A stretch of 52,342 bases of DNA from Candidatus Roizmanbacteria bacterium RIFOXYC1_FULL_41_16 (lineage in GTDB: Bacteria; Patescibacteriota; Microgenomatia; UBA1406), in assembly GCA_001788295.1 (NCBI GenBank), contig MGBO01000010.1:1044-53385 (forward strand). The letters run 5' to 3'. Of this stretch, positions 1 to 52,342 are shown piece after piece. Within the stretch, counting starts at the first letter, position 1, and every line of letters begins with the position of its first letter. The notes beneath the pieces were generated by a model. That model had not been told where the DNA came from and searched no databases. It worked only from the letters and a program-made list of their open reading frames with translations. The position numbers and the translations under genes were made by a program.

Positions 1-160
1 TTGCGCCGAAGAAGGCAAAAAATTAGGTTGGGAAATTAATTACAGCGTGATGACTTTGGAAGAGTTGGGTTTTCGACAGAAAAACAAAGACCCGTTTTTA
101 AACAAGATCCTTCAAAAAAATCGACTTTTTCTTATCGGCAAAGAAGAATATCTTTTCTAA
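1..160 (+). CDS. C-terminal end of a nucleotidyltransferase/winged-helix type regulator (5' truncated)
   Basis: The reading frame is open from base 2 to the TAA at 158-160 and gives about 52 residues. The tail contains MTLEEL, then KDPFLNKIL and LFLIGKEEY. This pattern (a specificity segment followed by DPFL...VL and a FLIG-type strand) resembles the C-terminus of small MNT-type nucleotidyltransferase domains fused to ArsR-like winged helices. The start and any catalytic GS(x)D motif lie outside the window, so the family call rests on the tail alone. It is convergent with the DUF5679 gene, with 21 bases between their ends. Confidence 0.45.
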   Translation, partial: CAEEGKKLGWEINYSVMTLEELGFRQKNKDPFLNKILQKNRLFLIGKEEYLF

Positions 161-181
161 CCCACCTCTTCTAAAGCAACC

Positions 182-343
182 TTAGCCTTTAATGAACTTA
201 AAAACCGTGGTTCCGCAATCCGGACATTTTCCCTTAAGAGCCGAACGATTGGCTTTACCAACAGTGGTTTTAGTTAGGTCGCTGTCTGAAATTTCTTTTT
301 TTGCTTTGCATTTAACGCAATACATACTTGCCATATTTGTCAT
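182..343 (-). CDS. DUF5679-type small zinc-ribbon protein
   Basis: A 53-residue ORF not in the longer ORF set. The protein has two Cys pairs, YCVKCK near the N-terminus and KCPDCG near the C-terminus, with a conserved ALKGKCP segment between them. This is the layout of DUF5679 proteins, which are common in CPR bacteria and archaea and probably bind one zinc. An AAAGGAG Shine-Dalgarno lies a few bases before the ATG at 343. The gene follows a small membrane-protein gene on the same strand by 13 bases, so the two are probably co-transcribed. The molecular role is unknown. Confidence 0.75.
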   Translation of the reverse strand: MTNMASMYCVKCKAKKEISDSDLTKTTVGKANRSALKGKCPDCGTTVFKFIKG

Positions 344-356
344 TCATCTCCTTTCT

Positions 357-581
357 TTAGATAAATCGAGATATAAATAATTGTACTGTGATAATAATAA
401 AAGTCAACAACAAGCTAAACACCAAACTCCCAAAAGAAAGTGGTTTAATTTGTTCTGTTTTGTGACTAAGATGGGTTGATTTGTCGGCCTTAATTCTAAA
501 CCGGTTTTCTTTTTGGCGATCCTCCTGGTAAAGCTTGAGGAGTTCCTGGCTTCTTTTATTAGAAACTGGCTTGTGTTTCAT
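357..581 (-). CDS. Small single-pass membrane protein, unknown function
   Basis: 74 residues: a highly charged N-terminal half rich in Lys, Arg, Glu and Gln, then one hydrophobic segment (about residues 50-72) ending near the C-terminus. This looks like a C-tail-anchored protein with a cytoplasmic basic domain. The Shine-Dalgarno of the next gene (DUF5679) starts just after its stop, which supports a two-gene minus-strand operon. It is divergent from the plus-strand gene at 621. No family is recognised, and shortness leaves some doubt that it is coding. Confidence 0.5.
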   Translation of the reverse strand: MKHKPVSNKRSQELLKLYQEDRQKENRFRIKADKSTHLSHKTEQIKPLSFGSLVFSLLLTFIIITVQLFISRFI

Positions 582-620
582 TTGTGTTTGTTGGCTAAAC
601 CAAATAGAATACTAGTATAT

Positions 621-1121
621 ATGAAAGATACAACCAAGGACAGGGCGGTTTTTTTGGAATGGGAAGCAGACAGTCGTTACTACGAAAGAAAACCCAGTTC
701 TTATTTTCGGGCCATTACGGTTTTAGCTTTTCTGATTAGTCTTCTTCTCTTCTTTATCAAAGAAATCCTGTTAATTATCCTGGTTTGGATCGTTTATTTT
801 GTTGTCTATGTTCGGGCCGTAGTGCCGCCGGTAAAAACCAAATACCGGCTCGACCGGTTTGGCCTTGGCTATTATGGAGGTTATGTGACCTACAAGCAAA
901 TGGCCCTTTTTTCGATTCTTCACAAAAAACATGGTCAGCTAATTAGGATTATTACCAACCTACCAGGTCTGGAGCTTAATTTGGTGCTGCCAAGCGATCC
1001 TCACAAACAAGAGGCGATTATTGGTCTTTTCAAAGAAAAGGTGCCGTTTGTGGAGCAGATTCCCAAAAACGAAGTAGAAAAACTGGCCGAGTTTTTGTTA
1101 AGAATTACCGGACTAGGATAA
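621..1121 (+). CDS. Two-helix membrane protein with C-terminal cytoplasmic domain (CPR hypothetical)
   Basis: 166 residues from the ATG at 621. A longer frame opens at 513, but its extra residues overlap the opposite gene, and a TAGAAT -10 box (605-610) sits 10 bases before 621. The sequence begins with a charged stretch, then has two adjacent hydrophobic segments (about residues 27-65), followed by a soluble domain of alternating strands and a final amphipathic helix. This resembles bacterial PH-like membrane proteins often seen in CPR genomes. The last bases overlap the 3' end of the convergent PIN gene. Function unknown. Confidence 0.65.
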   Translation: MKDTTKDRAVFLEWEADSRYYERKPSSYFRAITVLAFLISLLLFFIKEILLIILVWIVYFVVYVRAVVPPVKTKYRLDRFGLGYYGGYVTYKQMALFSILHKKHGQLIRIITNLPGLELNLVLPSDPHKQEAIIGLFKEKVPFVEQIPKNEVEKLAEFLLRITGLG

Positions 1122-1715
1122 TGATTTCAGTTTTTTGACCAACACTTCCGGTAGCAATTCACTACAGCCAAAGTTTCTGGCCCAATGAAGCAGTCCGTTG
1201 TCCGAGCTCACAATGGCGGCATTTTTTTCCTTAGCTAATAATATCAGTCCTAAGTCAGTTGTTGAGTCGATAAAATTTTCTCGGGTGGCACGGCGGTACT
1301 TATCCCGCAATTGAGTTACTTTTTGTCCCAGTGTCTCAGCGGTGAGCGACTCTGGTTTACCCACTAATTCCTTTAAGGGTTCCTCAGCGGTTCTGAGACC
1401 GCGGTAAAGCCTTTTTCCGGTTTCGGCAATCAGTTCTTCAAACAAGCTGCCGCTTACTTGGAGTTGGTTGCGGTTGTATGAGCTGATGGTCAAAAGATTG
1501 TTAAGTTGATCTAGAGTTTGAGGCTGATCCTCAAAAAAAGAGGAGAGCTCTTTAAAAGAGTCGGGAGTAGTCAAAAGCACGATTTTTTCTGCTTTCACCA
1601 AGGGTTTGGTCAGGTTGGCAAAATTCATGACTACTTGTTCAATATTCTCGCCCAAATCAATTGGCCGCTGGCGATTGATAAAAAAATTAGTATCAAGAAC
1701 AAAAGATTGACTCAT
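1113..1715 (-). CDS. PIN-domain protein of the HARP / RNA ligase partner family, probable protein-only RNase P
   Basis: 200 residues from the ATG at 1715; the longer frame from 1763 would run into the upstream gene. Four acidic residues typical of PIN nucleases are visible: D8 in VLDTN, D150 and D154 in IDSTTD, and D172 in SSDNG. The helical insert (LFEELIAETGKRLYRGL, RTAEEPL) matches the family once called RNA ligase partner/UPF0278. That family includes Aquifex Aq_880, the minimal protein-only RNase P (HARP). The spacing of 4 between D150 and D154, and 18 from D154 to D172, agrees with my recollection of the Aq_880 catalytic set. The gene lies 7 bases after the surface-protein gene. In archaea the family is not always the main RNase P, so activity is inferred. 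Confidence 0.8.
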   Translation of the reverse strand: MSQSFVLDTNFFINRQRPIDLGENIEQVVMNFANLTKPLVKAEKIVLLTTPDSFKELSSFFEDQPQTLDQLNNLLTISSYNRNQLQVSGSLFEELIAETGKRLYRGLRTAEEPLKELVGKPESLTAETLGQKVTQLRDKYRRATRENFIDSTTDLGLILLAKEKNAAIVSSDNGLLHWARNFGCSELLPEVLVKKLKSLS

Positions 1716-1722
1716 TTGAATT

Positions 1723-3819
1723 TTAATAATAAATCTGTTTGTCAGACTTATTTCTTTTAACAATTATAAAGCCGACTAATAAAACCACAACCAGCAAAAA
1801 GGCAAACACAAACAAAAAGGCGTTATTGTTATTGCTCCTCGGGGGTGTTTCTTCAGTTGTTTGAATCGGCGAAGGCGTGGGCTGGTTTAAAGACAGGCTG
1901 TGTGCCGGCACACGTCGGGGAGTTTCCTTGACGATTCTGTCAGTGGTTTGTTTGTCTGGTTTGACAGCGGCCACTTGAGCGTTATACAAATTAGCGCCGG
2001 TTTCTTTTAAATAAACAGTGTTAGTTTTCTTAAAATCATCAATGGTCAGCTGATAGCTTTGGCCTGGTTCTGAGGGGTTGCGAACCGTAATCACAAAATT
2101 AAAAGGTGGTAAATTAGTCGAGTCGATATTAATATAGCCGTCTTCGTCTGCCCTGGTCTGGCTGTAGTTGACATTTCCCAACGAAGGAATAGACAGCTGA
2201 ACAATGGCGTTTGGCTGGACTTGGATCGTGCTGTCAAAAACAAAGCCGGAAATTCTTACTGGTACCAAAGACAGAGGGTAGGGTCCGGAGGTATTGCTTT
2301 GTTGAGCCAAGACTCGACTAACTAACCAACTGAATAAGCCGGTTTTGGGAGTTCTGCTTTGGCTGACAGTTCCGGGGATCGGCACTTTTTCCGCAAATAT
2401 CTGAAAGGAGCCGGGATTATTGTCAATCACTGACTGGGGAATAATCAGACTAAAACCACCCTTAATGTCGGCCTCGGTTTGGCCAACCAGATTACTACCC
2501 AAATAGACTTTGATAAGACTTTTAGGATGTGAGGCCCGGCCGCGAACGAGTTGATTATCCTCATGTCTGAGATTTTCGGCATAAACAATACTGGGAGCGG
2601 ATCCGGGATAAAGAGGGTCTTTGGGTTGGATTATTATATCTCGTCTTTCTGAATATCCCGCCGATTCCACAATTGGTTCGGTTAAGTTGTTGTAAACCTT
2701 ATCTCTTTGAATATATTCCTGTTCCGGATCAAAACTTTGCAAAATTGAGAGCGCCTGGCTAAGAATGGCGCTGTCAATTGGAAAAGTAAAATTAGTGGTT
2801 AAGGGCTCCAGAAAATAAGTGCCCGGAGACACGGCAAAATTAAAATTACCGGCCAAATCTGTGAGTTCTGGATTTTTAAAAGCTGGGTTGTTGGCGACTG
2901 TGGTATTAACCACCTGGCCATTAATATCCAGGTTTTTTAACAATATCGGCAGATCAAAAACCGGCTCCAATCTAAGTGAGTCAATCACTTTGCCATACGG
3001 ATCCCAGAAAATAGTAGTGCAGTTGACTGCCGATGGTTCAACAACTTCGGTTTGGGTAAACAAAGCCAATTTAAGTGTGTTTCTAAACGCGTCGTTGTCG
3101 GTAATTGCCTGGTCAGCCACAATCTGCATCCCATAAAAGCCGCGATCCAGCGAGGTTCTGGTATAGTCTTGAGACAGATCAATTGAAATATTGCCTTCTG
3201 CGTCTGCTTTTAAATTATCTTTGTTGTTGGAAATAATAATAAAAGCCGATTCTCCACCGGTTTCAATATGGCCGTTTTCCGAAATATGAATACCGTTGTT
3301 TTGTCCCTGTTGAGCTAATACGCTTTCCGGGCAAACCACTGCTCCGGCCCTGTCTTTAGCACATTCAAAATATGGGCCTTGCTTAGTATAAAGAGGCATA
3401 CAGCAAACAGTTTTTCCGTCTCCGGCATTATTAGGTTTGCAGACATGGTTGCCCCACGGACAGTTTTGGTTACAGATGTTGGCGCCCACATCTTCTTGAA
3501 TACAAGGAGAAATTCGATTTTGAGAATCTTTAATGCATTCGGGGTCATTGTCATTAGGATTACAGAAAACTTTAGCAAACGAACGGATAATATAAACCGA
3601 TTGATTGGGAACAAAAATCCCAAGCTCCTTGTTTTTTAGATTGATCAAATGATGATAAGAAACGCCTTCGACGGTTTGAGGATCTGGCTTGACGCTTACG
3701 GCGTTAAGACAGCTTAGAATTATGTTTTGCGACACCTGAGCTTTGGCCGGTTGCCTGGCTGAAAGAAACAAGAAAACAAAAAACCACAAAAAAAATAAGG
3801 CCTTAATTAACCGCTTCAT
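1723..3819 (-). CDS. Large secreted surface protein with signal peptide and C-terminal membrane anchor
   Basis: 698 residues. The ATG at 3819 is chosen because it begins directly with a basic signal peptide (MKRLIKALFFLW...) ending near AKAQ. A Cys-rich stretch (about residues 80-150, with CNQNCPWGNHVC and VCCMP) follows and may be disulfide bonded. Later segments look like beta-sandwich repeats of the carboxypeptidase-regulatory/CNA-B kind (NGQVV... DLAGNFNF, and IVQLSIPS... DEDGYIN). The C-terminus has a Pro/Thr-rich linker, one transmembrane helix (about residues 668-690) and a basic tail, so the bulk faces outward. Probable roles are adhesion or envelope structure. No enzymatic motif is seen. 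Confidence 0.7.
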   Translation of the reverse strand: MKRLIKALFFLWFFVFLFLSARQPAKAQVSQNIILSCLNAVSVKPDPQTVEGVSYHHLINLKNKELGIFVPNQSVYIIRSFAKVFCNPNDNDPECIKDSQNRISPCIQEDVGANICNQNCPWGNHVCKPNNAGDGKTVCCMPLYTKQGPYFECAKDRAGAVVCPESVLAQQGQNNGIHISENGHIETGGESAFIIISNNKDNLKADAEGNISIDLSQDYTRTSLDRGFYGMQIVADQAITDNDAFRNTLKLALFTQTEVVEPSAVNCTTIFWDPYGKVIDSLRLEPVFDLPILLKNLDINGQVVNTTVANNPAFKNPELTDLAGNFNFAVSPGTYFLEPLTTNFTFPIDSAILSQALSILQSFDPEQEYIQRDKVYNNLTEPIVESAGYSERRDIIIQPKDPLYPGSAPSIVYAENLRHEDNQLVRGRASHPKSLIKVYLGSNLVGQTEADIKGGFSLIIPQSVIDNNPGSFQIFAEKVPIPGTVSQSRTPKTGLFSWLVSRVLAQQSNTSGPYPLSLVPVRISGFVFDSTIQVQPNAIVQLSIPSLGNVNYSQTRADEDGYINIDSTNLPPFNFVITVRNPSEPGQSYQLTIDDFKKTNTVYLKETGANLYNAQVAAVKPDKQTTDRIVKETPRRVPAHSLSLNQPTPSPIQTTEETPPRSNNNNAFLFVFAFLLVVVLLVGFIIVKRNKSDKQIYY

Positions 3820-3878
3820 TATATTACTCACTTTATAACATCGCTTTCTCAATGTCAATTTATGCGGTCTAGAAACTC

Positions 3879-3907
3879 TTGTAATTTTTAGTTATTTTAA
3901 GTATGCT
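3879..3907 (+). promoter_or_regulatory. recA promoter
   Basis: TTGTAA at 3879-3884, a 17-base spacer and TATGCT at 3902-3907. The -10 box ends 7 bases before the ATG at 3915, which predicts a leaderless transcript. No SOS-box-like dyad was recognised here. Confidence 0.5.
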
Positions 3908-3914
3908 TCATTTT

Positions 3915-4898
3915 ATGACAAAAAACACCCCCAAACAGGACGCGGTTAATCTGGCCATGGAACAGATCAAAAAACAGTATGGCAAGGGCGCAATTATGCG
4001 CTTGGGCGAAAAGCCTTTAGAAAAAATTGAGGTCTTGCCCACTGGTATTTTTGCCTTAGACTTAGCTTTGGGAGTCGGCGGGATCCCTAAGGGTCGGGTG
4101 GTTGAAATTTTCGGTCCGGAAGCTTCTGGCAAAACCACGATTTGTTTATCGATTATTGCCGAAACACAAAAAAGAGGCGGGGTAGCCGCTTTTATTGACG
4201 CTGAGCATGCGCTTGATCCGGAATGGGCTCAGATAATTGGCGTTGATTTGGACAATCTCTTAATTTCTCAGCCAGACACTGGTGAGCAGGCCTTGGAGAT
4301 TACCGAAACTCTAATTAGAAGCGGTGGTGTGGATTTGGTGGTGATTGATTCAGTGGCCGCTCTGGTTCCCAAGTCAGAGATTGAGGGTGAAATGGGCGAT
4401 TCCTCTATGGGAGTCCAGGCAAGATTAATGTCGCAAGCACTTCGTAAGTTGACCGGCGTTTTGTCCAAGTCCCGAACCACGGCGCTGTTTACCAATCAAA
4501 TCAGGCAAAAAATCGGTGTTTTTTTTGGCAATCCCGAAACCACTCCGGGTGGATTAGCCATGAAATTCTATTCATCAGTCAGAATGGATATCCGCCGGAT
4601 TCAGGTAATTAAAAAAGGCAATGATGTTATTGGCACCAAAACCCGAATCAAATTAATCAAAAACAAAGTGGCACCACCTTTTAAAGAGGCCGAGCTTATC
4701 ATTAACAGCGAAGGTGTAGATAAGGTTGGTTCAGTGCTGGAGGCAGCCATTAGCCGAGGGATTTTAGACAAAAGCGGCGCCTTTATTAAGTATAAAGAAG
4801 AATTGTTGGGTCAGGGTTTTGAGGCTGCCAAAGAAACCCTTGCCAAAAATCCCAAATTGCTGGAAAAAATTAAAACAGAAACCCTAAACAAACAATAG
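3915..4898 (+). CDS. recA: Recombinase RecA
   Basis: 327 residues from the ATG at 3915; an in-frame ATG at 3903 would add four residues. RecA forms ATP-dependent filaments on single-stranded DNA for strand exchange and stimulates LexA-type cleavage. Visible motifs: Walker A GPEASGKT, Walker [11 protein letters not shown], the FINQIR-like segment [10 protein letters not shown], and [16 protein letters not shown]. The C-terminal domain is short and lacks the long acidic tail of E. coli RecA. Its stop TAG overlaps a possible ATA start of comF (bases ATAG), suggesting coupled translation. The gene is divergent from the surface-protein gene. Confidence 0.97.
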
Positions 4899-5533
4899 CC
4901 AGTAATTTTTTTTTAACCTCTTTTTGCCTATACTGTTTTTGCCCGGGAAGTCCGATCTGTTCCCGTTGCTTTGCCCGCTTTTCCAAACACCGGCAGACCG
5001 GAAAATCAACACTCAAACCTTTTAGTCAGGTCCTTTCTTTGTACCATTACAGCACCCAGGCCAGTTACTTGTTAAAAAAAGCCAAATACCGGGGTTTGTG
5101 TTCGGCTCTTGACTGCTTTCTAAACTATATTCCTTGGTCGGCTTGGCTGGGTTTGTTAGAAAGCGTTTCCCAACTTGAGCAGCCTACGTTGGTGCCGATC
5201 CCAATTACCCCCAGCGACCAAAAAAAACGGGGCTACAATCAGAGCGAACTGATGGCTCGGTTTCTAAAACAAAGTTTTGGTTTGCCCACAAAATCCTTTT
5301 TAAAAAAAACCAAAACGAATCAAAAACAATCAATGCTTAATTCAGTGCCTGCCAGGCAGCAAAACGTTTTGGGCGTTTATCAACTACGGCCTGAGGTCAG
5401 TATAAAAAATCAGGATTTGATTGTATTGGACGACGTCATTACCACCGGCGCCACCATCAGAGAAGCGGGTCGGGTTCTGAAACAAGCCGGCGCCAGGCGG
5501 CTAATTGCCTGGTCTTTGTTTGGCGTCAGCTAA
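4895..5533 (+). CDS. comF: ComF family phosphoribosyltransferase-like protein, apparent non-AUG start
   Basis: The C-terminal part has the PRPP-binding loop [11 protein letters not shown] and the GYNQSE segment typical of ComF, which helps import or process DNA during competence. The frame is open from 4874 and encodes an intact zinc finger (CLYC, seven residues, CSRC) about 15 residues downstream of an ATA codon at 4895. No ATG, GTG or TTG precedes the finger; the first is TTG at 5039, which would delete it. I therefore place the start at ATA 4895, overlapping the recA stop. A sequencing indel in the nine-T run at 4905-4913 could also explain this. The 3' end overlaps the convergent glycosyltransferase by four bases. 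The dprA at 15000 is another competence-type gene. Confidence 0.75.
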
Positions 5534-6333
5534 AAAGGGAACTCAATATTCTTGATGGCTTCCAAAAAGCTTTTTTTCTTGGATTTGACGTCTTTGTAAA
5601 TATGGCCACCCATCGGGTAACTATAAAGATCTTTTTTGATCGGCCCGCTCGTGAGAGTGTACAAGCCGGAGATGACGTATTGGGTTACAAAACTTAGGTA
5701 GCCGATTTTTTCAGGTCGACGAAAAGAAAGATAAAGCACCGGCTTTTTCAAAATCTTGAGCAATACCCCGAGTTTGCGGGCCCGCTGCACCAGGTCGTGA
5801 TCTTCGGCCAGTTTCAAGGAAACGTCAAAACCGCTCAGTTTATTAAACAATCCCTTTTCAATAATAATATTAAAACCCGGGGCAAACGGCTTACCCAGCG
5901 TGTTTAAAATTTCAATAATAAAATTAGTCAACTCGGTGAGAGCAATTTGAGTTTGTGATTTGGTATTCACATCAAGTCGGGTCGTAAACAAATAGCCGTC
6001 GTTTTTTTTGATTTGCTTATATAAAAGGTCAAGAAAATTGTGAGGAATTTGGACGTCGGCGTCAAAAAAAATCAGATACTGGCCTTTTGATTTTTTGGCG
6101 CCCAAGTTTCGTTGAGGAGACACTCCCGGGCTTTTATTGGAAAACAATTGTAAATCCAATTGTTTCAAATAAGTCTTGGCGATAGCCTGAGTTTGGTCTT
6201 GGCTAAGCCCATCAACAACAATCACCTCAAATGATTTAAAAGACTGTTTGTGCAAGTCATTCAGTAATTTTGGCAGACAGACCTCTTCGTTTAGGGTTGG
6301 AATAATAATTGAGAAAAAAGGCTGTTTAAGCAT
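5530..6333 (-). CDS. Glycosyltransferase family 2
   Basis: 267 residues. The N-terminus carries the GT-A fold signature (FFSIIIPTLNEE, then VIVVDGLSQDQT), and the metal-binding DxD equivalent is FFDADV near residue 92. EDHD at about residue 187 is the likely catalytic acidic motif. There is no clear transmembrane region at the N-terminus, but hydrophobic stretches near the C-terminus could touch the membrane. It probably transfers an activated sugar to a lipid carrier or surface glycan; the substrate cannot be told. A minus-strand TATAAT at 6346-6351 overlaps the plus-strand -10 box of the small gene at 6364. Confidence 0.85.
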   Translation of the reverse strand: MLKQPFFSIIIPTLNEEVCLPKLLNDLHKQSFKSFEVIVVDGLSQDQTQAIAKTYLKQLDLQLFSNKSPGVSPQRNLGAKKSKGQYLIFFDADVQIPHNFLDLLYKQIKKNDGYLFTTRLDVNTKSQTQIALTELTNFIIEILNTLGKPFAPGFNIIIEKGLFNKLSGFDVSLKLAEDHDLVQRARKLGVLLKILKKPVLYLSFRRPEKIGYLSFVTQYVISGLYTLTSGPIKKDLYSYPMGGHIYKDVKSKKKSFLEAIKNIEFPF

Positions 6334-6363
6334 AAGCTAGATAAAATTATATAATAAACCCAA

Positions 6364-6528
6364 ATGATGAGACAAGTAGTCGGTTGGTTGATTTTACTAA
6401 TCGGTTTTTTTATTCTGGGAATGATTCTTAATCAGTTCCTATCTCAAAAAACCCAGCCCCTGTCACCAATTCCCAACAATGATGAAATCAGGGTGATTAT
6501 GTTGACGCCAGTAGACACCAGCCGTTAG
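6364..6528 (+). CDS. Small single-pass membrane protein, unknown
   Basis: 54 residues. Residues 5-24 are a hydrophobic helix (VVGWLILLIGFFILGMIL), followed by a Pro-rich polar tail. TATAAT at 6350-6355 ends 8 bases before the first of two tandem ATG codons, so the transcript would have almost no leader. The stop overlaps the stop region of the convergent pilin-like gene. The promoter and an uninterrupted frame with a credible membrane helix support it. No family is known to me. Confidence 0.5.
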   Translation: MMRQVVGWLILLIGFFILGMILNQFLSQKTQPLSPIPNNDEIRVIMLTPVDTSR

Positions 6529-6827
6529 TCAGTCACAATTTTGAATTGTGTCAAACCCTCAAGTCCAAGAAAATCACCCAAAATTACCAGCACCAAATAG
6601 CTCACGGCAATAATGATTAAGCCAGTCAGAGCGGAAAAGAAAGTGGCCTTGGCCTTTTTTAATTTCTCGGGATTGTCGCCGGCAGTCAGCCAAGAAATCG
6701 AGCCCATCACAAACATGGCCAGCAGAATTACAAAAACAAGTCCGCTTAGGGAACGCAAAAGAAGAGCGAATAAAACCTCGAAACACTTGATTGTCGGTAC
6801 GCCTTCAACTAGGCAGCTGTCCCACAT
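6525..6827 (-). CDS. T4SS-pilin-like (VirB2/TrbC-like) small membrane protein
   Basis: 100 residues with two long hydrophobic helices around a conserved polar loop: SWLTAGDNPEKLKKAKATF followed by SALTGLIIIAVSYLV. This W-[IL]-x-[SA]-x-G-[DE] loop, a Lys-rich turn and T/S-x-[AS]-x-x-G-L occur in all five such proteins in the window. It matches the family annotated as T4SS pilin in CPR genomes, distantly like TrbC/VirB2. The start is uncertain; a later start would trim the N-terminus. It is probably the last gene of a minus-strand operon running from 9718. Confidence 0.7.
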   Translation of the reverse strand: MWDSCLVEGVPTIKCFEVLFALLLRSLSGLVFVILLAMFVMGSISWLTAGDNPEKLKKAKATFFSALTGLIIIAVSYLVLVILGDFLGLEGLTQFKIVTD

Positions 6828-6839
6828 ATTTTATTTATG

Positions 6840-7190
6840 TTAGTTGGTTTCGGCGAATCTGGTGATTTTGATCGGAGCAGTGAAGCCCAAACCAAAGCCA
6901 AAAATCTGTTCCAGAAGAACAACAACCATTAAAATGACAAATAAAATTACCAAACCGGTAACGGCTGTCGTAATTCGCTTTCGGGCCTTTTCCACTTTTT
7001 CTTTGTCACCGCCGGACTGAATCCATTCAAGAGCGCCAAAAATCAAATGATAAAGAACAAATAAACCAGCACCGACAAAAACCAGTCTTAATGCCCAACC
7101 AAGAACATTACCCAAAGTGAGCTTGCTCCAGGCAGGTAAAAAATCCGGCTTAACAATGGTTTCATTAACTTGGGCCAGTAGTTTGTTCAT
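6840..7190 (-). CDS. T4SS-pilin-like small membrane protein
   Basis: 116 residues. Two hydrophobic helices (about residues 30-52 and 70-98) flank the conserved loop LEWIQSGGDKEKVEKARK, followed by TTAVTGLVILFV. It is a paralog of the proteins at 6525, 12996, 13304 and 13660. In CPR these are predicted subunits of an extracellular filament or conjugation-like apparatus, but no VirB4 or VirB6 gene is present in this window. The N-terminus before the first helix is hydrophilic and may be processed. Confidence 0.75.
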   Translation of the reverse strand: MNKLLAQVNETIVKPDFLPAWSKLTLGNVLGWALRLVFVGAGLFVLYHLIFGALEWIQSGGDKEKVEKARKRITTAVTGLVILFVILMVVVLLEQIFGFGLGFTAPIKITRFAETN

Positions 7191-7237
7191 CTTTTTGAAA
7201 TAAATGTTAATTAATTGTAAATATACTACTTAAGCAT

Positions 7238-8914
7238 TTAAAAATTGTCAAGCTTATAAAGCTTGTTTTGACGCAAAAAAATTATCATTTCGTCCTGATA
7301 AACGCCAAAATAACGGCAGTCTTTGAGCTTGGGATTAAAAATAGACTTGATCAATTGTCCGTCTTGGTTAATGGCTACTACTCGACTGTTATCGCTGTCC
7401 AACAGGTAAAGATAATCAGTATCAGAATTTTTATAAACCTGTTTCATCTGAGCATAATCAAGCTGCGACAGGGTTTTAAAATCATCCAGCGAGCCGGCAG
7501 TGTATTTGTAAACTTTATTGCCTAATAAAAAAACCGAGAAATCAATACTCATGTTTTTGACAGCGGCCAAGTCCAGGCTTTGTCCGGATTGAAAATAACT
7601 CAACTTAGAACTATAGCCGTCCTCTGCCGGCGTAAACTTGTAGATTTCGTCTTTGATCTGGCTTAATAAATAAATATTGCTGTTAAAAACGTCCAGGTCA
7701 ATAATTGAGCCCCAGGTTTTGTCCTTGTTGACTATTTTGACAAACTGGTCGTCTTCCTGTTTGTAAAGGCCATTGTCTTTATCAAACAAATACAATATTT
7801 TGTTATATTCGGTCACAAAATCAGCGTCGTTAATTTTAGGAAAAGAGACCTCACTGACATTTTTATTATTAATATTAATCAGGTAGGCTTTTTTGTTCTG
7901 GTTGTCCAAAACAGAAAGATATTCCGGAGTCATGTCCAAATAATCGGCGCGCGCCTTTTTGTCGATTAGAGACAGATCAAAGAACAGCCTTTCTTCGGTT
8001 ATTTGGGCATTGCCGTAAGTTTTCTCCAATGTTGATAGTTTTTTGCTTAGTGGCCGAATCTGTTCCGATTGATCCGGATAACGATCAAGCAGTTTATTTG
8101 TTTCGTCTTTCAGAGTCTCGATTTGCTTGACTGCCTGAGTCGGCTTTGTTTGCAAATCTTTTTGCAGTTGTTGAAACTGCTCGTTAAGGACGTTTAGTTT
8201 TTGTGTCAATACTGCCTGCCGGCGTTTGCTTAAGGATTGATTAATAAAACCAAAAGCCTGAACACTAATCAATAATAGAACAATTGCCAAAAGACCAATT
8301 TTGATCCATTTTGACTTGACTGACGGCATCTGCCAGTTTTTGGTTGTGGGCAAGTCCGGTGATTCAACTGGCTTGGGCTCTGTGGCCAAAGTTTGGACAA
8401 CTAACAGAGCTCCTTTGTCTGGAGAAAAGATCTTTTTAACTTCTTCAATTAAGTCTTTAGGCTCTGTTTCTTTCAGTTCTTGAGTTGGTTCTTTGGTCAA
8501 TAAGGACATGAGGCCGGAGCTTGCCACAAAAAAATTATCCAAATTCTCAAATCGTCCGGTCAGAGCTTTTCCGTCTTGAGAGGCAGTATAGAGTTTTTCC
8601 TGACGCAGCAATAACAAAAGACCGTTGTGGGTATAGGTAAGAATTTGTTTTTGTTTGAGATGGATAATGGCCAAAGAGGTGAGTTTGTGCTCTTTGATCA
8701 AGTGTTGTCCAAACTGTTCCAGGCTAGGGAGGGTGTCAAATTCTTGTTCTCTGAGCGAATCGCGAATGGTTTCAGTAATGAGTCGTAGTTTATTTTCCGC
8801 CTCAGTTGTTTCAATTTCCAGAACACAAAAAAACCCGTCTTCAACCACAAAGCCGGCGGCATAATTATCAGTATTTTGACCCAAATAAACCGCAAAAGTT
8901 TTCTCGAGCCCCAC
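7238..8914 (-). CDS. PP2C-like domain, transmembrane helix, coiled coil and beta-propeller protein
   Basis: 558 residues from a GTG at 8914 that shares one base with the upstream stop (TAGTG). The N-terminal about 180 residues look like a degenerate PP2C-type phosphatase or sensor domain without a clear metal-binding aspartate set. One transmembrane helix follows near residues 203-223 (WIKIGLLAIVLLLISVQAF), then a coiled coil (about 225-300) and a repeated beta-strand region resembling a propeller (about 310-558, with YLLDSDNSRVV-type repeats). The cytoplasmic N-domain and external propeller suggest signalling across the membrane. Co-orientation with two pilin-like genes suggests a role in the same apparatus; this is inference. 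Confidence 0.6.
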   Translation of the reverse strand: MGLEKTFAVYLGQNTDNYAAGFVVEDGFFCVLEIETTEAENKLRLITETIRDSLREQEFDTLPSLEQFGQHLIKEHKLTSLAIIHLKQKQILTYTHNGLLLLLRQEKLYTASQDGKALTGRFENLDNFFVASSGLMSLLTKEPTQELKETEPKDLIEEVKKIFSPDKGALLVVQTLATEPKPVESPDLPTTKNWQMPSVKSKWIKIGLLAIVLLLISVQAFGFINQSLSKRRQAVLTQKLNVLNEQFQQLQKDLQTKPTQAVKQIETLKDETNKLLDRYPDQSEQIRPLSKKLSTLEKTYGNAQITEERLFFDLSLIDKKARADYLDMTPEYLSVLDNQNKKAYLININNKNVSEVSFPKINDADFVTEYNKILYLFDKDNGLYKQEDDQFVKIVNKDKTWGSIIDLDVFNSNIYLLSQIKDEIYKFTPAEDGYSSKLSYFQSGQSLDLAAVKNMSIDFSVFLLGNKVYKYTAGSLDDFKTLSQLDYAQMKQVYKNSDTDYLYLLDSDNSRVVAINQDGQLIKSIFNPKLKDCRYFGVYQDEMIIFLRQNKLYKLDNF

Positions 8915-9186
8915 TATATTAAAAATAAACTGATAATTATCAGGACAATCCCTATGAATAATTGTAGCATTGAAAAAGAAAAAAGGAGCGAATGGGGCGA
9001 TTCGTCTGAGCTACCGGGATGATTTAACAAGTGATAATAAATCAGGGCATTTTTCTCCATTTTCACCAGTTGCTGTTGGTAAATAATACTGTAAACAAGA
9101 TAGCCCACGCTAAAAATTAGGGCAATAATTTTAAAAACAAGACTCAACCAATTAAGATCTTTAAGAAGGAGGATTGCTGCGTCCAT
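8914..9186 (-). CDS. Small two-helix membrane protein
   Basis: 90 residues with two hydrophobic segments (about 13-35 and 66-90) and a short loop containing YQQQLVKMEKNALIYYHLL. Its start lies 26 bases inside the end of the PH-domain gene and its stop shares one base with the next start, so the operon is tightly packed. No family recognised with confidence; similar short proteins sit beside pilin-like genes in CPR genomes. Confidence 0.6.
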   Translation of the reverse strand: MDAAILLLKDLNWLSLVFKIIALIFSVGYLVYSIIYQQQLVKMEKNALIYYHLLNHPGSSDESPHSLLFSFSMLQLFIGIVLIIISLFLI

Positions 9187-9718
9187 TGATTTTCATATTG
9201 GAATTGATAATCTTAACCACTTCAGAGGGATGGGGAATTTTCAAAAACTCAATACTCGGAAACTCACCGGCAGTTTCAATATGCACGTCGCCGTAATTAA
9301 AAAAGCTAGACATAATCCCTAGGCTTTTTTTCTCAACCTCCTCGACATTAGGAACAATGGTCGCGGTTGTAATAGTGTTTAAAAGGTTGTTAGCATCCAC
9401 ATCAATAATTTTACGGTTAGTGACTACACCAATATTAAAGTACCAGAGATAAAATCGGCCCAATAAATAGCTCAAAACAAAAGCATACCAAAAGACAATC
9501 ATAAACAGTTCTTGATTTGGGCTAAGTCCCAGGCTGGTTAAGTAATTACCAAAAACCAGCGGCAACATAAACAATCCCAGTCCCATGAGCAGCCAGCCAG
9601 TGTTGGTAATTGGGTGGGCTCGCAAAATCAATAACACCCGCTCTTCTGGTTTGCTGATTTCGTGCTCAAAATCTTTGGCTTGTGAATAAGAACGCCACAG
9701 TTTATGAATCGGTGCCAT
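9161..9718 (-). CDS. Membrane protein with bacterial PH domain
   Basis: 185 residues from the ATG at 9718; a TTG two codons upstream would extend the frame, but a TATAAT (9725-9730, minus strand) lies exactly six bases before the ATG. Two hydrophobic helices (about residues 40-62 and 70-92) precede a YFNIGVVTNRKIIDVDANNL segment, the start of a bPH_2-type PH domain. A LGIMSSFFNYGDVHI turn follows. Such proteins are membrane-anchored and of unknown partner. It is the first gene of a minus-strand operon that continues to the pilin-like genes. Confidence 0.75.
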   Translation of the reverse strand: MAPIHKLWRSYSQAKDFEHEISKPEERVLLILRAHPITNTGWLLMGLGLFMLPLVFGNYLTSLGLSPNQELFMIVFWYAFVLSYLLGRFYLWYFNIGVVTNRKIIDVDANNLLNTITTATIVPNVEEVEKKSLGIMSSFFNYGDVHIETAGEFPSIEFLKIPHPSEVVKIINSNMKINGRSNPPS

Positions 9719-9738
9719 AGCCAAATTATACTAATTAA

Positions 9739-9767
9739 TTGACATTGGGTCACTATTATCATAGAAT
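9739..9767 (+). promoter_or_regulatory. Consensus-like sigma-70 promoter upstream of rny
   Basis: TTGACA at 9739-9744, 17-base spacer, TAGAAT at 9762-9767. The expected transcription start is near 9774, giving an unusually long leader (about 110-145 bases) for this genome before rny. It is back to back with the minus-strand TATAAT at 9725-9730. Confidence 0.65.
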
Positions 9768-9803
9768 TTCCTTTACGTTAGTAGTTTCGGACAGGAAAAC
9801 AAT

Positions 9804-9875
9804 ATGGCACTGTTATTTCAATTATTACATTATCCTCAACTGCTTAAGAGCGATTATGTGTTGATTTCAAGATAA
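9804..9875 (+). CDS. Possible 23-residue upstream ORF in the rny leader
   Basis: ATG at 9804, stop TAA at 9873-9875, with AGGA seven bases before the ATG. The peptide is hydrophobic at its start (MALLFQLLHYPQLL) and ends in a polar tail. It lies between a strong promoter and rny and could be a regulatory leader peptide or a tiny membrane peptide. Coding status is unproven. Confidence 0.3.
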   Translation: MALLFQLLHYPQLLKSDYVLISR

Positions 9876-9917
9876 CGTTCCGTATTGCCCATCCTTGTCC
9901 AAAAAAACACAAATTTT

Positions 9918-11333
9918 ATGTTTGATTTAGTTTTTAAGTTCTTTCCTAATCTTAAACGTGAACGCGATCTGATTTTAGACGAAGCGCACAAGCGGGCCGA
10001 TCGGCTCACAATTCAGGCCCAAAGTAAGTTGTCGGAATTATCCAGACAAATAGCCAGCCTGGAGAAGAAAATCTCGCTTGACGAAGAAAGGTTAAAAGTC
10101 GAGCGTCAAGAATTGGACAAAACCAAAGAGGGTTTGAAACAAGAACAACAGCAGCTGGCAGACGAAAAAATCGCTGTTGAAAAGAAAAAGCAGGAATTAT
10201 TGAAAAAGTTTGAGAAGTTGGCCGGTCTGACTCCGGAGCAAGCCAGAGAAAACCTGCTGGCTCACTGGGAGCAAAAACTGTCCTCAGACATTGCTCAAAG
10301 AATCAGAGAAGCAAAAGAGCAGATTAAAAAAGAGAGCGAAGAAAAAGGCAAGGAAATCCTGATTGACGCCATGCGTTTTGGCGCGACCGATTATGTTGTC
10401 GAATATACTTTATCAACCATCACCCTGTCCAGTGACGAGTACAAGGGTCGGATTATTGGCAAAGAAGGCCGTAATATCCGCTCTTTTGAGTTGGCAACCG
10501 GCGTGGAGGTGGATCTTGATGAGGAGGGAGTGGTTAAGCTGTCTTCATTTGATCCGGTCAAACGTGAGATTGCCCGTGTGTCTTTGGAAAGCTTGATCAA
10601 AGACGGTCGTATTCAACCACAACGCATTGAAGAGGTTGTCAGTAAAACCCGCAGTGAGATAGGCAAAATTATCTACAAAGAAGGCGAAAAGCTTTGTTAC
10701 GAGGTCGGGGTTTATAATCTGCCAAAAGAAATTGTCGAGTTACTGGGCCGGTTTAAGTATCGTTTTTCCTACGGCCAGAATATGATTCAGCACACGCTTG
10801 AGGAAACCAGAATCGGAGTGGCGCTCGCTCACGAGCTCAAAGCCGATGTCAACGTCGTTCGGCTGGCTTGTTTGCTGCACGACATCGGCAAAGTGATTGT
10901 TGATAAAGAAGGCTCACATGTTCAGCTTGGAGTTGAGCTTTTGAAAAAGCATCGTTTTCCCGCTTCAATTGTCGAGGCGGTTGAAACTCATCACGAGGAT
11001 AAAGATTTTACCTCAACCGAAGGAATTATTGTTTATCTGGCCGACGCGGTTTCCGGTGGCCGGCCTGGGGCCAGGCGTGAAGACGTGACTGCCTATATCA
11101 AGCGCATCAACGAAATGGAAAACTTCATCAAGGCCAAAGAAGGTGTTCACGATGTCGCGGTGTTACAAGCCGGTCGTGAGATTCGGGTGATTATCAATCC
11201 GCAAAAGCTTTCTGACGAGCAAACAATCGTTTTTTGTGAAAAATTGCGCCAAGATTTGCAAAAATATTACTCCTCGATTCCCGGGCAGATAAAGCTGACG
11301 GCAATTCGTGAGTTCAGGGTCACAAACAAATAA
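9918..11333 (+). CDS. rny: Ribonuclease Y
   Basis: 471 residues from the ATG at 9918 (an in-frame TTG at 9885 adds 11). RNase Y is an endoribonuclease that starts mRNA decay. In order: a long coiled coil (about residues 15-130), a KH domain with GRIIGKEGRNIRSFE (about 175), and an HD domain with the metal-binding LLHDIGK (about 320) and THHED. The usual N-terminal transmembrane helix is missing; only a short amphipathic MFDLVFKFFPNLK is present, so membrane attachment would be peripheral or absent. A strong promoter lies at 9739-9767 with a small ORF in the leader. Confidence 0.95.
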   Translation: MFDLVFKFFPNLKRERDLILDEAHKRADRLTIQAQSKLSELSRQIASLEKKISLDEERLKVERQELDKTKEGLKQEQQQLADEKIAVEKKKQELLKKFEKLAGLTPEQARENLLAHWEQKLSSDIAQRIREAKEQIKKESEEKGKEILIDAMRFGATDYVVEYTLSTITLSSDEYKGRIIGKEGRNIRSFELATGVEVDLDEEGVVKLSSFDPVKREIARVSLESLIKDGRIQPQRIEEVVSKTRSEIGKIIYKEGEKLCYEVGVYNLPKEIVELLGRFKYRFSYGQNMIQHTLEETRIGVALAHELKADVNVVRLACLLHDIGKVIVDKEGSHVQLGVELLKKHRFPASIVEAVETHHEDKDFTSTEGIIVYLADAVSGGRPGARREDVTAYIKRINEMENFIKAKEGVHDVAVLQAGREIRVIINPQKLSDEQTIVFCEKLRQDLQKYYSSIPGQIKLTAIREFRVTNK

Positions 11334-11408
11334 AGATATACTGTACTGACAAGCTAGCGCTGACATAATAGAATATAGATTGTTACAGTAAGACAGTTTA
11401 AATACGAG

Positions 11409-11436
11409 TTGACAGAAAAGCCCAAATTCCTATAAT
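11409..11436 (+). promoter_or_regulatory. HU gene promoter
   Basis: TTGACA at 11409-11414, 16-base spacer, TATAAT at 11431-11436. The leader has a GAAAGGGG Shine-Dalgarno-like stretch (11444-11451) placed directly before a five-codon mini-ORF rather than the HU ATG. Confidence 0.7.
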
Positions 11437-11465
11437 GAGCCTAGAAAGGGGATGACTACAGTAAT

Positions 11466-11738
11466 ATGACCAAACAAGATTTAGTCGCGCAAGTCGCCAA
11501 ACAAACCAATTTGTCTATGAGAGCGGCCAAAGGGGCAGTTGATGCTATTTTTTCAACCGTCGCCGACACTCTGAAAAGAGACGAGAAAGTCGTTGTCACC
11601 GGTTTCGGAACTTTCTTAGTCAGGAAAAGAGCGGCCAGAAAAGGGAGAAATCCTCAGACTGGTGCCGAAATTCAAATTCCGTCTACCAAGACTCCAGGCT
11701 TTACCGCTGGTAAAAGTCTTAAGAGAATGGTTAAGTAA
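11466..11738 (+). CDS. HU/IHF family DNA-binding protein
   Basis: 90 residues, the normal length for HU. It starts MTKQDLVAQVAKQT, with the dimerisation helices, then VVVTGFGTFLVRKR and the DNA-binding arm RKGRNPQTGAEIQIPSTKTPGF. It compacts and bends DNA as a dimer. The ATG overlaps the TGA of a mini-ORF starting at 11452 (ATG ACT ACA GTA ATA TGA), in an ATGA arrangement typical of translational coupling. A perfect 12-base inverted repeat follows the gene. Confidence 0.95.
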   Translation: MTKQDLVAQVAKQTNLSMRAAKGAVDAIFSTVADTLKRDEKVVVTGFGTFLVRKRAARKGRNPQTGAEIQIPSTKTPGFTAGKSLKRMVK

Positions 11739-11751
11739 ACAGACCGCTTGT

Positions 11752-11783
11752 GGCAAGTCCGCCACCAAAAAGGCGGACTTGCC
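11752..11783 (+). terminator. Perfect 12-bp hairpin after the HU gene
   Basis: GGCAAGTCCGCC (11752-11763), an eight-base loop, and GGCGGACTTGCC (11772-11783). The stem is perfect and GC rich, but only TTAGG follows, so it lacks the U-tract of a standard intrinsic terminator. Its 3' arm overlaps the -35 box of the rpsA promoter (TTGCCT). It may be a processing or stability hairpin. Confidence 0.5.
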
Positions 11784-11806
11784 TTAGGAACAAAGTATGC
11801 TATACT
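11779..11806 (+). promoter_or_regulatory. rpsA promoter
   Basis: TTGCCT at 11779-11784, 16-base spacer, TATACT at 11801-11806. The leader carries GAAAGGAG about 12 bases before the ATG at 11845. Confidence 0.55.
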
Positions 11807-11844
11807 AGCATAGTTAACTCAGACGAAAGGAGAAACATTGATTA

Positions 11845-12939
11845 ATGCCAAAAGTTTCAGCAACCAAGAGTAAAAAAATCACCCTCCAGCCTTCTTCAAT
11901 GGAGGAGTTACTCAAAAGCGTTGGTAAATTACCCAGAGTGCGCAAAGGCGACATTATTGACGCTAAAATCATTGCTATTTCCAAAAAAGAGATGCTTTTT
12001 GACATTGGTTGGAAAACCAATGCTATTTTAATTGCTCCAGAAACCAAAGAACTACCTACCTTTATGCCGTATCTAAAGATTGGTCAGACCTTGCCAATCA
12101 GAGTCATTAATGTCGAGGCCAGAGCCGGATTCCCGGTTGTCTCTTTGCAAAACTTTTTTGAAAAAGGTAAATGGCAAATTCTAGAGGAATGTTTTACCAA
12201 AGAAGAGCTGATCAAAGTCTCAGTTTTGGGGAGCGGTAAGGGTGGTTTGTTTATTGAGGTCATGGGAATCAGAGGCGTCATTCCCAAGATTCAACTGACT
12301 CAAGAATTTTTGCAACACCCGGACAAGCTTTATGCCAAAAAGGTAGAAGTGAAAATTTTGGAGGTCGATCGCAGCAAAAACCGGTTAGTGGTTTCACAAA
12401 AAGCGGCTGCTTTGGGCATTACTCAAAAAGAACTCAACAAAACCTTTAAGAAAATCAAAGAAGGTCAAACATACAAAGCCAGAATTATTGGCTTTTCGGA
12501 CTTTGGCATTTTCTGTGAGGTGGAGGGCATTGAAGGCTTGATTCATATTTCCGAAATCTCCTGGAAAAAGGTAGCCGATCCCAGGCAGCATGCCAAAGAG
12601 GGTGATCAGGTTGACGTCATGGTTTTGCAAAAAAATGAGCGCGATTACAAACTGACTTTATCTCTCAAGCGTTTGCTCAAAGATCCCTGGAGCGAAATTG
12701 AAGAAAAATATCCCAAAGACAAAGAAGTTGAGGGCGAAGTCATTCGCAAAGAACCTTATGGTTATTTTATTCGTCTGGAGCCGGGCATCGAAGGCTTAAT
12801 CCATAATTCCAAAGTGACTCCGGAATCAGACATTAAAGTTGGCAAGAAAATCAAGACTTATGTTGAGCGAATTGATAAAAAACACCGCAAGATGAGTTTG
12901 GTTCCGGTTAGTACCGGCAAACCGCTCTTATATCGTTAA
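11845..12939 (+). CDS. rpsA: 30S ribosomal protein S1 (four S1 domains)
   Basis: 364 residues with four S1 RNA-binding domains, at about residues 34-105, 120-190, 208-275 and 287-352. The third is the most canonical (GQTYKARIIGFSDFGIFCEV, EGLIHISEISW). E. coli S1 has six domains; four is usual outside Proteobacteria. S1 helps 30S subunits unfold and bind mRNA. Its presence is relevant because many genes here appear leaderless. The leader has an AAAGGAG Shine-Dalgarno with rather long spacing (about 12 bases). Confidence 0.9.
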   Translation: MPKVSATKSKKITLQPSSMEELLKSVGKLPRVRKGDIIDAKIIAISKKEMLFDIGWKTNAILIAPETKELPTFMPYLKIGQTLPIRVINVEARAGFPVVSLQNFFEKGKWQILEECFTKEELIKVSVLGSGKGGLFIEVMGIRGVIPKIQLTQEFLQHPDKLYAKKVEVKILEVDRSKNRLVVSQKAAALGITQKELNKTFKKIKEGQTYKARIIGFSDFGIFCEVEGIEGLIHISEISWKKVADPRQHAKEGDQVDVMVLQKNERDYKLTLSLKRLLKDPWSEIEEKYPKDKEVEGEVIRKEPYGYFIRLEPGIEGLIHNSKVTPESDIKVGKKIKTYVERIDKKHRKMSLVPVSTGKPLLYR

Positions 12940-12957
12940 CTTTCCCCTCTCTAATTA

Positions 12958-12986
12958 TTGACAAGACCAGGCCTTTGTAATACATT
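12958..12986 (+). promoter_or_regulatory. Promoter of the three-gene pilin-like cluster
   Basis: TTGACA at 12958-12963, 17-base spacer, TACATT at 12981-12986, ending 9 bases before the ATG at 12996. Leader length is predicted to be only about two or three bases. Confidence 0.6.
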
Positions 12987-12995
12987 AAGAACTAG

Positions 12996-13298
12996 ATGAA
13001 ATTATCTATGCTTTTGGCTCAGGTTGATATCAGTCAGGAATTTGCGCCGGCGGCCAAGTTTGGCAGTCTGGCCAGTTTAGTTAATTTAATTTCCCGGGCA
13101 GTCGCCATCGGCGGCGGCTTCTTGTTGATTGTCGCCTTTGTTTACACCGGCTATCTGTATTTAACTGCTGCCGGCGACACCAAAAACATTGAAAAAACCA
13201 AAATTGTTCTTACTTATTCAGTAATTGGTATGATTGTAATAGCCGTAAGTTATTGGTTAACACAAATTATTGCCGGCCTTTTGGGGCAAGACTTTTAA
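12996..13298 (+). CDS. T4SS-pilin-like small membrane protein
   Basis: 100 residues. Two hydrophobic helices flank YLTAAGDTKNIEKTKIV, followed by YSVIGMIVIAVSYWL, the same loop plan as the other four paralogs, but with Tyr in place of the loop Trp. An N-terminal stretch before the first helix contains LAQVDISQ; other members share LAQV near the start. It is the first gene of a three-gene operon with five bases to the next start. Predicted pilus-like or channel subunit; function inferred from family only. Confidence 0.75.
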   Translation: MKLSMLLAQVDISQEFAPAAKFGSLASLVNLISRAVAIGGGFLLIVAFVYTGYLYLTAAGDTKNIEKTKIVLTYSVIGMIVIAVSYWLTQIIAGLLGQDF

Positions 13299-13303
13299 AC
13301 AAT

Positions 13304-13657
13304 ATGACCGATCCGGATTGGTTAGGCAAAGATCAAATTACCCCTCCTTTTGGCGGGAGTTGGGACGATGCCAATTCGGGATTGGAAAGCTTTATTAACA
13401 ACGGTTTTCGCCTGGCCTTTGTCGCCTTTGGTTTATACACCCTGTTGAATTTTGTTCTGGCTGCTTTTAATTATATTAATGCCCAAGGGGAAACCAAAAA
13501 CCTGGAGAAAGCCAAAAAGCTGGTTACCAACAGTGTTATTGGCTTGGCTATGATTGCCGTTACTTTTATTATTGCCGGAGTCATTGGCGCGGTTTTCTTT
13601 GGTAGTTGGGATTATTTACTTAATTTAAATACAGCTATTAGCGATATTATTAACTAA
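13304..13657 (+). CDS. T4SS-pilin-like small membrane protein
   Basis: 117 residues from the ATG at 13304, five bases after the previous stop; the longer frame from 13253 would overlap the previous gene by 46 bases. The N-terminus is hydrophilic (MTDPDWLGKDQITPPFGG) and lacks a basic leader. Helix 1 is followed by FNYINAQGETKNLEKAKK and then NSVIGLAMIAVTFIIAGV. It has the same loop signature as its neighbours. Confidence 0.75.
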   Translation: MTDPDWLGKDQITPPFGGSWDDANSGLESFINNGFRLAFVAFGLYTLLNFVLAAFNYINAQGETKNLEKAKKLVTNSVIGLAMIAVTFIIAGVIGAVFFGSWDYLLNLNTAISDIIN

Positions 13658-13659
13658 TA

Positions 13660-14010
13660 ATGATGACAAAACCACAAATCTTAGCCGCTCTGGGCGAGGG
13701 CACTGGCGTCGCCAGTTCTGAGGGCAGTTTGGGTGCTCTATTTGGCACGGTGTTTAGTATGATTGTCACGGTTGGAGCCTTGTTTGTTTTTTTTCAAATG
13801 GTTATGGGCGCTCTTAACTGGATCAATTCCCAAGGCGACAAAGAAAAAATTACCAAAGCTCAAAAACAGATTACCAATGCTCTGATCGGCTTGGTTCTTT
13901 TAGTGTTGGTTTGGGTTTTGTTCTTTACTATTGCCGGCAATATTCTGGGGATTTTTGAAAAAGAAGGCGACGGTTGGAAATTGGTAATTCCTTATTTATT
14001 TGGCAATTGA
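13660..14010 (+). CDS. T4SS-pilin-like small membrane protein
   Basis: 116 residues beginning at tandem ATG codons (13660 and 13663), two bases after the previous stop. Helix 1 (about residues 29-52) is followed by LNWINSQGDKEKITKAQKQ and NALIGLVLLVLVWVL. Its closest relative by eye is the protein at 6840. It overlaps the convergent dehydrogenase by 15 bases. Stop is TGA. Confidence 0.75.
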   Translation: MMTKPQILAALGEGTGVASSEGSLGALFGTVFSMIVTVGALFVFFQMVMGALNWINSQGDKEKITKAQKQITNALIGLVLLVLVWVLFFTIAGNILGIFEKEGDGWKLVIPYLFGN

Positions 14011-14961
14011 ATTGATGTTTTCCAGAGTCTGCTGATTGATTTCCAGTAGTGCCTCGCGACTGTTAAAAGCATTGTGTGGCGTAATCACCACATTAGGCAT
14101 ATCCAAGAGAACATGATTCAAAAGCAGTGTTTTAACACTGGAAAGCTCAATATATTCCTCGGTAATAATCTCCCTTTCCTCTTTAATTGCCTGTTCTTCT
14201 TCAAGAACGTCCAAAGCCACTCCGGCCAGTGTGTCCTCCTGTAGTGCTTTCATTATGGCTTCGGTTTCGATCAGCGGGCCGCGGGCAGTGTTGATTAACA
14301 GGGCTCCTTTTCTAATTTCTTTAATATTCTGAGTGTTGATGATGTGTTTGGTGCCGGGAGTCAAGGGAGTGTGCAGGGTAATAACGTGCGATTTGTTTAA
14401 AAGAGTATTGAGATCAACAAATTCCACGCCGGCCAAAGGCTTGGCGGTTCGGGTGTATACCAACACTTTCATTTTGAAAGCTTGAGCAAGCTCGGCGACC
14501 CGTGTGCCAATATTGCCCAAACCAATAATCCCCAGAGTCTTGCCGGCCAAATCAAAGCCCTTCAGACCTTTATTGGCAAAGTTGCCTTGTCGGGTCTGAG
14601 TAATCGACTGATAAATTTTACGGCTCAAGGTCAAAATCAAAGCGATCGTGTGCTCGGCAACAGTGTTGACACCATAGGTCGGTACGCTTTTAACCACCAT
14701 CTTCTGCTGTTTACATGCCTCCAGATCGATATGATCCGTACCGGTAGAACGGGTGGCAATACCTTTAAGTTGAGGCAACTTTTGAAGTAGGTTGGCGTCG
14801 ATCTTTGAGCTAATAAAAACCGAAATAATTTGTGCATTTTTAGCCACTTCGTAATTATCTAGATTAAGTGGGTTTTTATCAAAATAAAGTTCGTGGCTAG
14901 ACAAATGTTTTTCAAAAAACGCCTTATCAGTCGGAGTAACTTCAAAAAAAGCAATTTTCAT
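13996..14961 (-). CDS. NAD-dependent D-2-hydroxyacid dehydrogenase (D-lactate dehydrogenase-like)
   Basis: 321 residues. Dinucleotide-binding GLGNIGTRVAE is at about residue 150. The active-site set is present: Arg in NTARGPLIE, the Glu region VALDVLEEE, and His in ITPHNAFNS. RSTGTDHIDLEAC is typical of the catalytic domain. It probably reduces a 2-oxoacid such as pyruvate with NADH, a plausible redox sink in a fermentative cell; the substrate is not certain. A minus-strand TATCAT at 14968-14973 lies six bases before the ATG, predicting a leaderless mRNA. Confidence 0.9.
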   Translation of the reverse strand: MKIAFFEVTPTDKAFFEKHLSSHELYFDKNPLNLDNYEVAKNAQIISVFISSKIDANLLQKLPQLKGIATRSTGTDHIDLEACKQQKMVVKSVPTYGVNTVAEHTIALILTLSRKIYQSITQTRQGNFANKGLKGFDLAGKTLGIIGLGNIGTRVAELAQAFKMKVLVYTRTAKPLAGVEFVDLNTLLNKSHVITLHTPLTPGTKHIINTQNIKEIRKGALLINTARGPLIETEAIMKALQEDTLAGVALDVLEEEQAIKEEREIITEEYIELSSVKTLLLNHVLLDMPNVVITPHNAFNSREALLEINQQTLENINSIAK

Positions 14962-14999
14962 AAAAGTATGATATCAAAAAAAAAGACTACAATGATTTT

Positions 15000-15665
15000 A
15001 TGACGGCAGTGCAGCCGAATATTAGCCAAGTCAGTTTGGAATCCCAAAATTATCCGTATTTACTCAAACAAATTCCCGATCCGCCCAAGCACTTTTATTA
15101 TCGTGGTCAATATGATCGGTTCAAATGGGCAAAAGGGCGATTTTTAGCTGTCGTTGGTTCTCGCCGGCCATCAGCTTACGGCTGTAAGATTGCCCATGCA
15201 TGGGCCAGCCAGCTTGCCCAACAGGGAATTATTCTGGTTTCCGGATTGGCTTTGGGGATCGACACCATTGTTCATCAGGAGGCGCTCAAAGCCGGAGCGC
15301 CGACGATTGCCGTTCTGGGCTGTGCCATTGATTACATTTATCCAAGCGAAAACCGAAAACTGTATTGGCAAATAGCCAATCAAGGTTTAATTATTTCCGA
15401 ATTTGGCCGCGGCACCAGGGTGCCAAAATCGCAGTTTGTGACGCGCAACCGCATTATCAGTGGTTTGTGTAAGGCGGTTTTATTAATCGAAGGCGCAAAT
15501 TATTCCGGGACTTTAATTACGGTCCGATATGGTTTGGAACAAGGTCGGGAAATCTTGGTCCTACCAGGTCCGATCGACAGTGCCACTTCGGCCGCCCCGC
15601 TTATCATGCTTAAGCAAGGCGCTATTCCGGTCAGTTCGGTCAGGGAGATTCTGTCAGCGGTATAA
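15000..15665 (+). CDS. dprA: DNA-processing protein DprA (minimal Rossmann core)
   Basis: 221 residues. DprA loads RecA onto incoming single-stranded DNA in transformation. Core motifs are visible: VVGSRRPSAYG, SGLALGIDTIVHQEAL, AVLGCAIDYIYPSEN, and the TRNRIISGL region. Both the N-terminal SAM-like domain and the C-terminal winged helix found in longer DprA proteins are absent. TACAAT at 14988-14993 is six bases before the ATG. With recA and comF in the window, it suggests a DNA uptake pathway; the pilin-like genes may or may not take part. miaA follows 8 bases after. Confidence 0.93.
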   Translation: MTAVQPNISQVSLESQNYPYLLKQIPDPPKHFYYRGQYDRFKWAKGRFLAVVGSRRPSAYGCKIAHAWASQLAQQGIILVSGLALGIDTIVHQEALKAGAPTIAVLGCAIDYIYPSENRKLYWQIANQGLIISEFGRGTRVPKSQFVTRNRIISGLCKAVLLIEGANYSGTLITVRYGLEQGREILVLPGPIDSATSAAPLIMLKQGAIPVSSVREILSAV

Positions 15666-15673
15666 TATAGAAT

Positions 15674-16591
15674 ATGAAACCCAAACTTGTCGTTATTACC
15701 GGCACCACCGCGTCCGGGAAAACCGAGCTTGCCATTAACCAAGCCTTGGAATTAAATGGTGAAATTATTTCAGCCGATTCCCGCCAGCTTTATCGCCATC
15801 TGGATATTATTACCGGCAAAGACATTACTGAGCCAAATTTTCAGTTGGTCAAAACCCTAGCGCCGCATTTTAATCTGGGCTACTATACTATTGCCAAAGT
15901 GCCGGTTTGGCTGTACGACATTGTTGATCCCAAGCAAACTTTTTCCAGCTACGATTGGGCAGTTTGCGCCAAAGAGGCAATTAAGCTAATCATAAAAAAA
16001 AACAAGACCCCAATACTAGTAGGCGGCTCGTATTTTTATCTTCAGAGTTTACTTAACGGGCTGACCCACACCGGAATTCCTCCTAATTTGGCCAGGCGTC
16101 AGAGATTGGAAAAACTGTCCTTGAATGAGTTACAAAACAAACTGCAGACACTTAATCCTAATGTTTATGCAAAATTAAACAGCTCGGATCGACAGAATAA
16201 ACGGCGGTTGGTGCGCTGGCTGGAAAAAATAGGGACGACTAATTTTTCAGAGTCAGCCTCCTGGCCGGGGATAGAGCGCGACTACCAAATTCAATATCTG
16301 GGCTTACGATTTTCTGACAAGGAGGTTTTTAAAACCCGGGTTCGGGCGAGAATTGACAAACGACTGGCTCAGGGAGCGCTTGATGAGGTGGAGCTGTTAC
16401 TCCAAATGGGTTATTCGCCAGACGATCCGGGTATGCAAACCATTGGTTATTGTCAACTGTTGGCGTATCTGAAAGACGAGCTGACTTTAGAACAGGCTAA
16501 GGAGATCTGGTTCAACAAAGAAATGCAGTATGCCAAACGCCAAGTCACGTTTATGAAAAAAAATCCGCAAATCTCCTGGGAAATATTGTAG
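15674..16591 (+). CDS. miaA: tRNA dimethylallyltransferase MiaA
   Basis: 305 residues. MiaA adds a dimethylallyl group to A37 of tRNAs reading UNN codons. The P-loop GTTASGKT is at residues 9-16, followed by ADSRQLYR and DIVDPKQTFSSYD, and then LVGGSYFYLQSLLNG. All are diagnostic. A TATAAT at 15661-15666 overlapping the dprA stop lies seven bases before the ATG, so miaA can be transcribed on its own as a leaderless mRNA. The tRNA-Ser(GGA) in this window is a potential substrate since it reads UCN codons. Confidence 0.96.
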   Translation: MKPKLVVITGTTASGKTELAINQALELNGEIISADSRQLYRHLDIITGKDITEPNFQLVKTLAPHFNLGYYTIAKVPVWLYDIVDPKQTFSSYDWAVCAKEAIKLIIKKNKTPILVGGSYFYLQSLLNGLTHTGIPPNLARRQRLEKLSLNELQNKLQTLNPNVYAKLNSSDRQNKRRLVRWLEKIGTTNFSESASWPGIERDYQIQYLGLRFSDKEVFKTRVRARIDKRLAQGALDEVELLLQMGYSPDDPGMQTIGYCQLLAYLKDELTLEQAKEIWFNKEMQYAKRQVTFMKKNPQISWEIL

Positions 16592-16641
16592 TGGACAATA
16601 CACTTGCATTAATAATTTTGTGTTATATTATTAGTCACCCT

Positions 16642-17223
16642 ATGACTCCGATTATTACACAGGACAAAGAAGACCGATTTAACCAATTTGCATTTCATTA
16701 TCGTTTGTATCCATTTCTGGCTCTCTTAATTCTTTTTTTTATTGTCATTAATATCCTGACTCAATTAAGTCATCGAAGTGTTTATGCCAGCAGTGAGTAC
16801 AGCTTACCCTATCCCGGCATTTTGCCTAATCACCGGCTCTATCCACTTAAGGCAGTCAGAGATCGTTTGATTGAGTTTTTTACCCGCGATATGAGTAAAA
16901 AAGCTGAGCTTTATTTGCTTTATGCTGACAAACGCATTTATATGGCCCAAATGCTGGCTGAGCAAAAAGATTGGGAGCTGGCTGAGGAAACCGCGTCCAA
17001 AGCCGAGAAATATTTACTTAAGGTTCGCGACAGCGCCGAAGCTTCCAAACAAATGGGTGGCGCTCCAGACGTGACTTTCTCACCCAAGATCAAGCAAGCC
17101 GCGGCCAAGCACCAGCAGGTTTTAAAAGATATGATCAAGAAATCGCCCAAAGAACAGCAAAACGGTTTGAAATCTTCTCAGAAAATTAATTCGGAATTTG
17201 CCTCCTGGACCAAGGCCCAATAA
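16642..17223 (+). CDS. DUF5667 domain protein, membrane anchored
   Basis: 193 residues from the ATG at 16642; a GTG at 16591 overlapping the miaA stop is possible. A promoter-like TTGCAT with TATTAT lies just upstream of 16642. One transmembrane helix (about residues 22-44) is followed by YPGILPNHRLYPLKAVRDRL, the DUF5667 signature, and a helical domain ending near residue 193. DUF5667 proteins are common in CPR and Chloroflexi and are thought to be extracytoplasmic; function unknown. Its 3' end overlaps the convergent ligase gene by 38 bases. Confidence 0.75.
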   Translation: MTPIITQDKEDRFNQFAFHYRLYPFLALLILFFIVINILTQLSHRSVYASSEYSLPYPGILPNHRLYPLKAVRDRLIEFFTRDMSKKAELYLLYADKRIYMAQMLAEQKDWELAEETASKAEKYLLKVRDSAEASKQMGGAPDVTFSPKIKQAAAKHQQVLKDMIKKSPKEQQNGLKSSQKINSEFASWTKAQ

Positions 17224-18388
17224 TCAGCCCGATAATTACTCCCAATAGGAGCACATTTTGATTAAGAGTGATCAAATAATGATCAAAACTGGCCAGGGAA
17301 AATAAAACAGCCAGTAATAAGAGTGACAAACGATTTCTTTGTGCAATTTTAAACAGTTGTTGACCGTAATAAACAATAAACGGCCATATCAGCCAGCCCA
17401 ATTCCAGAGTCAATAACAACAAAACATTGTGTACCGGTTGGCGAAAAGGATGTAGATTGGCGTGTAAATAATGGCCCAAGCCCAATCCTAGAGAATGGTT
17501 AACTATAAACAACCAGGCCTGATGATAAGAAACAAAGCGGGAGCTCAAAGACAAAGGATCGCCTTTTAATAGAAAGCTTGATAGTATCAACCAGATAATA
17601 AAACCGATCTGGCCAAACCGGCAAAGTCGGCAGGAGCTGTTTTTCTGCCAAAACCAAAACAACAAGGACAACGCCAACAAAACGATCGTGAATTTTGAAA
17701 AAGACAAGAGTACTAACAAAATCGCAGTAATAGCCATGAGAGGTTTTTTTAAATGCAGGAAAACAAAAACTAAAGGTAAATAAAAACCGGACAGTGAATT
17801 AGGATGAGAGAAAAACGCATACGCCCGCAACAATTTGTGGCCGCTGAGGCTGACAGTGGCAATGCCTGGAGAGTTGATGGTAAATGATCGCTCACCCAAA
17901 AAATACCAGAGCCCCTGCATACTTCCCTGATGCCAAATCTGTGTCACTGATAGGACTAGAGCCAGCCACGTTGTTACAATCAAACCGTTAATAAAAAACC
18001 GGAATTGAGTTTGGTTAATTCTGGAAAATAACAAAATCAAGGTTACGATTTTCAAATACTGAAGCAGGCGAAAAAAGAATAAATAATGACTGCTAGCAAC
18101 AAAAAAATTAATAATCAAAACGACTAGAAATAATAAAACCGGAGCGGTTTTGAGTTTCGGGTTTATATATTGATGTTGTTTTATCCAGATTGTCAGGGCA
18201 GCCAGAATGGCCAAGTCTGATAAATACAGAGCCGGCGAAAGATAGTCGATCCGCATACCAAATAAGTAACTGAAATCCGGCCAGAAGTGTTTGGCCAGTT
18301 GCATGGGTAGGCTAAAACCCAAGCACCAATAAAGAACTTCAGAATAAGGGATTCTGGGCAATCTGTTCTTGATTATCTGTTTGGACAT
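17186..18388 (-). CDS. O-antigen ligase/polymerase-like membrane protein
   Basis: 400 residues with about ten to twelve hydrophobic helices and one larger polar loop near residues 285-320 containing SSRFVSYHQAWLFIVNHSLG and LGHYLHANLH. This is the plan of the Wzy/WaaL family, where an Arg and a His in the periplasmic loop act in glycan transfer. The start at 18388 has GAGGT close by and lies 50 bases inside the endonuclease Q gene. It probably acts in surface glycan assembly along with the glycosyltransferase at 5530. Confidence 0.75.
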   Translation of the reverse strand: MSKQIIKNRLPRIPYSEVLYWCLGFSLPMQLAKHFWPDFSYLFGMRIDYLSPALYLSDLAILAALTIWIKQHQYINPKLKTAPVLLFLVVLIINFFVASSHYLFFFRLLQYLKIVTLILLFSRINQTQFRFFINGLIVTTWLALVLSVTQIWHQGSMQGLWYFLGERSFTINSPGIATVSLSGHKLLRAYAFFSHPNSLSGFYLPLVFVFLHLKKPLMAITAILLVLLSFSKFTIVLLALSLLFWFWQKNSSCRLCRFGQIGFIIWLILSSFLLKGDPLSLSSRFVSYHQAWLFIVNHSLGLGLGHYLHANLHPFRQPVHNVLLLLTLELGWLIWPFIVYYGQQLFKIAQRNRLSLLLLAVLFSLASFDHYLITLNQNVLLLGVIIGLIIGPWSRRQIPN

Positions 18389-19673
18389 TTACCTCGATTT
18401 TACCAAAAACGCCGTCGTAGCCTGGCTCAAGCCGAATTTGCCGTTGCCGCATCTTAGTGATCAATTGCGCCAGTTCAGTTTCGCCAAGATTTTCCAGTTC
18501 TTCCAGATCTTTAAACAGCAAAATCTCAAATTCAGAGCCCACTTTTTCAATTAAAAAATGATATTTTTCCAAGACTTTTTTACTAACACTGGCTACCTTT
18601 AAGTTGTGGCTGATTAGTTCCATAAGCGGGATAATGGACACAAACGGCGGCCGGTTTTTTTTAGGCGGATAAATTAATTTAGTCTTGCTGTGAGAAAGTT
18701 TAGTGGGCAAGTCTGCCTCTTCCAAAAGCTGGTCCGCGAGTTCCTGCACCCGGTCCATCACTCCAATAGTGAGGGGCTTATGGCATTTGGGGCAAAGGCC
18801 GTTTGCCGCCTTGACTTCGGCCGGGCTCAAGCGGACGCCGCACAACCGGTGGCCGGAATAGTGATATTTGCCTTCCTCAGGAAAAAATTCAATGGTAAAG
18901 GCGATTTCCAGAGCGCCGGTTTTGTCTTGTTTGAGCGCTTTAATCAAATCAAAATAATCATAGTTTTCCTGTTTCTTCTTAAACACTGTCGCTTCCCGGC
19001 CGAGTTTGGCTCCAGAGTGAGCGTCGGAAAACGACACAATCTGCCGCCGTTCCAATTCGGGAATGGACCAGTTCATAATCGGGTCGCTGGACAAGCCCGT
19101 TTCAATAGCGGTAATTTTGTCGCTATACTTTCCAAAACACGCCTCAATCGAATCAAAACCGCTTTTGGATCCATACATTGAAAACCAGGGTGTCCAAATA
19201 TGGGCCGGTAGCACAAAAATCTGCTCATCAATTTCCCATAATAACTCACATAGCTCAATCATGGACAAGCCCATAATCGGCCTGCCATCACTCTTCAAAT
19301 TAACTCCCCGTGCGTTTAGAGCACTAATTACCCGTTCGCTGGTCTTCAAGTTAGGTGACAAAATCACTGTGTGTATGCGGCGTACTTGGCCGTTTTGAGA
19401 ATAAATACTGGAAACCTCGGTTGCCAAAACAAAGCGCAGCTTTGGGCTAATACTGACGCTTGCGTTCTTGAGGGAGTATAAGCCCCGCTCTTTTTCTATC
19501 AGCTCGTTTTGCAACTGTCGAAACCACATCGGATGAGTCCAGTCGGCAGTCGCGACCAGATCAATGCCTTTTTGCGTTGCCCAGTATCCGATTTCAGACA
19601 AATCCATTTTTTGCGACACGGCCCGGGAATATTTTGAATGCAAATGTAAGTCGGCGATAACTAAATTTTTCAT
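18339..19673 (-). CDS. Endonuclease Q family protein (PHP domain)
   Basis: 444 residues. The N-terminal PHP domain starts with VIADLHLHSKYSRA and continues with ATADWTHP, LATEVSSIY, HTVILSP, PAHIWTPW and SFSDAHSG, a full set of PHP metal ligands. A Cys cluster (CGVRLSP to CPKCHKPL, about residues 272-295) forms a zinc finger, followed by a helical C-terminal domain. This is the EndoQ architecture: it nicks DNA 5' of uracil, hypoxanthine, xanthine and abasic sites. It is best known from Thermococcales and a few bacteria. It lies between alaS (3 bases) and the ligase gene (50-base overlap). Confidence 0.85.
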   Translation of the reverse strand: MKNLVIADLHLHSKYSRAVSQKMDLSEIGYWATQKGIDLVATADWTHPMWFRQLQNELIEKERGLYSLKNASVSISPKLRFVLATEVSSIYSQNGQVRRIHTVILSPNLKTSERVISALNARGVNLKSDGRPIMGLSMIELCELLWEIDEQIFVLPAHIWTPWFSMYGSKSGFDSIEACFGKYSDKITAIETGLSSDPIMNWSIPELERRQIVSFSDAHSGAKLGREATVFKKKQENYDYFDLIKALKQDKTGALEIAFTIEFFPEEGKYHYSGHRLCGVRLSPAEVKAANGLCPKCHKPLTIGVMDRVQELADQLLEEADLPTKLSHSKTKLIYPPKKNRPPFVSIIPLMELISHNLKVASVSKKVLEKYHFLIEKVGSEFEILLFKDLEELENLGETELAQLITKMRQRQIRLEPGYDGVFGKIEVNVQTDNQEQIAQNPLF

Positions 19674-19676
19674 AAT

Positions 19677-21515
19677 TTACACGAACTTGGCATAAATTCG
19701 GCGCACCCCCTTGCTCACTGCTTCTTGTTTGTAAATTTCAATTGGTTTTAATTCACTCAAATTCTTCACGTGAGGCCCACCGCAAAATTCTTTGGAAAAC
19801 GCCTGTTCCAAATTTTCTCCTACATAATAAACCTTGACTTGATCCGGATATTTCTGCTTAAAAAAGTGTAAAGCGCCGGACTTTTCCGCTTCGGCTTTTT
19901 CCATAATTCTAAAATTAACCGGCAACTTTTGGTTAATTTTTTCGCTTACCAGATTCTCTATTTTTTCTACTTCTGTTTCAGTCAGAGCCTGAGAGTAACT
20001 AAAATCAAAACGCAGTCGTTCGTTTGTAATATTACTGCCTTGCTGTTGTATGTTTGTTCCCAGAACCTGTCTTAGTGCTTGGTGCAATAGGTGAGTGGCG
20101 GTGTGGTACTGAATCACTGTTTCCGAATGATCGGCTAGTCCTCCCTTAAATTTGGCCTCGGCCCCCTGTCGTGAAACAGCCTGATGTTTTTCAAAGAAGG
20201 AGACTATTTTGACCCTGTAATCTTCAGGTGTGGTACTTGTTTCTGGATATGCTTCCTTAACTTCATCATAAAGTAATTCAGGTGGGTAACCCTCAGATTG
20301 ATATAAATCAAAACCAATCTTTGCTGTTCCAGCAGCGTCGTTGATTAAAGTTTTAGCATTTTTTTTATCTTCAATAATACTCTTAACTTTTGGATATGCT
20401 TTGATTAATGTTTTTTCAAAACGACTTTCTTCTTCAGAAAAAAGGCTAATAATCTCGTGTTTTTGTTTTTGAAGTTCCGGATAAAGCCAGCCAATAGATT
20501 CAATCACGCTGTCAAAAAGGGTCTGGCTAATGTTTTCCAGGCGAAGTTGGTTTTTGCCAAAGCGCACCATTCTTCGCAGAAAGCGCCGCAAGCAATAGCC
20601 CTGATCTTTGTTGCTGGGAACGACGCCGTCCATGGCCAGCATGCTGGCGGCCCGTAAATGATCGGCCAAAATACGCATCGCTCGAGTGGTGTCTATATCC
20701 TGGTCGTATTTTTGTTTGGTGAGTCCTTCTAGCTTTTTAATAATCGGATAAAAATTATCAGTGGCAAAAATATCCTGCTTTTGTTGTACGACCATGGCGA
20801 TGCGTTCCAAGCCGCCACCAAAGTCAACATTTTTTTGAGGCAACTCTGTCCAGCCTTTCTCTGTTCTGCGAAACTGCATAAACACGTTGTTGCCGATTTC
20901 AATAAATTCGTTTTGGTTGCTTGCTGGATTTTTGCCTACGCCCGAACCCTCACCCAAATAATAAAAGATTTCACTGTCAGGTCCGCCCAGTTCGCCCACT
21001 GCCTCGCCGCGCTGCCACCAGTTTTCCTCTTTTCCGTAGCAAAAAATACGCTCGTTTTCTTTGGCCTCAATCCCATATTTGGCAAAAATTTGTTTAATAA
21101 TGGCAATTGACTCACTGTCTTTGCCTGCGTTTTGGTCGCCGGCAAACACGCTAGCAAACAGCCTGTTTGGGTCAAGCCCAAGCTCTTCAATAAAAAACTG
21201 GTAAGCCCATTCTAGCTGCTCGTTTTTAAAATAATCGCCCAAACTCCAGTTGCCCAACATGTGAAAAACCGTGGTATGGCGGTTATCGCCGATTTCTTCC
21301 AAATCTTCAAAGCGCATTGAGCGCTGTACATTGACCAACCTTTTTCCCAAGGGGTGTGGCTCGCCGGAGAGATAGGGAACGAGCGGAAACATACCCGAGT
21401 TTACAAACAGCAAAGTGGAGTCGTTTTCCGGCAACAACGACAAATTGGGAATTTGCTTATGGCCCTGTTTTTGGAAAAACGCCAGGTATTTTTGCAAAAT
21501 TTCTCTTGAATGCAT
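19677..21515 (-). CDS. alaS: Alanyl-tRNA synthetase, short form lacking the C-Ala domain
   Basis: 612 residues, against about 870 for E. coli AlaS. The aminoacylation core is complete (RSMRFEDLEEIGDNRHT, MLGNWSLGDYFK, NVDFGGGLERIAM), and the editing domain keeps its zinc-binding HTATH and CGGPH. The protein stops just after the editing domain, so the C-terminal oligomerisation and tRNA-elbow-binding domain is absent; this is common in CPR. A minus-strand TAAAAT at 21522-21527 is six bases before the ATG. Endonuclease Q follows after three bases. Confidence 0.95.
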   Translation of the reverse strand: MHSREILQKYLAFFQKQGHKQIPNLSLLPENDSTLLFVNSGMFPLVPYLSGEPHPLGKRLVNVQRSMRFEDLEEIGDNRHTTVFHMLGNWSLGDYFKNEQLEWAYQFFIEELGLDPNRLFASVFAGDQNAGKDSESIAIIKQIFAKYGIEAKENERIFCYGKEENWWQRGEAVGELGGPDSEIFYYLGEGSGVGKNPASNQNEFIEIGNNVFMQFRRTEKGWTELPQKNVDFGGGLERIAMVVQQKQDIFATDNFYPIIKKLEGLTKQKYDQDIDTTRAMRILADHLRAASMLAMDGVVPSNKDQGYCLRRFLRRMVRFGKNQLRLENISQTLFDSVIESIGWLYPELQKQKHEIISLFSEEESRFEKTLIKAYPKVKSIIEDKKNAKTLINDAAGTAKIGFDLYQSEGYPPELLYDEVKEAYPETSTTPEDYRVKIVSFFEKHQAVSRQGAEAKFKGGLADHSETVIQYHTATHLLHQALRQVLGTNIQQQGSNITNERLRFDFSYSQALTETEVEKIENLVSEKINQKLPVNFRIMEKAEAEKSGALHFFKQKYPDQVKVYYVGENLEQAFSKEFCGGPHVKNLSELKPIEIYKQEAVSKGVRRIYAKFV

Positions 21516-21601
21516 AGAGCAATTTTATCATCTTTTAGTGGTATAATAAGAGAGTTACCAAATTTTTGCCCCAACTATCGAGGTTGCGGGCATCTTTTTT
21601 T

Positions 21602-23437
21602 ATGAACGAAATTAGAAATATCGCCATTATTGCCCATGTTGACCATGGTAAAACCACCCTGGTTGACGCCATGCTCAAGCAAACTCATACCTTTCGGGAC
21701 AACCAAAAGGAAATGGGCCAAACCTTGATTATGGACAGCTCTTCCCAAGAACGGGAGCGGGGCATTACCATTTTGGCCAAAAACACGAGCGTGTTTTACA
21801 AAGACACCAAAATCAACATTATTGATACTCCGGGCCACGCCGATTTTGGCGGCGAGGTGGAGCGCACCATTAATATGGCCGACGGCGCCATTCTTTTGGT
21901 GGACGCGGCCGAGGGACCGTTGCCGCAGACCAAGTTTGTGTTGAAAAAAGCCCTTGAGCGCGACCTGAAGATTATCGTTATTATCAACAAAATCGACAAA
22001 AAAGACAGCCGGCCACAAGCAGTGCTTTCTGACGTTGAAAGTCTGTTTTTGGATTTGGCCACTGAGGAATCGTCTTTGGAGTTTGTCACTCTTTATGCGG
22101 TTGGCCGGCACGGCAAGGTTTTTGCCGAGCTGCCGGAGCAGTATGATGAAAATACGCCAGGGGATCTGTCGATTCTGTTTGAGACAATTCTGGAAGAAGT
22201 ACCCAACGCGGTGCAAGAGCCCAATGAGCCGTTTCAGATGCTGGTGTCGACCTTGGACAACGATCAGTATGTGGGCAAACTTTGCATCGGTAAAGTCCGG
22301 CGTGGACAACTTAAACAGAATAGCAATTTGGCCTTGGTTGAAAACGACCAACTGTTAGGAACCTACAAAGCCCAAAAACTTTACACTTATGAAGGTTTGA
22401 AGCAGGTGGAAACCGAGGTTATCACCAGCGGTGATATTGTGGCGATTGCCGGTGTAAGTAAAATGACCATTGGTCAAACCGTGTGCAGTCCGGACAAAAT
22501 CGAAAGTATGCCGACAATTAAAGTAGAAGAACCAACCATTAAAATCACCATTGGCGCCAATACCAGCCCTTTCAAGGGTCGAGAAGGTATTTATACTACT
22601 TCCAGACAAATTCGTGAGCGCTTGCTTAAGGAAAAACAAACCAATATCGGTCTAAAAATCGAAGACGAACCTAGTTCCAATAAGCTGGTAGTTTATGGCC
22701 GCGGCGAATTGCACTTGTCAGTATTAATTGAAAACTTAAGACGCGAGGGCTACGAAATGGAAATTTCCCGGCCGCAGGTGATTTACAAAAAGATTGACGG
22801 GCAAACTTACGAGCCATACGAAGAAGTTACTATTGAAGTCGATCGGGAATATAATGGTGTCGTGAGCGAAGAAATGGGCAAGCGCAAAGCAGTGACTTTG
22901 GATATTGTTGACGATCCCAGCCGTAGCACCATTCGTTCGGTTTACAAAATCTCCAGCCAGAATTTTCTGGGCAGCCGCAACACTCTCTTGACTAATACTC
23001 GAGGTACGGCCCAGATCAATTCATACCTGCTTGGTTATGAACCGGCCAGTGTCAAAATTGGCGCCTTTCGATCCGGCGCTCTGGTCGCCACCGACAGTGG
23101 TTTGACCCTGACATACGGCTTGGTTAATGCCCAGCAACGTGGGGTGTTGTTTGTCGGTTCAGGCATAGAGATTTATGAGGGCATGGTTGTGGGCATTGCC
23201 AATCAGCCCAACGACATTGAAGTGAATGTTTGCAAAGGCAAGCATTTGAGCAACAACCGCTCCAAAGGTGAAGGCACTTCTATTCCCTTAACCCCGCATA
23301 CAGTTTTAAGCCTGGAGCAGTATTTGGATTTGATTGCCGACGACGAATATTTAGAGGTGACTCCCAAGAATTTGCGTTTGCGCAAGCACTATCTTCAAAA
23401 AACCGAGCGCCGGGTGGCCAAGCGCAGCGGCAGATAA
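21602..23437 (+). CDS. typA: Translational GTPase TypA/BipA
   Basis: 611 residues from the ATG at 21602; the frame also offers a TTG at 21566. The GTPase has G1 AHVDHGKT, switch region RGITI, G3 DTPGHADFGGE and G4 NKIDKKD. The middle and C-terminal domains carry the TypA-type segments EPYEEVTIEV, YGLVNAQQRG and RNLRLRKHYL. It binds ribosomes and supports assembly or stress adaptation. A TATAAT at 21541-21546 gives a leader of roughly 50 bases. A long antisense ORF inside it is a shadow. Confidence 0.95.
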   Translation: MNEIRNIAIIAHVDHGKTTLVDAMLKQTHTFRDNQKEMGQTLIMDSSSQERERGITILAKNTSVFYKDTKINIIDTPGHADFGGEVERTINMADGAILLVDAAEGPLPQTKFVLKKALERDLKIIVIINKIDKKDSRPQAVLSDVESLFLDLATEESSLEFVTLYAVGRHGKVFAELPEQYDENTPGDLSILFETILEEVPNAVQEPNEPFQMLVSTLDNDQYVGKLCIGKVRRGQLKQNSNLALVENDQLLGTYKAQKLYTYEGLKQVETEVITSGDIVAIAGVSKMTIGQTVCSPDKIESMPTIKVEEPTIKITIGANTSPFKGREGIYTTSRQIRERLLKEKQTNIGLKIEDEPSSNKLVVYGRGELHLSVLIENLRREGYEMEISRPQVIYKKIDGQTYEPYEEVTIEVDREYNGVVSEEMGKRKAVTLDIVDDPSRSTIRSVYKISSQNFLGSRNTLLTNTRGTAQINSYLLGYEPASVKIGAFRSGALVATDSGLTLTYGLVNAQQRGVLFVGSGIEIYEGMVVGIANQPNDIEVNVCKGKHLSNNRSKGEGTSIPLTPHTVLSLEQYLDLIADDEYLEVTPKNLRLRKHYLQKTERRVAKRSGR

Positions 23438-23471
23438 ACAGACTCTTAGTTGATATAATTATCCTGTGTTT

Positions 23472-23557
23472 GGAGGAGTCGGATAGCGGTTTATTCCACA
23501 CGCTTGGAAAGCGTGCGTCCTTAACCGGACTCGTGGGTTCGAATCCCACCTCCTCCG
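23472..23557 (+). tRNA. tRNA-Ser (anticodon GGA)
   Basis: Acceptor stem GGAGGAG (23472-23478) pairs with CTCCTCC (23550-23556), with G as discriminator. The anticodon stem ACGCT/AGCGT encloses the loop with GGA. A long variable arm with GTCC/GGAC pairing is typical of class II serine tRNA, and the T arm GTGGGTTCGAATCCCAC is canonical. CCA is not encoded. A TATAAT at 23451-23456 lies about 15 bases upstream. It is followed by the first copy of the repeated terminator. Confidence 0.97.
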
Positions 23558-23564
23558 CCTAAAC

Positions 23565-23590
23565 AAGGGTTCCACCCTTTTTACTATAAG
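23565..23590 (+). terminator. Repeated terminator module, copy 1
   Basis: Stem AAGGGT/ACCCTT with loop TCC, a run of five T, then ACTATAAG. Located 7 bases after tRNA-Ser. Four further copies lie at 24949, 26361, 27276 and 28836. Confidence 0.8.
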
Positions 23591-23610
23591 CTATCTGCTA
23601 GAATTGGATT

Positions 23611-24144
23611 ATGAAAAGCGCTTTGATTATACTTTGCGGTTTGCCTTTTGCCGGTAAAACCGTTTTGGCTAAGGAACTGGAAAAAGCTATGGGTTGGATA
23701 AGAATTGATCTGGACGAGATTAAATTTGAGTTGTATGGTCAACATATTAGAGATGAGAATTTAGAGCAAAAAGATTGGGACAGAGTTTATCAAACTATGT
23801 ATCAGAGAATTCGCCATCAGCTTCGGCAAGGCAAGACTGTTATTCAAGACGCCGGTAATTTTACTAAACACGAAAGAGATCTGGTTAGAAAAATCGCCCA
23901 AGAGTTGGGATTAGGCACTGCCGTTATTTGGGTGAATACGCCAAAAGCGGTAGCCAAAAAGAGACTGCTAATTAATCAACAAGCTCAGGCGCGCTTTACT
24001 GTTAGTGAATCCGATTTTGAGGCAGTAGTTGCCGAAATGCAGCCGCCTTCTAAGAGCGAAAACGTGTTAACTTACGATTCCAGCAAAATATCGCCAAAAG
24101 ATTGGATCGTCCAAAATTGCGACAACTTTGTCACAACAAGCTAG
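23611..24144 (+). CDS. AAA_33-type P-loop kinase (paralog of the gene at 25876)
   Basis: 177 residues with P-loop CGLPFAGKT at residues 9-17 and a DLDEIKFELYG segment after strand 2, resembling polynucleotide/Zeta-type small-molecule kinases. A second acidic patch (VIQDAGNF) and Arg-rich lid (AKKRLLIN) fit this fold. TAGAAT at 23599-23604 is six bases before the ATG (leaderless). The promoter region, first codons and last codons (encoding NFVTTS) resemble the kinase at 25876, indicating a duplicated cassette. Substrate unknown. Confidence 0.75.
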   Translation: MKSALIILCGLPFAGKTVLAKELEKAMGWIRIDLDEIKFELYGQHIRDENLEQKDWDRVYQTMYQRIRHQLRQGKTVIQDAGNFTKHERDLVRKIAQELGLGTAVIWVNTPKAVAKKRLLINQQAQARFTVSESDFEAVVAEMQPPSKSENVLTYDSSKISPKDWIVQNCDNFVTTS

Positions 24145-24887
24145 AAAAGAGGGTAATTATTGGTACTTAACAAGCCCGTGGCGTCAAATTGATCGTCTCC
24201 GATACCTATCTTCGCTTCCATAAATTCTTTTCCAGTAATATTGGTATTTTCTACAACTGGTGTAACACCTGGAGCACAACCGTGCTCACGGTAACAATAC
24301 ATACTGGCCATTTCTGCATATGCCTCTCTTAATTCTCCAAGGGTAGATTTTCGGTTGACTGTTTTCTTATCCAATTCGAGCCATTCCAAAAAATGTTCTA
24401 CTTCATGAGCTAAATTAGCCAAGCCACAGAAAGATAAAACTGGTTTTCCGTCAATAATATCAAAGTAACCCTGAAGATCCCAAATATCTTTCATTGACGT
24501 CACCTTCACCTCAACACCAAGCGATTTCAAAGTATTTATTATTCGTTCTTCATATCCAATTGGGGTCCCGGAGGTAGTGAAGCTAGGATCTTTTTGTAGT
24601 TTGTGCTCGATTTGGCGCCGGAGACTAACTCTGATGTCCATTACTCTCTCTTCAAGCTGTTTCTTATATGCATCAACTTTCCCGGTCGGCTCGTTCTGTA
24701 GATATTGTAATTCATTTCTAGCAGCACTAGTGTTTGGTAATGTTTGTAACCACTCATTTCGGCCAGTAAATTTCTCGAGCGATTGTAGATTCTCTATTAT
24801 TTCGGGTTGAGGATTGATTAAGTGATAGCGTTTAATTATTTGACTATCATTTGTGGTGTTTAATATCGTTGTCTGTCTTTCATCCAT
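24141..24887 (-). CDS. Hypothetical protein with HEVEH motif (possible zinc metallopeptidase)
   Basis: 248 residues, no family recognised. It has a charged helical N-terminal half (about residues 1-100) and a compact C-terminal half with LAHEVEHFLEWLEL near residue 160, a perfect HExxH, followed by GELREAYAEMASMYCYRE. The Glu-rich helix could supply the third zinc ligand as in gluzincins. No signal peptide or membrane segment is seen, so it would act in the cytoplasm. It overlaps the convergent kinase by four bases. Confidence 0.45.
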   Translation of the reverse strand: MDERQTTILNTTNDSQIIKRYHLINPQPEIIENLQSLEKFTGRNEWLQTLPNTSAARNELQYLQNEPTGKVDAYKKQLEERVMDIRVSLRRQIEHKLQKDPSFTTSGTPIGYEERIINTLKSLGVEVKVTSMKDIWDLQGYFDIIDGKPVLSFCGLANLAHEVEHFLEWLELDKKTVNRKSTLGELREAYAEMASMYCYREHGCAPGVTPVVENTNITGKEFMEAKIGIGDDQFDATGLLSTNNYPLF

Positions 24888-24948
24888 AGTTAATCACGTA
24901 ATTTCAAATATTGTACCAAGTTATCTATAAACTCTTTCGAACCTGAAC

Positions 24949-24968
24949 AAGGGTTCCAGCCCTTTTAC
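24949..24968 (-). terminator. Repeated terminator module, copy 2 (diverged)
   Basis: AAGGGTTCCAGCCCTTTTACC on plus, close to the other copies but with G replacing a base in the 3' arm and no ACTATAAG tail. It lies just past the stop of the minus-strand EamA gene (24972) and before the start of the minus-strand gene at 24887. Confidence 0.55.
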
Positions 24969-24971
24969 CTT

Positions 24972-25820
24972 CTAGCTTAATAGCATTACCCCGATCATTA
25001 CCAAAACCGCGGCAATAAGTTTTTTCAGCAGATTGTTCCGCTCATTCAAAAACAGAGCTGATAATAAAACAGTTAGAATAATGGAAGCGTTGCTGATAGG
25101 GCTCACTTGCGACACCTGGCCGCCGGCTTTGATCGCCAGATAAAAGGCAGCGCCGCTAAGGGCATACAACAAAGTGAACCAAAATAAACTGTTAAAATGT
25201 TTCTTATGCCAATAATATTTAAGCCTAACAACGGCTTTGGGATGAGCGATTAGCAAGAAAAGGCCAGGAGTGAGCCAGCCGATTGTCAGCATTGAGAACA
25301 CATCGGTGGTTCTTAACAAAAATGCATCGTTGGTAACAGCAACCCCGGAACAAAGGCAAACAGCCAACATGTATCCAAATCCGCGATTAAGCTCTACTTT
25401 ACCTTTTTGCCAAAACACCAAAATTACGGAAAAAATAATTAGTACTGTTCCCCAAACGCGTGTGACAGTGAGATTATCGTTTAAAAATAGAACGGCGCTA
25501 ACAATCCCAACAATCGAAGCAAAAGAGTAAATGATGGTTACTTGTGAGGCCTCTAAATATTTATTGGCTTTAAAAAGAAAAACAGTTACTAGTCCCCATA
25601 AAAACGCTTGAGCCAGATAATTTAGCCAATATGTTTGTATTGGCGGTAAAGAAAACCCGTTTAGCAAACTAAACAACAAAATCATGATAAATCCCAAAAA
25701 TTGAAAAGCAATCGCTGAGGCATAAGCGTCAGCTTTGTCATCTTTCATTAGTGCTCTGCGCATCACTGAGGCAAAAGATGAACCAACCACTCCAATTAAT
25801 GCATAAAATAACCAAGACAT
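24972..25820 (-). CDS. EamA/DMT family transporter (full length)
   Basis: 282 residues, ten hydrophobic helices arranged as two EamA halves (about residues 1-135 and 145-282). The repeated pattern SQVTIIYSFASIVGIVSAVLFLNDN and SQVSPISNASIILTV is typical of DMT exporters or importers of metabolites. The substrate cannot be told. A minus-strand TAAGAT at 25828-25833 is seven bases before the ATG. It is one of three EamA genes within 4.4 kb. Confidence 0.85.
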   Translation of the reverse strand: MSWLFYALIGVVGSSFASVMRRALMKDDKADAYASAIAFQFLGFIMILLFSLLNGFSLPPIQTYWLNYLAQAFLWGLVTVFLFKANKYLEASQVTIIYSFASIVGIVSAVLFLNDNLTVTRVWGTVLIIFSVILVFWQKGKVELNRGFGYMLAVCLCSGVAVTNDAFLLRTTDVFSMLTIGWLTPGLFLLIAHPKAVVRLKYYWHKKHFNSLFWFTLLYALSGAAFYLAIKAGGQVSQVSPISNASIILTVLLSALFLNERNNLLKKLIAAVLVMIGVMLLS

Positions 25821-25875
25821 AACTGTAATCTTATCACAAGAGTGTACTTAATAAGTTATCTGCTAAAATTGCTTT

Positions 25876-26358
25876 ATGAAAAGCACTTTGATTTTAATCT
25901 GCGGTTTGTCAGGAGCCGGCAAGACCACTTTAGCGAAAAAGCTGACCAAAGAACGTTCTGCGGTACGGTTGTGTGCCGATGATTGGGTAATTGGCGTTTT
26001 AAAAGATCAAAAAAATATTGCTGAGCGAGATCGATTACGTGATCCGGTAGAACAACTTTTGTGGCGCTTGGTTCAGGAGTTATTAAAACTGGGGAACACC
26101 GTTATTTTGGAAAACGGGTTTTGGTCTAAAGAAGAACGGACCCGATATTTAAAAACTGCAAAAGAGTTGGGGGCCAGAGTTGAGTTGCACTATGTGAGTG
26201 CGTTATTTGAAACACTTTGGCAGCGGGTAGAAAAGCGAAATAGTGATCCAAACGAATTAGTTATGACCAAAAAAGAGCTGGAAGACGCCTGGCAAGTGTT
26301 TCAGCCACCAACTGAAGTGGAAGGTCAAAGTTATGATTACTTTGTCACAACAACCTAG
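25876..26358 (+). CDS. AAA_33-type P-loop kinase
   Basis: 160 residues with P-loop CGLSGAGKT at residues 9-17, then CADDWVIGVL and ENGFWSKEERTRY, the layout of AAA_33 kinases (chloramphenicol phosphotransferase or Zeta-like fold). TAAAAT at 25864-25869 is six bases before the ATG. The upstream bases TATCTGCTA(A/G)AATTG and the opening codons match those of the kinase at 23611, and both proteins end in FVTT(S/T), so gene plus promoter were probably duplicated. Terminator copy 3 overlaps or follows the stop by three bases. Confidence 0.75.
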   Translation: MKSTLILICGLSGAGKTTLAKKLTKERSAVRLCADDWVIGVLKDQKNIAERDRLRDPVEQLLWRLVQELLKLGNTVILENGFWSKEERTRYLKTAKELGARVELHYVSALFETLWQRVEKRNSDPNELVMTKKELEDAWQVFQPPTEVEGQSYDYFVTTT

Positions 26359-26360
26359 AA

Positions 26361-26386
26361 AAGGGTTCCACCCTTTTTACTATAAG
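26361..26386 (+). terminator. Repeated terminator module, copy 3
   Basis: Identical over 26 bases to copy 1 (hairpin AAGGGT-TCC-ACCCTT, T run, ACTATAAG). It follows the stop of the kinase at 26358. Confidence 0.8.
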
Positions 26387-26413
26387 ATGAGGTTATATTT
26401 TAATTAATTAAAT

Positions 26414-27277
26414 ATGTCATCAATTATTTTTGCCTGGATTGCCTCGATTACTTATGGATTATATGCTGTTATAGCAAAATTAATTGGTAAATACCAATTA
26501 AAAAATACATATCAATTCTCTTTTTTTGTAACTTTATTTAGCGGGGTGTTAATGTCAGTGATTGCTTATTTAAATGGGGGTCGTTTAGCCTTTGAATGGT
26601 CCTATATTATCGCTGCTGCCGGCTTTTTAGCTCTAGGAAATATTCTTTATTTGGCAGCGTTAAAAGTATTGGATGTTTCGGTTATGTCACCATTGTTTAA
26701 TCTTAGGGTTGCTATTACCGTCATATTTGGCTTTTTTTTGCTAGGGGAGAGCTTGTCCTCAAAATCAGTGTTACTAATCGTTTTAATCTTCATTGCTGGT
26801 TTTTTTGCCACGATGGATGAAAAATTTTCTTTTAAATCGTTTTTTACCAAAAAAATTGCATTAGGACTATTGTTTATGTTAATTTTGTCGATTCAATCAG
26901 TGTTTATTAACCAAGCTATTGATCAAACTGATTATTGGACAGCAACTTTATGGATGAGTTTATTAGCGATTATTTTCTCTTTTGTTTTTCTATTCTCAAA
27001 GTTTAAAAAAGACTTGGCTAAATCAAAATCACAACAATATCTTGGCGTCGGCTTGCTTTCACTATTAGGAGCGGGCGGTGATCTGGCTGCTTATAAAGCT
27101 TTTGAGAATAATGTTGGAATTTCTTCGGTGATTATTTCTTTACCAATTTCCATGATTATGGCTTTTGTCCTCTCGGTTTGGAAGCCCTCACTCATAGAGA
27201 GACACTCACTCAAAGTATATTTAGTTAGATTTACGGCCGCAACTGTTATGATTTGGGCCGCCTTACAGCTTAAATAA
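26414..27277 (+). CDS. EamA/DMT family transporter
   Basis: 287 residues, about ten hydrophobic helices in two EamA repeats. Repeat 1 ends with VSVMSPLFNLRVAITVIFGFFLLGE, the classic end of an EamA half, and repeat 2 ends with VGISSVIISLPISMIMAF. The substrate is unknown. Its ATG follows a TATATT by 14 bases. The stop TAA is embedded at the beginning of terminator copy 4. Base composition seems more AT rich than the EamA gene at 24972, so it is unlikely to be a recent copy of that gene. Confidence 0.85.
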   Translation: MSSIIFAWIASITYGLYAVIAKLIGKYQLKNTYQFSFFVTLFSGVLMSVIAYLNGGRLAFEWSYIIAAAGFLALGNILYLAALKVLDVSVMSPLFNLRVAITVIFGFFLLGESLSSKSVLLIVLIFIAGFFATMDEKFSFKSFFTKKIALGLLFMLILSIQSVFINQAIDQTDYWTATLWMSLLAIIFSFVFLFSKFKKDLAKSKSQQYLGVGLLSLLGAGGDLAAYKAFENNVGISSVIISLPISMIMAFVLSVWKPSLIERHSLKVYLVRFTAATVMIWAALQLK

Positions 27278-27301
27278 GGGTTCCACCCTTTTTACTATAA
27301 G
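27276..27301 (+). terminator. Repeated terminator module, copy 4
   Basis: Identical over 26 bases to copies 1 and 3. It overlaps the EamA stop at 27277 and lies just beyond the stop of the convergent Nudix gene (27305), so it can serve both strands (the reverse complement also forms a hairpin). Confidence 0.8.
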
Positions 27302-27304
27302 ATA

Positions 27305-27862
27305 TTAGATAAGAATTTTTTGTTTGAATTTGGCAAAGTCAGCTTTACTTCTCATCGTCTTAAGAACATCCAGAACTAATTCGTTGCCCCAATACTGATC
27401 AGATAAAATAATATCAATGAATTCATCAAATCCGCATTCCACAATTTCAATTTTTTCGCCACTGTCAAGTTTTTGCGGCGCCTCTTTTTGGCACTGACGG
27501 GCAATATAGGTGTAGATTTTCCAGTCGATTTTGTGCAATGGTTCGTAAATTTTAAATAAATCCCAATTATTAGAAGAAAATCCAGATTCTTCTATTAATT
27601 CTCGCTTGGCTGTAACAAGCGGATCTTCATGAGTCTCACTGCGGCCGCCAAAAAGAGAGTAAAAATCCTTTTTGTTTGGCTGTGACTGTTTTGATAGCAA
27701 AATCTTTTGGTTACGAGTGGCAATAACCTCTACGGTATTAGGTCGTTTCAGCATTTCAAAAGTTGCCATAGTGTTGTCAAACATTTGTTGCTGCCATTGG
27801 TAGACATCAAAAATTATGCCTTTAAAAACTCGTTTTGCGTGAGTAGGAATTTTTCCTGCCAT
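27305..27862 (-). CDS. Nudix hydrolase
   Basis: 185 residues. The Nudix box GGRSETHEDPLVTAKRELIEES is near residues 91-112 and keeps the RE...EE metal-binding core. A C-terminal helical segment follows. Enzymes with this core hydrolyse nucleoside diphosphate-linked compounds; the arrangement resembles ADP-ribose pyrophosphatases, but substrate is not certain. A minus-strand TAGAAT (27870-27875) lies seven bases before the ATG, giving a leaderless mRNA. Confidence 0.88.
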   Translation of the reverse strand: MAGKIPTHAKRVFKGIIFDVYQWQQQMFDNTMATFEMLKRPNTVEVIATRNQKILLSKQSQPNKKDFYSLFGGRSETHEDPLVTAKRELIEESGFSSNNWDLFKIYEPLHKIDWKIYTYIARQCQKEAPQKLDSGEKIEIVECGFDEFIDIILSDQYWGNELVLDVLKTMRSKADFAKFKQKILI

Positions 27863-27948
27863 GCTGATTATTCTATCCTTTTTCTGTTAAAATAGTGCTC
27901 ATAACTATCAATGGACAGAGTTTGGGACATATTAAACACAAGTATTAA

Positions 27949-28833
27949 ATGATCAAGCCTAAGATTACCGAAATCCAAGCCAAATCTGTTTTCACTAAGT
28001 CGGGTTTGCCGGGATCTGATTGGGTGATTAATCCTTACAACGGCTGTTTGTTTGGTTGTATGTATTGCTATGCCGCGCAGATTGCCCGCTGGAAACATCC
28101 GGATGAGCAATGGGGCAGTTATCTGGATGTCAAAGTTAATGCGCCGCAAGTTTTGAAACAGGAGTTAAGCAAGCTCAGCCGAAAACTTAAAACTAAAAAT
28201 TTCGGCTCGGTGTTTTTCAGTTCGGTTACCGATCCTTATGTAGGCCTGGAGGCAAAGTACAAACTTACCCGAAAGTGTTTACAAGTGTTGGCAGATTTTG
28301 GTTATGAGGGCAGTGTCTCGGTTCAAACCAAATCACCCTTGATTACTCAAGACATTGATATTTTAAAGAAATTAAAAAACGTTACTGTTGGATTTACGGT
28401 GACTACGCTAGACGATAAGGTTTCCCGATTCCTTGAGGTGATGGCCCCACGTGTTAGCCAAAGAATCGAGGCTCTTAACCAGCTTCATCAGGCCGGCATT
28501 GCCACTTATGCCTTTGTTGGTCCGCTTCTCCCGCATTTTATGAACAATCCCCAAACCATAAATAAACTTCTGGATAAACTACAGATGGTGGGGGTTAAAG
28601 AAGTTTGGTTTGAGCACATCAATCTAAGCTCAAAAATCAAAGCTCGGCTGTTTGAATATTTGCAAAAAGAAGCGCCGCACTTAATCAATGATTTTGAAAA
28701 AGCCGACACCCAGGAATACAGAGACAAGCTGGACTCAATTATCTATAAAGCCATGAAGGGCAGGGGGTTGAAAATGGGCTTGGGAAAAGTTATTTACCAC
28801 CATTCATTGTCAAAGAAAGCTAGAAAGCGCTAA
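27949..28833 (+). CDS. Radical SAM protein, SplB/Rv2578c-like
   Basis: 294 residues. The cluster motif CLFGCMYCYA (CxxxCxxC) is at about residues 33-42, in a context (NPYNGC...CYA, FSSVTDPY, LTRKCLQVL) typical of the spore photoproduct lyase-related radical SAM family. True SplB carries a conserved extra Cys for photoproduct repair; I could not confirm it here, so DNA repair is only possible. Terminator copy 5 follows the stop by two bases. Confidence 0.85.
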   Translation: MIKPKITEIQAKSVFTKSGLPGSDWVINPYNGCLFGCMYCYAAQIARWKHPDEQWGSYLDVKVNAPQVLKQELSKLSRKLKTKNFGSVFFSSVTDPYVGLEAKYKLTRKCLQVLADFGYEGSVSVQTKSPLITQDIDILKKLKNVTVGFTVTTLDDKVSRFLEVMAPRVSQRIEALNQLHQAGIATYAFVGPLLPHFMNNPQTINKLLDKLQMVGVKEVWFEHINLSSKIKARLFEYLQKEAPHLINDFEKADTQEYRDKLDSIIYKAMKGRGLKMGLGKVIYHHSLSKKARKR

Positions 28834-28835
28834 GT

Positions 28836-28859
28836 AAGGGTGCCACCCTTTTTACTATA
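28836..28859 (+). terminator. Repeated terminator module, copy 5
   Basis: AAGGGT-GCC-ACCCTT hairpin and T run, differing from the other copies at one loop base and ending ACTATAT. Located two bases after the radical SAM gene. Confidence 0.75.
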
Positions 28860-28910
28860 TCGGTAAGCTGGCATACAATAAATTAAGCGTGAAAAAGTTA
28901 TCATTAACTA

Positions 28911-29333
28911 ATGAACTGGTGGGTGGCTGCTTTATTTTCAGCGGTTTTTGCCGCCGCGACTTCAATTCTCGCTAAAATCGGTATCAAGGATATTAATTCC
29001 AATCTGGCAACAGCCATCCGGACAGTAGTCATTCTGGTGTTTGCCTGGGGCATTGTTTTGTTTCAGGGCACTTACAAAGAACTGTTTTCTTTAAACAAAA
29101 CTACCATTATTTTTTTGGTTTTATCAGGAATAGCCACTGGATTGTCTTGGCTGTTTTATTTTCGTGCCCTTCAGTTGGGGGAGGCCTCCAAAGTGGTGCC
29201 CATTGACAAGCTTAGTCTGGTATTAACCATTATCATGGCCTTTGTTTTTCTAAAAGAAAAGGCCAGCCTGCAAGTAATTTTTGGAGCCGTATTAATGACA
29301 TTAGGTACACTTATTATCAGTTTAGCCAAATAA
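28911..29333 (+). CDS. Half-size EamA-domain membrane protein
   Basis: 140 residues, one EamA repeat of about five helices; full-length DMT transporters have two. The pattern LSWLFYFRALQLGEASKVVPIDKLSLVLT is diagnostic. Half-size members are thought to work as homodimers or heterodimers. It lies 13 bases before the cupin gene, so the two likely share a transcript. No standard -10 box directly precedes the ATG, although TACAAT lies about 30 bases upstream. Confidence 0.85.
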   Translation: MNWWVAALFSAVFAAATSILAKIGIKDINSNLATAIRTVVILVFAWGIVLFQGTYKELFSLNKTTIIFLVLSGIATGLSWLFYFRALQLGEASKVVPIDKLSLVLTIIMAFVFLKEKASLQVIFGAVLMTLGTLIISLAK

Positions 29334-29346
29334 AGGAGGTGAAAAA

Positions 29347-29721
29347 ATGAAAGGATACGTTACTAATATTGAAGAAAAAACTCAAACTAATAGTTATTTC
29401 CGGCAAGTATTGTTTACGACCGACAAAAGTCAATTAGTAGTAATGGCGTTACAGCCAAACGAAGATATTGGTGCTGAAACACACGCTGAGCACGACCAGT
29501 TTATCAGAGTAGAGTCTGGCACTGGCAAGGTGATTATGGACGGGGTAGAATCAGACCTGGCTGACGGCAGTGCCGTAGTTATTCCGGCCGGAGTGGAGCA
29601 CAACATTATTAATACCGGCGACACGGCGATGAAATTATACACGCTTTACACGCCACCGGAACACGCTGACCAAACCGTGCACCAAACCAAAGCCGAAGCT
29701 CTGGCCGCTCATCACGAATAA
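29347..29721 (+). CDS. Cupin-domain protein
   Basis: 124 residues forming a single cupin barrel. Motif 1 is GAETHAEHDQFIRVESGTG (His and Glu/His metal ligands) and motif 2 is GSAVVIPAGVEHNIINTG. It probably binds a divalent metal; enzyme or sensor role unknown. A strong AAAGGAGGTG Shine-Dalgarno precedes the ATG, unlike most first genes here, as expected for an internal operon gene behind the EamA gene. The next gene is convergent, its stop adjoining this one. Confidence 0.88.
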   Translation: MKGYVTNIEEKTQTNSYFRQVLFTTDKSQLVVMALQPNEDIGAETHAEHDQFIRVESGTGKVIMDGVESDLADGSAVVIPAGVEHNIINTGDTAMKLYTLYTPPEHADQTVHQTKAEALAAHHE

Positions 29722-30738
29722 TTAAGATTGTTTTGAGGTAGCCAGCTGGCCGCAGGCAGCCGCAATGTCTTGGCCCATGGTTACTCTAATGGTGTAGGCA
29801 ATGTTAGCTTCTTTAAGAATTTGGGCAAAAGCATAAACAGCTTTTCTTTCCGGTCTTTGCCAGCTCTGGTTGCTCACCGGATTGTAGGGTATTAAATTAA
29901 CGTGCGCCAGCTTGTATTTGAGAAGCAGGACCAATTGCTGAGCGTGTTCAATTTGATCATTAACTTCCTTTATCAAAATATACTCATAGCTCACGCGCTT
30001 ATTTGTTTTTTTAGTATAAAGATCAATTGTTTTAAACAACTTCGGCAAGGGATTGGCTTTGGCAACCGGCATGATTTTTTCTCTCAGTTCCTGATTGGGA
30101 GCGTGCAAACTAATGGCTAGCCGTCCTTTGTAGCCTTCCATAATAAATTTTTTCAAAGGCGTAATTACTCCACAGGTGGACACGGTAATCCGGCTGGGGC
30201 TCATGGCTAACTTGTTTTTATCGGTTAAAATGGCGATTGATTCTTGTGTCGCGGTTAAGTTGATCATCGGTTCGCCCATGCCCATAAAAACAATATTAGT
30301 GATTTTCTGTTGAGTTTTGGCAAGTTCGCGAGCAAAAAACAAAACCTGTTCCACAATTTCATCAGCATTCAGATTGGCAATAAAACCCATATTGCCTGTC
30401 GCACAAAAAGCACAGTTCATGGGGCAGCCAATCATACAACTCACACACACGGTGTTACGGTTATCCTGATGTTTCATTAAGACTGCTTCCAGTAATTGTT
30501 CCGGAGCGTGCTGACGGGAAAACAGCACTTTAATGGTATCTTGATCTTTTGAAACCTGAGTCTTAATTGGTTTGAGAGACAGCAGGCTGATCTGTTTTGC
30601 CGCCTGATCTCGCAGGGATTTTGGCCAAACCGTTAATTGATCAAAATCGGTAATGAGTTTTTGATAATAAGCCTGGTAAAATTGATTGAGCCGATATTTT
30701 GGCTGGTTATGTTCCTCCAAAAACGTTTCTATTTGCAT
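29722..30738 (-). CDS. rlmN: 23S rRNA (adenine2503-C2)/tRNA methyltransferase RlmN
   Basis: 338 residues. The radical SAM motif GCPMNCAFCATG (CxxxCxxC) is near residues 106-114, with MGMGEPMINL following. The conserved AACGQLA near the C-terminus contains the methyl-carrying Cys, and CGV also matches. RlmN methylates A2503 of 23S rRNA and A37 of some tRNAs. It is divergent from ddl, and the 40-base gap holds both promoters; a minus-strand TACAAT lies about 9 bases before the ATG. Confidence 0.95.
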   Translation of the reverse strand: MQIETFLEEHNQPKYRLNQFYQAYYQKLITDFDQLTVWPKSLRDQAAKQISLLSLKPIKTQVSKDQDTIKVLFSRQHAPEQLLEAVLMKHQDNRNTVCVSCMIGCPMNCAFCATGNMGFIANLNADEIVEQVLFFARELAKTQQKITNIVFMGMGEPMINLTATQESIAILTDKNKLAMSPSRITVSTCGVITPLKKFIMEGYKGRLAISLHAPNQELREKIMPVAKANPLPKLFKTIDLYTKKTNKRVSYEYILIKEVNDQIEHAQQLVLLLKYKLAHVNLIPYNPVSNQSWQRPERKAVYAFAQILKEANIAYTIRVTMGQDIAAACGQLATSKQS

Positions 30739-30778
30739 TTTAAGTCAATTGTAAAGCTTAATTTGCTATAATCAAGTC

Positions 30779-31690
30779 GTGATGCCCAAAATTGCCATTC
30801 TCACTGGTGGAGAAAGCAGCGAGCGGGAAATTGCCCTGCTCTCCAGTCAATTCATTACAACCCAGGCCAAACGATTTTTTTCTGTTGATGTTTTTGATTT
30901 TCCACAGGATCTTCCGCGTTTTATCAAAGACCAGGCTCAATATGTTTTGGCAATTCCGGTTTTTCATGGTCGAGGGGGCGAAGATGGACAAATCCAGGGT
31001 TTTTTGGAAACTCTCAAAACGCCCTATTTATTCTCCGGTATCGACGGTCATAGCGCCGGAATGAACAAAGTGTTTAGCAAACTAATTGCCCAGTCAATCA
31101 AGATCAATCAGCCCGGCTTTCAGATTATTCTGCCGGGTGAACAAATTCGCTTCAGCCAGAAATCAGTTGTTAAACCCTACGACAACGGCAGCTCGGTGGG
31201 CGTGTATATTGTCGGCTCTCAAATAGAATTAAATCACGCTCTAGAGACAGTATTCAAACTTTCTGATAAGGCATTGGTCGAAGAATTTGTTGCCGGCGAG
31301 GAATATACGGTGGCGGTTGTTGACTTAAAGAAAAAGCCGCAAGCGTTGCCGGTAATTTGGATCAAGCCAAAAAAAAACAGTTTTTTTGATTACAAAAGCA
31401 AATACAGTGATAATGGGGCTGATGAGGTTTGTCCGGCGCCGATTGATAAAAAGCTCAGCGATCAGCTACAACAAATCGCAGTCAAAATTCATCAGACATT
31501 GGGTCTAAAACATCTGAGCCGCTCTGACTTTATTGTCAAAGATCAGCGCCCGTACTTTTTGGAAGTTAATACTATTCCTGGTCTAACCAAAAATTCCCTG
31601 GTTCCCAAAGCGGTCAAAACTGCTGATCTTGATTTTGGTTTATTACTGAAAGATTGGGTTGAAACCGAGCTCAAAAAGCGTGTTCGTTGA
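30779..31690 (+). CDS. ddl: D-alanine--D-alanine ligase
   Basis: 303 residues from a GTG at 30779 (ATG next codon). N-terminal segment GGESSEREIALLSS, then PVFHGRGGEDGQIQG and GHSAGMNK, and the ATP-grasp part with VVKPYDNGSSVGV, EEFVAGEEYTVAV and DFIVKDQRPYFLEVNTIPGLT. This makes the D-Ala-D-Ala dipeptide for peptidoglycan. TATAAT at 30767-30772 is six bases before the GTG, so the mRNA would start at GUG. It overlaps the convergent rpe by 20 bases. Confidence 0.95.
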   Translation: MMPKIAILTGGESSEREIALLSSQFITTQAKRFFSVDVFDFPQDLPRFIKDQAQYVLAIPVFHGRGGEDGQIQGFLETLKTPYLFSGIDGHSAGMNKVFSKLIAQSIKINQPGFQIILPGEQIRFSQKSVVKPYDNGSSVGVYIVGSQIELNHALETVFKLSDKALVEEFVAGEEYTVAVVDLKKKPQALPVIWIKPKKNSFFDYKSKYSDNGADEVCPAPIDKKLSDQLQQIAVKIHQTLGLKHLSRSDFIVKDQRPYFLEVNTIPGLTKNSLVPKAVKTADLDFGLLLKDWVETELKKRVR

Positions 31691-32321
31691 TAATACTTTC
31701 GAGAATTTTAAAATTTTCCAAAGGCGAAAAAGCCTTGGTTAAATAACTGCCCACGCCTACAACATCAGGCAAGCCTTTGTTTTGCAAAATCACCGGCAGT
31801 GTTCTTTCGTTTACCCCGCCGTCAATCATAATTTGGCCCTCAAAGCCGCCTACGCGCAGTTGGGTAATTTTTGCCAGGGCTTCATCCTGAAAAGGACTGC
31901 CTTGAAAACCCAGGTCAATGGTCATAATTTGAATCAAAGAAACCTGATTAATGATTTTTTGGTTTATTTGGTCGTCCAGATCAAGCGCGACGCCCAAATC
32001 AAATTCAGTGCCTGGATTTTTTTGCCAAAACTTTTGATGGACGACCACCGAATTAATGTTTAGCTCTTTTTGTTTTGAAAGCAGGTCAATCAAAGGCAGA
32101 TAGTCTTTAACCATCAAATCAAAATCCCATTTTTTGTTGGCTACCAGATCTGGGTATTTGTTAATTTCGGTTAAGACCTGATGAAGAGTAACGGTTAAAT
32201 TAGAAGCCACCAGTCCATCACACAAATCAATGTTTAGGCGATTGGAGAGAGGAGCCACTCGCAAAAGCGTTTGGCTAAAAGCCTCAGTTGTGTTTTCCAG
32301 AACAATGGGGACGATTTTCAT
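31671..32321 (-). CDS. rpe: Ribulose-phosphate 3-epimerase family protein
   Basis: 216 residues, TIM-barrel. RPE-like features are NIDLCDG near residue 30, a VVVHQ strand end, IQIMTIDLGFQGSPFQDEAL (normally MTVEPGFGGQ.F) and IMIDGGVNERT with a phosphate-binding loop. The sequence is divergent, and the first catalytic HxD-type region appears altered (DFDLMV). It interconverts ribulose-5-P and xylulose-5-P in the pentose pathway if active. Its start overlaps the rpiB stop (ATGA), forming an rpiB-rpe operon. Confidence 0.75.
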   Translation of the reverse strand: MKIVPIVLENTTEAFSQTLLRVAPLSNRLNIDLCDGLVASNLTVTLHQVLTEINKYPDLVANKKWDFDLMVKDYLPLIDLLSKQKELNINSVVVHQKFWQKNPGTEFDLGVALDLDDQINQKIINQVSLIQIMTIDLGFQGSPFQDEALAKITQLRVGGFEGQIMIDGGVNERTLPVILQNKGLPDVVGVGSYLTKAFSPLENFKILESIINEHAF

Positions 32322-32767
32322 CCAAGAGCCGTCAAACTGTTAATTTTTGCCAAGCGGCGAGTGTGGCGTTCAAGCGCGGAAAAAGGCGTGTTTAAAAAAA
32401 CATTAACGGCCTTTTTGGCAGCTTCCAAATCGACATAGTCGGCGCCAAGAGCCAGCACATTAATGTTGTCGTCGGTTCTGGCGCTTTTGACATGAGCCTC
32501 GTTTAGTCCCAGGCCGCAGCGAAGATGGCGATAGCGATTGGCAGCTATAGACACGCCCACGCCATTGCGGCAGATCACAATTCCCAGAGATTCCGGATCG
32601 ATCTGCATTTTGGCAGCCAGTTGAGCCACAAATTCTGGATAATCATCATTTTGATCTTTTTGAGTGTTACCGCAGTCAACCGGTTCATAGCCCTGGGTTT
32701 TAAGATGATCAAGTAGCTGTTCTTTGTAATCAAAACCACCATGGTCCGAGGCCAGATATATTTTCAT
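32318..32767 (-). CDS. rpiB: Ribose-5-phosphate isomerase B (RpiB/LacAB)
   Basis: 149 residues from the ATG at 32767; the frame is open to 32803, but that would overlap the divergent Nudix gene. Features are ASDHGGFDYKE at the N-terminus, YPEFVAQLA, the active-site loop ICRNGVGVSIAANR and NVLALGA, followed by R-rich RHTRRLAKI. It interconverts ribose-5-P and ribulose-5-P. A minus-strand TAACAT (32775-32780) lies seven bases before the ATG, overlapping the -10 box of the opposite gene. Confidence 0.92.
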   Translation of the reverse strand: MKIYLASDHGGFDYKEQLLDHLKTQGYEPVDCGNTQKDQNDDYPEFVAQLAAKMQIDPESLGIVICRNGVGVSIAANRYRHLRCGLGLNEAHVKSARTDDNINVLALGADYVDLEAAKKAVNVFLNTPFSALERHTRRLAKINSLTALG

Positions 32768-32774
32768 ATGGTTA

Positions 32775-32784
32775 ATGTTAAAAT
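32775..32784. promoter_or_regulatory. Overlapping divergent -10 boxes
   Basis: The 23 bases between rpiB (start 32767, minus) and the Nudix gene (GTG 32791, plus) contain TAAAAT at 32779-32784 (plus, gap six) and TAACAT at 32775-32780 (minus, gap seven). The two boxes share two bases, so RNA polymerase cannot occupy both at once. Confidence 0.6.
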
Positions 32785-32790
32785 ACTCTC

Positions 32791-33351
32791 GTGAATTTAG
32801 CAAAGATAAAAACAGAACTTCTCAAACTTAAGAATAATGCCTTAATCAAAAAAGAAACTTGGCAGGAGTTTTGGGATAAGCTTCACAGTGGTCAGCCGCT
32901 TACCAAAACAGAACGGAATTCAGAACATATGTGCGCCTTTTTTCTGCCTGTTCACCGGACAACCAAATCGGTTTATTTGATTCATCATATCAAAGGGGCC
33001 GATTGGATGCCGCCGGGCGGGCATATTGAGCCTCACGAACATCCTTTGCTTACGGTCAGGCGTGAATATCAGGAAGAGCTTGGTCAGTCACTGGCACAAG
33101 AGTCGGTTGAATTAATCGGCCTAACCATCAAATCGATCACCAATCATCCGCTTAATTACTGCACCAAACATTATGATTTTTGGTATGCGGTTTGGGTAGA
33201 CAAACAGCATGATTATTCGTGGGACAGGCGCGAGTTCCACAGCGCCGGCTGGTTTGAAATCGCCTCCGGGATAAACAAAATCCAAAAAAATCCGGATTAC
33301 CAAGAAGTGATTAAAAATTTACAAGCCAATCATTTTTACAATCGCCCCTAA
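32791..33351 (+). CDS. Nudix hydrolase
   Basis: 186 residues from a GTG. The Nudix box GGHIEPHEHPLLTVRREYQEEL (about residues 71-92) is intact. A His/Tyr-rich strand (CTKHYDFWYAVW) follows. The substrate is unknown. TAAAAT at 32779-32784 is six bases before the GTG, supporting this start, although GTG in a leaderless context is less common. The stop at 33349-33351 overlaps the probable beginning of the alpha/beta hydrolase frame. Confidence 0.88.
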   Translation: MNLAKIKTELLKLKNNALIKKETWQEFWDKLHSGQPLTKTERNSEHMCAFFLPVHRTTKSVYLIHHIKGADWMPPGGHIEPHEHPLLTVRREYQEELGQSLAQESVELIGLTIKSITNHPLNYCTKHYDFWYAVWVDKQHDYSWDRREFHSAGWFEIASGINKIQKNPDYQEVIKNLQANHFYNRP

Positions 33352-33400
33352 AGCCAATCTAGCTCAGTTTCCTACCAAAGATGGTTTAAATCTACCCGGT

Positions 33401-34261
33401 TTGTTGTTCAAACCAGATCGTCAAACACCAAAAGTTTTACTGGTTTTACACGGTAATGGAACTTCCTCGATTTTTTACCACGTTGAGAAAAATAAAATCA
33501 TGGCCGAAAAACTACTCTCAAAAGGAATTGCTTATTTTCCGTTTAATAATCGTGGTGCACACTTAATCAAACGTTTGGAGAAGATTAATGAGAAAGGTCA
33601 GATTGAAAAGCAAAATTATGGCACGGCTTATGAACAGATTAAAGACTGTATTATAGATATTGATTCTGCTTTGGATTTTTTAAAAACCCAAGGTTATCGT
33701 GAGTTTTACCTTTTGGGATATTCAACCGGAGCTAATAAAATCTGCGTTTATAATTATTATCAGCCAGATAATCCAATCAGTAAATTTATTTTGGCAGGTG
33801 GTGGGGATGATACTGGTCTGTTTTATCAGCAAGTCAAAAACAAAACCCGCTTTTGCAAATTTTTGTCTCAGGCAAAAACGATGATTAAACAAGGCAAAGG
33901 CCAAAAATTTATTCCTAAATATATTCTTGATTACCCAATGTCTTACCAAGCGTATTTTGATACTGCCAATCCGGATGGCGATTACAATGTTTTTCCGTTT
34001 TATGAGGCGTTAAACAAGACTAAACTAAGCTCAAAAAAACTATTTCGCGAATATTTGAGCCTGAAAAAACCCACTTTAGTGGTTTACGGACAGAACGATG
34101 AGTATTGCTATGGTCGAGTCGAGGAGGCCGTAAATATATTAAAAAAACAAACAGCCCTTCAAGATAATTACTCTTATCAAATTATTCCTGGAGCCGATCA
34201 TGGTTTTAGCCAACACAATCAGGAACTCGCTTCTCTTGTGTCAGATTGGTTGATAGAATAA
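33401..34261 (+). CDS. Alpha/beta hydrolase (esterase/peptidase-like), start uncertain
   Basis: 286 residues from a TTG at 33401. LLVLHGNGTSSIFYH is the oxyanion strand, LLGYSTGANK is the nucleophile elbow with Ser near residue 110, and VVYGQNDEY and GADHGFSQ give the Asp and His. The frame is open upstream to 33311, and the added residues (for example ANLAQFPTKDGLNLPG) look like the usual N-terminal strand, so the true protein probably starts earlier at a non-standard codon overlapping the Nudix stop. The substrate is unknown. It ends 5 bases before metG. Confidence 0.75.
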   Translation: MLFKPDRQTPKVLLVLHGNGTSSIFYHVEKNKIMAEKLLSKGIAYFPFNNRGAHLIKRLEKINEKGQIEKQNYGTAYEQIKDCIIDIDSALDFLKTQGYREFYLLGYSTGANKICVYNYYQPDNPISKFILAGGGDDTGLFYQQVKNKTRFCKFLSQAKTMIKQGKGQKFIPKYILDYPMSYQAYFDTANPDGDYNVFPFYEALNKTKLSSKKLFREYLSLKKPTLVVYGQNDEYCYGRVEEAVNILKKQTALQDNYSYQIIPGADHGFSQHNQELASLVSDWLIE

Positions 34262-34266
34262 GAATT

Positions 34267-35937
34267 ATGAGCAAGATTTTTGTCGGTGTTGCTTGGCCTT
34301 ATGTCAACGGCGATCTTCATCCCGGCCATATCGCTGGTAATTTTTTGCCAGCCGATATTTTTGCTAGATTTCAGCGCTATTTAGGCAACGAGGTGTTAAT
34401 GGTTTCGGGTTCTGATTGCTATGGTACGCCTATTACCGTTGAGGCTGATAAACGGGGAAAACCCGCCGAGCAAATTGTAGCCGAGTATCACCCGCATCAC
34501 TTGGAATTATTCAAGCAGTACGGGATTTCTTTTGATCTGTACACCCAAACAACCACTCAAAATCATGCCGAAACCACGCAGGAGATGCTGTTGAATTTGG
34601 CCAGGAATGGTTATCTGCTCAAGCAAAAGACCAAACAGTATTTTTCGGCAGAAGACAATAAATTCTTGCCGGACCGGTATGTTGAGGGGGAGTGTAAATT
34701 CTGCGGTTACAAAGAGGCGCGTGGCGATCAGTGTGATCAGTGTGGCAGAGTGTTGGAATACTCGGATTTGAAAAATCCAGTCAACAAACTCACCAAAAAA
34801 TCAGTGACGTTAAGAGAAACCGAGCATTTATTTTTGAATTGGCCGCTACTACAGCCTTTTCTGGATAAATATGTAGATACGCATGGCCAGAACTGGAAAT
34901 CTTGGATTTTTAAAGAAGTTGCGGGCTGGCTAAAAAAAGGTTTACAACCTCGGGCAATCACTCGCGATATTAATTGGGGAGTAAAGATTCCTAACGAAAA
35001 ATTACCAAAAGAATTACAACTGGAGAATTTTCAGAACAAACGCATTTATGTGTGGTTTGAGGCCGTGATTGGTTATTTGTCAGCCGCCAAAGAATATGGA
35101 AAAAATTGGCAGGAGTTTTGGCATCCGGAAAAAAAAGACGAAGTCAAAATGTACAACTTCATGGGCAAAGACAATGTGGTTTTTCATTGCCTGTTTTGGC
35201 CGGGCCAGCTCTATGGGGCATACGGTGACGACATCAAATTGCCGGATGTCATCAGTGCCAATCAGTATCTTAATTTAGAGGGCCAAAAATTTTCCAAAAG
35301 TCGCGGCATCACTATTGATTCATTATATTTAGCCAAAACTTATGGTGCCGATCCGGTGCGGTTTTATCTGACTTATATTATGCCCGAAAACAGCGATGCC
35401 GACTTTAGTTGGGAGGGTTTTGTCGATTTTAATAACAATATTCTAATTGGCATTTTTGGTAATTTTATTAATCGAGTACTAAAGCTATCCGAAAATCTTA
35501 AATTGGTCGATAAATTTAATTTTGACAATGGCATTGAAGAAGCAATCCATCTTGCTTTGCAACGAAGCTATCGAGATTTATCAAAATGCGATTTTAAATT
35601 ATATTCACATGAAATATTGCTACTAGCCTCAGTGGGGAATAAGTATATTAATGATAAAGAACCTTGGCGATTAGATAAAAATTCTGGAGAATATTTACAG
35701 ATTATGAGTAATTGTTTGGTAATTGTTTTGGCGCTGCAGGCATTATTGAAACCTTTGATTCCTGAGGCTGTTGTTAAATTAGAAAAATTAACTGGAGTTG
35801 AATTTGCCAAATGGCCGGATTTGAACACAGTGATTGCCAAAATTCCTGAGATAAAATTATCCGAAACCAAACCCTTGTTTGTTAAGCTTGACCCCGAGGT
35901 GATTAAACTGGAGCAAGTAAAAATATTCAAGCGTTAA
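34267..35937 (+). CDS. metG: Methionyl-tRNA synthetase
   Basis: 556 residues from the ATG at 34267. VGVAWPYVNGDLHPGHIAGN is the HIGH region, a zinc knuckle CKFC...CDQC is at about residues 140-156, and KFSKSRG replaces KMSKS at about residue 345. The anticodon domain has the LVK... W.L.K pattern, and there is no C-terminal tRNA-binding EMAP domain, so this is the short form. TAGAAT (34254-34259) is seven bases before the ATG and overlaps the stop of the preceding hydrolase. It overlaps the convergent RelE gene by four bases. Confidence 0.96.
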   Translation: MSKIFVGVAWPYVNGDLHPGHIAGNFLPADIFARFQRYLGNEVLMVSGSDCYGTPITVEADKRGKPAEQIVAEYHPHHLELFKQYGISFDLYTQTTTQNHAETTQEMLLNLARNGYLLKQKTKQYFSAEDNKFLPDRYVEGECKFCGYKEARGDQCDQCGRVLEYSDLKNPVNKLTKKSVTLRETEHLFLNWPLLQPFLDKYVDTHGQNWKSWIFKEVAGWLKKGLQPRAITRDINWGVKIPNEKLPKELQLENFQNKRIYVWFEAVIGYLSAAKEYGKNWQEFWHPEKKDEVKMYNFMGKDNVVFHCLFWPGQLYGAYGDDIKLPDVISANQYLNLEGQKFSKSRGITIDSLYLAKTYGADPVRFYLTYIMPENSDADFSWEGFVDFNNNILIGIFGNFINRVLKLSENLKLVDKFNFDNGIEEAIHLALQRSYRDLSKCDFKLYSHEILLLASVGNKYINDKEPWRLDKNSGEYLQIMSNCLVIVLALQALLKPLIPEAVVKLEKLTGVEFAKWPDLNTVIAKIPEIKLSETKPLFVKLDPEVIKLEQVKIFKR

Positions 35938-36191
35938 TCATAAATACGGTGAGTGCCAACTGAGAGAAACCAAACAGTGTTTGAATCTTTTAGCTCAAAG
36001 ATAATTCGATATTCTCGATTGATAGAAAACGACCAAAAATCCTCTAATCGTCCTTTTAGTTTATGGGTTTTCAGTAGTGGTTCATGTGGATTCTTTCTAA
36101 AAACAAGTTCTTTTTTCTCGGCTAGTAGCTTAATTTTCTTGGGTAAGCGCTTATATTCCTTGGCGAATTTGGAAGAATAATAGATCTTCAC
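35934..36191 (-). CDS. RelE/YafQ-family toxin (mRNA interferase)
   Basis: 85 residues of RelE fold: KEYKRLPKKIKLLAEKK, then HKLKGRLEDFWSFSINREYRIIFEL. The GRLEDFWS-x-x-I-NREYRI pattern (Arg and Tyr/His near the end of strands) is typical of YafQ/RelE RNases that cut mRNA on the ribosome. It lies seven bases after the RHH antitoxin on the same strand; the autoregulatory operator is at 36421-36447. It overlaps metG by four bases. Confidence 0.88.
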   Translation of the reverse strand: MKIYYSSKFAKEYKRLPKKIKLLAEKKELVFRKNPHEPLLKTHKLKGRLEDFWSFSINREYRIIFELKDSNTVWFLSVGTHRIYD

Positions 36192-36198
36192 GAAAATA

Positions 36199-36414
36199 TT
36201 ATCGCAAATCTTGGAGAGATTTTAATAATTTTCCTTTGCCATCCGAAAGCTCTTGGCGACTACTCTCAAGATCCTTAACAAGCTTGTATTCCATCCACCA
36301 GCGAAGTACGCTACGGAAAAATTCGCTTCTGGTGGCATAGCCGCCTTTTTTGACTTCTTTATCAATAACAAAACTTAGTTGTTTTGGTAAAGAGATATTA
36401 ATGACAGTGCGCAT
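36199..36414 (-). CDS. Ribbon-helix-helix antitoxin
   Basis: 71 residues. TVINISLPKQLSFVIDKEV and GGYATRSEFFRSVLRWWM match an RHH DNA-binding domain (CopG/ParD/RelB type), and the C-terminal SSRQELSDGKGKLL would bind and inhibit the toxin. It is divergent from nothing adjacent; the preceding gene (phosphoesterase) runs the same strand. The 27-base operator starts 6 bases before the ATG and covers the promoter. Confidence 0.85.
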   Translation of the reverse strand: MRTVINISLPKQLSFVIDKEVKKGGYATRSEFFRSVLRWWMEYKLVKDLESSRQELSDGKGKLLKSLQDLR

Positions 36415-36420
36415 ATTAGT

Positions 36421-36447
36421 GTAATAATTTGTAATACAAATTATTAC
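36421..36447. promoter_or_regulatory. Antitoxin operator: perfect inverted repeat
   Basis: GTAATAATTTG (36421-36431), spacer TAATA, CAAATTATTAC (36437-36447): arms of 11 bases with perfect complementarity. It overlaps the likely -10 region (minus-strand TATTAC or TACACT) of the RHH-RelE operon, typical of antitoxin autorepression. Confidence 0.75.
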
Positions 36448-36473
36448 AAGTATAAATCGTTACTTGTTGTTTG

Positions 36474-37133
36474 TCAATATTTTTCCTGAATCAGTCGAAT
36501 CTTCTTGTTCTCGATAATCAGATACTGGGCGAGTCCGTGGCGGATAAAACCGGAATTAATAAATTTCTGATCTGGCTCAAAAACGGCATTGTGAGAATGG
36601 CCGCAAACCAAAACTTCGTTGGATTGCAGATTGCTTTGAGCGTATTGTTTCATCCATCTATTAAAACTGGCATACAAGCCTTTTTGAAAAAAGCGCTGGC
36701 CCAAAATTCTTAGCGCCCATTTTTCACCGACATCATACCAATCATTAATTAGACCCAGCAACTTCATATTATTAAATTTATCTTGAATGCTGGGAGTGTG
36801 CTGGTGGCCGTGCTTGATGATTAGTTTTTTGGGATTGGTGTAGGCCAAATACTCGTCTACCTGTTTTACGGAAAACAGGCTCACGCGCTTGTCGGAGAGA
36901 TAGGCAAAGTCGTGATTGCCGTAAATATATATGGCCCCCTTTTGTTTTAGCAAAGGGAAAAGCCTGCTCCAGGGAGAATTGATGAATTTTTCAAATTTAG
37001 TCGACAAGCCGTCCCAAAAATCACCGTTAATGATGATTTCGTCAACTGAGTTAAACAGTTTTTTTAAGTATTCAAATTTCCTTGGCTCAAATCGGTGTGT
37101 CAGATGAGTGTCCGAAAATATTAAAGTTTTCAT
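36474..37133 (-). CDS. Calcineurin-like metallophosphoesterase
   Basis: 219 residues. Metal-ligand motifs are in order: SDTHLTH (residues 7-13), NGDFWDG (36-42), GNHDFAY (73-79), KHGHQHT and CGHSHNAVF. It matches the UDP-2,3-diacylglucosamine hydrolase (LpxH)-like branch of metallophosphoesterases, but lipid A is not expected in CPR, so the substrate is unknown. A minus-strand TATAAT lies about 16 bases before the ATG, overlapping the plus-strand region of the next promoter. Confidence 0.85.
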   Translation of the reverse strand: MKTLIFSDTHLTHRFEPRKFEYLKKLFNSVDEIIINGDFWDGLSTKFEKFINSPWSRLFPLLKQKGAIYIYGNHDFAYLSDKRVSLFSVKQVDEYLAYTNPKKLIIKHGHQHTPSIQDKFNNMKLLGLINDWYDVGEKWALRILGQRFFQKGLYASFNRWMKQYAQSNLQSNEVLVCGHSHNAVFEPDQKFINSGFIRHGLAQYLIIENKKIRLIQEKY

Positions 37134-37182
37134 AATGAGCAGGAATTTAATTATACAATAACTTTTTGCTTATAATATCTCT

Positions 37183-38037
37183 ATGATTTACGGTACCAGT
37201 TTTTCTCATCCATATATCTGTGATCACTTTCGGTTGTCGGTTCAAGAAGCTTTTTTAGCGCTTATTGATCTTAAATTAGATTTGGTGCGCCTGAGTTGTT
37301 ACTGGAGCGAGATTGAAAAAGCACCCGGGAATTATGATTTTTCCCAAATTGAAACTTTACTGCAAATGGCCGAGAAAGCCGGGCAAAAAATAGTAATAAC
37401 CATTGGTCTAAAAGCAGTTCGCTGGCCGGAGTTTTATATTCCAAGCTGGACTAGTTACGACGAAGTAATTATTAATCCCAATAGGCTTTGGCTTTTTCTT
37501 GAGCAAGCGATTAGTTTGGCGAACCGGTATAGCTGTGTAAAGTATTTGCAGATTGAAAACGAGCCATTGGACAAAAGTGGGCCAAACAAACTGATCGTGC
37601 CTTTAAAGTTATTGGAACAGGAAATAGAAACCGCGCGGCGATTTAGTCAGTTACCCATAATTTTAACTGTTTGGGGAAATAAATCACTCCAAGACAACAG
37701 ATTGTCGGAGTTGGCAAAGTTGGCTGATATTATCGGCCTGGATTTTTATTGCCAGATTCCTGATGGTCGGGGTGGCTACTGGGGTCCGGCTGACTCTGCC
37801 AAAGAAATAGGCAAAGCCATTCTTTCCATAAACAAGCCAGTTTGGTTAACTGAGCTGCAAACTAATCCCTGGAAAGATTCTCCCGGGCTCACTCCAGAAA
37901 AAATAATGGCCACCAATCTTGACTTTGCCAAAAAATTACCAGTTAAAGCCATTTTGTTTTGGGGATTTGAATATCGCTACAGTCAAAACACACTAAAACC
38001 CCAGTTGCTCTCTGATTATCAGCCAGATTTTTTTTAA
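37183..38037 (+). CDS. TIM-barrel glycoside hydrolase-like protein
   Basis: 284 residues of a (beta/alpha)8 barrel: LVRLSCYWSEIEKAPGNYDF resembles the substrate-channel start of GH5/GH39/GH42 enzymes. The acid/base Glu is likely in LQIENEPLD, and the nucleophile Glu in WLTELQTNPW. FYCQIPDGRGG is a probable loop at the active site. No signal peptide is present, so it may act in the cytoplasm. TATAAT at 37171-37176 is six bases before the ATG (leaderless). It overlaps the convergent DUF4258 gene by 45 bases. Confidence 0.65.
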   Translation: MIYGTSFSHPYICDHFRLSVQEAFLALIDLKLDLVRLSCYWSEIEKAPGNYDFSQIETLLQMAEKAGQKIVITIGLKAVRWPEFYIPSWTSYDEVIINPNRLWLFLEQAISLANRYSCVKYLQIENEPLDKSGPNKLIVPLKLLEQEIETARRFSQLPIILTVWGNKSLQDNRLSELAKLADIIGLDFYCQIPDGRGGYWGPADSAKEIGKAILSINKPVWLTELQTNPWKDSPGLTPEKIMATNLDFAKKLPVKAILFWGFEYRYSQNTLKPQLLSDYQPDFF

Positions 38038-38340
38038 TGGCCCGGCTCGGTAATATTCATGATATCGCTGTTTCTTTTGATAGTCTTTGGTTCCCCAAAG
38101 CGGGGGATCGATCCAGGCCGAAACCACAATTTTTTCACCCCTATCATTATTACTCACGATCAGAGTAATGGTTTTTTCGCCAAAATGCTTCATATATTCC
38201 TGAGTATTGGCTTTTTTGCCGGCCCTGATCTGGTCGGGTGTGCTGTAAGCCAAAGCCGCCTGAGACTGACTAAACTGCCGCTCTTGTAGCCTTTGTAAGG
38301 CGTGGTTCGTCCAGATTAATCCGGAAAAAATACGATTCAT
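37993..38340 (-). CDS. DUF4258 domain protein
   Basis: 115 residues. LIWTNHALQRLQERQFSQSQ is the characteristic N-terminal pattern of DUF4258 (NHAxxRxxER), followed by PDQIRAG and a strand with TLIVSNNDRGEKIVVSAWID. These small proteins resemble toxin/RNase folds related to RelE in some comparisons, but function is not established. It overlaps the glycosidase-like gene at its 3' end. Confidence 0.75.
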   Translation of the reverse strand: MNRIFSGLIWTNHALQRLQERQFSQSQAALAYSTPDQIRAGKKANTQEYMKHFGEKTITLIVSNNDRGEKIVVSAWIDPPLWGTKDYQKKQRYHEYYRAGPLKKIWLIIREQLGF

Positions 38341-38365
38341 CGAGTTATTTTATAATATATTGACA

Positions 38366-38851
38366 ATGACAACCAAAACAAAAGTCGGATTGCCGTCTTT
38401 GTTGGCCGCGATATTAATATTAATTATTTCTTTAATTGTGCCGGATTCTGACCTTCAGCACAAGGCCAATCAAACCGCGGCGGTTTGCAGGGTAATTGAC
38501 GGTGATACTATTGAGCTCTGTGGTGGTGAACGGGTAAGGTACATCGGAATTGATACTCCGGAGCGCGACGAATGTTATTTTCAAGAAGCCAAAGAAGCTA
38601 ATGAAAAACTAGTCTTAAATAAAAAAGTGAAGTTGACCAAGGATGTTTCCGAAACCGATCGTTATGGCCGCTTACTTCGCTATGTTTATGTGGGGGACCT
38701 AATGGTCAATCGCTATCTGGTGAGGCAAGGCTATGCTTATGCCTCTACCTATCCACCGGATGTTTTGTATAGCCAGAATCTGATAAAAATGCAGCATCAG
38801 GCCAGTCTTGAAAAAAAAGGTTTTTGGGGAGAAAAATGTTATCCTAAATAA
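38366..38851 (+). CDS. Thermonuclease (SNase) family protein with N-terminal membrane anchor
   Basis: 161 residues from the ATG at 38366 (a TTG at 38360 is possible; TATAAT lies at 38351-38356). A hydrophobic segment (about residues 9-30) is a signal anchor. The SNase core has VIDGDTIELCGGERVRYIGI, DTPERDE, DRYGRLLRYVYVG and the final EKKGFWG. SNase family enzymes cut DNA or RNA with a Ca ion and here would act outside the membrane, perhaps in nucleotide scavenging. The next gene follows after nine bases. Confidence 0.88.
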   Translation: MTTKTKVGLPSLLAAILILIISLIVPDSDLQHKANQTAAVCRVIDGDTIELCGGERVRYIGIDTPERDECYFQEAKEANEKLVLNKKVKLTKDVSETDRYGRLLRYVYVGDLMVNRYLVRQGYAYASTYPPDVLYSQNLIKMQHQASLEKKGFWGEKCYPK

Positions 38852-38860
38852 TAGCGAAGC

Positions 38861-39220
38861 ATGAATAGAAAAATATTCGGGGGAATTTTGGCAACGCTGG
38901 GATTCTTATTATCGCCGCTATCCTGGTGGAATGATCTTATCCTCAATATTCCGCTGGCTTATGGTTTTGCCTCTGTTTTTGCCTTGATTTCCAAGAGCCT
39001 ATTTATGCCAATGCTGTTAATTGGTTATTGGCTAACCAATATTATCGGGATTCTTATGGTTCACAAAGGCGCTCAAAAAATCATCAGCAATACGAATCAC
39101 AAACCGAGTCGCCAAGACATCATCAAAGACCTTTCTTTTTCAGTTTTGTATTCGCTGATTATGATTGTTTTGATTAAGCTGGGCTGGCTTAAGTCTCCAG
39201 CATTTATAAATCCGAGATAA
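38861..39220 (+). CDS. Small membrane protein, unknown
   Basis: 119 residues with four hydrophobic stretches (about residues 5-20, 31-53, 55-70, 91-108). A basic polar segment (KIISNTNHKPSRQDIIKD) sits before the last helix. No family recognised. It is nine bases downstream of the thermonuclease and probably co-transcribed. Its 3' end overlaps the convergent gene by 17 bases. Confidence 0.55.
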   Translation: MNRKIFGGILATLGFLLSPLSWWNDLILNIPLAYGFASVFALISKSLFMPMLLIGYWLTNIIGILMVHKGAQKIISNTNHKPSRQDIIKDLSFSVLYSLIMIVLIKLGWLKSPAFINPR

Positions 39221-39653
39221 TTGCTTTAAATAGTTCAGTGGTGCTCTTTAACTGTTCAAAGGCATCGTTTGATAACATAATTTGTTTTTTCTTATTCTGG
39301 GAATTAAAAGTATAGACTATATGATTATAAATAATGTTTAAATAGTTCAAGCCGTCACGAATGTTAGCAAAAAAAATCCCGTCAAAACCAATGTTAAAAT
39401 CAGGTATTTCAGCAGAAAATCGCGAGGATGGCTTCCCCCGGACACTGGGTATATATTCCAACATATATCCTTCTTTTTCAATCAGAAGTCCTTCTGAAGG
39501 ATAATCTCTTTCTTTCTGTTTATTCAACAGAGAAGCACCAAATGAACAACTTAATTTTTGTAATTCCTGAATGAAAGGGTAAACAGAATGATAAGTTTCA
39601 GTTGAAGCTTCTATTGAAGCATTGATTGAATTTTGTCCCCCCTCTACCGTCAC
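39204..39653 (-). CDS. Hypothetical protein
   Basis: 149 residues from the GTG at 39653. A longer frame to 39704 begins with a cysteine-rich hydrophobic stretch and would contain the promoter: minus-strand TATACT lies about 10 bases before this GTG. No domain recognised. The protein has a mixed alpha/beta pattern and a short segment (FGASLLNKQKERDYPSEG) of unknown meaning. The C-terminal half is more helical. Confidence 0.45.
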   Translation of the reverse strand: MTVEGGQNSINASIEASTETYHSVYPFIQELQKLSCSFGASLLNKQKERDYPSEGLLIEKEGYMLEYIPSVRGKPSSRFSAEIPDFNIGFDGIFFANIRDGLNYLNIIYNHIVYTFNSQNKKKQIMLSNDAFEQLKSTTELFKAIISDL

Positions 39654-39694
39654 GTTAATTAGCAGTATAGCATAGTAAATAATTTTACACAAAC

Positions 39695-39728
39695 AAATAA
39701 CCAAGAGTGATATTACCCTTGGTTATTT
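39695..39728 (-). terminator. Hairpin terminator after the secreted-protein gene
   Basis: AAATAACCAAG (39695-39705) and CTTGGTTATTT (39718-39728) form a perfect 11-bp stem around a 12-base loop. It lies between the stop of the secreted-protein gene (39740, minus) and the start of the next minus-strand gene. In the minus direction it is followed by a T-rich stretch. Confidence 0.6.
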
Positions 39729-39739
39729 GCGTTCTCTTT

Positions 39740-40324
39740 CTAAAACGGCAAGTTCTGTACAAAACTAAAAACATACAGTCCGGTTTCCAATATCCCTTTT
39801 TCATTAATAAAGCTAAAGTTTTCTCCGCCGGATTCTCCTAATGAATTACCATTGGCGTCATACCAGCTGAAACCATCAAAATAGGCGTCACTGGGCGCCG
39901 CTTTGATTTGTGCAATTTCAGTGACAGAGAAGCCATTAAAAGAATCTATATAAGTTCTGATATAGCTAAATTCTGCACTGGTACCTTGATAAGTGAGGGA
40001 ATTGGGATGCCGAACCAGTAAGTTTTCGCCGTCTCTCAGATAATTAGAGAGAAACTCCTCGTTCCAGTTCATCTGCAGCTGGTCATTTTCAAAAGTATTG
40101 ATTGCCTCACAATCCAGGAATTCGGCGTCTTTTTTGCTTCTCAAATAATCACAGGTATTGCCTTGATAAGACCGTTGTTCGTAGTTATAGCCCCAATGAT
40201 CAAATTTGTCTTTGGTTTTTTTCTTGTCATTAGATTCGGGGTGAAAATCCTGAACGGCCAAGGCCGATTCGGCGACAGAGAATAGCAACAATACGGCCAC
40301 AATAAGACTAAATAGTTTTTTCAT
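39740..40324 (-). CDS. Secreted protein with signal peptide
   Basis: 194 residues from the ATG at 40324, chosen because GAGAGGAG lies nine bases upstream; two further in-frame ATGs precede it. A signal peptide (KKLFSLIVAVLLLFSVAESALA) ends near AVQDFHPE. The mature region is acidic and Tyr/Asn rich with two Cys (NTCDYL and FLDCEA) that may form a disulfide. No family recognised. It is probably extracellular. Confidence 0.6.
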   Translation of the reverse strand: MKKLFSLIVAVLLLFSVAESALAVQDFHPESNDKKKTKDKFDHWGYNYEQRSYQGNTCDYLRSKKDAEFLDCEAINTFENDQLQMNWNEEFLSNYLRDGENLLVRHPNSLTYQGTSAEFSYIRTYIDSFNGFSVTEIAQIKAAPSDAYFDGFSWYDANGNSLGESGGENFSFINEKGILETGLYVFSFVQNLPF

Positions 40325-40470
40325 CTTCATCATCTCCTCTCTTTTCATAAACTAATCCTGTATCTAGAGTATCTAATTCAAATTAATTTTCAAGATAGCA
40401 GTTTTTCTCAATTTACTATAAATAGGGCCAATATTGACTTCTGGCCGTTAGGATAATATAATTTCTACTT

Positions 40471-40647
40471 ATGTTTGGCAAAGAACCTGAAACAAGGCCC
40501 CTTACAAAGAAAGAGAGAGATGAAATTGAAAAACTAAAAGATAAGAATCCGTTTGAGTTTGCTATTGCAATTCTGGGTATGGGACTTAATAGATTGTCAA
40601 AATCAGACGATTCACCAAAGAGCACTGATAGTCAATCTCAAGGCTAA
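40471..40647 (+). CDS. Small protein with possible membrane segment
   Basis: 58 residues, MFGKEPETRPLTKKE..., very charged in the first half, then FEFAIAILGMGLNRL as a short hydrophobic stretch and a Ser/Asp-rich tail. TATAAT at 40457-40462 ends eight bases before the ATG, which supports expression. It sits in a gap between two minus-strand genes. No family known. Confidence 0.45.
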   Translation: MFGKEPETRPLTKKERDEIEKLKDKNPFEFAIAILGMGLNRLSKSDDSPKSTDSQSQG

Positions 40648-40676
40648 AATATTCAGATATTAGTCGCGAAGTTGAT

Positions 40677-41312
40677 TTACAATTTCTGTCCCAGATAGAC
40701 TATCCATTCAATCGGAACTTTATATTTCTTATTGGAATTTATGTCCACAAACTGATACATTTTAATGGTTTTGAAGCCAGCCTTATTGGTTAATTCTTCA
40801 ATCTCTGGTTGAGTATAGAGCTGAAAAAAACGCAGATCATTTGTCCTGGTATCAGTGAGCGTCACAAACTTGTCTTTTCCCAATTGCGCCTTAACCAAAA
40901 TGTGCAAAACTCCTTTGGCTGCCAAAACTCTGGCGAATTCTTGTATAGCTTGTTTGGCATCTTTGGCCGTTTCCAAATGAACCAAAGAAGCATGTGCCCA
41001 AATACCTTTAAAAGATTTATTTGCAAAAGGCAAATCCAAGAAACTACCTTTAATAAACTCAATTCCTTCATATAAAGATTTAGCGCGATCTATCAGACCA
41101 GAAGCCAAGTCAATCCCAGTGACTTGGAAACCTTTTTGAGTCAGTAAATTACTATCTCTACCTGAGCCACAGCCGGCGTCAAGCACAGAACTTTTTTTAG
41201 GTAGATGACGGGCAAAATCATTAATCTGGGCTTTTGGAAGATAAAGACCAGCTTGCTTAGTATAGTGATCAACGTGTCGATTGTACCAATCAATGGTTTG
41301 CGAAAGCTTCAT
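40677..41312 (-). CDS. SAM-dependent methyltransferase
   Basis: 211 residues, Rossmann-like class I. Motif I VLDAGCGSGRDS is at about residues 43-54, post I TGIDLASG at 65-72, then LPFANKSF, and motif III-like HILVKAQ. Family Methyltransf_11; the substrate is unknown. A minus-strand TAAAAT (41319-41324) is six bases before the ATG. Confidence 0.88.
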   Translation of the reverse strand: MKLSQTIDWYNRHVDHYTKQAGLYLPKAQINDFARHLPKKSSVLDAGCGSGRDSNLLTQKGFQVTGIDLASGLIDRAKSLYEGIEFIKGSFLDLPFANKSFKGIWAHASLVHLETAKDAKQAIQEFARVLAAKGVLHILVKAQLGKDKFVTLTDTRTNDLRFFQLYTQPEIEELTNKAGFKTIKMYQFVDINSNKKYKVPIEWIVYLGQKL

Positions 41313-41428
41313 GATCTAATTTTAACAGGCGACTTGAAATAACAACAAAGAAAACTTGGCGAACTACAATACAGATGCAATTGGAGCCTTGTGTGACTAT
41401 AAATAATGATTTGTAGTATAATTCATTT

Positions 41429-42007
41429 ATGAAAGAAACATTAAAAGGAACTCGATCGTTTGATGAATTTATGGATTGCTTAAGGAACTGTGTGGATATA
41501 ACTACTTGGGGTCAAGGGGGCGCAAAAACCGTAGAAGATTTATGGAATGAGGTATTGGCAGGGGAAAGTGGTATAGTTCAGGAAAGAAATGGAATATTGA
41601 GAATGACTTGGCCAATTTTCCTTAATGTTTTATATATAGATCAGGGAACATTGTTTGAAATGTATGAAGCACGACAGATATTTAGAGAAGATGGACGAGA
41701 GAGAATAAGAGACTTACCAGGTTCAATTGGCGAGAAAGGAACCTCAAAAGACAAACCTGAAGATGTAGTTAGAAAAGCTATTAAAGAAGAACTTGATGGT
41801 AAAATTCCTCTATCTTTGGAAAACTCAAAAGTTAGACTCTTGCGAAAATGGACAGAACGTGAGATCGCTAGGAGTTATCCAGGGTTAGCTACTCAATCTA
41901 ATAAAGTTTTGTTTGAGTTGAATTTAATGCCAAATCAGGGATATCCAAAATCATTTATACTTCAGGAATCAAAAAAATACACTTTTTTTGATTGGAGAAT
42001 AAGATAG
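41429..42007 (+). CDS. Nudix-like protein with degenerate Nudix box
   Basis: 192 residues. The region FREDGRERIRDLPGSIGEK followed by EDVVRKAIKEELDGKIP resembles a Nudix box in spacing, ending in EEL-D-G, but Arg of RE..EE is replaced (KAIKEEL), so catalysis is doubtful. SYPGL and FELNLMPN look like the strand after the box. TATAAT at 41417-41422 is exactly six bases before the ATG. No neighbour on the same transcript is evident. Confidence 0.45.
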   Translation: MKETLKGTRSFDEFMDCLRNCVDITTWGQGGAKTVEDLWNEVLAGESGIVQERNGILRMTWPIFLNVLYIDQGTLFEMYEARQIFREDGRERIRDLPGSIGEKGTSKDKPEDVVRKAIKEELDGKIPLSLENSKVRLLRKWTEREIARSYPGLATQSNKVLFELNLMPNQGYPKSFILQESKKYTFFDWRIR

Positions 42008-42090
42008 ACCTAACTTTTCTTGCACAAAAAAACTCGGCTTACTCTTCAAACTCTTCTCTGGCTAGAGCCGAAATTTCTAAACTAATGCTC

Positions 42091-43287
42091 TTATAAGTCG
42101 CTCACATAGTCGATGTCCTTGTCGCCTCGGCCAGATAGATTAACAATCACAATCTTATTCTTGCTCAAAGTTGGTGCTATTTTAAGTGCATGGGCAACTG
42201 CATGAGCACTTTCTAGTGCCGGGATTATCCCTTCATATAGGCTGAGAATAGAGAAGGCAGAAAGCGCTTCTTTATCGTTTGCCGTAACATACCGCACTCG
42301 AGCCTGATCTTTAAGATACGAATGTTGCGGTCCCACTCCTGGGTAATCAAGACCAGAGGCAATGGAATGCACCGGCAGAGGTTGGCCTTGATCATTCTGC
42401 AACAGGTATGTAAACATTCCGTGAATTGTGCCTGGTTTGCCATAAGTGAGTGTTGCCGCATGATCGCCTGGTTTAAAACTCCTTCCTCCCGGTTCTACTC
42501 CAATCATTTGAACTGGGTCTTTGAGAAAGGCATTAAATAACCCCATGGCATTTGAACCACCTCCCACACAAGCGATTAAATAATCAGGAAGCCGATGCTC
42601 TTTTTCCATGATTTGTTGTCGAGCCTCTTGCCCAACAATGGCTTGAAAATCACGCACCATCATCGGGTAAGGGTGTGGTCCTACAACTGAACCAATGGCA
42701 AAAAAAGTAGTTGAATACTCTTTCAGATAAGTGGTAAAAGCACTGTCAACAGCCTCTTTCAAGCTACGCCCTCCCTTTTTAACAGTGACTATTCTGGCGC
42801 CCAGCATTTTCATTCTTAAAACGTTAGGATGCTGTTTAACTACATCGATTTGGCCCATATGAATTTCACACTCTAGTCCCAATAGAGCAGCGGCAGTTGC
42901 CAAAGCGACGCCGTGTTGACCAGCACCTGTTTCGGCAAGGACTTTTTTCTTACCCATTCTTTTGGCCAATAGTACTTCGCCCAAAGTATGATTTATTTTG
43001 TGCGCTCCGGTATGATTCAGGTCTTCTCGTTTCAAATAAATTTTTGCGCCCCCATACTTCTGGGTAAGATTTTTTGCCAGAAAAAGCGGAGAGGGTCGAC
43101 CGACATAGTCTTTCAACAGCGATAAATATTCCGCTTTAAAAGAGGGGTCTTTTTTAGCCTTTGCATACTCTCTGCTGATTTCATCAAGGGCAGGCTTAAG
43201 TGCCGGTGGAACTAACTGACCACCATAGACTCCAAAATAGCCATCATTGTTTGGAACTGTTTGATTGTTTGATAATTTTGTTTTCAT
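42091..43287 (-). CDS. trpB: Tryptophan synthase beta chain
   Basis: 398 residues. PLP-binding Lys is K97 in [10 protein letters not shown], with the catalytic Glu in [12 protein letters not shown] and the phosphate loop [21 protein letters not shown] is also diagnostic. TrpB joins indole and L-serine to make tryptophan. There is no trpA or other trp gene in the window; only trpR lies upstream (102 bases). A free-standing TrpB suggests use of external indole. A hairpin AATGCC/GGCATT sits at 43321-43336 between trpR and trpB. Confidence 0.96.
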
Positions 43288-43389
43288 AATAATTAATATT
43301 TAATAATAAGGGGTTTGAATAATGCCATTTGGCATTTAAGTGTCGCCAGAAGTAGGTGGCTCGGTTTTTCGAAAAAAAATAATGCATAG

Positions 43390-43644
43390 TTAGCTGAGAT
43401 TTTTAAAGCGGCCCAATTTTAATTCTCGAGAACCGCGCGTAATTGTGGCAATCCCCACACCAAGATTGGCGGCGATTTTGTATTGGGGCACGCCTTTCTT
43501 AAGGTTTCGGACTATTTCAATTCGGGTTGCCAAAGAATCGATTTCCTGGGGAGTGAGCAAGCCAATGAGAAAGTTACGTAATTCTTCTTCGTCCTTGCAC
43601 GCCAGAATCTGGTTAGCGATTTTTTTAAGTTGACTGTTTTTCAT
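43390..43644 (-). CDS. trpR: Trp repressor family protein (TrpR/YerC)
   Basis: 84 residues, slightly shorter than E. coli TrpR (108). Helices match TrpR: LLTPQEIDSLATRIEIVRNL, then GVPQYKIAANLGVGIATITRGSREL. The last is the helix-turn-helix with the conserved GIATITRGS. It binds operator DNA when tryptophan is bound, or acts as a YerC-like regulator. A dyad similar to the Trp operator is 10 bases before its start, so autoregulation of trpR-trpB is likely. Family membership is strong; tryptophan dependence is inferred. Confidence 0.85.
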   Translation of the reverse strand: MKNSQLKKIANQILACKDEEELRNFLIGLLTPQEIDSLATRIEIVRNLKKGVPQYKIAANLGVGIATITRGSRELKLGRFKNLS

Positions 43645-43653
43645 AATATTAGT

Positions 43654-43671
43654 GTACTAGTATGATAGTAC
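43654..43671. promoter_or_regulatory. Candidate TrpR operator
   Basis: GTACTAGTATGATAGTAC, an 18-base inverted repeat with half-sites GTACTA and TAGTAC. It matches the remembered E. coli operator consensus GTACTAGTTAACTAGTAC at 14 of 18 positions. It overlaps the predicted start site and -10 region of the trpR promoter. Confidence 0.7.
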
Positions 43672-43697
43672 TATATCACAGATTATATCGAATGCAA
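43670..43697 (-). promoter_or_regulatory. trpR-trpB promoter
   Basis: Minus strand: TTGCAT (43692-43697), 16-base spacer, TATAGT (43670-43675). The predicted start near 43663 lies inside the operator, and the leader would be about 19 bases. Confidence 0.5.
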
Positions 43698-43841
43698 GTC
43701 ATATTATCTTGATTATTACGAAATGGGAAAAAATCAGGATTATTTGAAAGTAGGCTGTAATAAGAATATAATTGTCGCAAGGTGCTAATCTTTGCCACCG
43801 GACCATAGACTTCAAATCATAGATGACGGTTGAAATACCAA

Positions 43842-44546
43842 ATGACCAACGAAGTAGAAAATAGTGAAAAAATAGTTTGCCCAAAGAAAATAATTGAATA
43901 TTGCGGGACTCCTTTTCATTCAAGACATAAATTCTTAATTCATAATGGAATCGAGGACCTGATAACGGCAATAACTGGTAAAAAAACCAGAGGCCATCAG
44001 GGCATAACTGATTATTATCACCCACACGTCATCACTCCTCAAGCAGAACAGAATTACTACGAGGAAACTAATCAAATTAGAAAGATGTTAACAGAAGCTC
44101 GTCAATCAAATAGTGTTTATCTTATTCAGGATGGAGCTTTGGCAGGGATGACTTTGACAGAAATTTTAAGGAGAACGGGTGTTTTGGCAGCAGAGGAAGC
44201 CATGAATCACACTTTGGGTTTGTTGCCTTTTGCCAAGATGGAAGACCATATTATCGTAACTCTAGTTAGTCCTAGAGCCGCTTTAACAAGGGCATCATTT
44301 CCCCCCGAAATCGAGGGATTCTCTGTAGATTATAGACAGCAAATGTTTGTTTACTATACTGTATATAACGAAGCGTTGAAATTGACAGTTGCCAATTATA
44401 GCCGGCAACTTCCTCCAGTACATATTTTGGAATTTACAACTGACGAATTCGAGGGTCAAAAAATTTTCGATGCTAATGCCGAACTAACTCTTCAATTATT
44501 GGGATTATCAAAATCAAGAGAATTGTTAAACAAACTTTATACTTAA
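43842..44546 (+). CDS. Hypothetical protein
   Basis: 234 residues from the ATG at 43842 (the frame opens at a TTG four codons earlier). No family recognised. Mixed alpha/beta, with several His and Asp (GHQGITDYYHPHVITPQ) in the N-terminal third and a C-terminal segment LQLLGLSKSRELL. No membrane helix or signal peptide is seen. Base composition is AT rich like its neighbours. The next gene (44609) follows after 62 bases in the same direction and is also of unknown function; the pair may be functionally linked. Confidence 0.5.
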   Translation: MTNEVENSEKIVCPKKIIEYCGTPFHSRHKFLIHNGIEDLITAITGKKTRGHQGITDYYHPHVITPQAEQNYYEETNQIRKMLTEARQSNSVYLIQDGALAGMTLTEILRRTGVLAAEEAMNHTLGLLPFAKMEDHIIVTLVSPRAALTRASFPPEIEGFSVDYRQQMFVYYTVYNEALKLTVANYSRQLPPVHILEFTTDEFEGQKIFDANAELTLQLLGLSKSRELLNKLYT

Positions 44547-44608
44547 GAACGAAATCAAAAATTGACTCACTCTCACTCAAGCTAAGTGTTTCTGTTAGAA
44601 TAGGCTAG

Positions 44609-45385
44609 ATGACACAGGAGAACTCTTCTGTTTGTTTCAGCAGGGAATTTAGAGTTAAACAGGCTTATTTTGATTCCCAAAACGAAATTATCCCACCCAG
44701 ACATATTACTCAAGATACTGAATTGGCAGCAGAACATACAATAGGACTTTATGAATTGATATGTTTACTTGAGTTATTGTATAAAGAACAAATTCCCACT
44801 ACCTATATTTTTCATTGCTATGATCCTAGGTTCTATAGAGAAAATGGACCAACTATACGGGATGTTATGGAAGCTGTTAATTTATTATCAAAAGGCCCAA
44901 GCGAAGACGACCATATTCACTACTACGACTTTATGTCTCTTGCTTATTGGGCTCCAGACGTGATTGGTCCTAGAAATCATCTTCCCCCTTATCAAACAAT
45001 TTATCCACTGCCGGCTTTTTTTAATGGAGTATTTGATTTGGATATAAACTCACATAATGTTAGTTTCCAACGAGCAATTCAATTGTTTTTAGGAACACAA
45101 ACAAACTCAAGAGCCTTGTTATTACCTAGGTCTAGATGCAAAGGAGAAGATATTAGAGGCGATTTCTTAAATGTGGTTAAATATTTAACAGCCGATCATC
45201 AAGAAGAAGCTTTATTGTTACCACCAGAACACGCTGAAGACGAGTATGATTTAGCACTCATGCCTGACTTTGTCTTACTCGAAAATGGTATTTCGGTAAT
45301 AAGAGTGAATGAAAGGGGAGAATTAGTTACGCTACCAAGACAAAATTCTACAAAGATCTACACAAATCATCTTAATTTTTATTAA
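44609..45385 (+). CDS. Hypothetical protein
   Basis: 258 residues. TAGAAT at 44596-44601 lies seven bases before the ATG, so it has its own leaderless promoter despite following 43842. Notable segments are TYIFHCYDPRFYRENGPT, EDDHIHYYDFMSLAY and LPRSRCKGEDIRGDFLN; the many His/Tyr/Asp might form a metal or substrate site, but no family is recognised. No membrane segments. Confidence 0.5.
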   Translation: MTQENSSVCFSREFRVKQAYFDSQNEIIPPRHITQDTELAAEHTIGLYELICLLELLYKEQIPTTYIFHCYDPRFYRENGPTIRDVMEAVNLLSKGPSEDDHIHYYDFMSLAYWAPDVIGPRNHLPPYQTIYPLPAFFNGVFDLDINSHNVSFQRAIQLFLGTQTNSRALLLPRSRCKGEDIRGDFLNVVKYLTADHQEEALLLPPEHAEDEYDLALMPDFVLLENGISVIRVNERGELVTLPRQNSTKIYTNHLNFY

Positions 45386-45429
45386 GACAATTAATAAAAA
45401 AATAGAGAAAAACTTTATCAAGTAGCTTT

Positions 45430-45741
45430 TTATGTGACGTGCCATTTTTTGGGAATTTCGATTTTTCTTTCTGTATCGTAATAAGAGCAATCTTCTTGTT
45501 CTTTAATTAAATCATCATATGAAGGATTTTTACCATTCATGTGGGCTGCCATATACATCAAGGCTGGAACACAAAAATAAAAGGATCGGTCATCAATTCG
45601 ACCTCTTGGGGTGTCTAGATCTCCATGAGCCCATTGTGCTTTGGTAGGAATTCCTTTAATTCTACAAAGTGAAAGCACGCATTGATAACCGGTAGTTCCT
45701 TCAAGATAAGCACAATGCACTTTAGGTGTCTCAGGTGCCAT
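45430..45741 (-). CDS. Small hypothetical protein
   Basis: 103 residues with four Cys-containing positions (VHCAYL, YQCVLSLC, FYFCVPAL, EDCSYY) and a GDLDTPRGRIDDRSF segment. No domain recognised. A minus-strand TATAAT (45749-45754) is seven bases before the ATG, which supports this start and expression. Confidence 0.5.
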   Translation of the reverse strand: MAPETPKVHCAYLEGTTGYQCVLSLCRIKGIPTKAQWAHGDLDTPRGRIDDRSFYFCVPALMYMAAHMNGKNPSYDDLIKEQEDCSYYDTERKIEIPKKWHVT

Positions 45742-45839
45742 AAATTATATTATACATAACTAATGTAATTGGCGAATGAGTCCTTACGTTTTTATAGTGA
45801 TCAAGGCCGAATTATAGAAAATGGGGGATTTCAAGCTAT

Positions 45840-46343
45840 TTATGTCACAATTTCAGTTGTGCTTAGTTGCTTGAGTTTTGAAATTAACTCATCCTTGGTA
45901 TAGCTTGACGTGTCTATTTTCTGGTTTTCAAAAATTCTTAATCCTTCAATAATTCTTCTGGCAAAAATCGCCTCTTTTGTTCTTAAGCTGCTTATTTTTA
46001 TCTCATTTTCTTCATAAGTTTTGGAAATAATTACCAACTGTGAAAAAAAGATAGACGTATTAATAAAAATGTTACTGATATTCCTAATATCAATGCTGTG
46101 GACTTCAGAAGACAGTAATTGACGGCGAATAATGGTAATTCTTGCCTCCTCGATATTAATAATATCTGGAAACACATCAAAAGGAAATGCATGGGTAGTG
46201 ATGCTTACTAATATTCTATTGGATTGCTTAACCAAGCTCGCAATGTTCTTGTTGTTGGATTTTGCCTGATTTTTGAGCAAATCATTTACCTCTTGTTGTG
46301 TGTAAAGTTTTTCCGGCCAAACAGTCACCTTCTTTTTATCCAT
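45840..46343 (-). CDS. PH-like domain protein (CPR hypothetical)
   Basis: 167 residues. After a helical N-terminal part (VWPEKLYTQQEVNDLLKNQ) comes a beta-rich region with FPFDVFPDIINIEEARITIIRR, HSIDIRNISNIFINT and FFSQLVIISKTYEENEIKISSL. This repetition of strands resembles bacterial PH domains (YokE-like). A helix and a short acidic tail (TKDELISKLKQLS) end the protein. It is probably the last gene of an operon starting with the YggT gene at 47201. Confidence 0.5.
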   Translation of the reverse strand: MDKKKVTVWPEKLYTQQEVNDLLKNQAKSNNKNIASLVKQSNRILVSITTHAFPFDVFPDIINIEEARITIIRRQLLSSEVHSIDIRNISNIFINTSIFFSQLVIISKTYEENEIKISSLRTKEAIFARRIIEGLRIFENQKIDTSSYTKDELISKLKQLSTTEIVT

Positions 46344-46359
46344 GTTGTTTTACTTAAAA

Positions 46360-46503
46360 TTACTGGATCAGACCTAAGCCAAGCAATCCAACAATAATTA
46401 GATAGGCTGCTATTAAATAGTTGAGAAATTTTGGAAAGGCCAGAATCAATATTCCAAATAATAACGAAGCAATAGGACTTAAATTATCAAATGATAAGCT
46501 TAT
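46360..46503 (-). CDS. DUF3096-like small membrane protein with apparent ATA start
   Basis: 47 residues that contain one hydrophobic helix pair: LSPIASLLFGILILAFPKFL and NYLIAAYLIIVGLLGLG. This matches the DUF3096 pattern (GIL.L..P..LNY..A.YLI..GLLGL). A textbook AAGGAGGTG Shine-Dalgarno lies nine bases before an ATA codon at 46503. The frame has a TGA just upstream and no ATG, GTG or TTG before the helix. So either ATA is the start or the start codon is mutated. It lies directly after the 72-residue gene at 46521 in a tight operon. Confidence 0.55.
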   Translation of the reverse strand: MSLSFDNLSPIASLLFGILILAFPKFLNYLIAAYLIIVGLLGLGLIQ

Positions 46504-46520
46504 ATGTTTTCACCTCCTTC

Positions 46521-46739
46521 TTATTTCGTTTGTTGTACGTTAACATCAACTTTTTCTGGTAGATTAATCTGAACATCACCAGTTCCAAATCCACTAAATC
46601 CTTGTCTGATTAGAGGCAAGCCGTACATATAGAATAGTAGTCCGAAAACAAGCAAAACAATGGCTCCCAAGAAAAACCCCATTCCATTATTGGAATTTGA
46701 ATTATTAGTTGGGGTTGGATTGACTATTGTTGTTGGCAT
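46521..46739 (-). CDS. Small single-pass membrane protein
   Basis: 72 residues: an Asn/Thr/Pro-rich N-terminus (TPTNNSNSNNG), one hydrophobic helix (about residues 21-44, GFFLGAIVLLVFGLLFYMYGL), then a short polar C-terminus ending EKVDVNVQQTK. Similar proteins are seen beside YggT genes in CPR, but no function is known. The stop is immediately followed by the Shine-Dalgarno of the next gene. No Shine-Dalgarno precedes its own ATG. Confidence 0.55.
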   Translation of the reverse strand: MPTTIVNPTPTNNSNSNNGMGFFLGAIVLLVFGLLFYMYGLPLIRQGFSGFGTGDVQINLPEKVDVNVQQTK

Positions 46740-46748
46740 ATATTGATG

Positions 46749-47201
46749 TTAAATTTTGTTTTCAACGTCTTTAGGTGTAATTGGGTAAATAAGATCAATA
46801 AGATAAACAATTCCCCAGGCAAGACAGATATAAACAATTATGGCAATTATGGTAGACCATTCGATTATAGAGTTGCCAGAGACAGACTCTCTTAAAATTC
46901 CAGCAAAAGGCAGGGCTAAGGGAGCGGTGATGGCATAGATTATACCGGTAAATCCAGATGATAGGCTGGCTCCCAATCCTTTTAAGACGAGCCTAAATAT
47001 AAGCAGCACTTCTATTAAACCCAAAATATACCAGATAATTTGATTTGATCTAAGAATTGTTTTCTTTTTTTCATACACTTCTTGAGGGGCTTGTCCTTGT
47101 ACTTGAGGACTAGCCTGCTTGGTGGTTTTCTTAACTACCTGTTGAGGTGATTCGTTCACAATTGTAGTGACTTCTTCTCTGGTGGTATCAGTTTGATTCA
47201 T
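46749..47201 (-). CDS. YggT family membrane protein
   Basis: 150 residues. The N-terminal half (about residues 1-50) is polar and Gln/Thr/Lys rich. Then come hydrophobic helices: SNQIIWYILGLIEVLLIFRLVL (the YggT signature with L.E..L..R....) and two more in the C-terminal half. YggT proteins may affect potassium or turgor; unproven here. It is the first gene of the minus-strand operon. A 16-base dyad lies about 60 bases upstream of its start. Confidence 0.75.
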   Translation of the reverse strand: MNQTDTTREEVTTIVNESPQQVVKKTTKQASPQVQGQAPQEVYEKKKTILRSNQIIWYILGLIEVLLIFRLVLKGLGASLSSGFTGIIYAITAPLALPFAGILRESVSGNSIIEWSTIIAIIVYICLAWGIVYLIDLIYPITPKDVENKI

Positions 47202-47261
47202 CTTATTGCTAAGTGTACAAGCCTATAAGAAAAGGTGCTGCTATGTATTGAATAGAAAATC

Positions 47262-47277
47262 TGTAATGGAGATTACA
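47262..47277. promoter_or_regulatory. Crp/Fnr-type dyad upstream of yggT
   Basis: TGTAATGGAGATTACA: half-sites TGTAAT and ATTACA, perfect inverted repeat, 4-base spacer. It lies between the Crp/Fnr gene and the YggT gene, about 65 bases upstream of the predicted start site of the YggT operon (minus-strand TACACT at 47212-47217). No good -35 box is seen. Confidence 0.55.
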
Positions 47278-47307
47278 AAATTTATGAGAAGGTAATCGCA
47301 ACTATTT

Positions 47308-47964
47308 TTAGTTGGAATTTAGTTCAAGCTCTAGTTTTTTAATGTCTTCAAAAAGAATCGAATGATTGACATGTTTCATCAGCCCCATTTTTTCCAATTT
47401 CATCATTTCATTACCGGCTGTTTCTCTGGCGACTCCCACCAGAGTGGCAATGTCCTGTTGCGTAAAACGGTGATGGACTACAATCCCTTTATTAGTTTCT
47501 TCGCCAAAATGTTTGATGATGTACAATAATACAGAAATCACTCTTCGATAGGCATCGCTAAAAACCAGATGTTCTACCCGGGTAAGCGCCTCGGCATAAT
47601 CCTCCAGAAGCTCGCTGATTAATCCAAAAATAACACTCGGTTTGTCTTTAATAAAATTAACCACCTGATCTCTGGGAGCTCTTCGGACCTCAACAGTTGT
47701 CAATGCCTCAAAAAAATATACATTCGGTGTTCCATTAATAGCCCAAACCATGGGAAAATATGAATCTGGTTTTAGAATATGGAGGGTTAATTCAAATCCG
47801 GTTTTAGAAATAGTGTATTGCCGGGCATATCCTTTGGTTAAATAAAAAATCCCTTGAGGATCGTCATCGGCCCGAATCATCATCTCACTTTTTTTGTAAT
47901 AACGGATAGGAAATTGTTTGTAGAAGTTATTAAACTCAAGGATTTTCCGATGATCCTTTTGCAT
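47308..47964 (-). CDS. Crp/Fnr family transcriptional regulator
   Basis: 218 residues: a cupin-like sensor domain (about residues 20-125; GIFYLTKGYARQYTISKTG) without the full cAMP-binding signature, a dimer helix, and a C-terminal winged helix with QQDIATLVGVARETAGNEMMKLE. Cys residues of an FNR iron-sulfur cluster are absent, so the signal is unknown. The dyad at 47262-47277, just downstream, is a candidate binding site regulating the YggT operon. A minus-strand TATAAT lies upstream. Confidence 0.88.
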   Translation of the reverse strand: MQKDHRKILEFNNFYKQFPIRYYKKSEMMIRADDDPQGIFYLTKGYARQYTISKTGFELTLHILKPDSYFPMVWAINGTPNVYFFEALTTVEVRRAPRDQVVNFIKDKPSVIFGLISELLEDYAEALTRVEHLVFSDAYRRVISVLLYIIKHFGEETNKGIVVHHRFTQQDIATLVGVARETAGNEMMKLEKMGLMKHVNHSILFEDIKKLELELNSN

Positions 47965-48050
47965 TTTTGTAGTAATTATTTAAGTATATTATACATCTAT
48001 TTAGAGATATTGATTAAGTCTTAAAATAATTAGCGAATTACCAAAATTAC

Positions 48051-48260
48051 TCAAAATACCCAAATATTATTGCCATTGATATCATAGGTGGATTCGCATA
48101 CGGGACATCTATAAACCGGAGCGCCTTGTCTATTAGTTAGATCCATATCTAAATGAGGTGTTTTATCTGGACATGGTTCAACTCTTTGAGTAAGAGAAAT
48201 GAAGCCTTCATGGGGCTTATTGATAGCAAGAGGGATACTTTGCTCGCGTTCACTGGTCAT
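48051..48260 (-). CDS. Small protein with CxC-type zinc ribbon
   Basis: 69 residues. VEPCPDKTPHLDM and VYRCPVCESTYD may form a zinc-binding pair (Cys/His and CPVC). No function recognised. It starts two bases after the stop of the P-loop kinase gene at 48262, so the two are translationally linked. Confidence 0.5.
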   Translation of the reverse strand: MTSEREQSIPLAINKPHEGFISLTQRVEPCPDKTPHLDMDLTNRQGAPVYRCPVCESTYDINGNNIWVF

Positions 48261-48261
48261 A

Positions 48262-49143
48262 TTATATTACTTTTCGGTAATAACTAATTACCTCTTCTTC
48301 TAATTCGTCAACATTTCCTTTATTAACAAACGTATGTTCAGCTAACTTTAATATCGGATCAATCCAATCTCCTTCGATACTATCGTTTACACAAAAAGCC
48401 TCAAATGTTGGAGGGTCCTCACCTTCCCTCATTCTTGTAAGAGTTCTTTCATAACGTAATTGAATATCCTCTTGCTGATCAAGGCTAGCAACAACTGCAA
48501 TAAGCGAAGTACTTGGTTGTTCTAAAAACCATTGGGTTTCTTCTATAGATCTAAAGCCATCAACCGAAACTATTTGTGGCAAATGTAAGTTTTTAGCCAT
48601 TCTTCGTGCCGCTTGTAGTGTCCAATCAACAAACACTTGCTTGCCAAGCCTTGGTTTTAATTCACTATCAATCTTGCGCAATTGGGCCCTAGAAAAAGGT
48701 GGAGTATATCCTTCAATTAAAGCATGTTGCCGCAGTTGATTAGAAAAAGGGAAATGAAAAGAATCATAATGACACTTGAAGATTTGACCAACTGTTCCTT
48801 TACCTGAGGCAATTCTTCCCACAATCCCAATAATTGGAAAATCGTCTAATAATTCATTACTTTTTTTCTGATCAACATCTCTTATTTTTGGCTCTAATAA
48901 TTTTAAGACATCTGCACGATTATCAACCATTCCTAATAAAAAGCATTCGCCGATAGTCTGATCAATTCCTTGTCTTTCGCTTCTTGCATATAGCCATTCT
49001 CCCAATGCTACTTCAACAAGTGCTATTTCTTCCGAACTTGTATTTTCAGAAGCCAAAGAATTACGAAAATTAAACAATCCTTTAAGAGTATTGAGTTGCA
49101 TATCTCTAGTTTGAGAAAAATCTGGCAAAGGAAATTCGATCAT
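48262..49143 (-). CDS. P-loop kinase, deoxynucleotide/dephospho-CoA kinase-like
   Basis: 293 residues. An N-terminal helical region (about residues 1-100) is followed by the P-loop IIGIVGRIASGKGTVGQIF at about residues 105-123. A possible lid follows (GYTPPFSRAQLRKIDSEL), then VSVDGFRSIEETQWF, the Walker-B-like strand and loop of NMP/dephospho-CoA kinases. The substrate is unknown. A small zinc-ribbon gene (48051) follows directly. Confidence 0.65.
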   Translation of the reverse strand: MIEFPLPDFSQTRDMQLNTLKGLFNFRNSLASENTSSEEIALVEVALGEWLYARSERQGIDQTIGECFLLGMVDNRADVLKLLEPKIRDVDQKKSNELLDDFPIIGIVGRIASGKGTVGQIFKCHYDSFHFPFSNQLRQHALIEGYTPPFSRAQLRKIDSELKPRLGKQVFVDWTLQAARRMAKNLHLPQIVSVDGFRSIEETQWFLEQPSTSLIAVVASLDQQEDIQLRYERTLTRMREGEDPPTFEAFCVNDSIEGDWIDPILKLAEHTFVNKGNVDELEEEVISYYRKVI

Positions 49144-49310
49144 TGAATATTAATTTTATCACAACAACTAAAGCAATCAAAGCGATTAGATTACTCCAGC
49201 AAGTAAAAATCTCTAGTGACCCTCACGTATTCAGAGTGAGTATCGATATAGATTATAAAATTGTTGGTATAATAATTGGATATATTTTTAATATTATTAA
49301 CTAAAACAGT

Positions 49311-49457
49311 ATGAAAAAGAGTAAAAATAAGCAGTTGAAACAAGCAGTCAAATCAGAAGTATTTTCTATGAATCGCCAGTTTGTGAAAAACCAACAACAA
49401 CCAAAGCCTCCCACGAGGTCAGCTTATCCCATCTTCCGTCCGAGAATGCCAAAATAA
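49311..49457 (+). CDS. Small basic protein, possibly coding
   Basis: 48 residues, Lys/Gln/Arg rich (KKSKNKQLKQAVKSE..., PPTRSAYPIFRPRMPK), no hydrophobic segment. It may be a nucleic-acid-binding or ribosome-linked small protein, or may not be translated. TATAAT lies about 38 bases upstream (49267-49272). It is convergent with the toxin at 49470. Confidence 0.35.
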   Translation: MKKSKNKQLKQAVKSEVFSMNRQFVKNQQQPKPPTRSAYPIFRPRMPK

Positions 49458-49469
49458 AAAAGGGAAGTA

Positions 49470-49721
49470 TTACCGATAGATTTCTCGCCGATGTTTAATT
49501 TTAAGAATAATAACTTGTTTGTCTTTAAGGTCAAAAACTACTCTATAATTACCAATTCGCCAACGATAAGTACCAAGGGAGGGAGAAATTAATTTTGAAG
49601 CGTATCTTAGCGGATTTTTAATATAGATTTCAATCTTCTTTTTTAGCCTTTTCTTGGTAACGTTATCTAATCTCTGAATGTCTTCTAGAACAGATTCTAC
49701 ATAGAAAATCTGGTAGGTCAT
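49470..49721 (-). CDS. RelE/ParE-family toxin
   Basis: 83 residues of RelE fold: FYVESVLEDIQRLDNVTKKRLKKKI, then LGTYRWRIGNYRVVFDL and a C-terminal IKHRREIYR. The G-x-YRWRIGNYR-V-F and final HRREIY match RelE/RelK-like ribosome-dependent RNases. It lies three bases after the antitoxin gene. Confidence 0.88.
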   Translation of the reverse strand: MTYQIFYVESVLEDIQRLDNVTKKRLKKKIEIYIKNPLRYASKLISPSLGTYRWRIGNYRVVFDLKDKQVIILKIKHRREIYR

Positions 49722-49724
49722 AAA

Positions 49725-49973
49725 TCAAAGTTCTCCGAATACTTCGTCATGAGAAAGAATATTTCTTTTTTTGTATTCGTCACGGGCTTGTTTAATACTC
49801 ATTAAGTATTTTTTATTAGTTAAGGCCAGCAAGTCCTCGAATAAATCAATATTAACAATAGCAGAAGTAATTTTGCCTTTTTTGGCAACAAGCAAATAAT
49901 CTTTTTTAGAAGTAACTTCTTTTAAAGTATCGGCCAAATTGTTTCTGAGTACGGTAGTAGTAACGATATTCAT
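49725..49973 (-). CDS. Phd/YefM-like antitoxin
   Basis: 82 residues from the ATG at 49973 (MNIVTTTVLRNNLADTL...); the longer frame from 49988 would take in the promoter. VLRNNLADTLKEVTSKKDYLLVAKKGKITSAIV is the Phd DNA-binding part; the C-terminal YKKRNILSHDEVFGEL inhibits the toxin. A minus-strand TACAAT (49980-49985) is six bases before the ATG, so the mRNA is leaderless, and the operator at 49984-49998 overlaps that box. Confidence 0.82.
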   Translation of the reverse strand: MNIVTTTVLRNNLADTLKEVTSKKDYLLVAKKGKITSAIVNIDLFEDLLALTNKKYLMSIKQARDEYKKRNILSHDEVFGEL

Positions 49974-49983
49974 GATTAAATTG

Positions 49984-49998
49984 TACATTTGAAATGTA
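49984..49998. promoter_or_regulatory. Antitoxin operator
   Basis: TACATTTGAAATGTA, a 15-base palindrome with 7-base arms and a one-base centre. It overlaps two bases of the TACAAT -10 box of the Phd/RelE operon. Confidence 0.65.
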
Positions 49999-50102
49999 AT
50001 GTTGTCAAGTACAGAGGAATGCTTTGGATTTTTATTTACGAAGCTGGGAACTGTAGAAGTTAGCGCATTATGTCGAACTCAAGGTATTGTATAATACTGG
50101 TC

Positions 50103-50933
50103 ATGTCAGTCGAATTGAGTTCTATAAACAGTTTCTTTTCTCATCTTGCTAGAGATGCGAGCGCCAATAATCAAAGAATGGGACCAGAATTACCATTCTC
50201 TGATAAAGAACACGTCAATGCTTATATGCAATATGCAACTGACAATGGGATTTATGACGACCTGTTAAAGTATGTGATAGCTGTCTATTCAAGATTGGAT
50301 TTTTCCACCGCTGATGATTTAGTACTTCAATCCCTCTGGAGGAGTTATTATTTCTATCCACACAAGAACAAGCAATTTGAAATTTCCTCTATAAGAGCCC
50401 TAGCTCATGTCAGTCTCAAATTATTGGTAAGGATAATTTTACAGCATAATGATTTGGGAGGCCGCAATGCGGGGCATTGTGACCATAATATTAAATCTAT
50501 AGCTTTGAGACCAGTTGAACAACACGTGATTAATAGAGAAGAACTCACAGAATTAGGAAAGGAATTAGAAATAAATCCGGAAGTAATTGCGATGTTACTG
50601 ATGGGTTATTCCCTTAAAGAGATTTCTCAAAAGCTCAACACGCCTTATGGAACCCTTAAAAAGAGAATTTCTGAATTAAGAAATTGGTATAAAGCCAAAA
50701 GAACATCCGATACCTTTAAATTGAGTAAAAAGATTGTAAGCAAGCGTCAAGAGCAAGCACTGAATATATTTCAATATGTCCGTGAAATAGAACCCAGAAA
50801 TAAATCTGAAGAAAGAATATTAATTGCCTTGAAACAAAGTGGTGGCAAAATTACTGAAGCGGCCAGATCGCTTGGCGTAAGTGTAAATACGGTAACGAAT
50901 ACTTTAATTTCTTGGGGTTTCTACCGGAAATAA
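50103..50933 (+). CDS. Sigma-like or HTH transcription factor with two DNA-binding regions
   Basis: 276 residues from the ATG at 50103, where TATAAT (50090-50095) ends seven bases upstream; the frame opens earlier at 50070. The first part resembles sigma region 2 (STADDLVLQSLWRSYYFYP, with FEISSIRALAHVSLKLL). A sigma region 4-like HTH follows (LLMGYSLKEISQKLNTPYGTLKKRI). The C-terminal 60 residues carry a second HTH (KQSGGKITEAARSLGVSVNT), FIS/Hin-like. Such a combination with a small N-terminal sigma-like domain is unusual. It may direct nearby AT-rich genes; this is inference. Confidence 0.55.
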   Translation: MSVELSSINSFFSHLARDASANNQRMGPELPFSDKEHVNAYMQYATDNGIYDDLLKYVIAVYSRLDFSTADDLVLQSLWRSYYFYPHKNKQFEISSIRALAHVSLKLLVRIILQHNDLGGRNAGHCDHNIKSIALRPVEQHVINREELTELGKELEINPEVIAMLLMGYSLKEISQKLNTPYGTLKKRISELRNWYKAKRTSDTFKLSKKIVSKRQEQALNIFQYVREIEPRNKSEERILIALKQSGGKITEAARSLGVSVNTVTNTLISWGFYRK

Positions 50934-51008
50934 AAATTATTGATAGTTACAAACTATTTTCGTACGTTGTTGGGAAATGTTTATTTTCTTCAGATCTCTT
51001 CGATAGTA

Positions 51009-51037
51009 TTGACTTATAAGGTCTGTGTTGTTAAACT
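51009..51037 (+). promoter_or_regulatory. Promoter of the T-box leader
   Basis: TTGACT at 51009-51014, a 17-base spacer, TAAACT at 51032-51037; predicted start near 51044. Confidence 0.6.
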
Positions 51038-51043
51038 GTATTT

Positions 51044-51316
51044 AAATACGAAAAGCATTGATGGAGAAATACCCTCCAGAGCTGCCAAGTTGAAATAGTT
51101 AATGACTTAAGTAAATTTGGCCGGACGCGTCCGTAATCACGCAAACGTGTGTCACAGTCGGAAACGGAGCACGCCATAACGAGCTTTTACTTTACCGTTT
51201 GCCCGAGTGATCGGGCCTTTTTTTTGACAAAAAGTAAAAGAAAACAAGGTGGTACCGCCCTTAATAGAGCCCTTGTTAACCAGACACTTTCTGTGTGGTT
51301 AGCAAGGGCTTTTTTT
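51044..51316 (+). ncRNA. T-box riboswitch leader
   Basis: The T-box element AAGGTGGTACCGCC is at 51246-51259. The antiterminator pairs AACAAGG (51243-51249) with CCTTGTT (51271-51277), the T-box bulge between them. A mutually exclusive terminator pairs GCCCTTGTTAACCA (51269-51282) with TGGTTAGCAAGGGC (51296-51309), then seven T. TGGT in the bulge would pair with a tRNA ending A-CCA, arguing against Trp (usually G73). The 5' part (GATGGAGAAATAC, CAGAGC) resembles stem I landmarks, but I could not assign the specifier codon. The 500-base gap from 50934 to 51445 is otherwise this regulatory region. Confidence 0.8.
51201..51225 (+). terminator. Terminator-like hairpin nested inside the T-box leader
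   Basis: GCCCGA (51201-51206), loop GTGA, TCGGGC (51211-51216), then C and eight T. It looks like a complete intrinsic terminator about 20 bases before the T-box sequence. An outer helix CTTTTACTTT (51184-51193) with AAAGTAAAAG (51231-51240) would enclose it. It may be the stem III equivalent, or an additional termination point. Confidence 0.6.
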
Positions 51317-51324
51317 ATAGACAT

Positions 51325-51366
51325 ATGAGAAACAAAAACATACTTAGAAACTATTATTTTCCTTAG
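51325..51366 (+). CDS. Leader peptide with Tyr-Tyr-Phe
   Basis: 13 residues, MRNKNILRNYYFP, ATG at 51325, stop TAG at 51364-51366, immediately after the T-box terminator. Tandem TAT TAT TTT codons (51352-51360) end close to an overlapping pair of hairpins. This layout is that of ribosome-mediated attenuators sensing aromatic tRNA charging. No clear Shine-Dalgarno is seen; the ORF is short and coding is inferred. Confidence 0.5.
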   Translation: MRNKNILRNYYFP

Positions 51367-51369
51367 AGG

Positions 51370-51422
51370 GGCAGATTTTGTGTGTAAAAAACAAAATTTG
51401 CCTCCATAAACGGAGGCTTTTT
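51370..51422 (+). promoter_or_regulatory. Attenuator: alternative hairpin overlapping a terminator
   Basis: GGCAGATTTTGT (51370-51381) can pair with ACAAAATTTGCC (51391-51402), with one mismatch. The terminator GCCTCC (51400-51405)-ATAAAC-GGAGGC (51412-51417) with five T overlaps the first hairpin by three bases, so the two exclude each other. A ribosome at the leader stop would mask the first arm and favour termination; one stalled at the Tyr/Phe codons would leave it free. Confidence 0.6.
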
Positions 51423-51444
51423 ATTAATTATTAAATAAAACAAA

Positions 51445-52342
51445 ATGATAGAAACAATCGATACTAAACGAACAGCGAAAAAAGCTTCTTTTGAAAAGCT
51501 ACATCAATCGCTTTCTGAGACTATATTAAAAAGGATAACCGTCTCTACACACCTAGATAAATTGGGCTTTATTGGTATGATTAATCGTACTAATACGGGA
51601 GCGCTTACTACTACAATCGGTAAGGCACCAACTGAAAAGCCGGTAGTCCGTCATATTCAACCCATTAAAGCTATTGCTAGAAAATTGGCTCAGGAGCGAG
51701 AGGGAATTAAACCTTCAACGCAATTGGAATTTTTGAGAGAGACCGTTCATATTGGAGAAGGAGTCCAGTTAATCAAAGAAACAATTGGGCCGGATTTAAA
51801 GAATCCCGCTGAATGGATGGATGGTTTGTCTTTGTTGCTTGAGGCCGGAGTGCCAGTCGAAAAGATTTTCTTTATTCCTACCGTGAGAGATCCTATTGAT
51901 ACTCTCTCAAGCTGGATGAGAATGTGGAAATGGGATTTGGAGAACTTTCCTTTTAAAGCCTTTAATTTAAGTTTTAATAAAACCTTGGAGGCAGTACAAA
52001 AGGCAGAATCACTTGGAATATTAGTTGTCCCATACGTTCACGAGTTTCTGCGAGACTTTGGTTCAAAGAAGATTCTAGCTAGATTAATGTTGGCTTGTGA
52101 TTTACCCTTTACTCTCTCTATGGTTGAGTGGGACAAAAATGAAGATGCTTACTGGCAAGGTCAGATAGTGAAATACGATGTCCCGCCTACTGAGTTTATC
52201 CATGGAGTTTTAAGCAAAAAACATGGAGGTAGGGGAGGATTAATTTGGTTACCGCCAGAAATAATATTATCTAATGAGCAGGAAATTTTTGTTCGAGAGA
52301 AAATTAAGCCAGCTTTTGAAATCTATGATTTCTTAACCAAAT
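51445..52342 (+). CDS. Sulfotransferase-like protein (3' truncated by window end)
   Basis: About 299 residues, open to the window edge, ATG at 51445. The segment VEKIFFIPTVRDPIDTLSSW (near residues 150-170) resembles the PAPS-binding region of sulfotransferases, where an RDP and downstream Ser/Trp act on the cosubstrate. The N-terminal part (LGFIGMINRTNTGAL) lacks a clear PSB Lys/GTxxT loop, so the family call is tentative. No membrane segment. It is controlled by the T-box and attenuator described above, which is not expected for such an enzyme. Confidence 0.45.
   Translation, partial: MIETIDTKRTAKKASFEKLHQSLSETILKRITVSTHLDKLGFIGMINRTNTGALTTTIGKAPTEKPVVRHIQPIKAIARKLAQEREGIKPSTQLEFLRETVHIGEGVQLIKETIGPDLKNPAEWMDGLSLLLEAGVPVEKIFFIPTVRDPIDTLSSWMRMWKWDLENFPFKAFNLSFNKTLEAVQKAESLGILVVPYVHEFLRDFGSKKILARLMLACDLPFTLSMVEWDKNEDAYWQGQIVKYDVPPTEFIHGVLSKKHGGRGGLIWLPPEIILSNEQEIFVREKIKPAFEIYDFLTK

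Follow-up and report, generated by a model that had tools for sequence, protein, structure and literature searches.

A T-box riboswitch followed by a likely leader-peptide attenuator, ahead of a gene with a predicted sulfotransferase fold in a Candidatus Roizmanbacteria genome

The leader and its gene at the contig end

The window analysed here is the whole 52,342-nucleotide stretch of DNA, which belongs to a 53 kb contig of a 0.9 Mb genome. The leader and gene under study lie at the contig end, where two regulatory modules, a T-box and a leader-peptide attenuator, precede a single open reading frame. The two modules share a contig and lie some 900 bases short of its end; an assembly chimera was considered, without read data. 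Relatives in the same order are Candidatus Roizmanbacteria (Patescibacteria, Microgenomatia-type), in keeping with a preliminary description of the window that had called the genome CPR-like. The features flanking the leader are:

51009..51037, + strand: candidate promoter, TTGACT-N17-TAAACT, its second hexamer preceded by TG (consensus scan), just upstream of the T-box match
51445..52341, + strand: the regulated gene, with a predicted sulfotransferase fold (AlphaFold2 model, Foldseek matches to sulfotransferases, homologs)

The promoter scan is weak evidence by itself, with 3 sites found against 1.6 expected. The open reading frame at 51445 runs for 299 amino acids up to the contig end, which truncates it (probably about 10 amino acids are missing), so that any later operon genes are beyond the available sequence. 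The AlphaFold2 model of its product has a pTM of 0.82, and the top Foldseek matches are all sulfotransferases, with tyrosylprotein sulfotransferase-2 and Teg12 matched at E 3e-4 to 8e-4 and a TM of about 0.4. Searches for a Pfam family match and for a PDB sequence match both returned nothing, and the lone NCBIfam match is weak and far under its cut-off. An RxP...S motif is conserved; this product has a degenerate 5' phosphosulfate loop (NRTNTGA). Assignment as a sulfotransferase is a model-based prediction supported at the level of the fold, with PAPS motifs that are partly degenerate, and it is at this level, without Pfam support, that the preliminary description of a sulfotransferase-like downstream gene held. 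Elsewhere in the window, two small adjoining genes at 49470-49988 resemble, by eye, a RelE/ParE-type toxin and its antitoxin.

Architecture and specificity of the T-box

A sensitive covariance-model scan with Rfam RF00230 gave a full-model match at 51049-51277, spanning model positions 1-219. The score lies below the curated gathering score of 93 bits, and the element is missed by a default scan; in the order, 38 genomes scored positive and none of them reaches 93 bits. The own genome contains no T-box besides this one. The elements of the T-box are as follows:

51049..51277, + strand: T-box riboswitch body, full-model RF00230 match (61 bits, E 7.3e-13)
51054..51083, + strand: ultrashort stem I, with a K-turn-type base AGC...GAGCU and an apical hairpin GGAG-AAAUACC-CUCC (sequence; the hairpin covaries in 6 sequences)
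51070..51072, + strand: specifier codon UAC (Tyr) in the apical loop (invariant AAAUACC loop; tRNA-Tyr gene behind four relatives' copies)
51084..51121, + strand: stem II with S-turn motif GAA/AGUA (RF00230 alignment, fold)
51122..51135, + strand: stem IIA/B (pseudoknot) region CGGACGCGUCCGU, with CGG...UCCGU aligned to the RF00230 model (pseudoknot pairing inferred)
51184..51240, + strand: stem III, with 10-bp outer arms CUUUUACUUU/AAAGUAAAAG around an embedded hairpin (the arms covary in 5 sequences)
51201..51225, + strand: the embedded intrinsic-terminator-like hairpin, GCCCGA-GUGA-UCGGGC and U8 (present in 5/5 Tyr T-boxes and 9/48 T-boxes of the order)
51243..51277, + strand: antiterminator AACAAGG...CCUUGUU with a UGGU bulge complementary to the ACCA end of tRNA-Tyr (sequence, RF00230 alignment)
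51268..51316, + strand: T-box terminator, a long hairpin with U7 (fold, -31.5 kcal/mol)

Positions 51268-51277, the 3' strand of the antiterminator, are common to antiterminator and terminator. The element is a real T-box; binding of tRNA and charging-dependent read-through are inferred. The preliminary description had reported a full T-box with antiterminator and terminator (51243-51316) and had suggested scanning it with RF00230. Its elements are as described and the scan is significant, with a Tyr specifier; the ultrashort stem I, the specifier UAC at 51070-51072 and the hairpin at 51201-51225 had been overlooked. Stem I has no distal AGAGA/UGxRA elbow-binding platform (IDTM), only a 7-nt loop after 4 bp, and we therefore file it as the ultrashort variant.

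Several lines of evidence bear on the amino acid that is read. Six sequences share an unchanged AAAUACC loop (the own genome, G000, together with L006, L013, L017, L022 and L074), and the stems beneath it covary: GGAG/CUCC, AAGGAG/CUCCUU, GACGA/UCGUC, GAGCGG/CCGCUC and GAGCGG/CCGUUC. Directly 3' of the T-box in four Roizmanbacteria relatives (L006, L013, L017 and L022) lies a tRNA-Tyr(GTA) gene with protein genes after it, which in L006 are a HisC-like aminotransferase and then tyrosine--tRNA ligase. Reading the codon from the loop also agrees with the downstream gene elsewhere in the order (GAC with aspartate--tRNA ligase, CCC with proB, CGC with argH), and the 7-nt loops before proB (L029, L049) carry CCC at loop positions 4-6. 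Finally, the genome's own tRNA-Tyr has anticodon GUA and an ACCA end, complementary to UAC and UGGU. From the loop, the tRNA-Tyr linkage, the loop-codon agreement and the own tRNA we conclude that the T-box very probably reads tyrosine, tRNA binding being inferred. The preliminary description had noted that TGGT fits a tRNA with A73 and that both modules point away from Trp, the peptide being rich in Tyr and Phe; these statements held, with UAC for Tyr in the T-box and YYF in the peptide. The UAC is followed by C, whereas the base after a T-box specifier is usually a purine (PMC7583486).

We rejected a role for this T-box in regulating the genome's own tRNA-Tyr or tyrosine-tRNA ligase: those genes are on other contigs (C13 and C21), and the genome has no other T-box. 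The own tRNA-Tyr (L120, on C13 of G000) is 87 nt long with a long variable arm and C1:G72, and it adjoins tRNA-Cys, tRNA-Ser and a serine-recombinase-like gene; the tRNA-Tyr of the Roizmanbacteria T-box operons is 73 nt. In the Tyr T-boxes of L006, L013, L017 and L022, where the tRNA has C1:G72, uncharged tRNA-Tyr apparently controls its own gene.

The hairpin at 51201-51225 is a complete terminator signature nested within the 10-bp arms, upstream of the antiterminator. Both hairpin and arms covary among the Tyr T-boxes, and embedded stem III hairpins with U6-9 occur at the own locus and in L006, L013, L017, L022, L002, L029, L037 and L041. Its role is unexplained; it is conceivable that it acts as a pause site that gives the tRNA time to bind, or as a third checkpoint.

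T-boxes were found in 38 of the 83 genomes of the order, so the preliminary view that one in a CPR-like genome is notable failed for this lineage. Roizmanbacteria-type T-boxes (L003-L050), many with an ultrashort stem I and a transcription terminator, are widespread and stand before proB, proC, argH, a lysW cluster and glycine and aspartate tRNA ligases. At three loci (L015, L023 and L038) a conserved element of about 110 nt, CCCGTCCGAAGC...GCTGCGTGG...GGCGG, follows a Lys or Arg T-box, between the T-box terminator and a lysW-like gene; it is not in Rfam and is possibly another tandem regulator. At a further locus (L003, G055:C13:8188-8561) 12 nt lie between two T-box matches, which makes it a tandem T-box.

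The likely leader-peptide attenuator and the homologs of the gene

The second module occupies the interval between the T-box terminator and the gene, and comprises:

51325..51366, + strand: leader peptide ORF MRNKNILRNYYFP, 13 codons, with UAU UAU UUU at codons 10-12 (sequence, shuffle comparison)
51368..51381, + strand: attenuator region 2, the 5' strand of a 14-bp antiterminator (fold)
51391..51404, + strand: attenuator region 3, which supplies the 3' strand of that antiterminator and overlaps the 5' arm of the terminator (fold; P below 1/3000)
51400..51422, + strand: second terminator, GCCUCC-AUAAAC-GGAGGC-UUUUU (fold, terminator scan)

The leader ATG stands about 8-9 nt past the U-tract of the T-box terminator, and the second terminator ends 22 nt before the gene. 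A separate promoter between T-box and leader ORF was considered and discounted, as none is predicted there and the U-tract and the ATG are only about 8 nt apart. In 3,000 dinucleotide shuffles the 14-bp competing duplex was never reached (maximum 13 bp), and a short ORF containing YY arose in 0.27% (P 0.003). A survey of 148 kb of the own genome gave 106 terminator-like sites, of which only 51400-51422 has a short ORF carrying an aromatic run together with a competing duplex of 11 bp or more. RNA from the leader stop codon onward folds as the 14-bp 2:3 antiterminator (-18.5 kcal/mol); when a further 12 nt past the stop are covered, as by a ribosome, the predicted fold switches to terminator 2. 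The 1:2 protector hairpin is weak. No Shine-Dalgarno site precedes the leader ORF, which is normal here because only 5 of the 33 genes checked within the window have one. Besides its two Tyr codons the peptide has one Phe codon and a final Pro. A weak Rfam Phe_leader match to the leader (E 0.05) was set aside as evidence of homology and treated as convergence. The preliminary description of a 13-codon Tyr-Tyr-Phe ORF and a second terminator with an overlapping alternative hairpin (51370-51422) thus held, and we consider 51325-51422 likely to be a leader-peptide transcription attenuator, translation of the leader and stalling on it being inferred.

Four other close homologs of the gene were found in the class Microgenomatia, in three other genomes, and all of them lie behind leader-peptide attenuators. 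The closest, L139, has the Phe leader MTITRNGFFFFFTS with FFFFF (Rfam Phe_leader, E 0.017), and L136 has a second Phe leader, MNIHQDKKFFFFFNSPTSG. The leader of L134, MTHFKQDSAWWSADTR, carries Trp (Rfam Trp_leader, E 0.006) and the adjoining gene is trpS; at L133 a trpR-family gene precedes the W-containing leader MYKKYFTENCIWQASFGGLSSYGIR, and trpS is behind the sulfotransferase-like gene. In all four, the 5' arm of the terminator has a possible pairing partner within the leader ORF or immediately behind it. The sensed residue thus varies (Trp, Phe, Tyr) and the layout is constant. More distant sulfotransferase homologs (L032, L135, L142 and L145-L148) have no aromatic leader, and the attenuator link is therefore limited to the closer homolog group. 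The association of leader attenuators with the gene family is established by comparison, as are both modules with their alternative structures and the Tyr specifier; since the close homologs are all behind such attenuators, the second switch is likely a trait of the family of the 51445 gene, before which the Tyr T-box stands in the own genome. Upstream of another sulfotransferase-like gene, L141, a possible Ile/Leu-rich leader peptide, MKTGQRLINHTILFLLIRSRGMVVS, precedes a terminator.

A second genome with both modules was not found, a protein search of genome contigs returning no relatives. Searches with Tyr T-box DNA patterns hit only three Roizmanbacteria records, the remaining hits lying within coding regions and looking like chance. 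No close orthologs emerged when the family and order around the homologs were searched, and a homolog of the 51445 gene is absent from the two same-family genomes examined (G081, G082). No ortholog of the 51325 leader ORF was found, and the leader sequence is not conserved in any other genome. The preliminary description had looked to related CPR genomes for the same layout and a conserved YYF ORF; neither the exact tandem nor the ORF was found. What is conserved is the type of attenuator before the gene homologs, with Trp or Phe codons in their leaders.

A proposed two-stage switch, its rivals and known systems

We propose as the likely reading that the leader is a two-stage switch for tyrosine starvation, with two checks of tyrosine charging in series, both acting on transcription. 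In the first stage, tRNA-Tyr would pair through its GUA anticodon with the UAC offered by the ultrashort stem I. An uncharged tRNA-Tyr, with its ACCA on UGGU, would stabilise the antiterminator and let polymerase pass terminator 1, and a charged one would not. In the second stage, a ribosome would start on the newly exposed 13-codon ORF. Stalling at UAU UAU (and then UUU) would leave region 2 free to form the 14-bp 2:3 antiterminator, and the sulfotransferase-like gene would be transcribed. With plentiful charged tRNA-Tyr, the ribosome would reach the stop codon and cover region 2, and terminator 2 would form. The two stages in series would constitute an AND gate on tyrosine charging. The binding of tRNA, the stalling of the ribosome, the AND behaviour and the role of the gene under scarce aromatic amino acids are inferred from sequence alone. 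The preliminary description had suggested a double check on the same or on two amino acids; the double check is supported, and the same amino acid is preferred, as a YYF peptide behind a Tyr T-box is most simply read as two modules sensing one amino acid. A bolder version, which we regard as no more than possible, has three transcription checkpoints (stem III terminator, T-box terminator and Tyr attenuator), none of which opens without tyrosine starvation, before a sulfotransferase-like gene whose family has, within Microgenomatia, gained attenuators for aromatic amino acids time and again.

Several points count against the two-stage Tyr switch. Both modules together were found in no other genome, translation of the leader is unproven, and C stands behind UAC in place of the usual purine. 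The distal elbow platform, reportedly needed by transcriptional T-boxes (PMC7583486), is absent. The peptide also includes Phe and a final Pro, and the hairpin at 51201-51225 might end transcription ahead of either switch.

Among the rival explanations, the one that survives best holds that both modules work on different signals, the T-box sensing Tyr and the peptide sensing Phe or general translation speed, as an aromatic AND gate. This remains possible: codon 12 is Phe, two homologs have Phe-only leaders, and Rfam Phe_leader matches weakly both here (E 0.05) and at the FFFFF leader of L139 (E 0.017). Against it, the T-box is Tyr-specific, and there are two tandem Tyr codons versus one Phe, placed so that a stall frees region 2.

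A second alternative, which we find unlikely, is that the T-box alone regulates, the second hairpin being a back-up terminator and the YYF ORF a chance occurrence or relic. In its favour, the leader ORF lacks a Shine-Dalgarno site, its sequence is conserved in no other genome, and the gene is missing from the two same-family genomes examined. Against it stand the shuffle results, the uniqueness of the site among 106 in the genome, the correct ribosome geometry, and the clear Trp or Phe leader attenuators before four close homologs of the gene. Very unlikely is the converse, that control lies with the leader attenuator and that the T-box is in decay or has been assigned wrongly (for example Ile AUA or Thr ACC from the loop): the sub-threshold Rfam score, the missing purine after UAC and a strict third-to-fifth reading of the 7-nt loop as AUA speak for it, but the specifier hairpin covaries, four genomes have tRNA-Tyr behind the AAAUACC loop, and the 7-nt proB loops (L029, L049) read CCC at positions 4-6.

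The preferred two-stage Tyr switch has partial counterparts in known systems. Its stem I resembles that of the class II (ultrashort stem I) actinobacterial ileS T-boxes, in that a short stem I bears the specifier in its apical loop and stem II has an S-turn; those are translational and read Ile, whereas the T-box at 51049-51277 reads Tyr and leads into a transcription terminator. Transcriptional T-boxes have been associated with a longer stem I, and ultrashort ones are mainly translational (PMC7583486, PMC7778990). Ultrashort stem I T-boxes that end in terminators run against the stated need for an elbow-binding platform. In the open-access literature searched, which leaves out subscription papers, no papers on T-boxes in CPR bacteria were found.

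The second module resembles the E. coli trp, pheA and pheST attenuators (Rfam RF00513, RF01859) in its short ORF, tandem codons and competing antiterminator and terminator, and differs from them in standing behind a T-box, in its weak 1:2 protector and in its sulfotransferase-fold target. An unstudied sulfotransferase-like family tied to Trp, Phe or Tyr scarcity makes the role of that family testable. As in tandem T-boxes, two sensors of tRNA charging stand in series on one leader; here the second would be a ribosome with a peptide and not a T-box.

The closest parallel is the Bacillus subtilis rtpA/yczA (anti-TRAP) leader, in which a Trp T-box is combined with the leader peptide rtpLP (Chen and Yanofsky 2003, 2004, cited in PMC11255114), and where transcription and translation of AT are both induced by uncharged tRNA-Trp (PMC4027176). 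There rtpLP reportedly controls AT translation. Apart from rtpA, we know of no T-box that is joined to a leader peptide for its own amino acid. Both leaders have a T-box and then a leader peptide, for one amino acid, on one transcript. Unlike the rtpA peptide, which acts on translation, the peptide described here faces a second intrinsic transcription terminator, and the leader further differs in reading Tyr instead of Trp, in its ultrashort stem I, in its CPR lineage and in its target gene. T-box and leader peptide have been described as exchanged between lineages, not as both in series (PMC2965389); in the reading we favour, these two charging sensors, usually alternatives between lineages, would be joined as a series switch for one amino acid in a lineage with reduced genomes.
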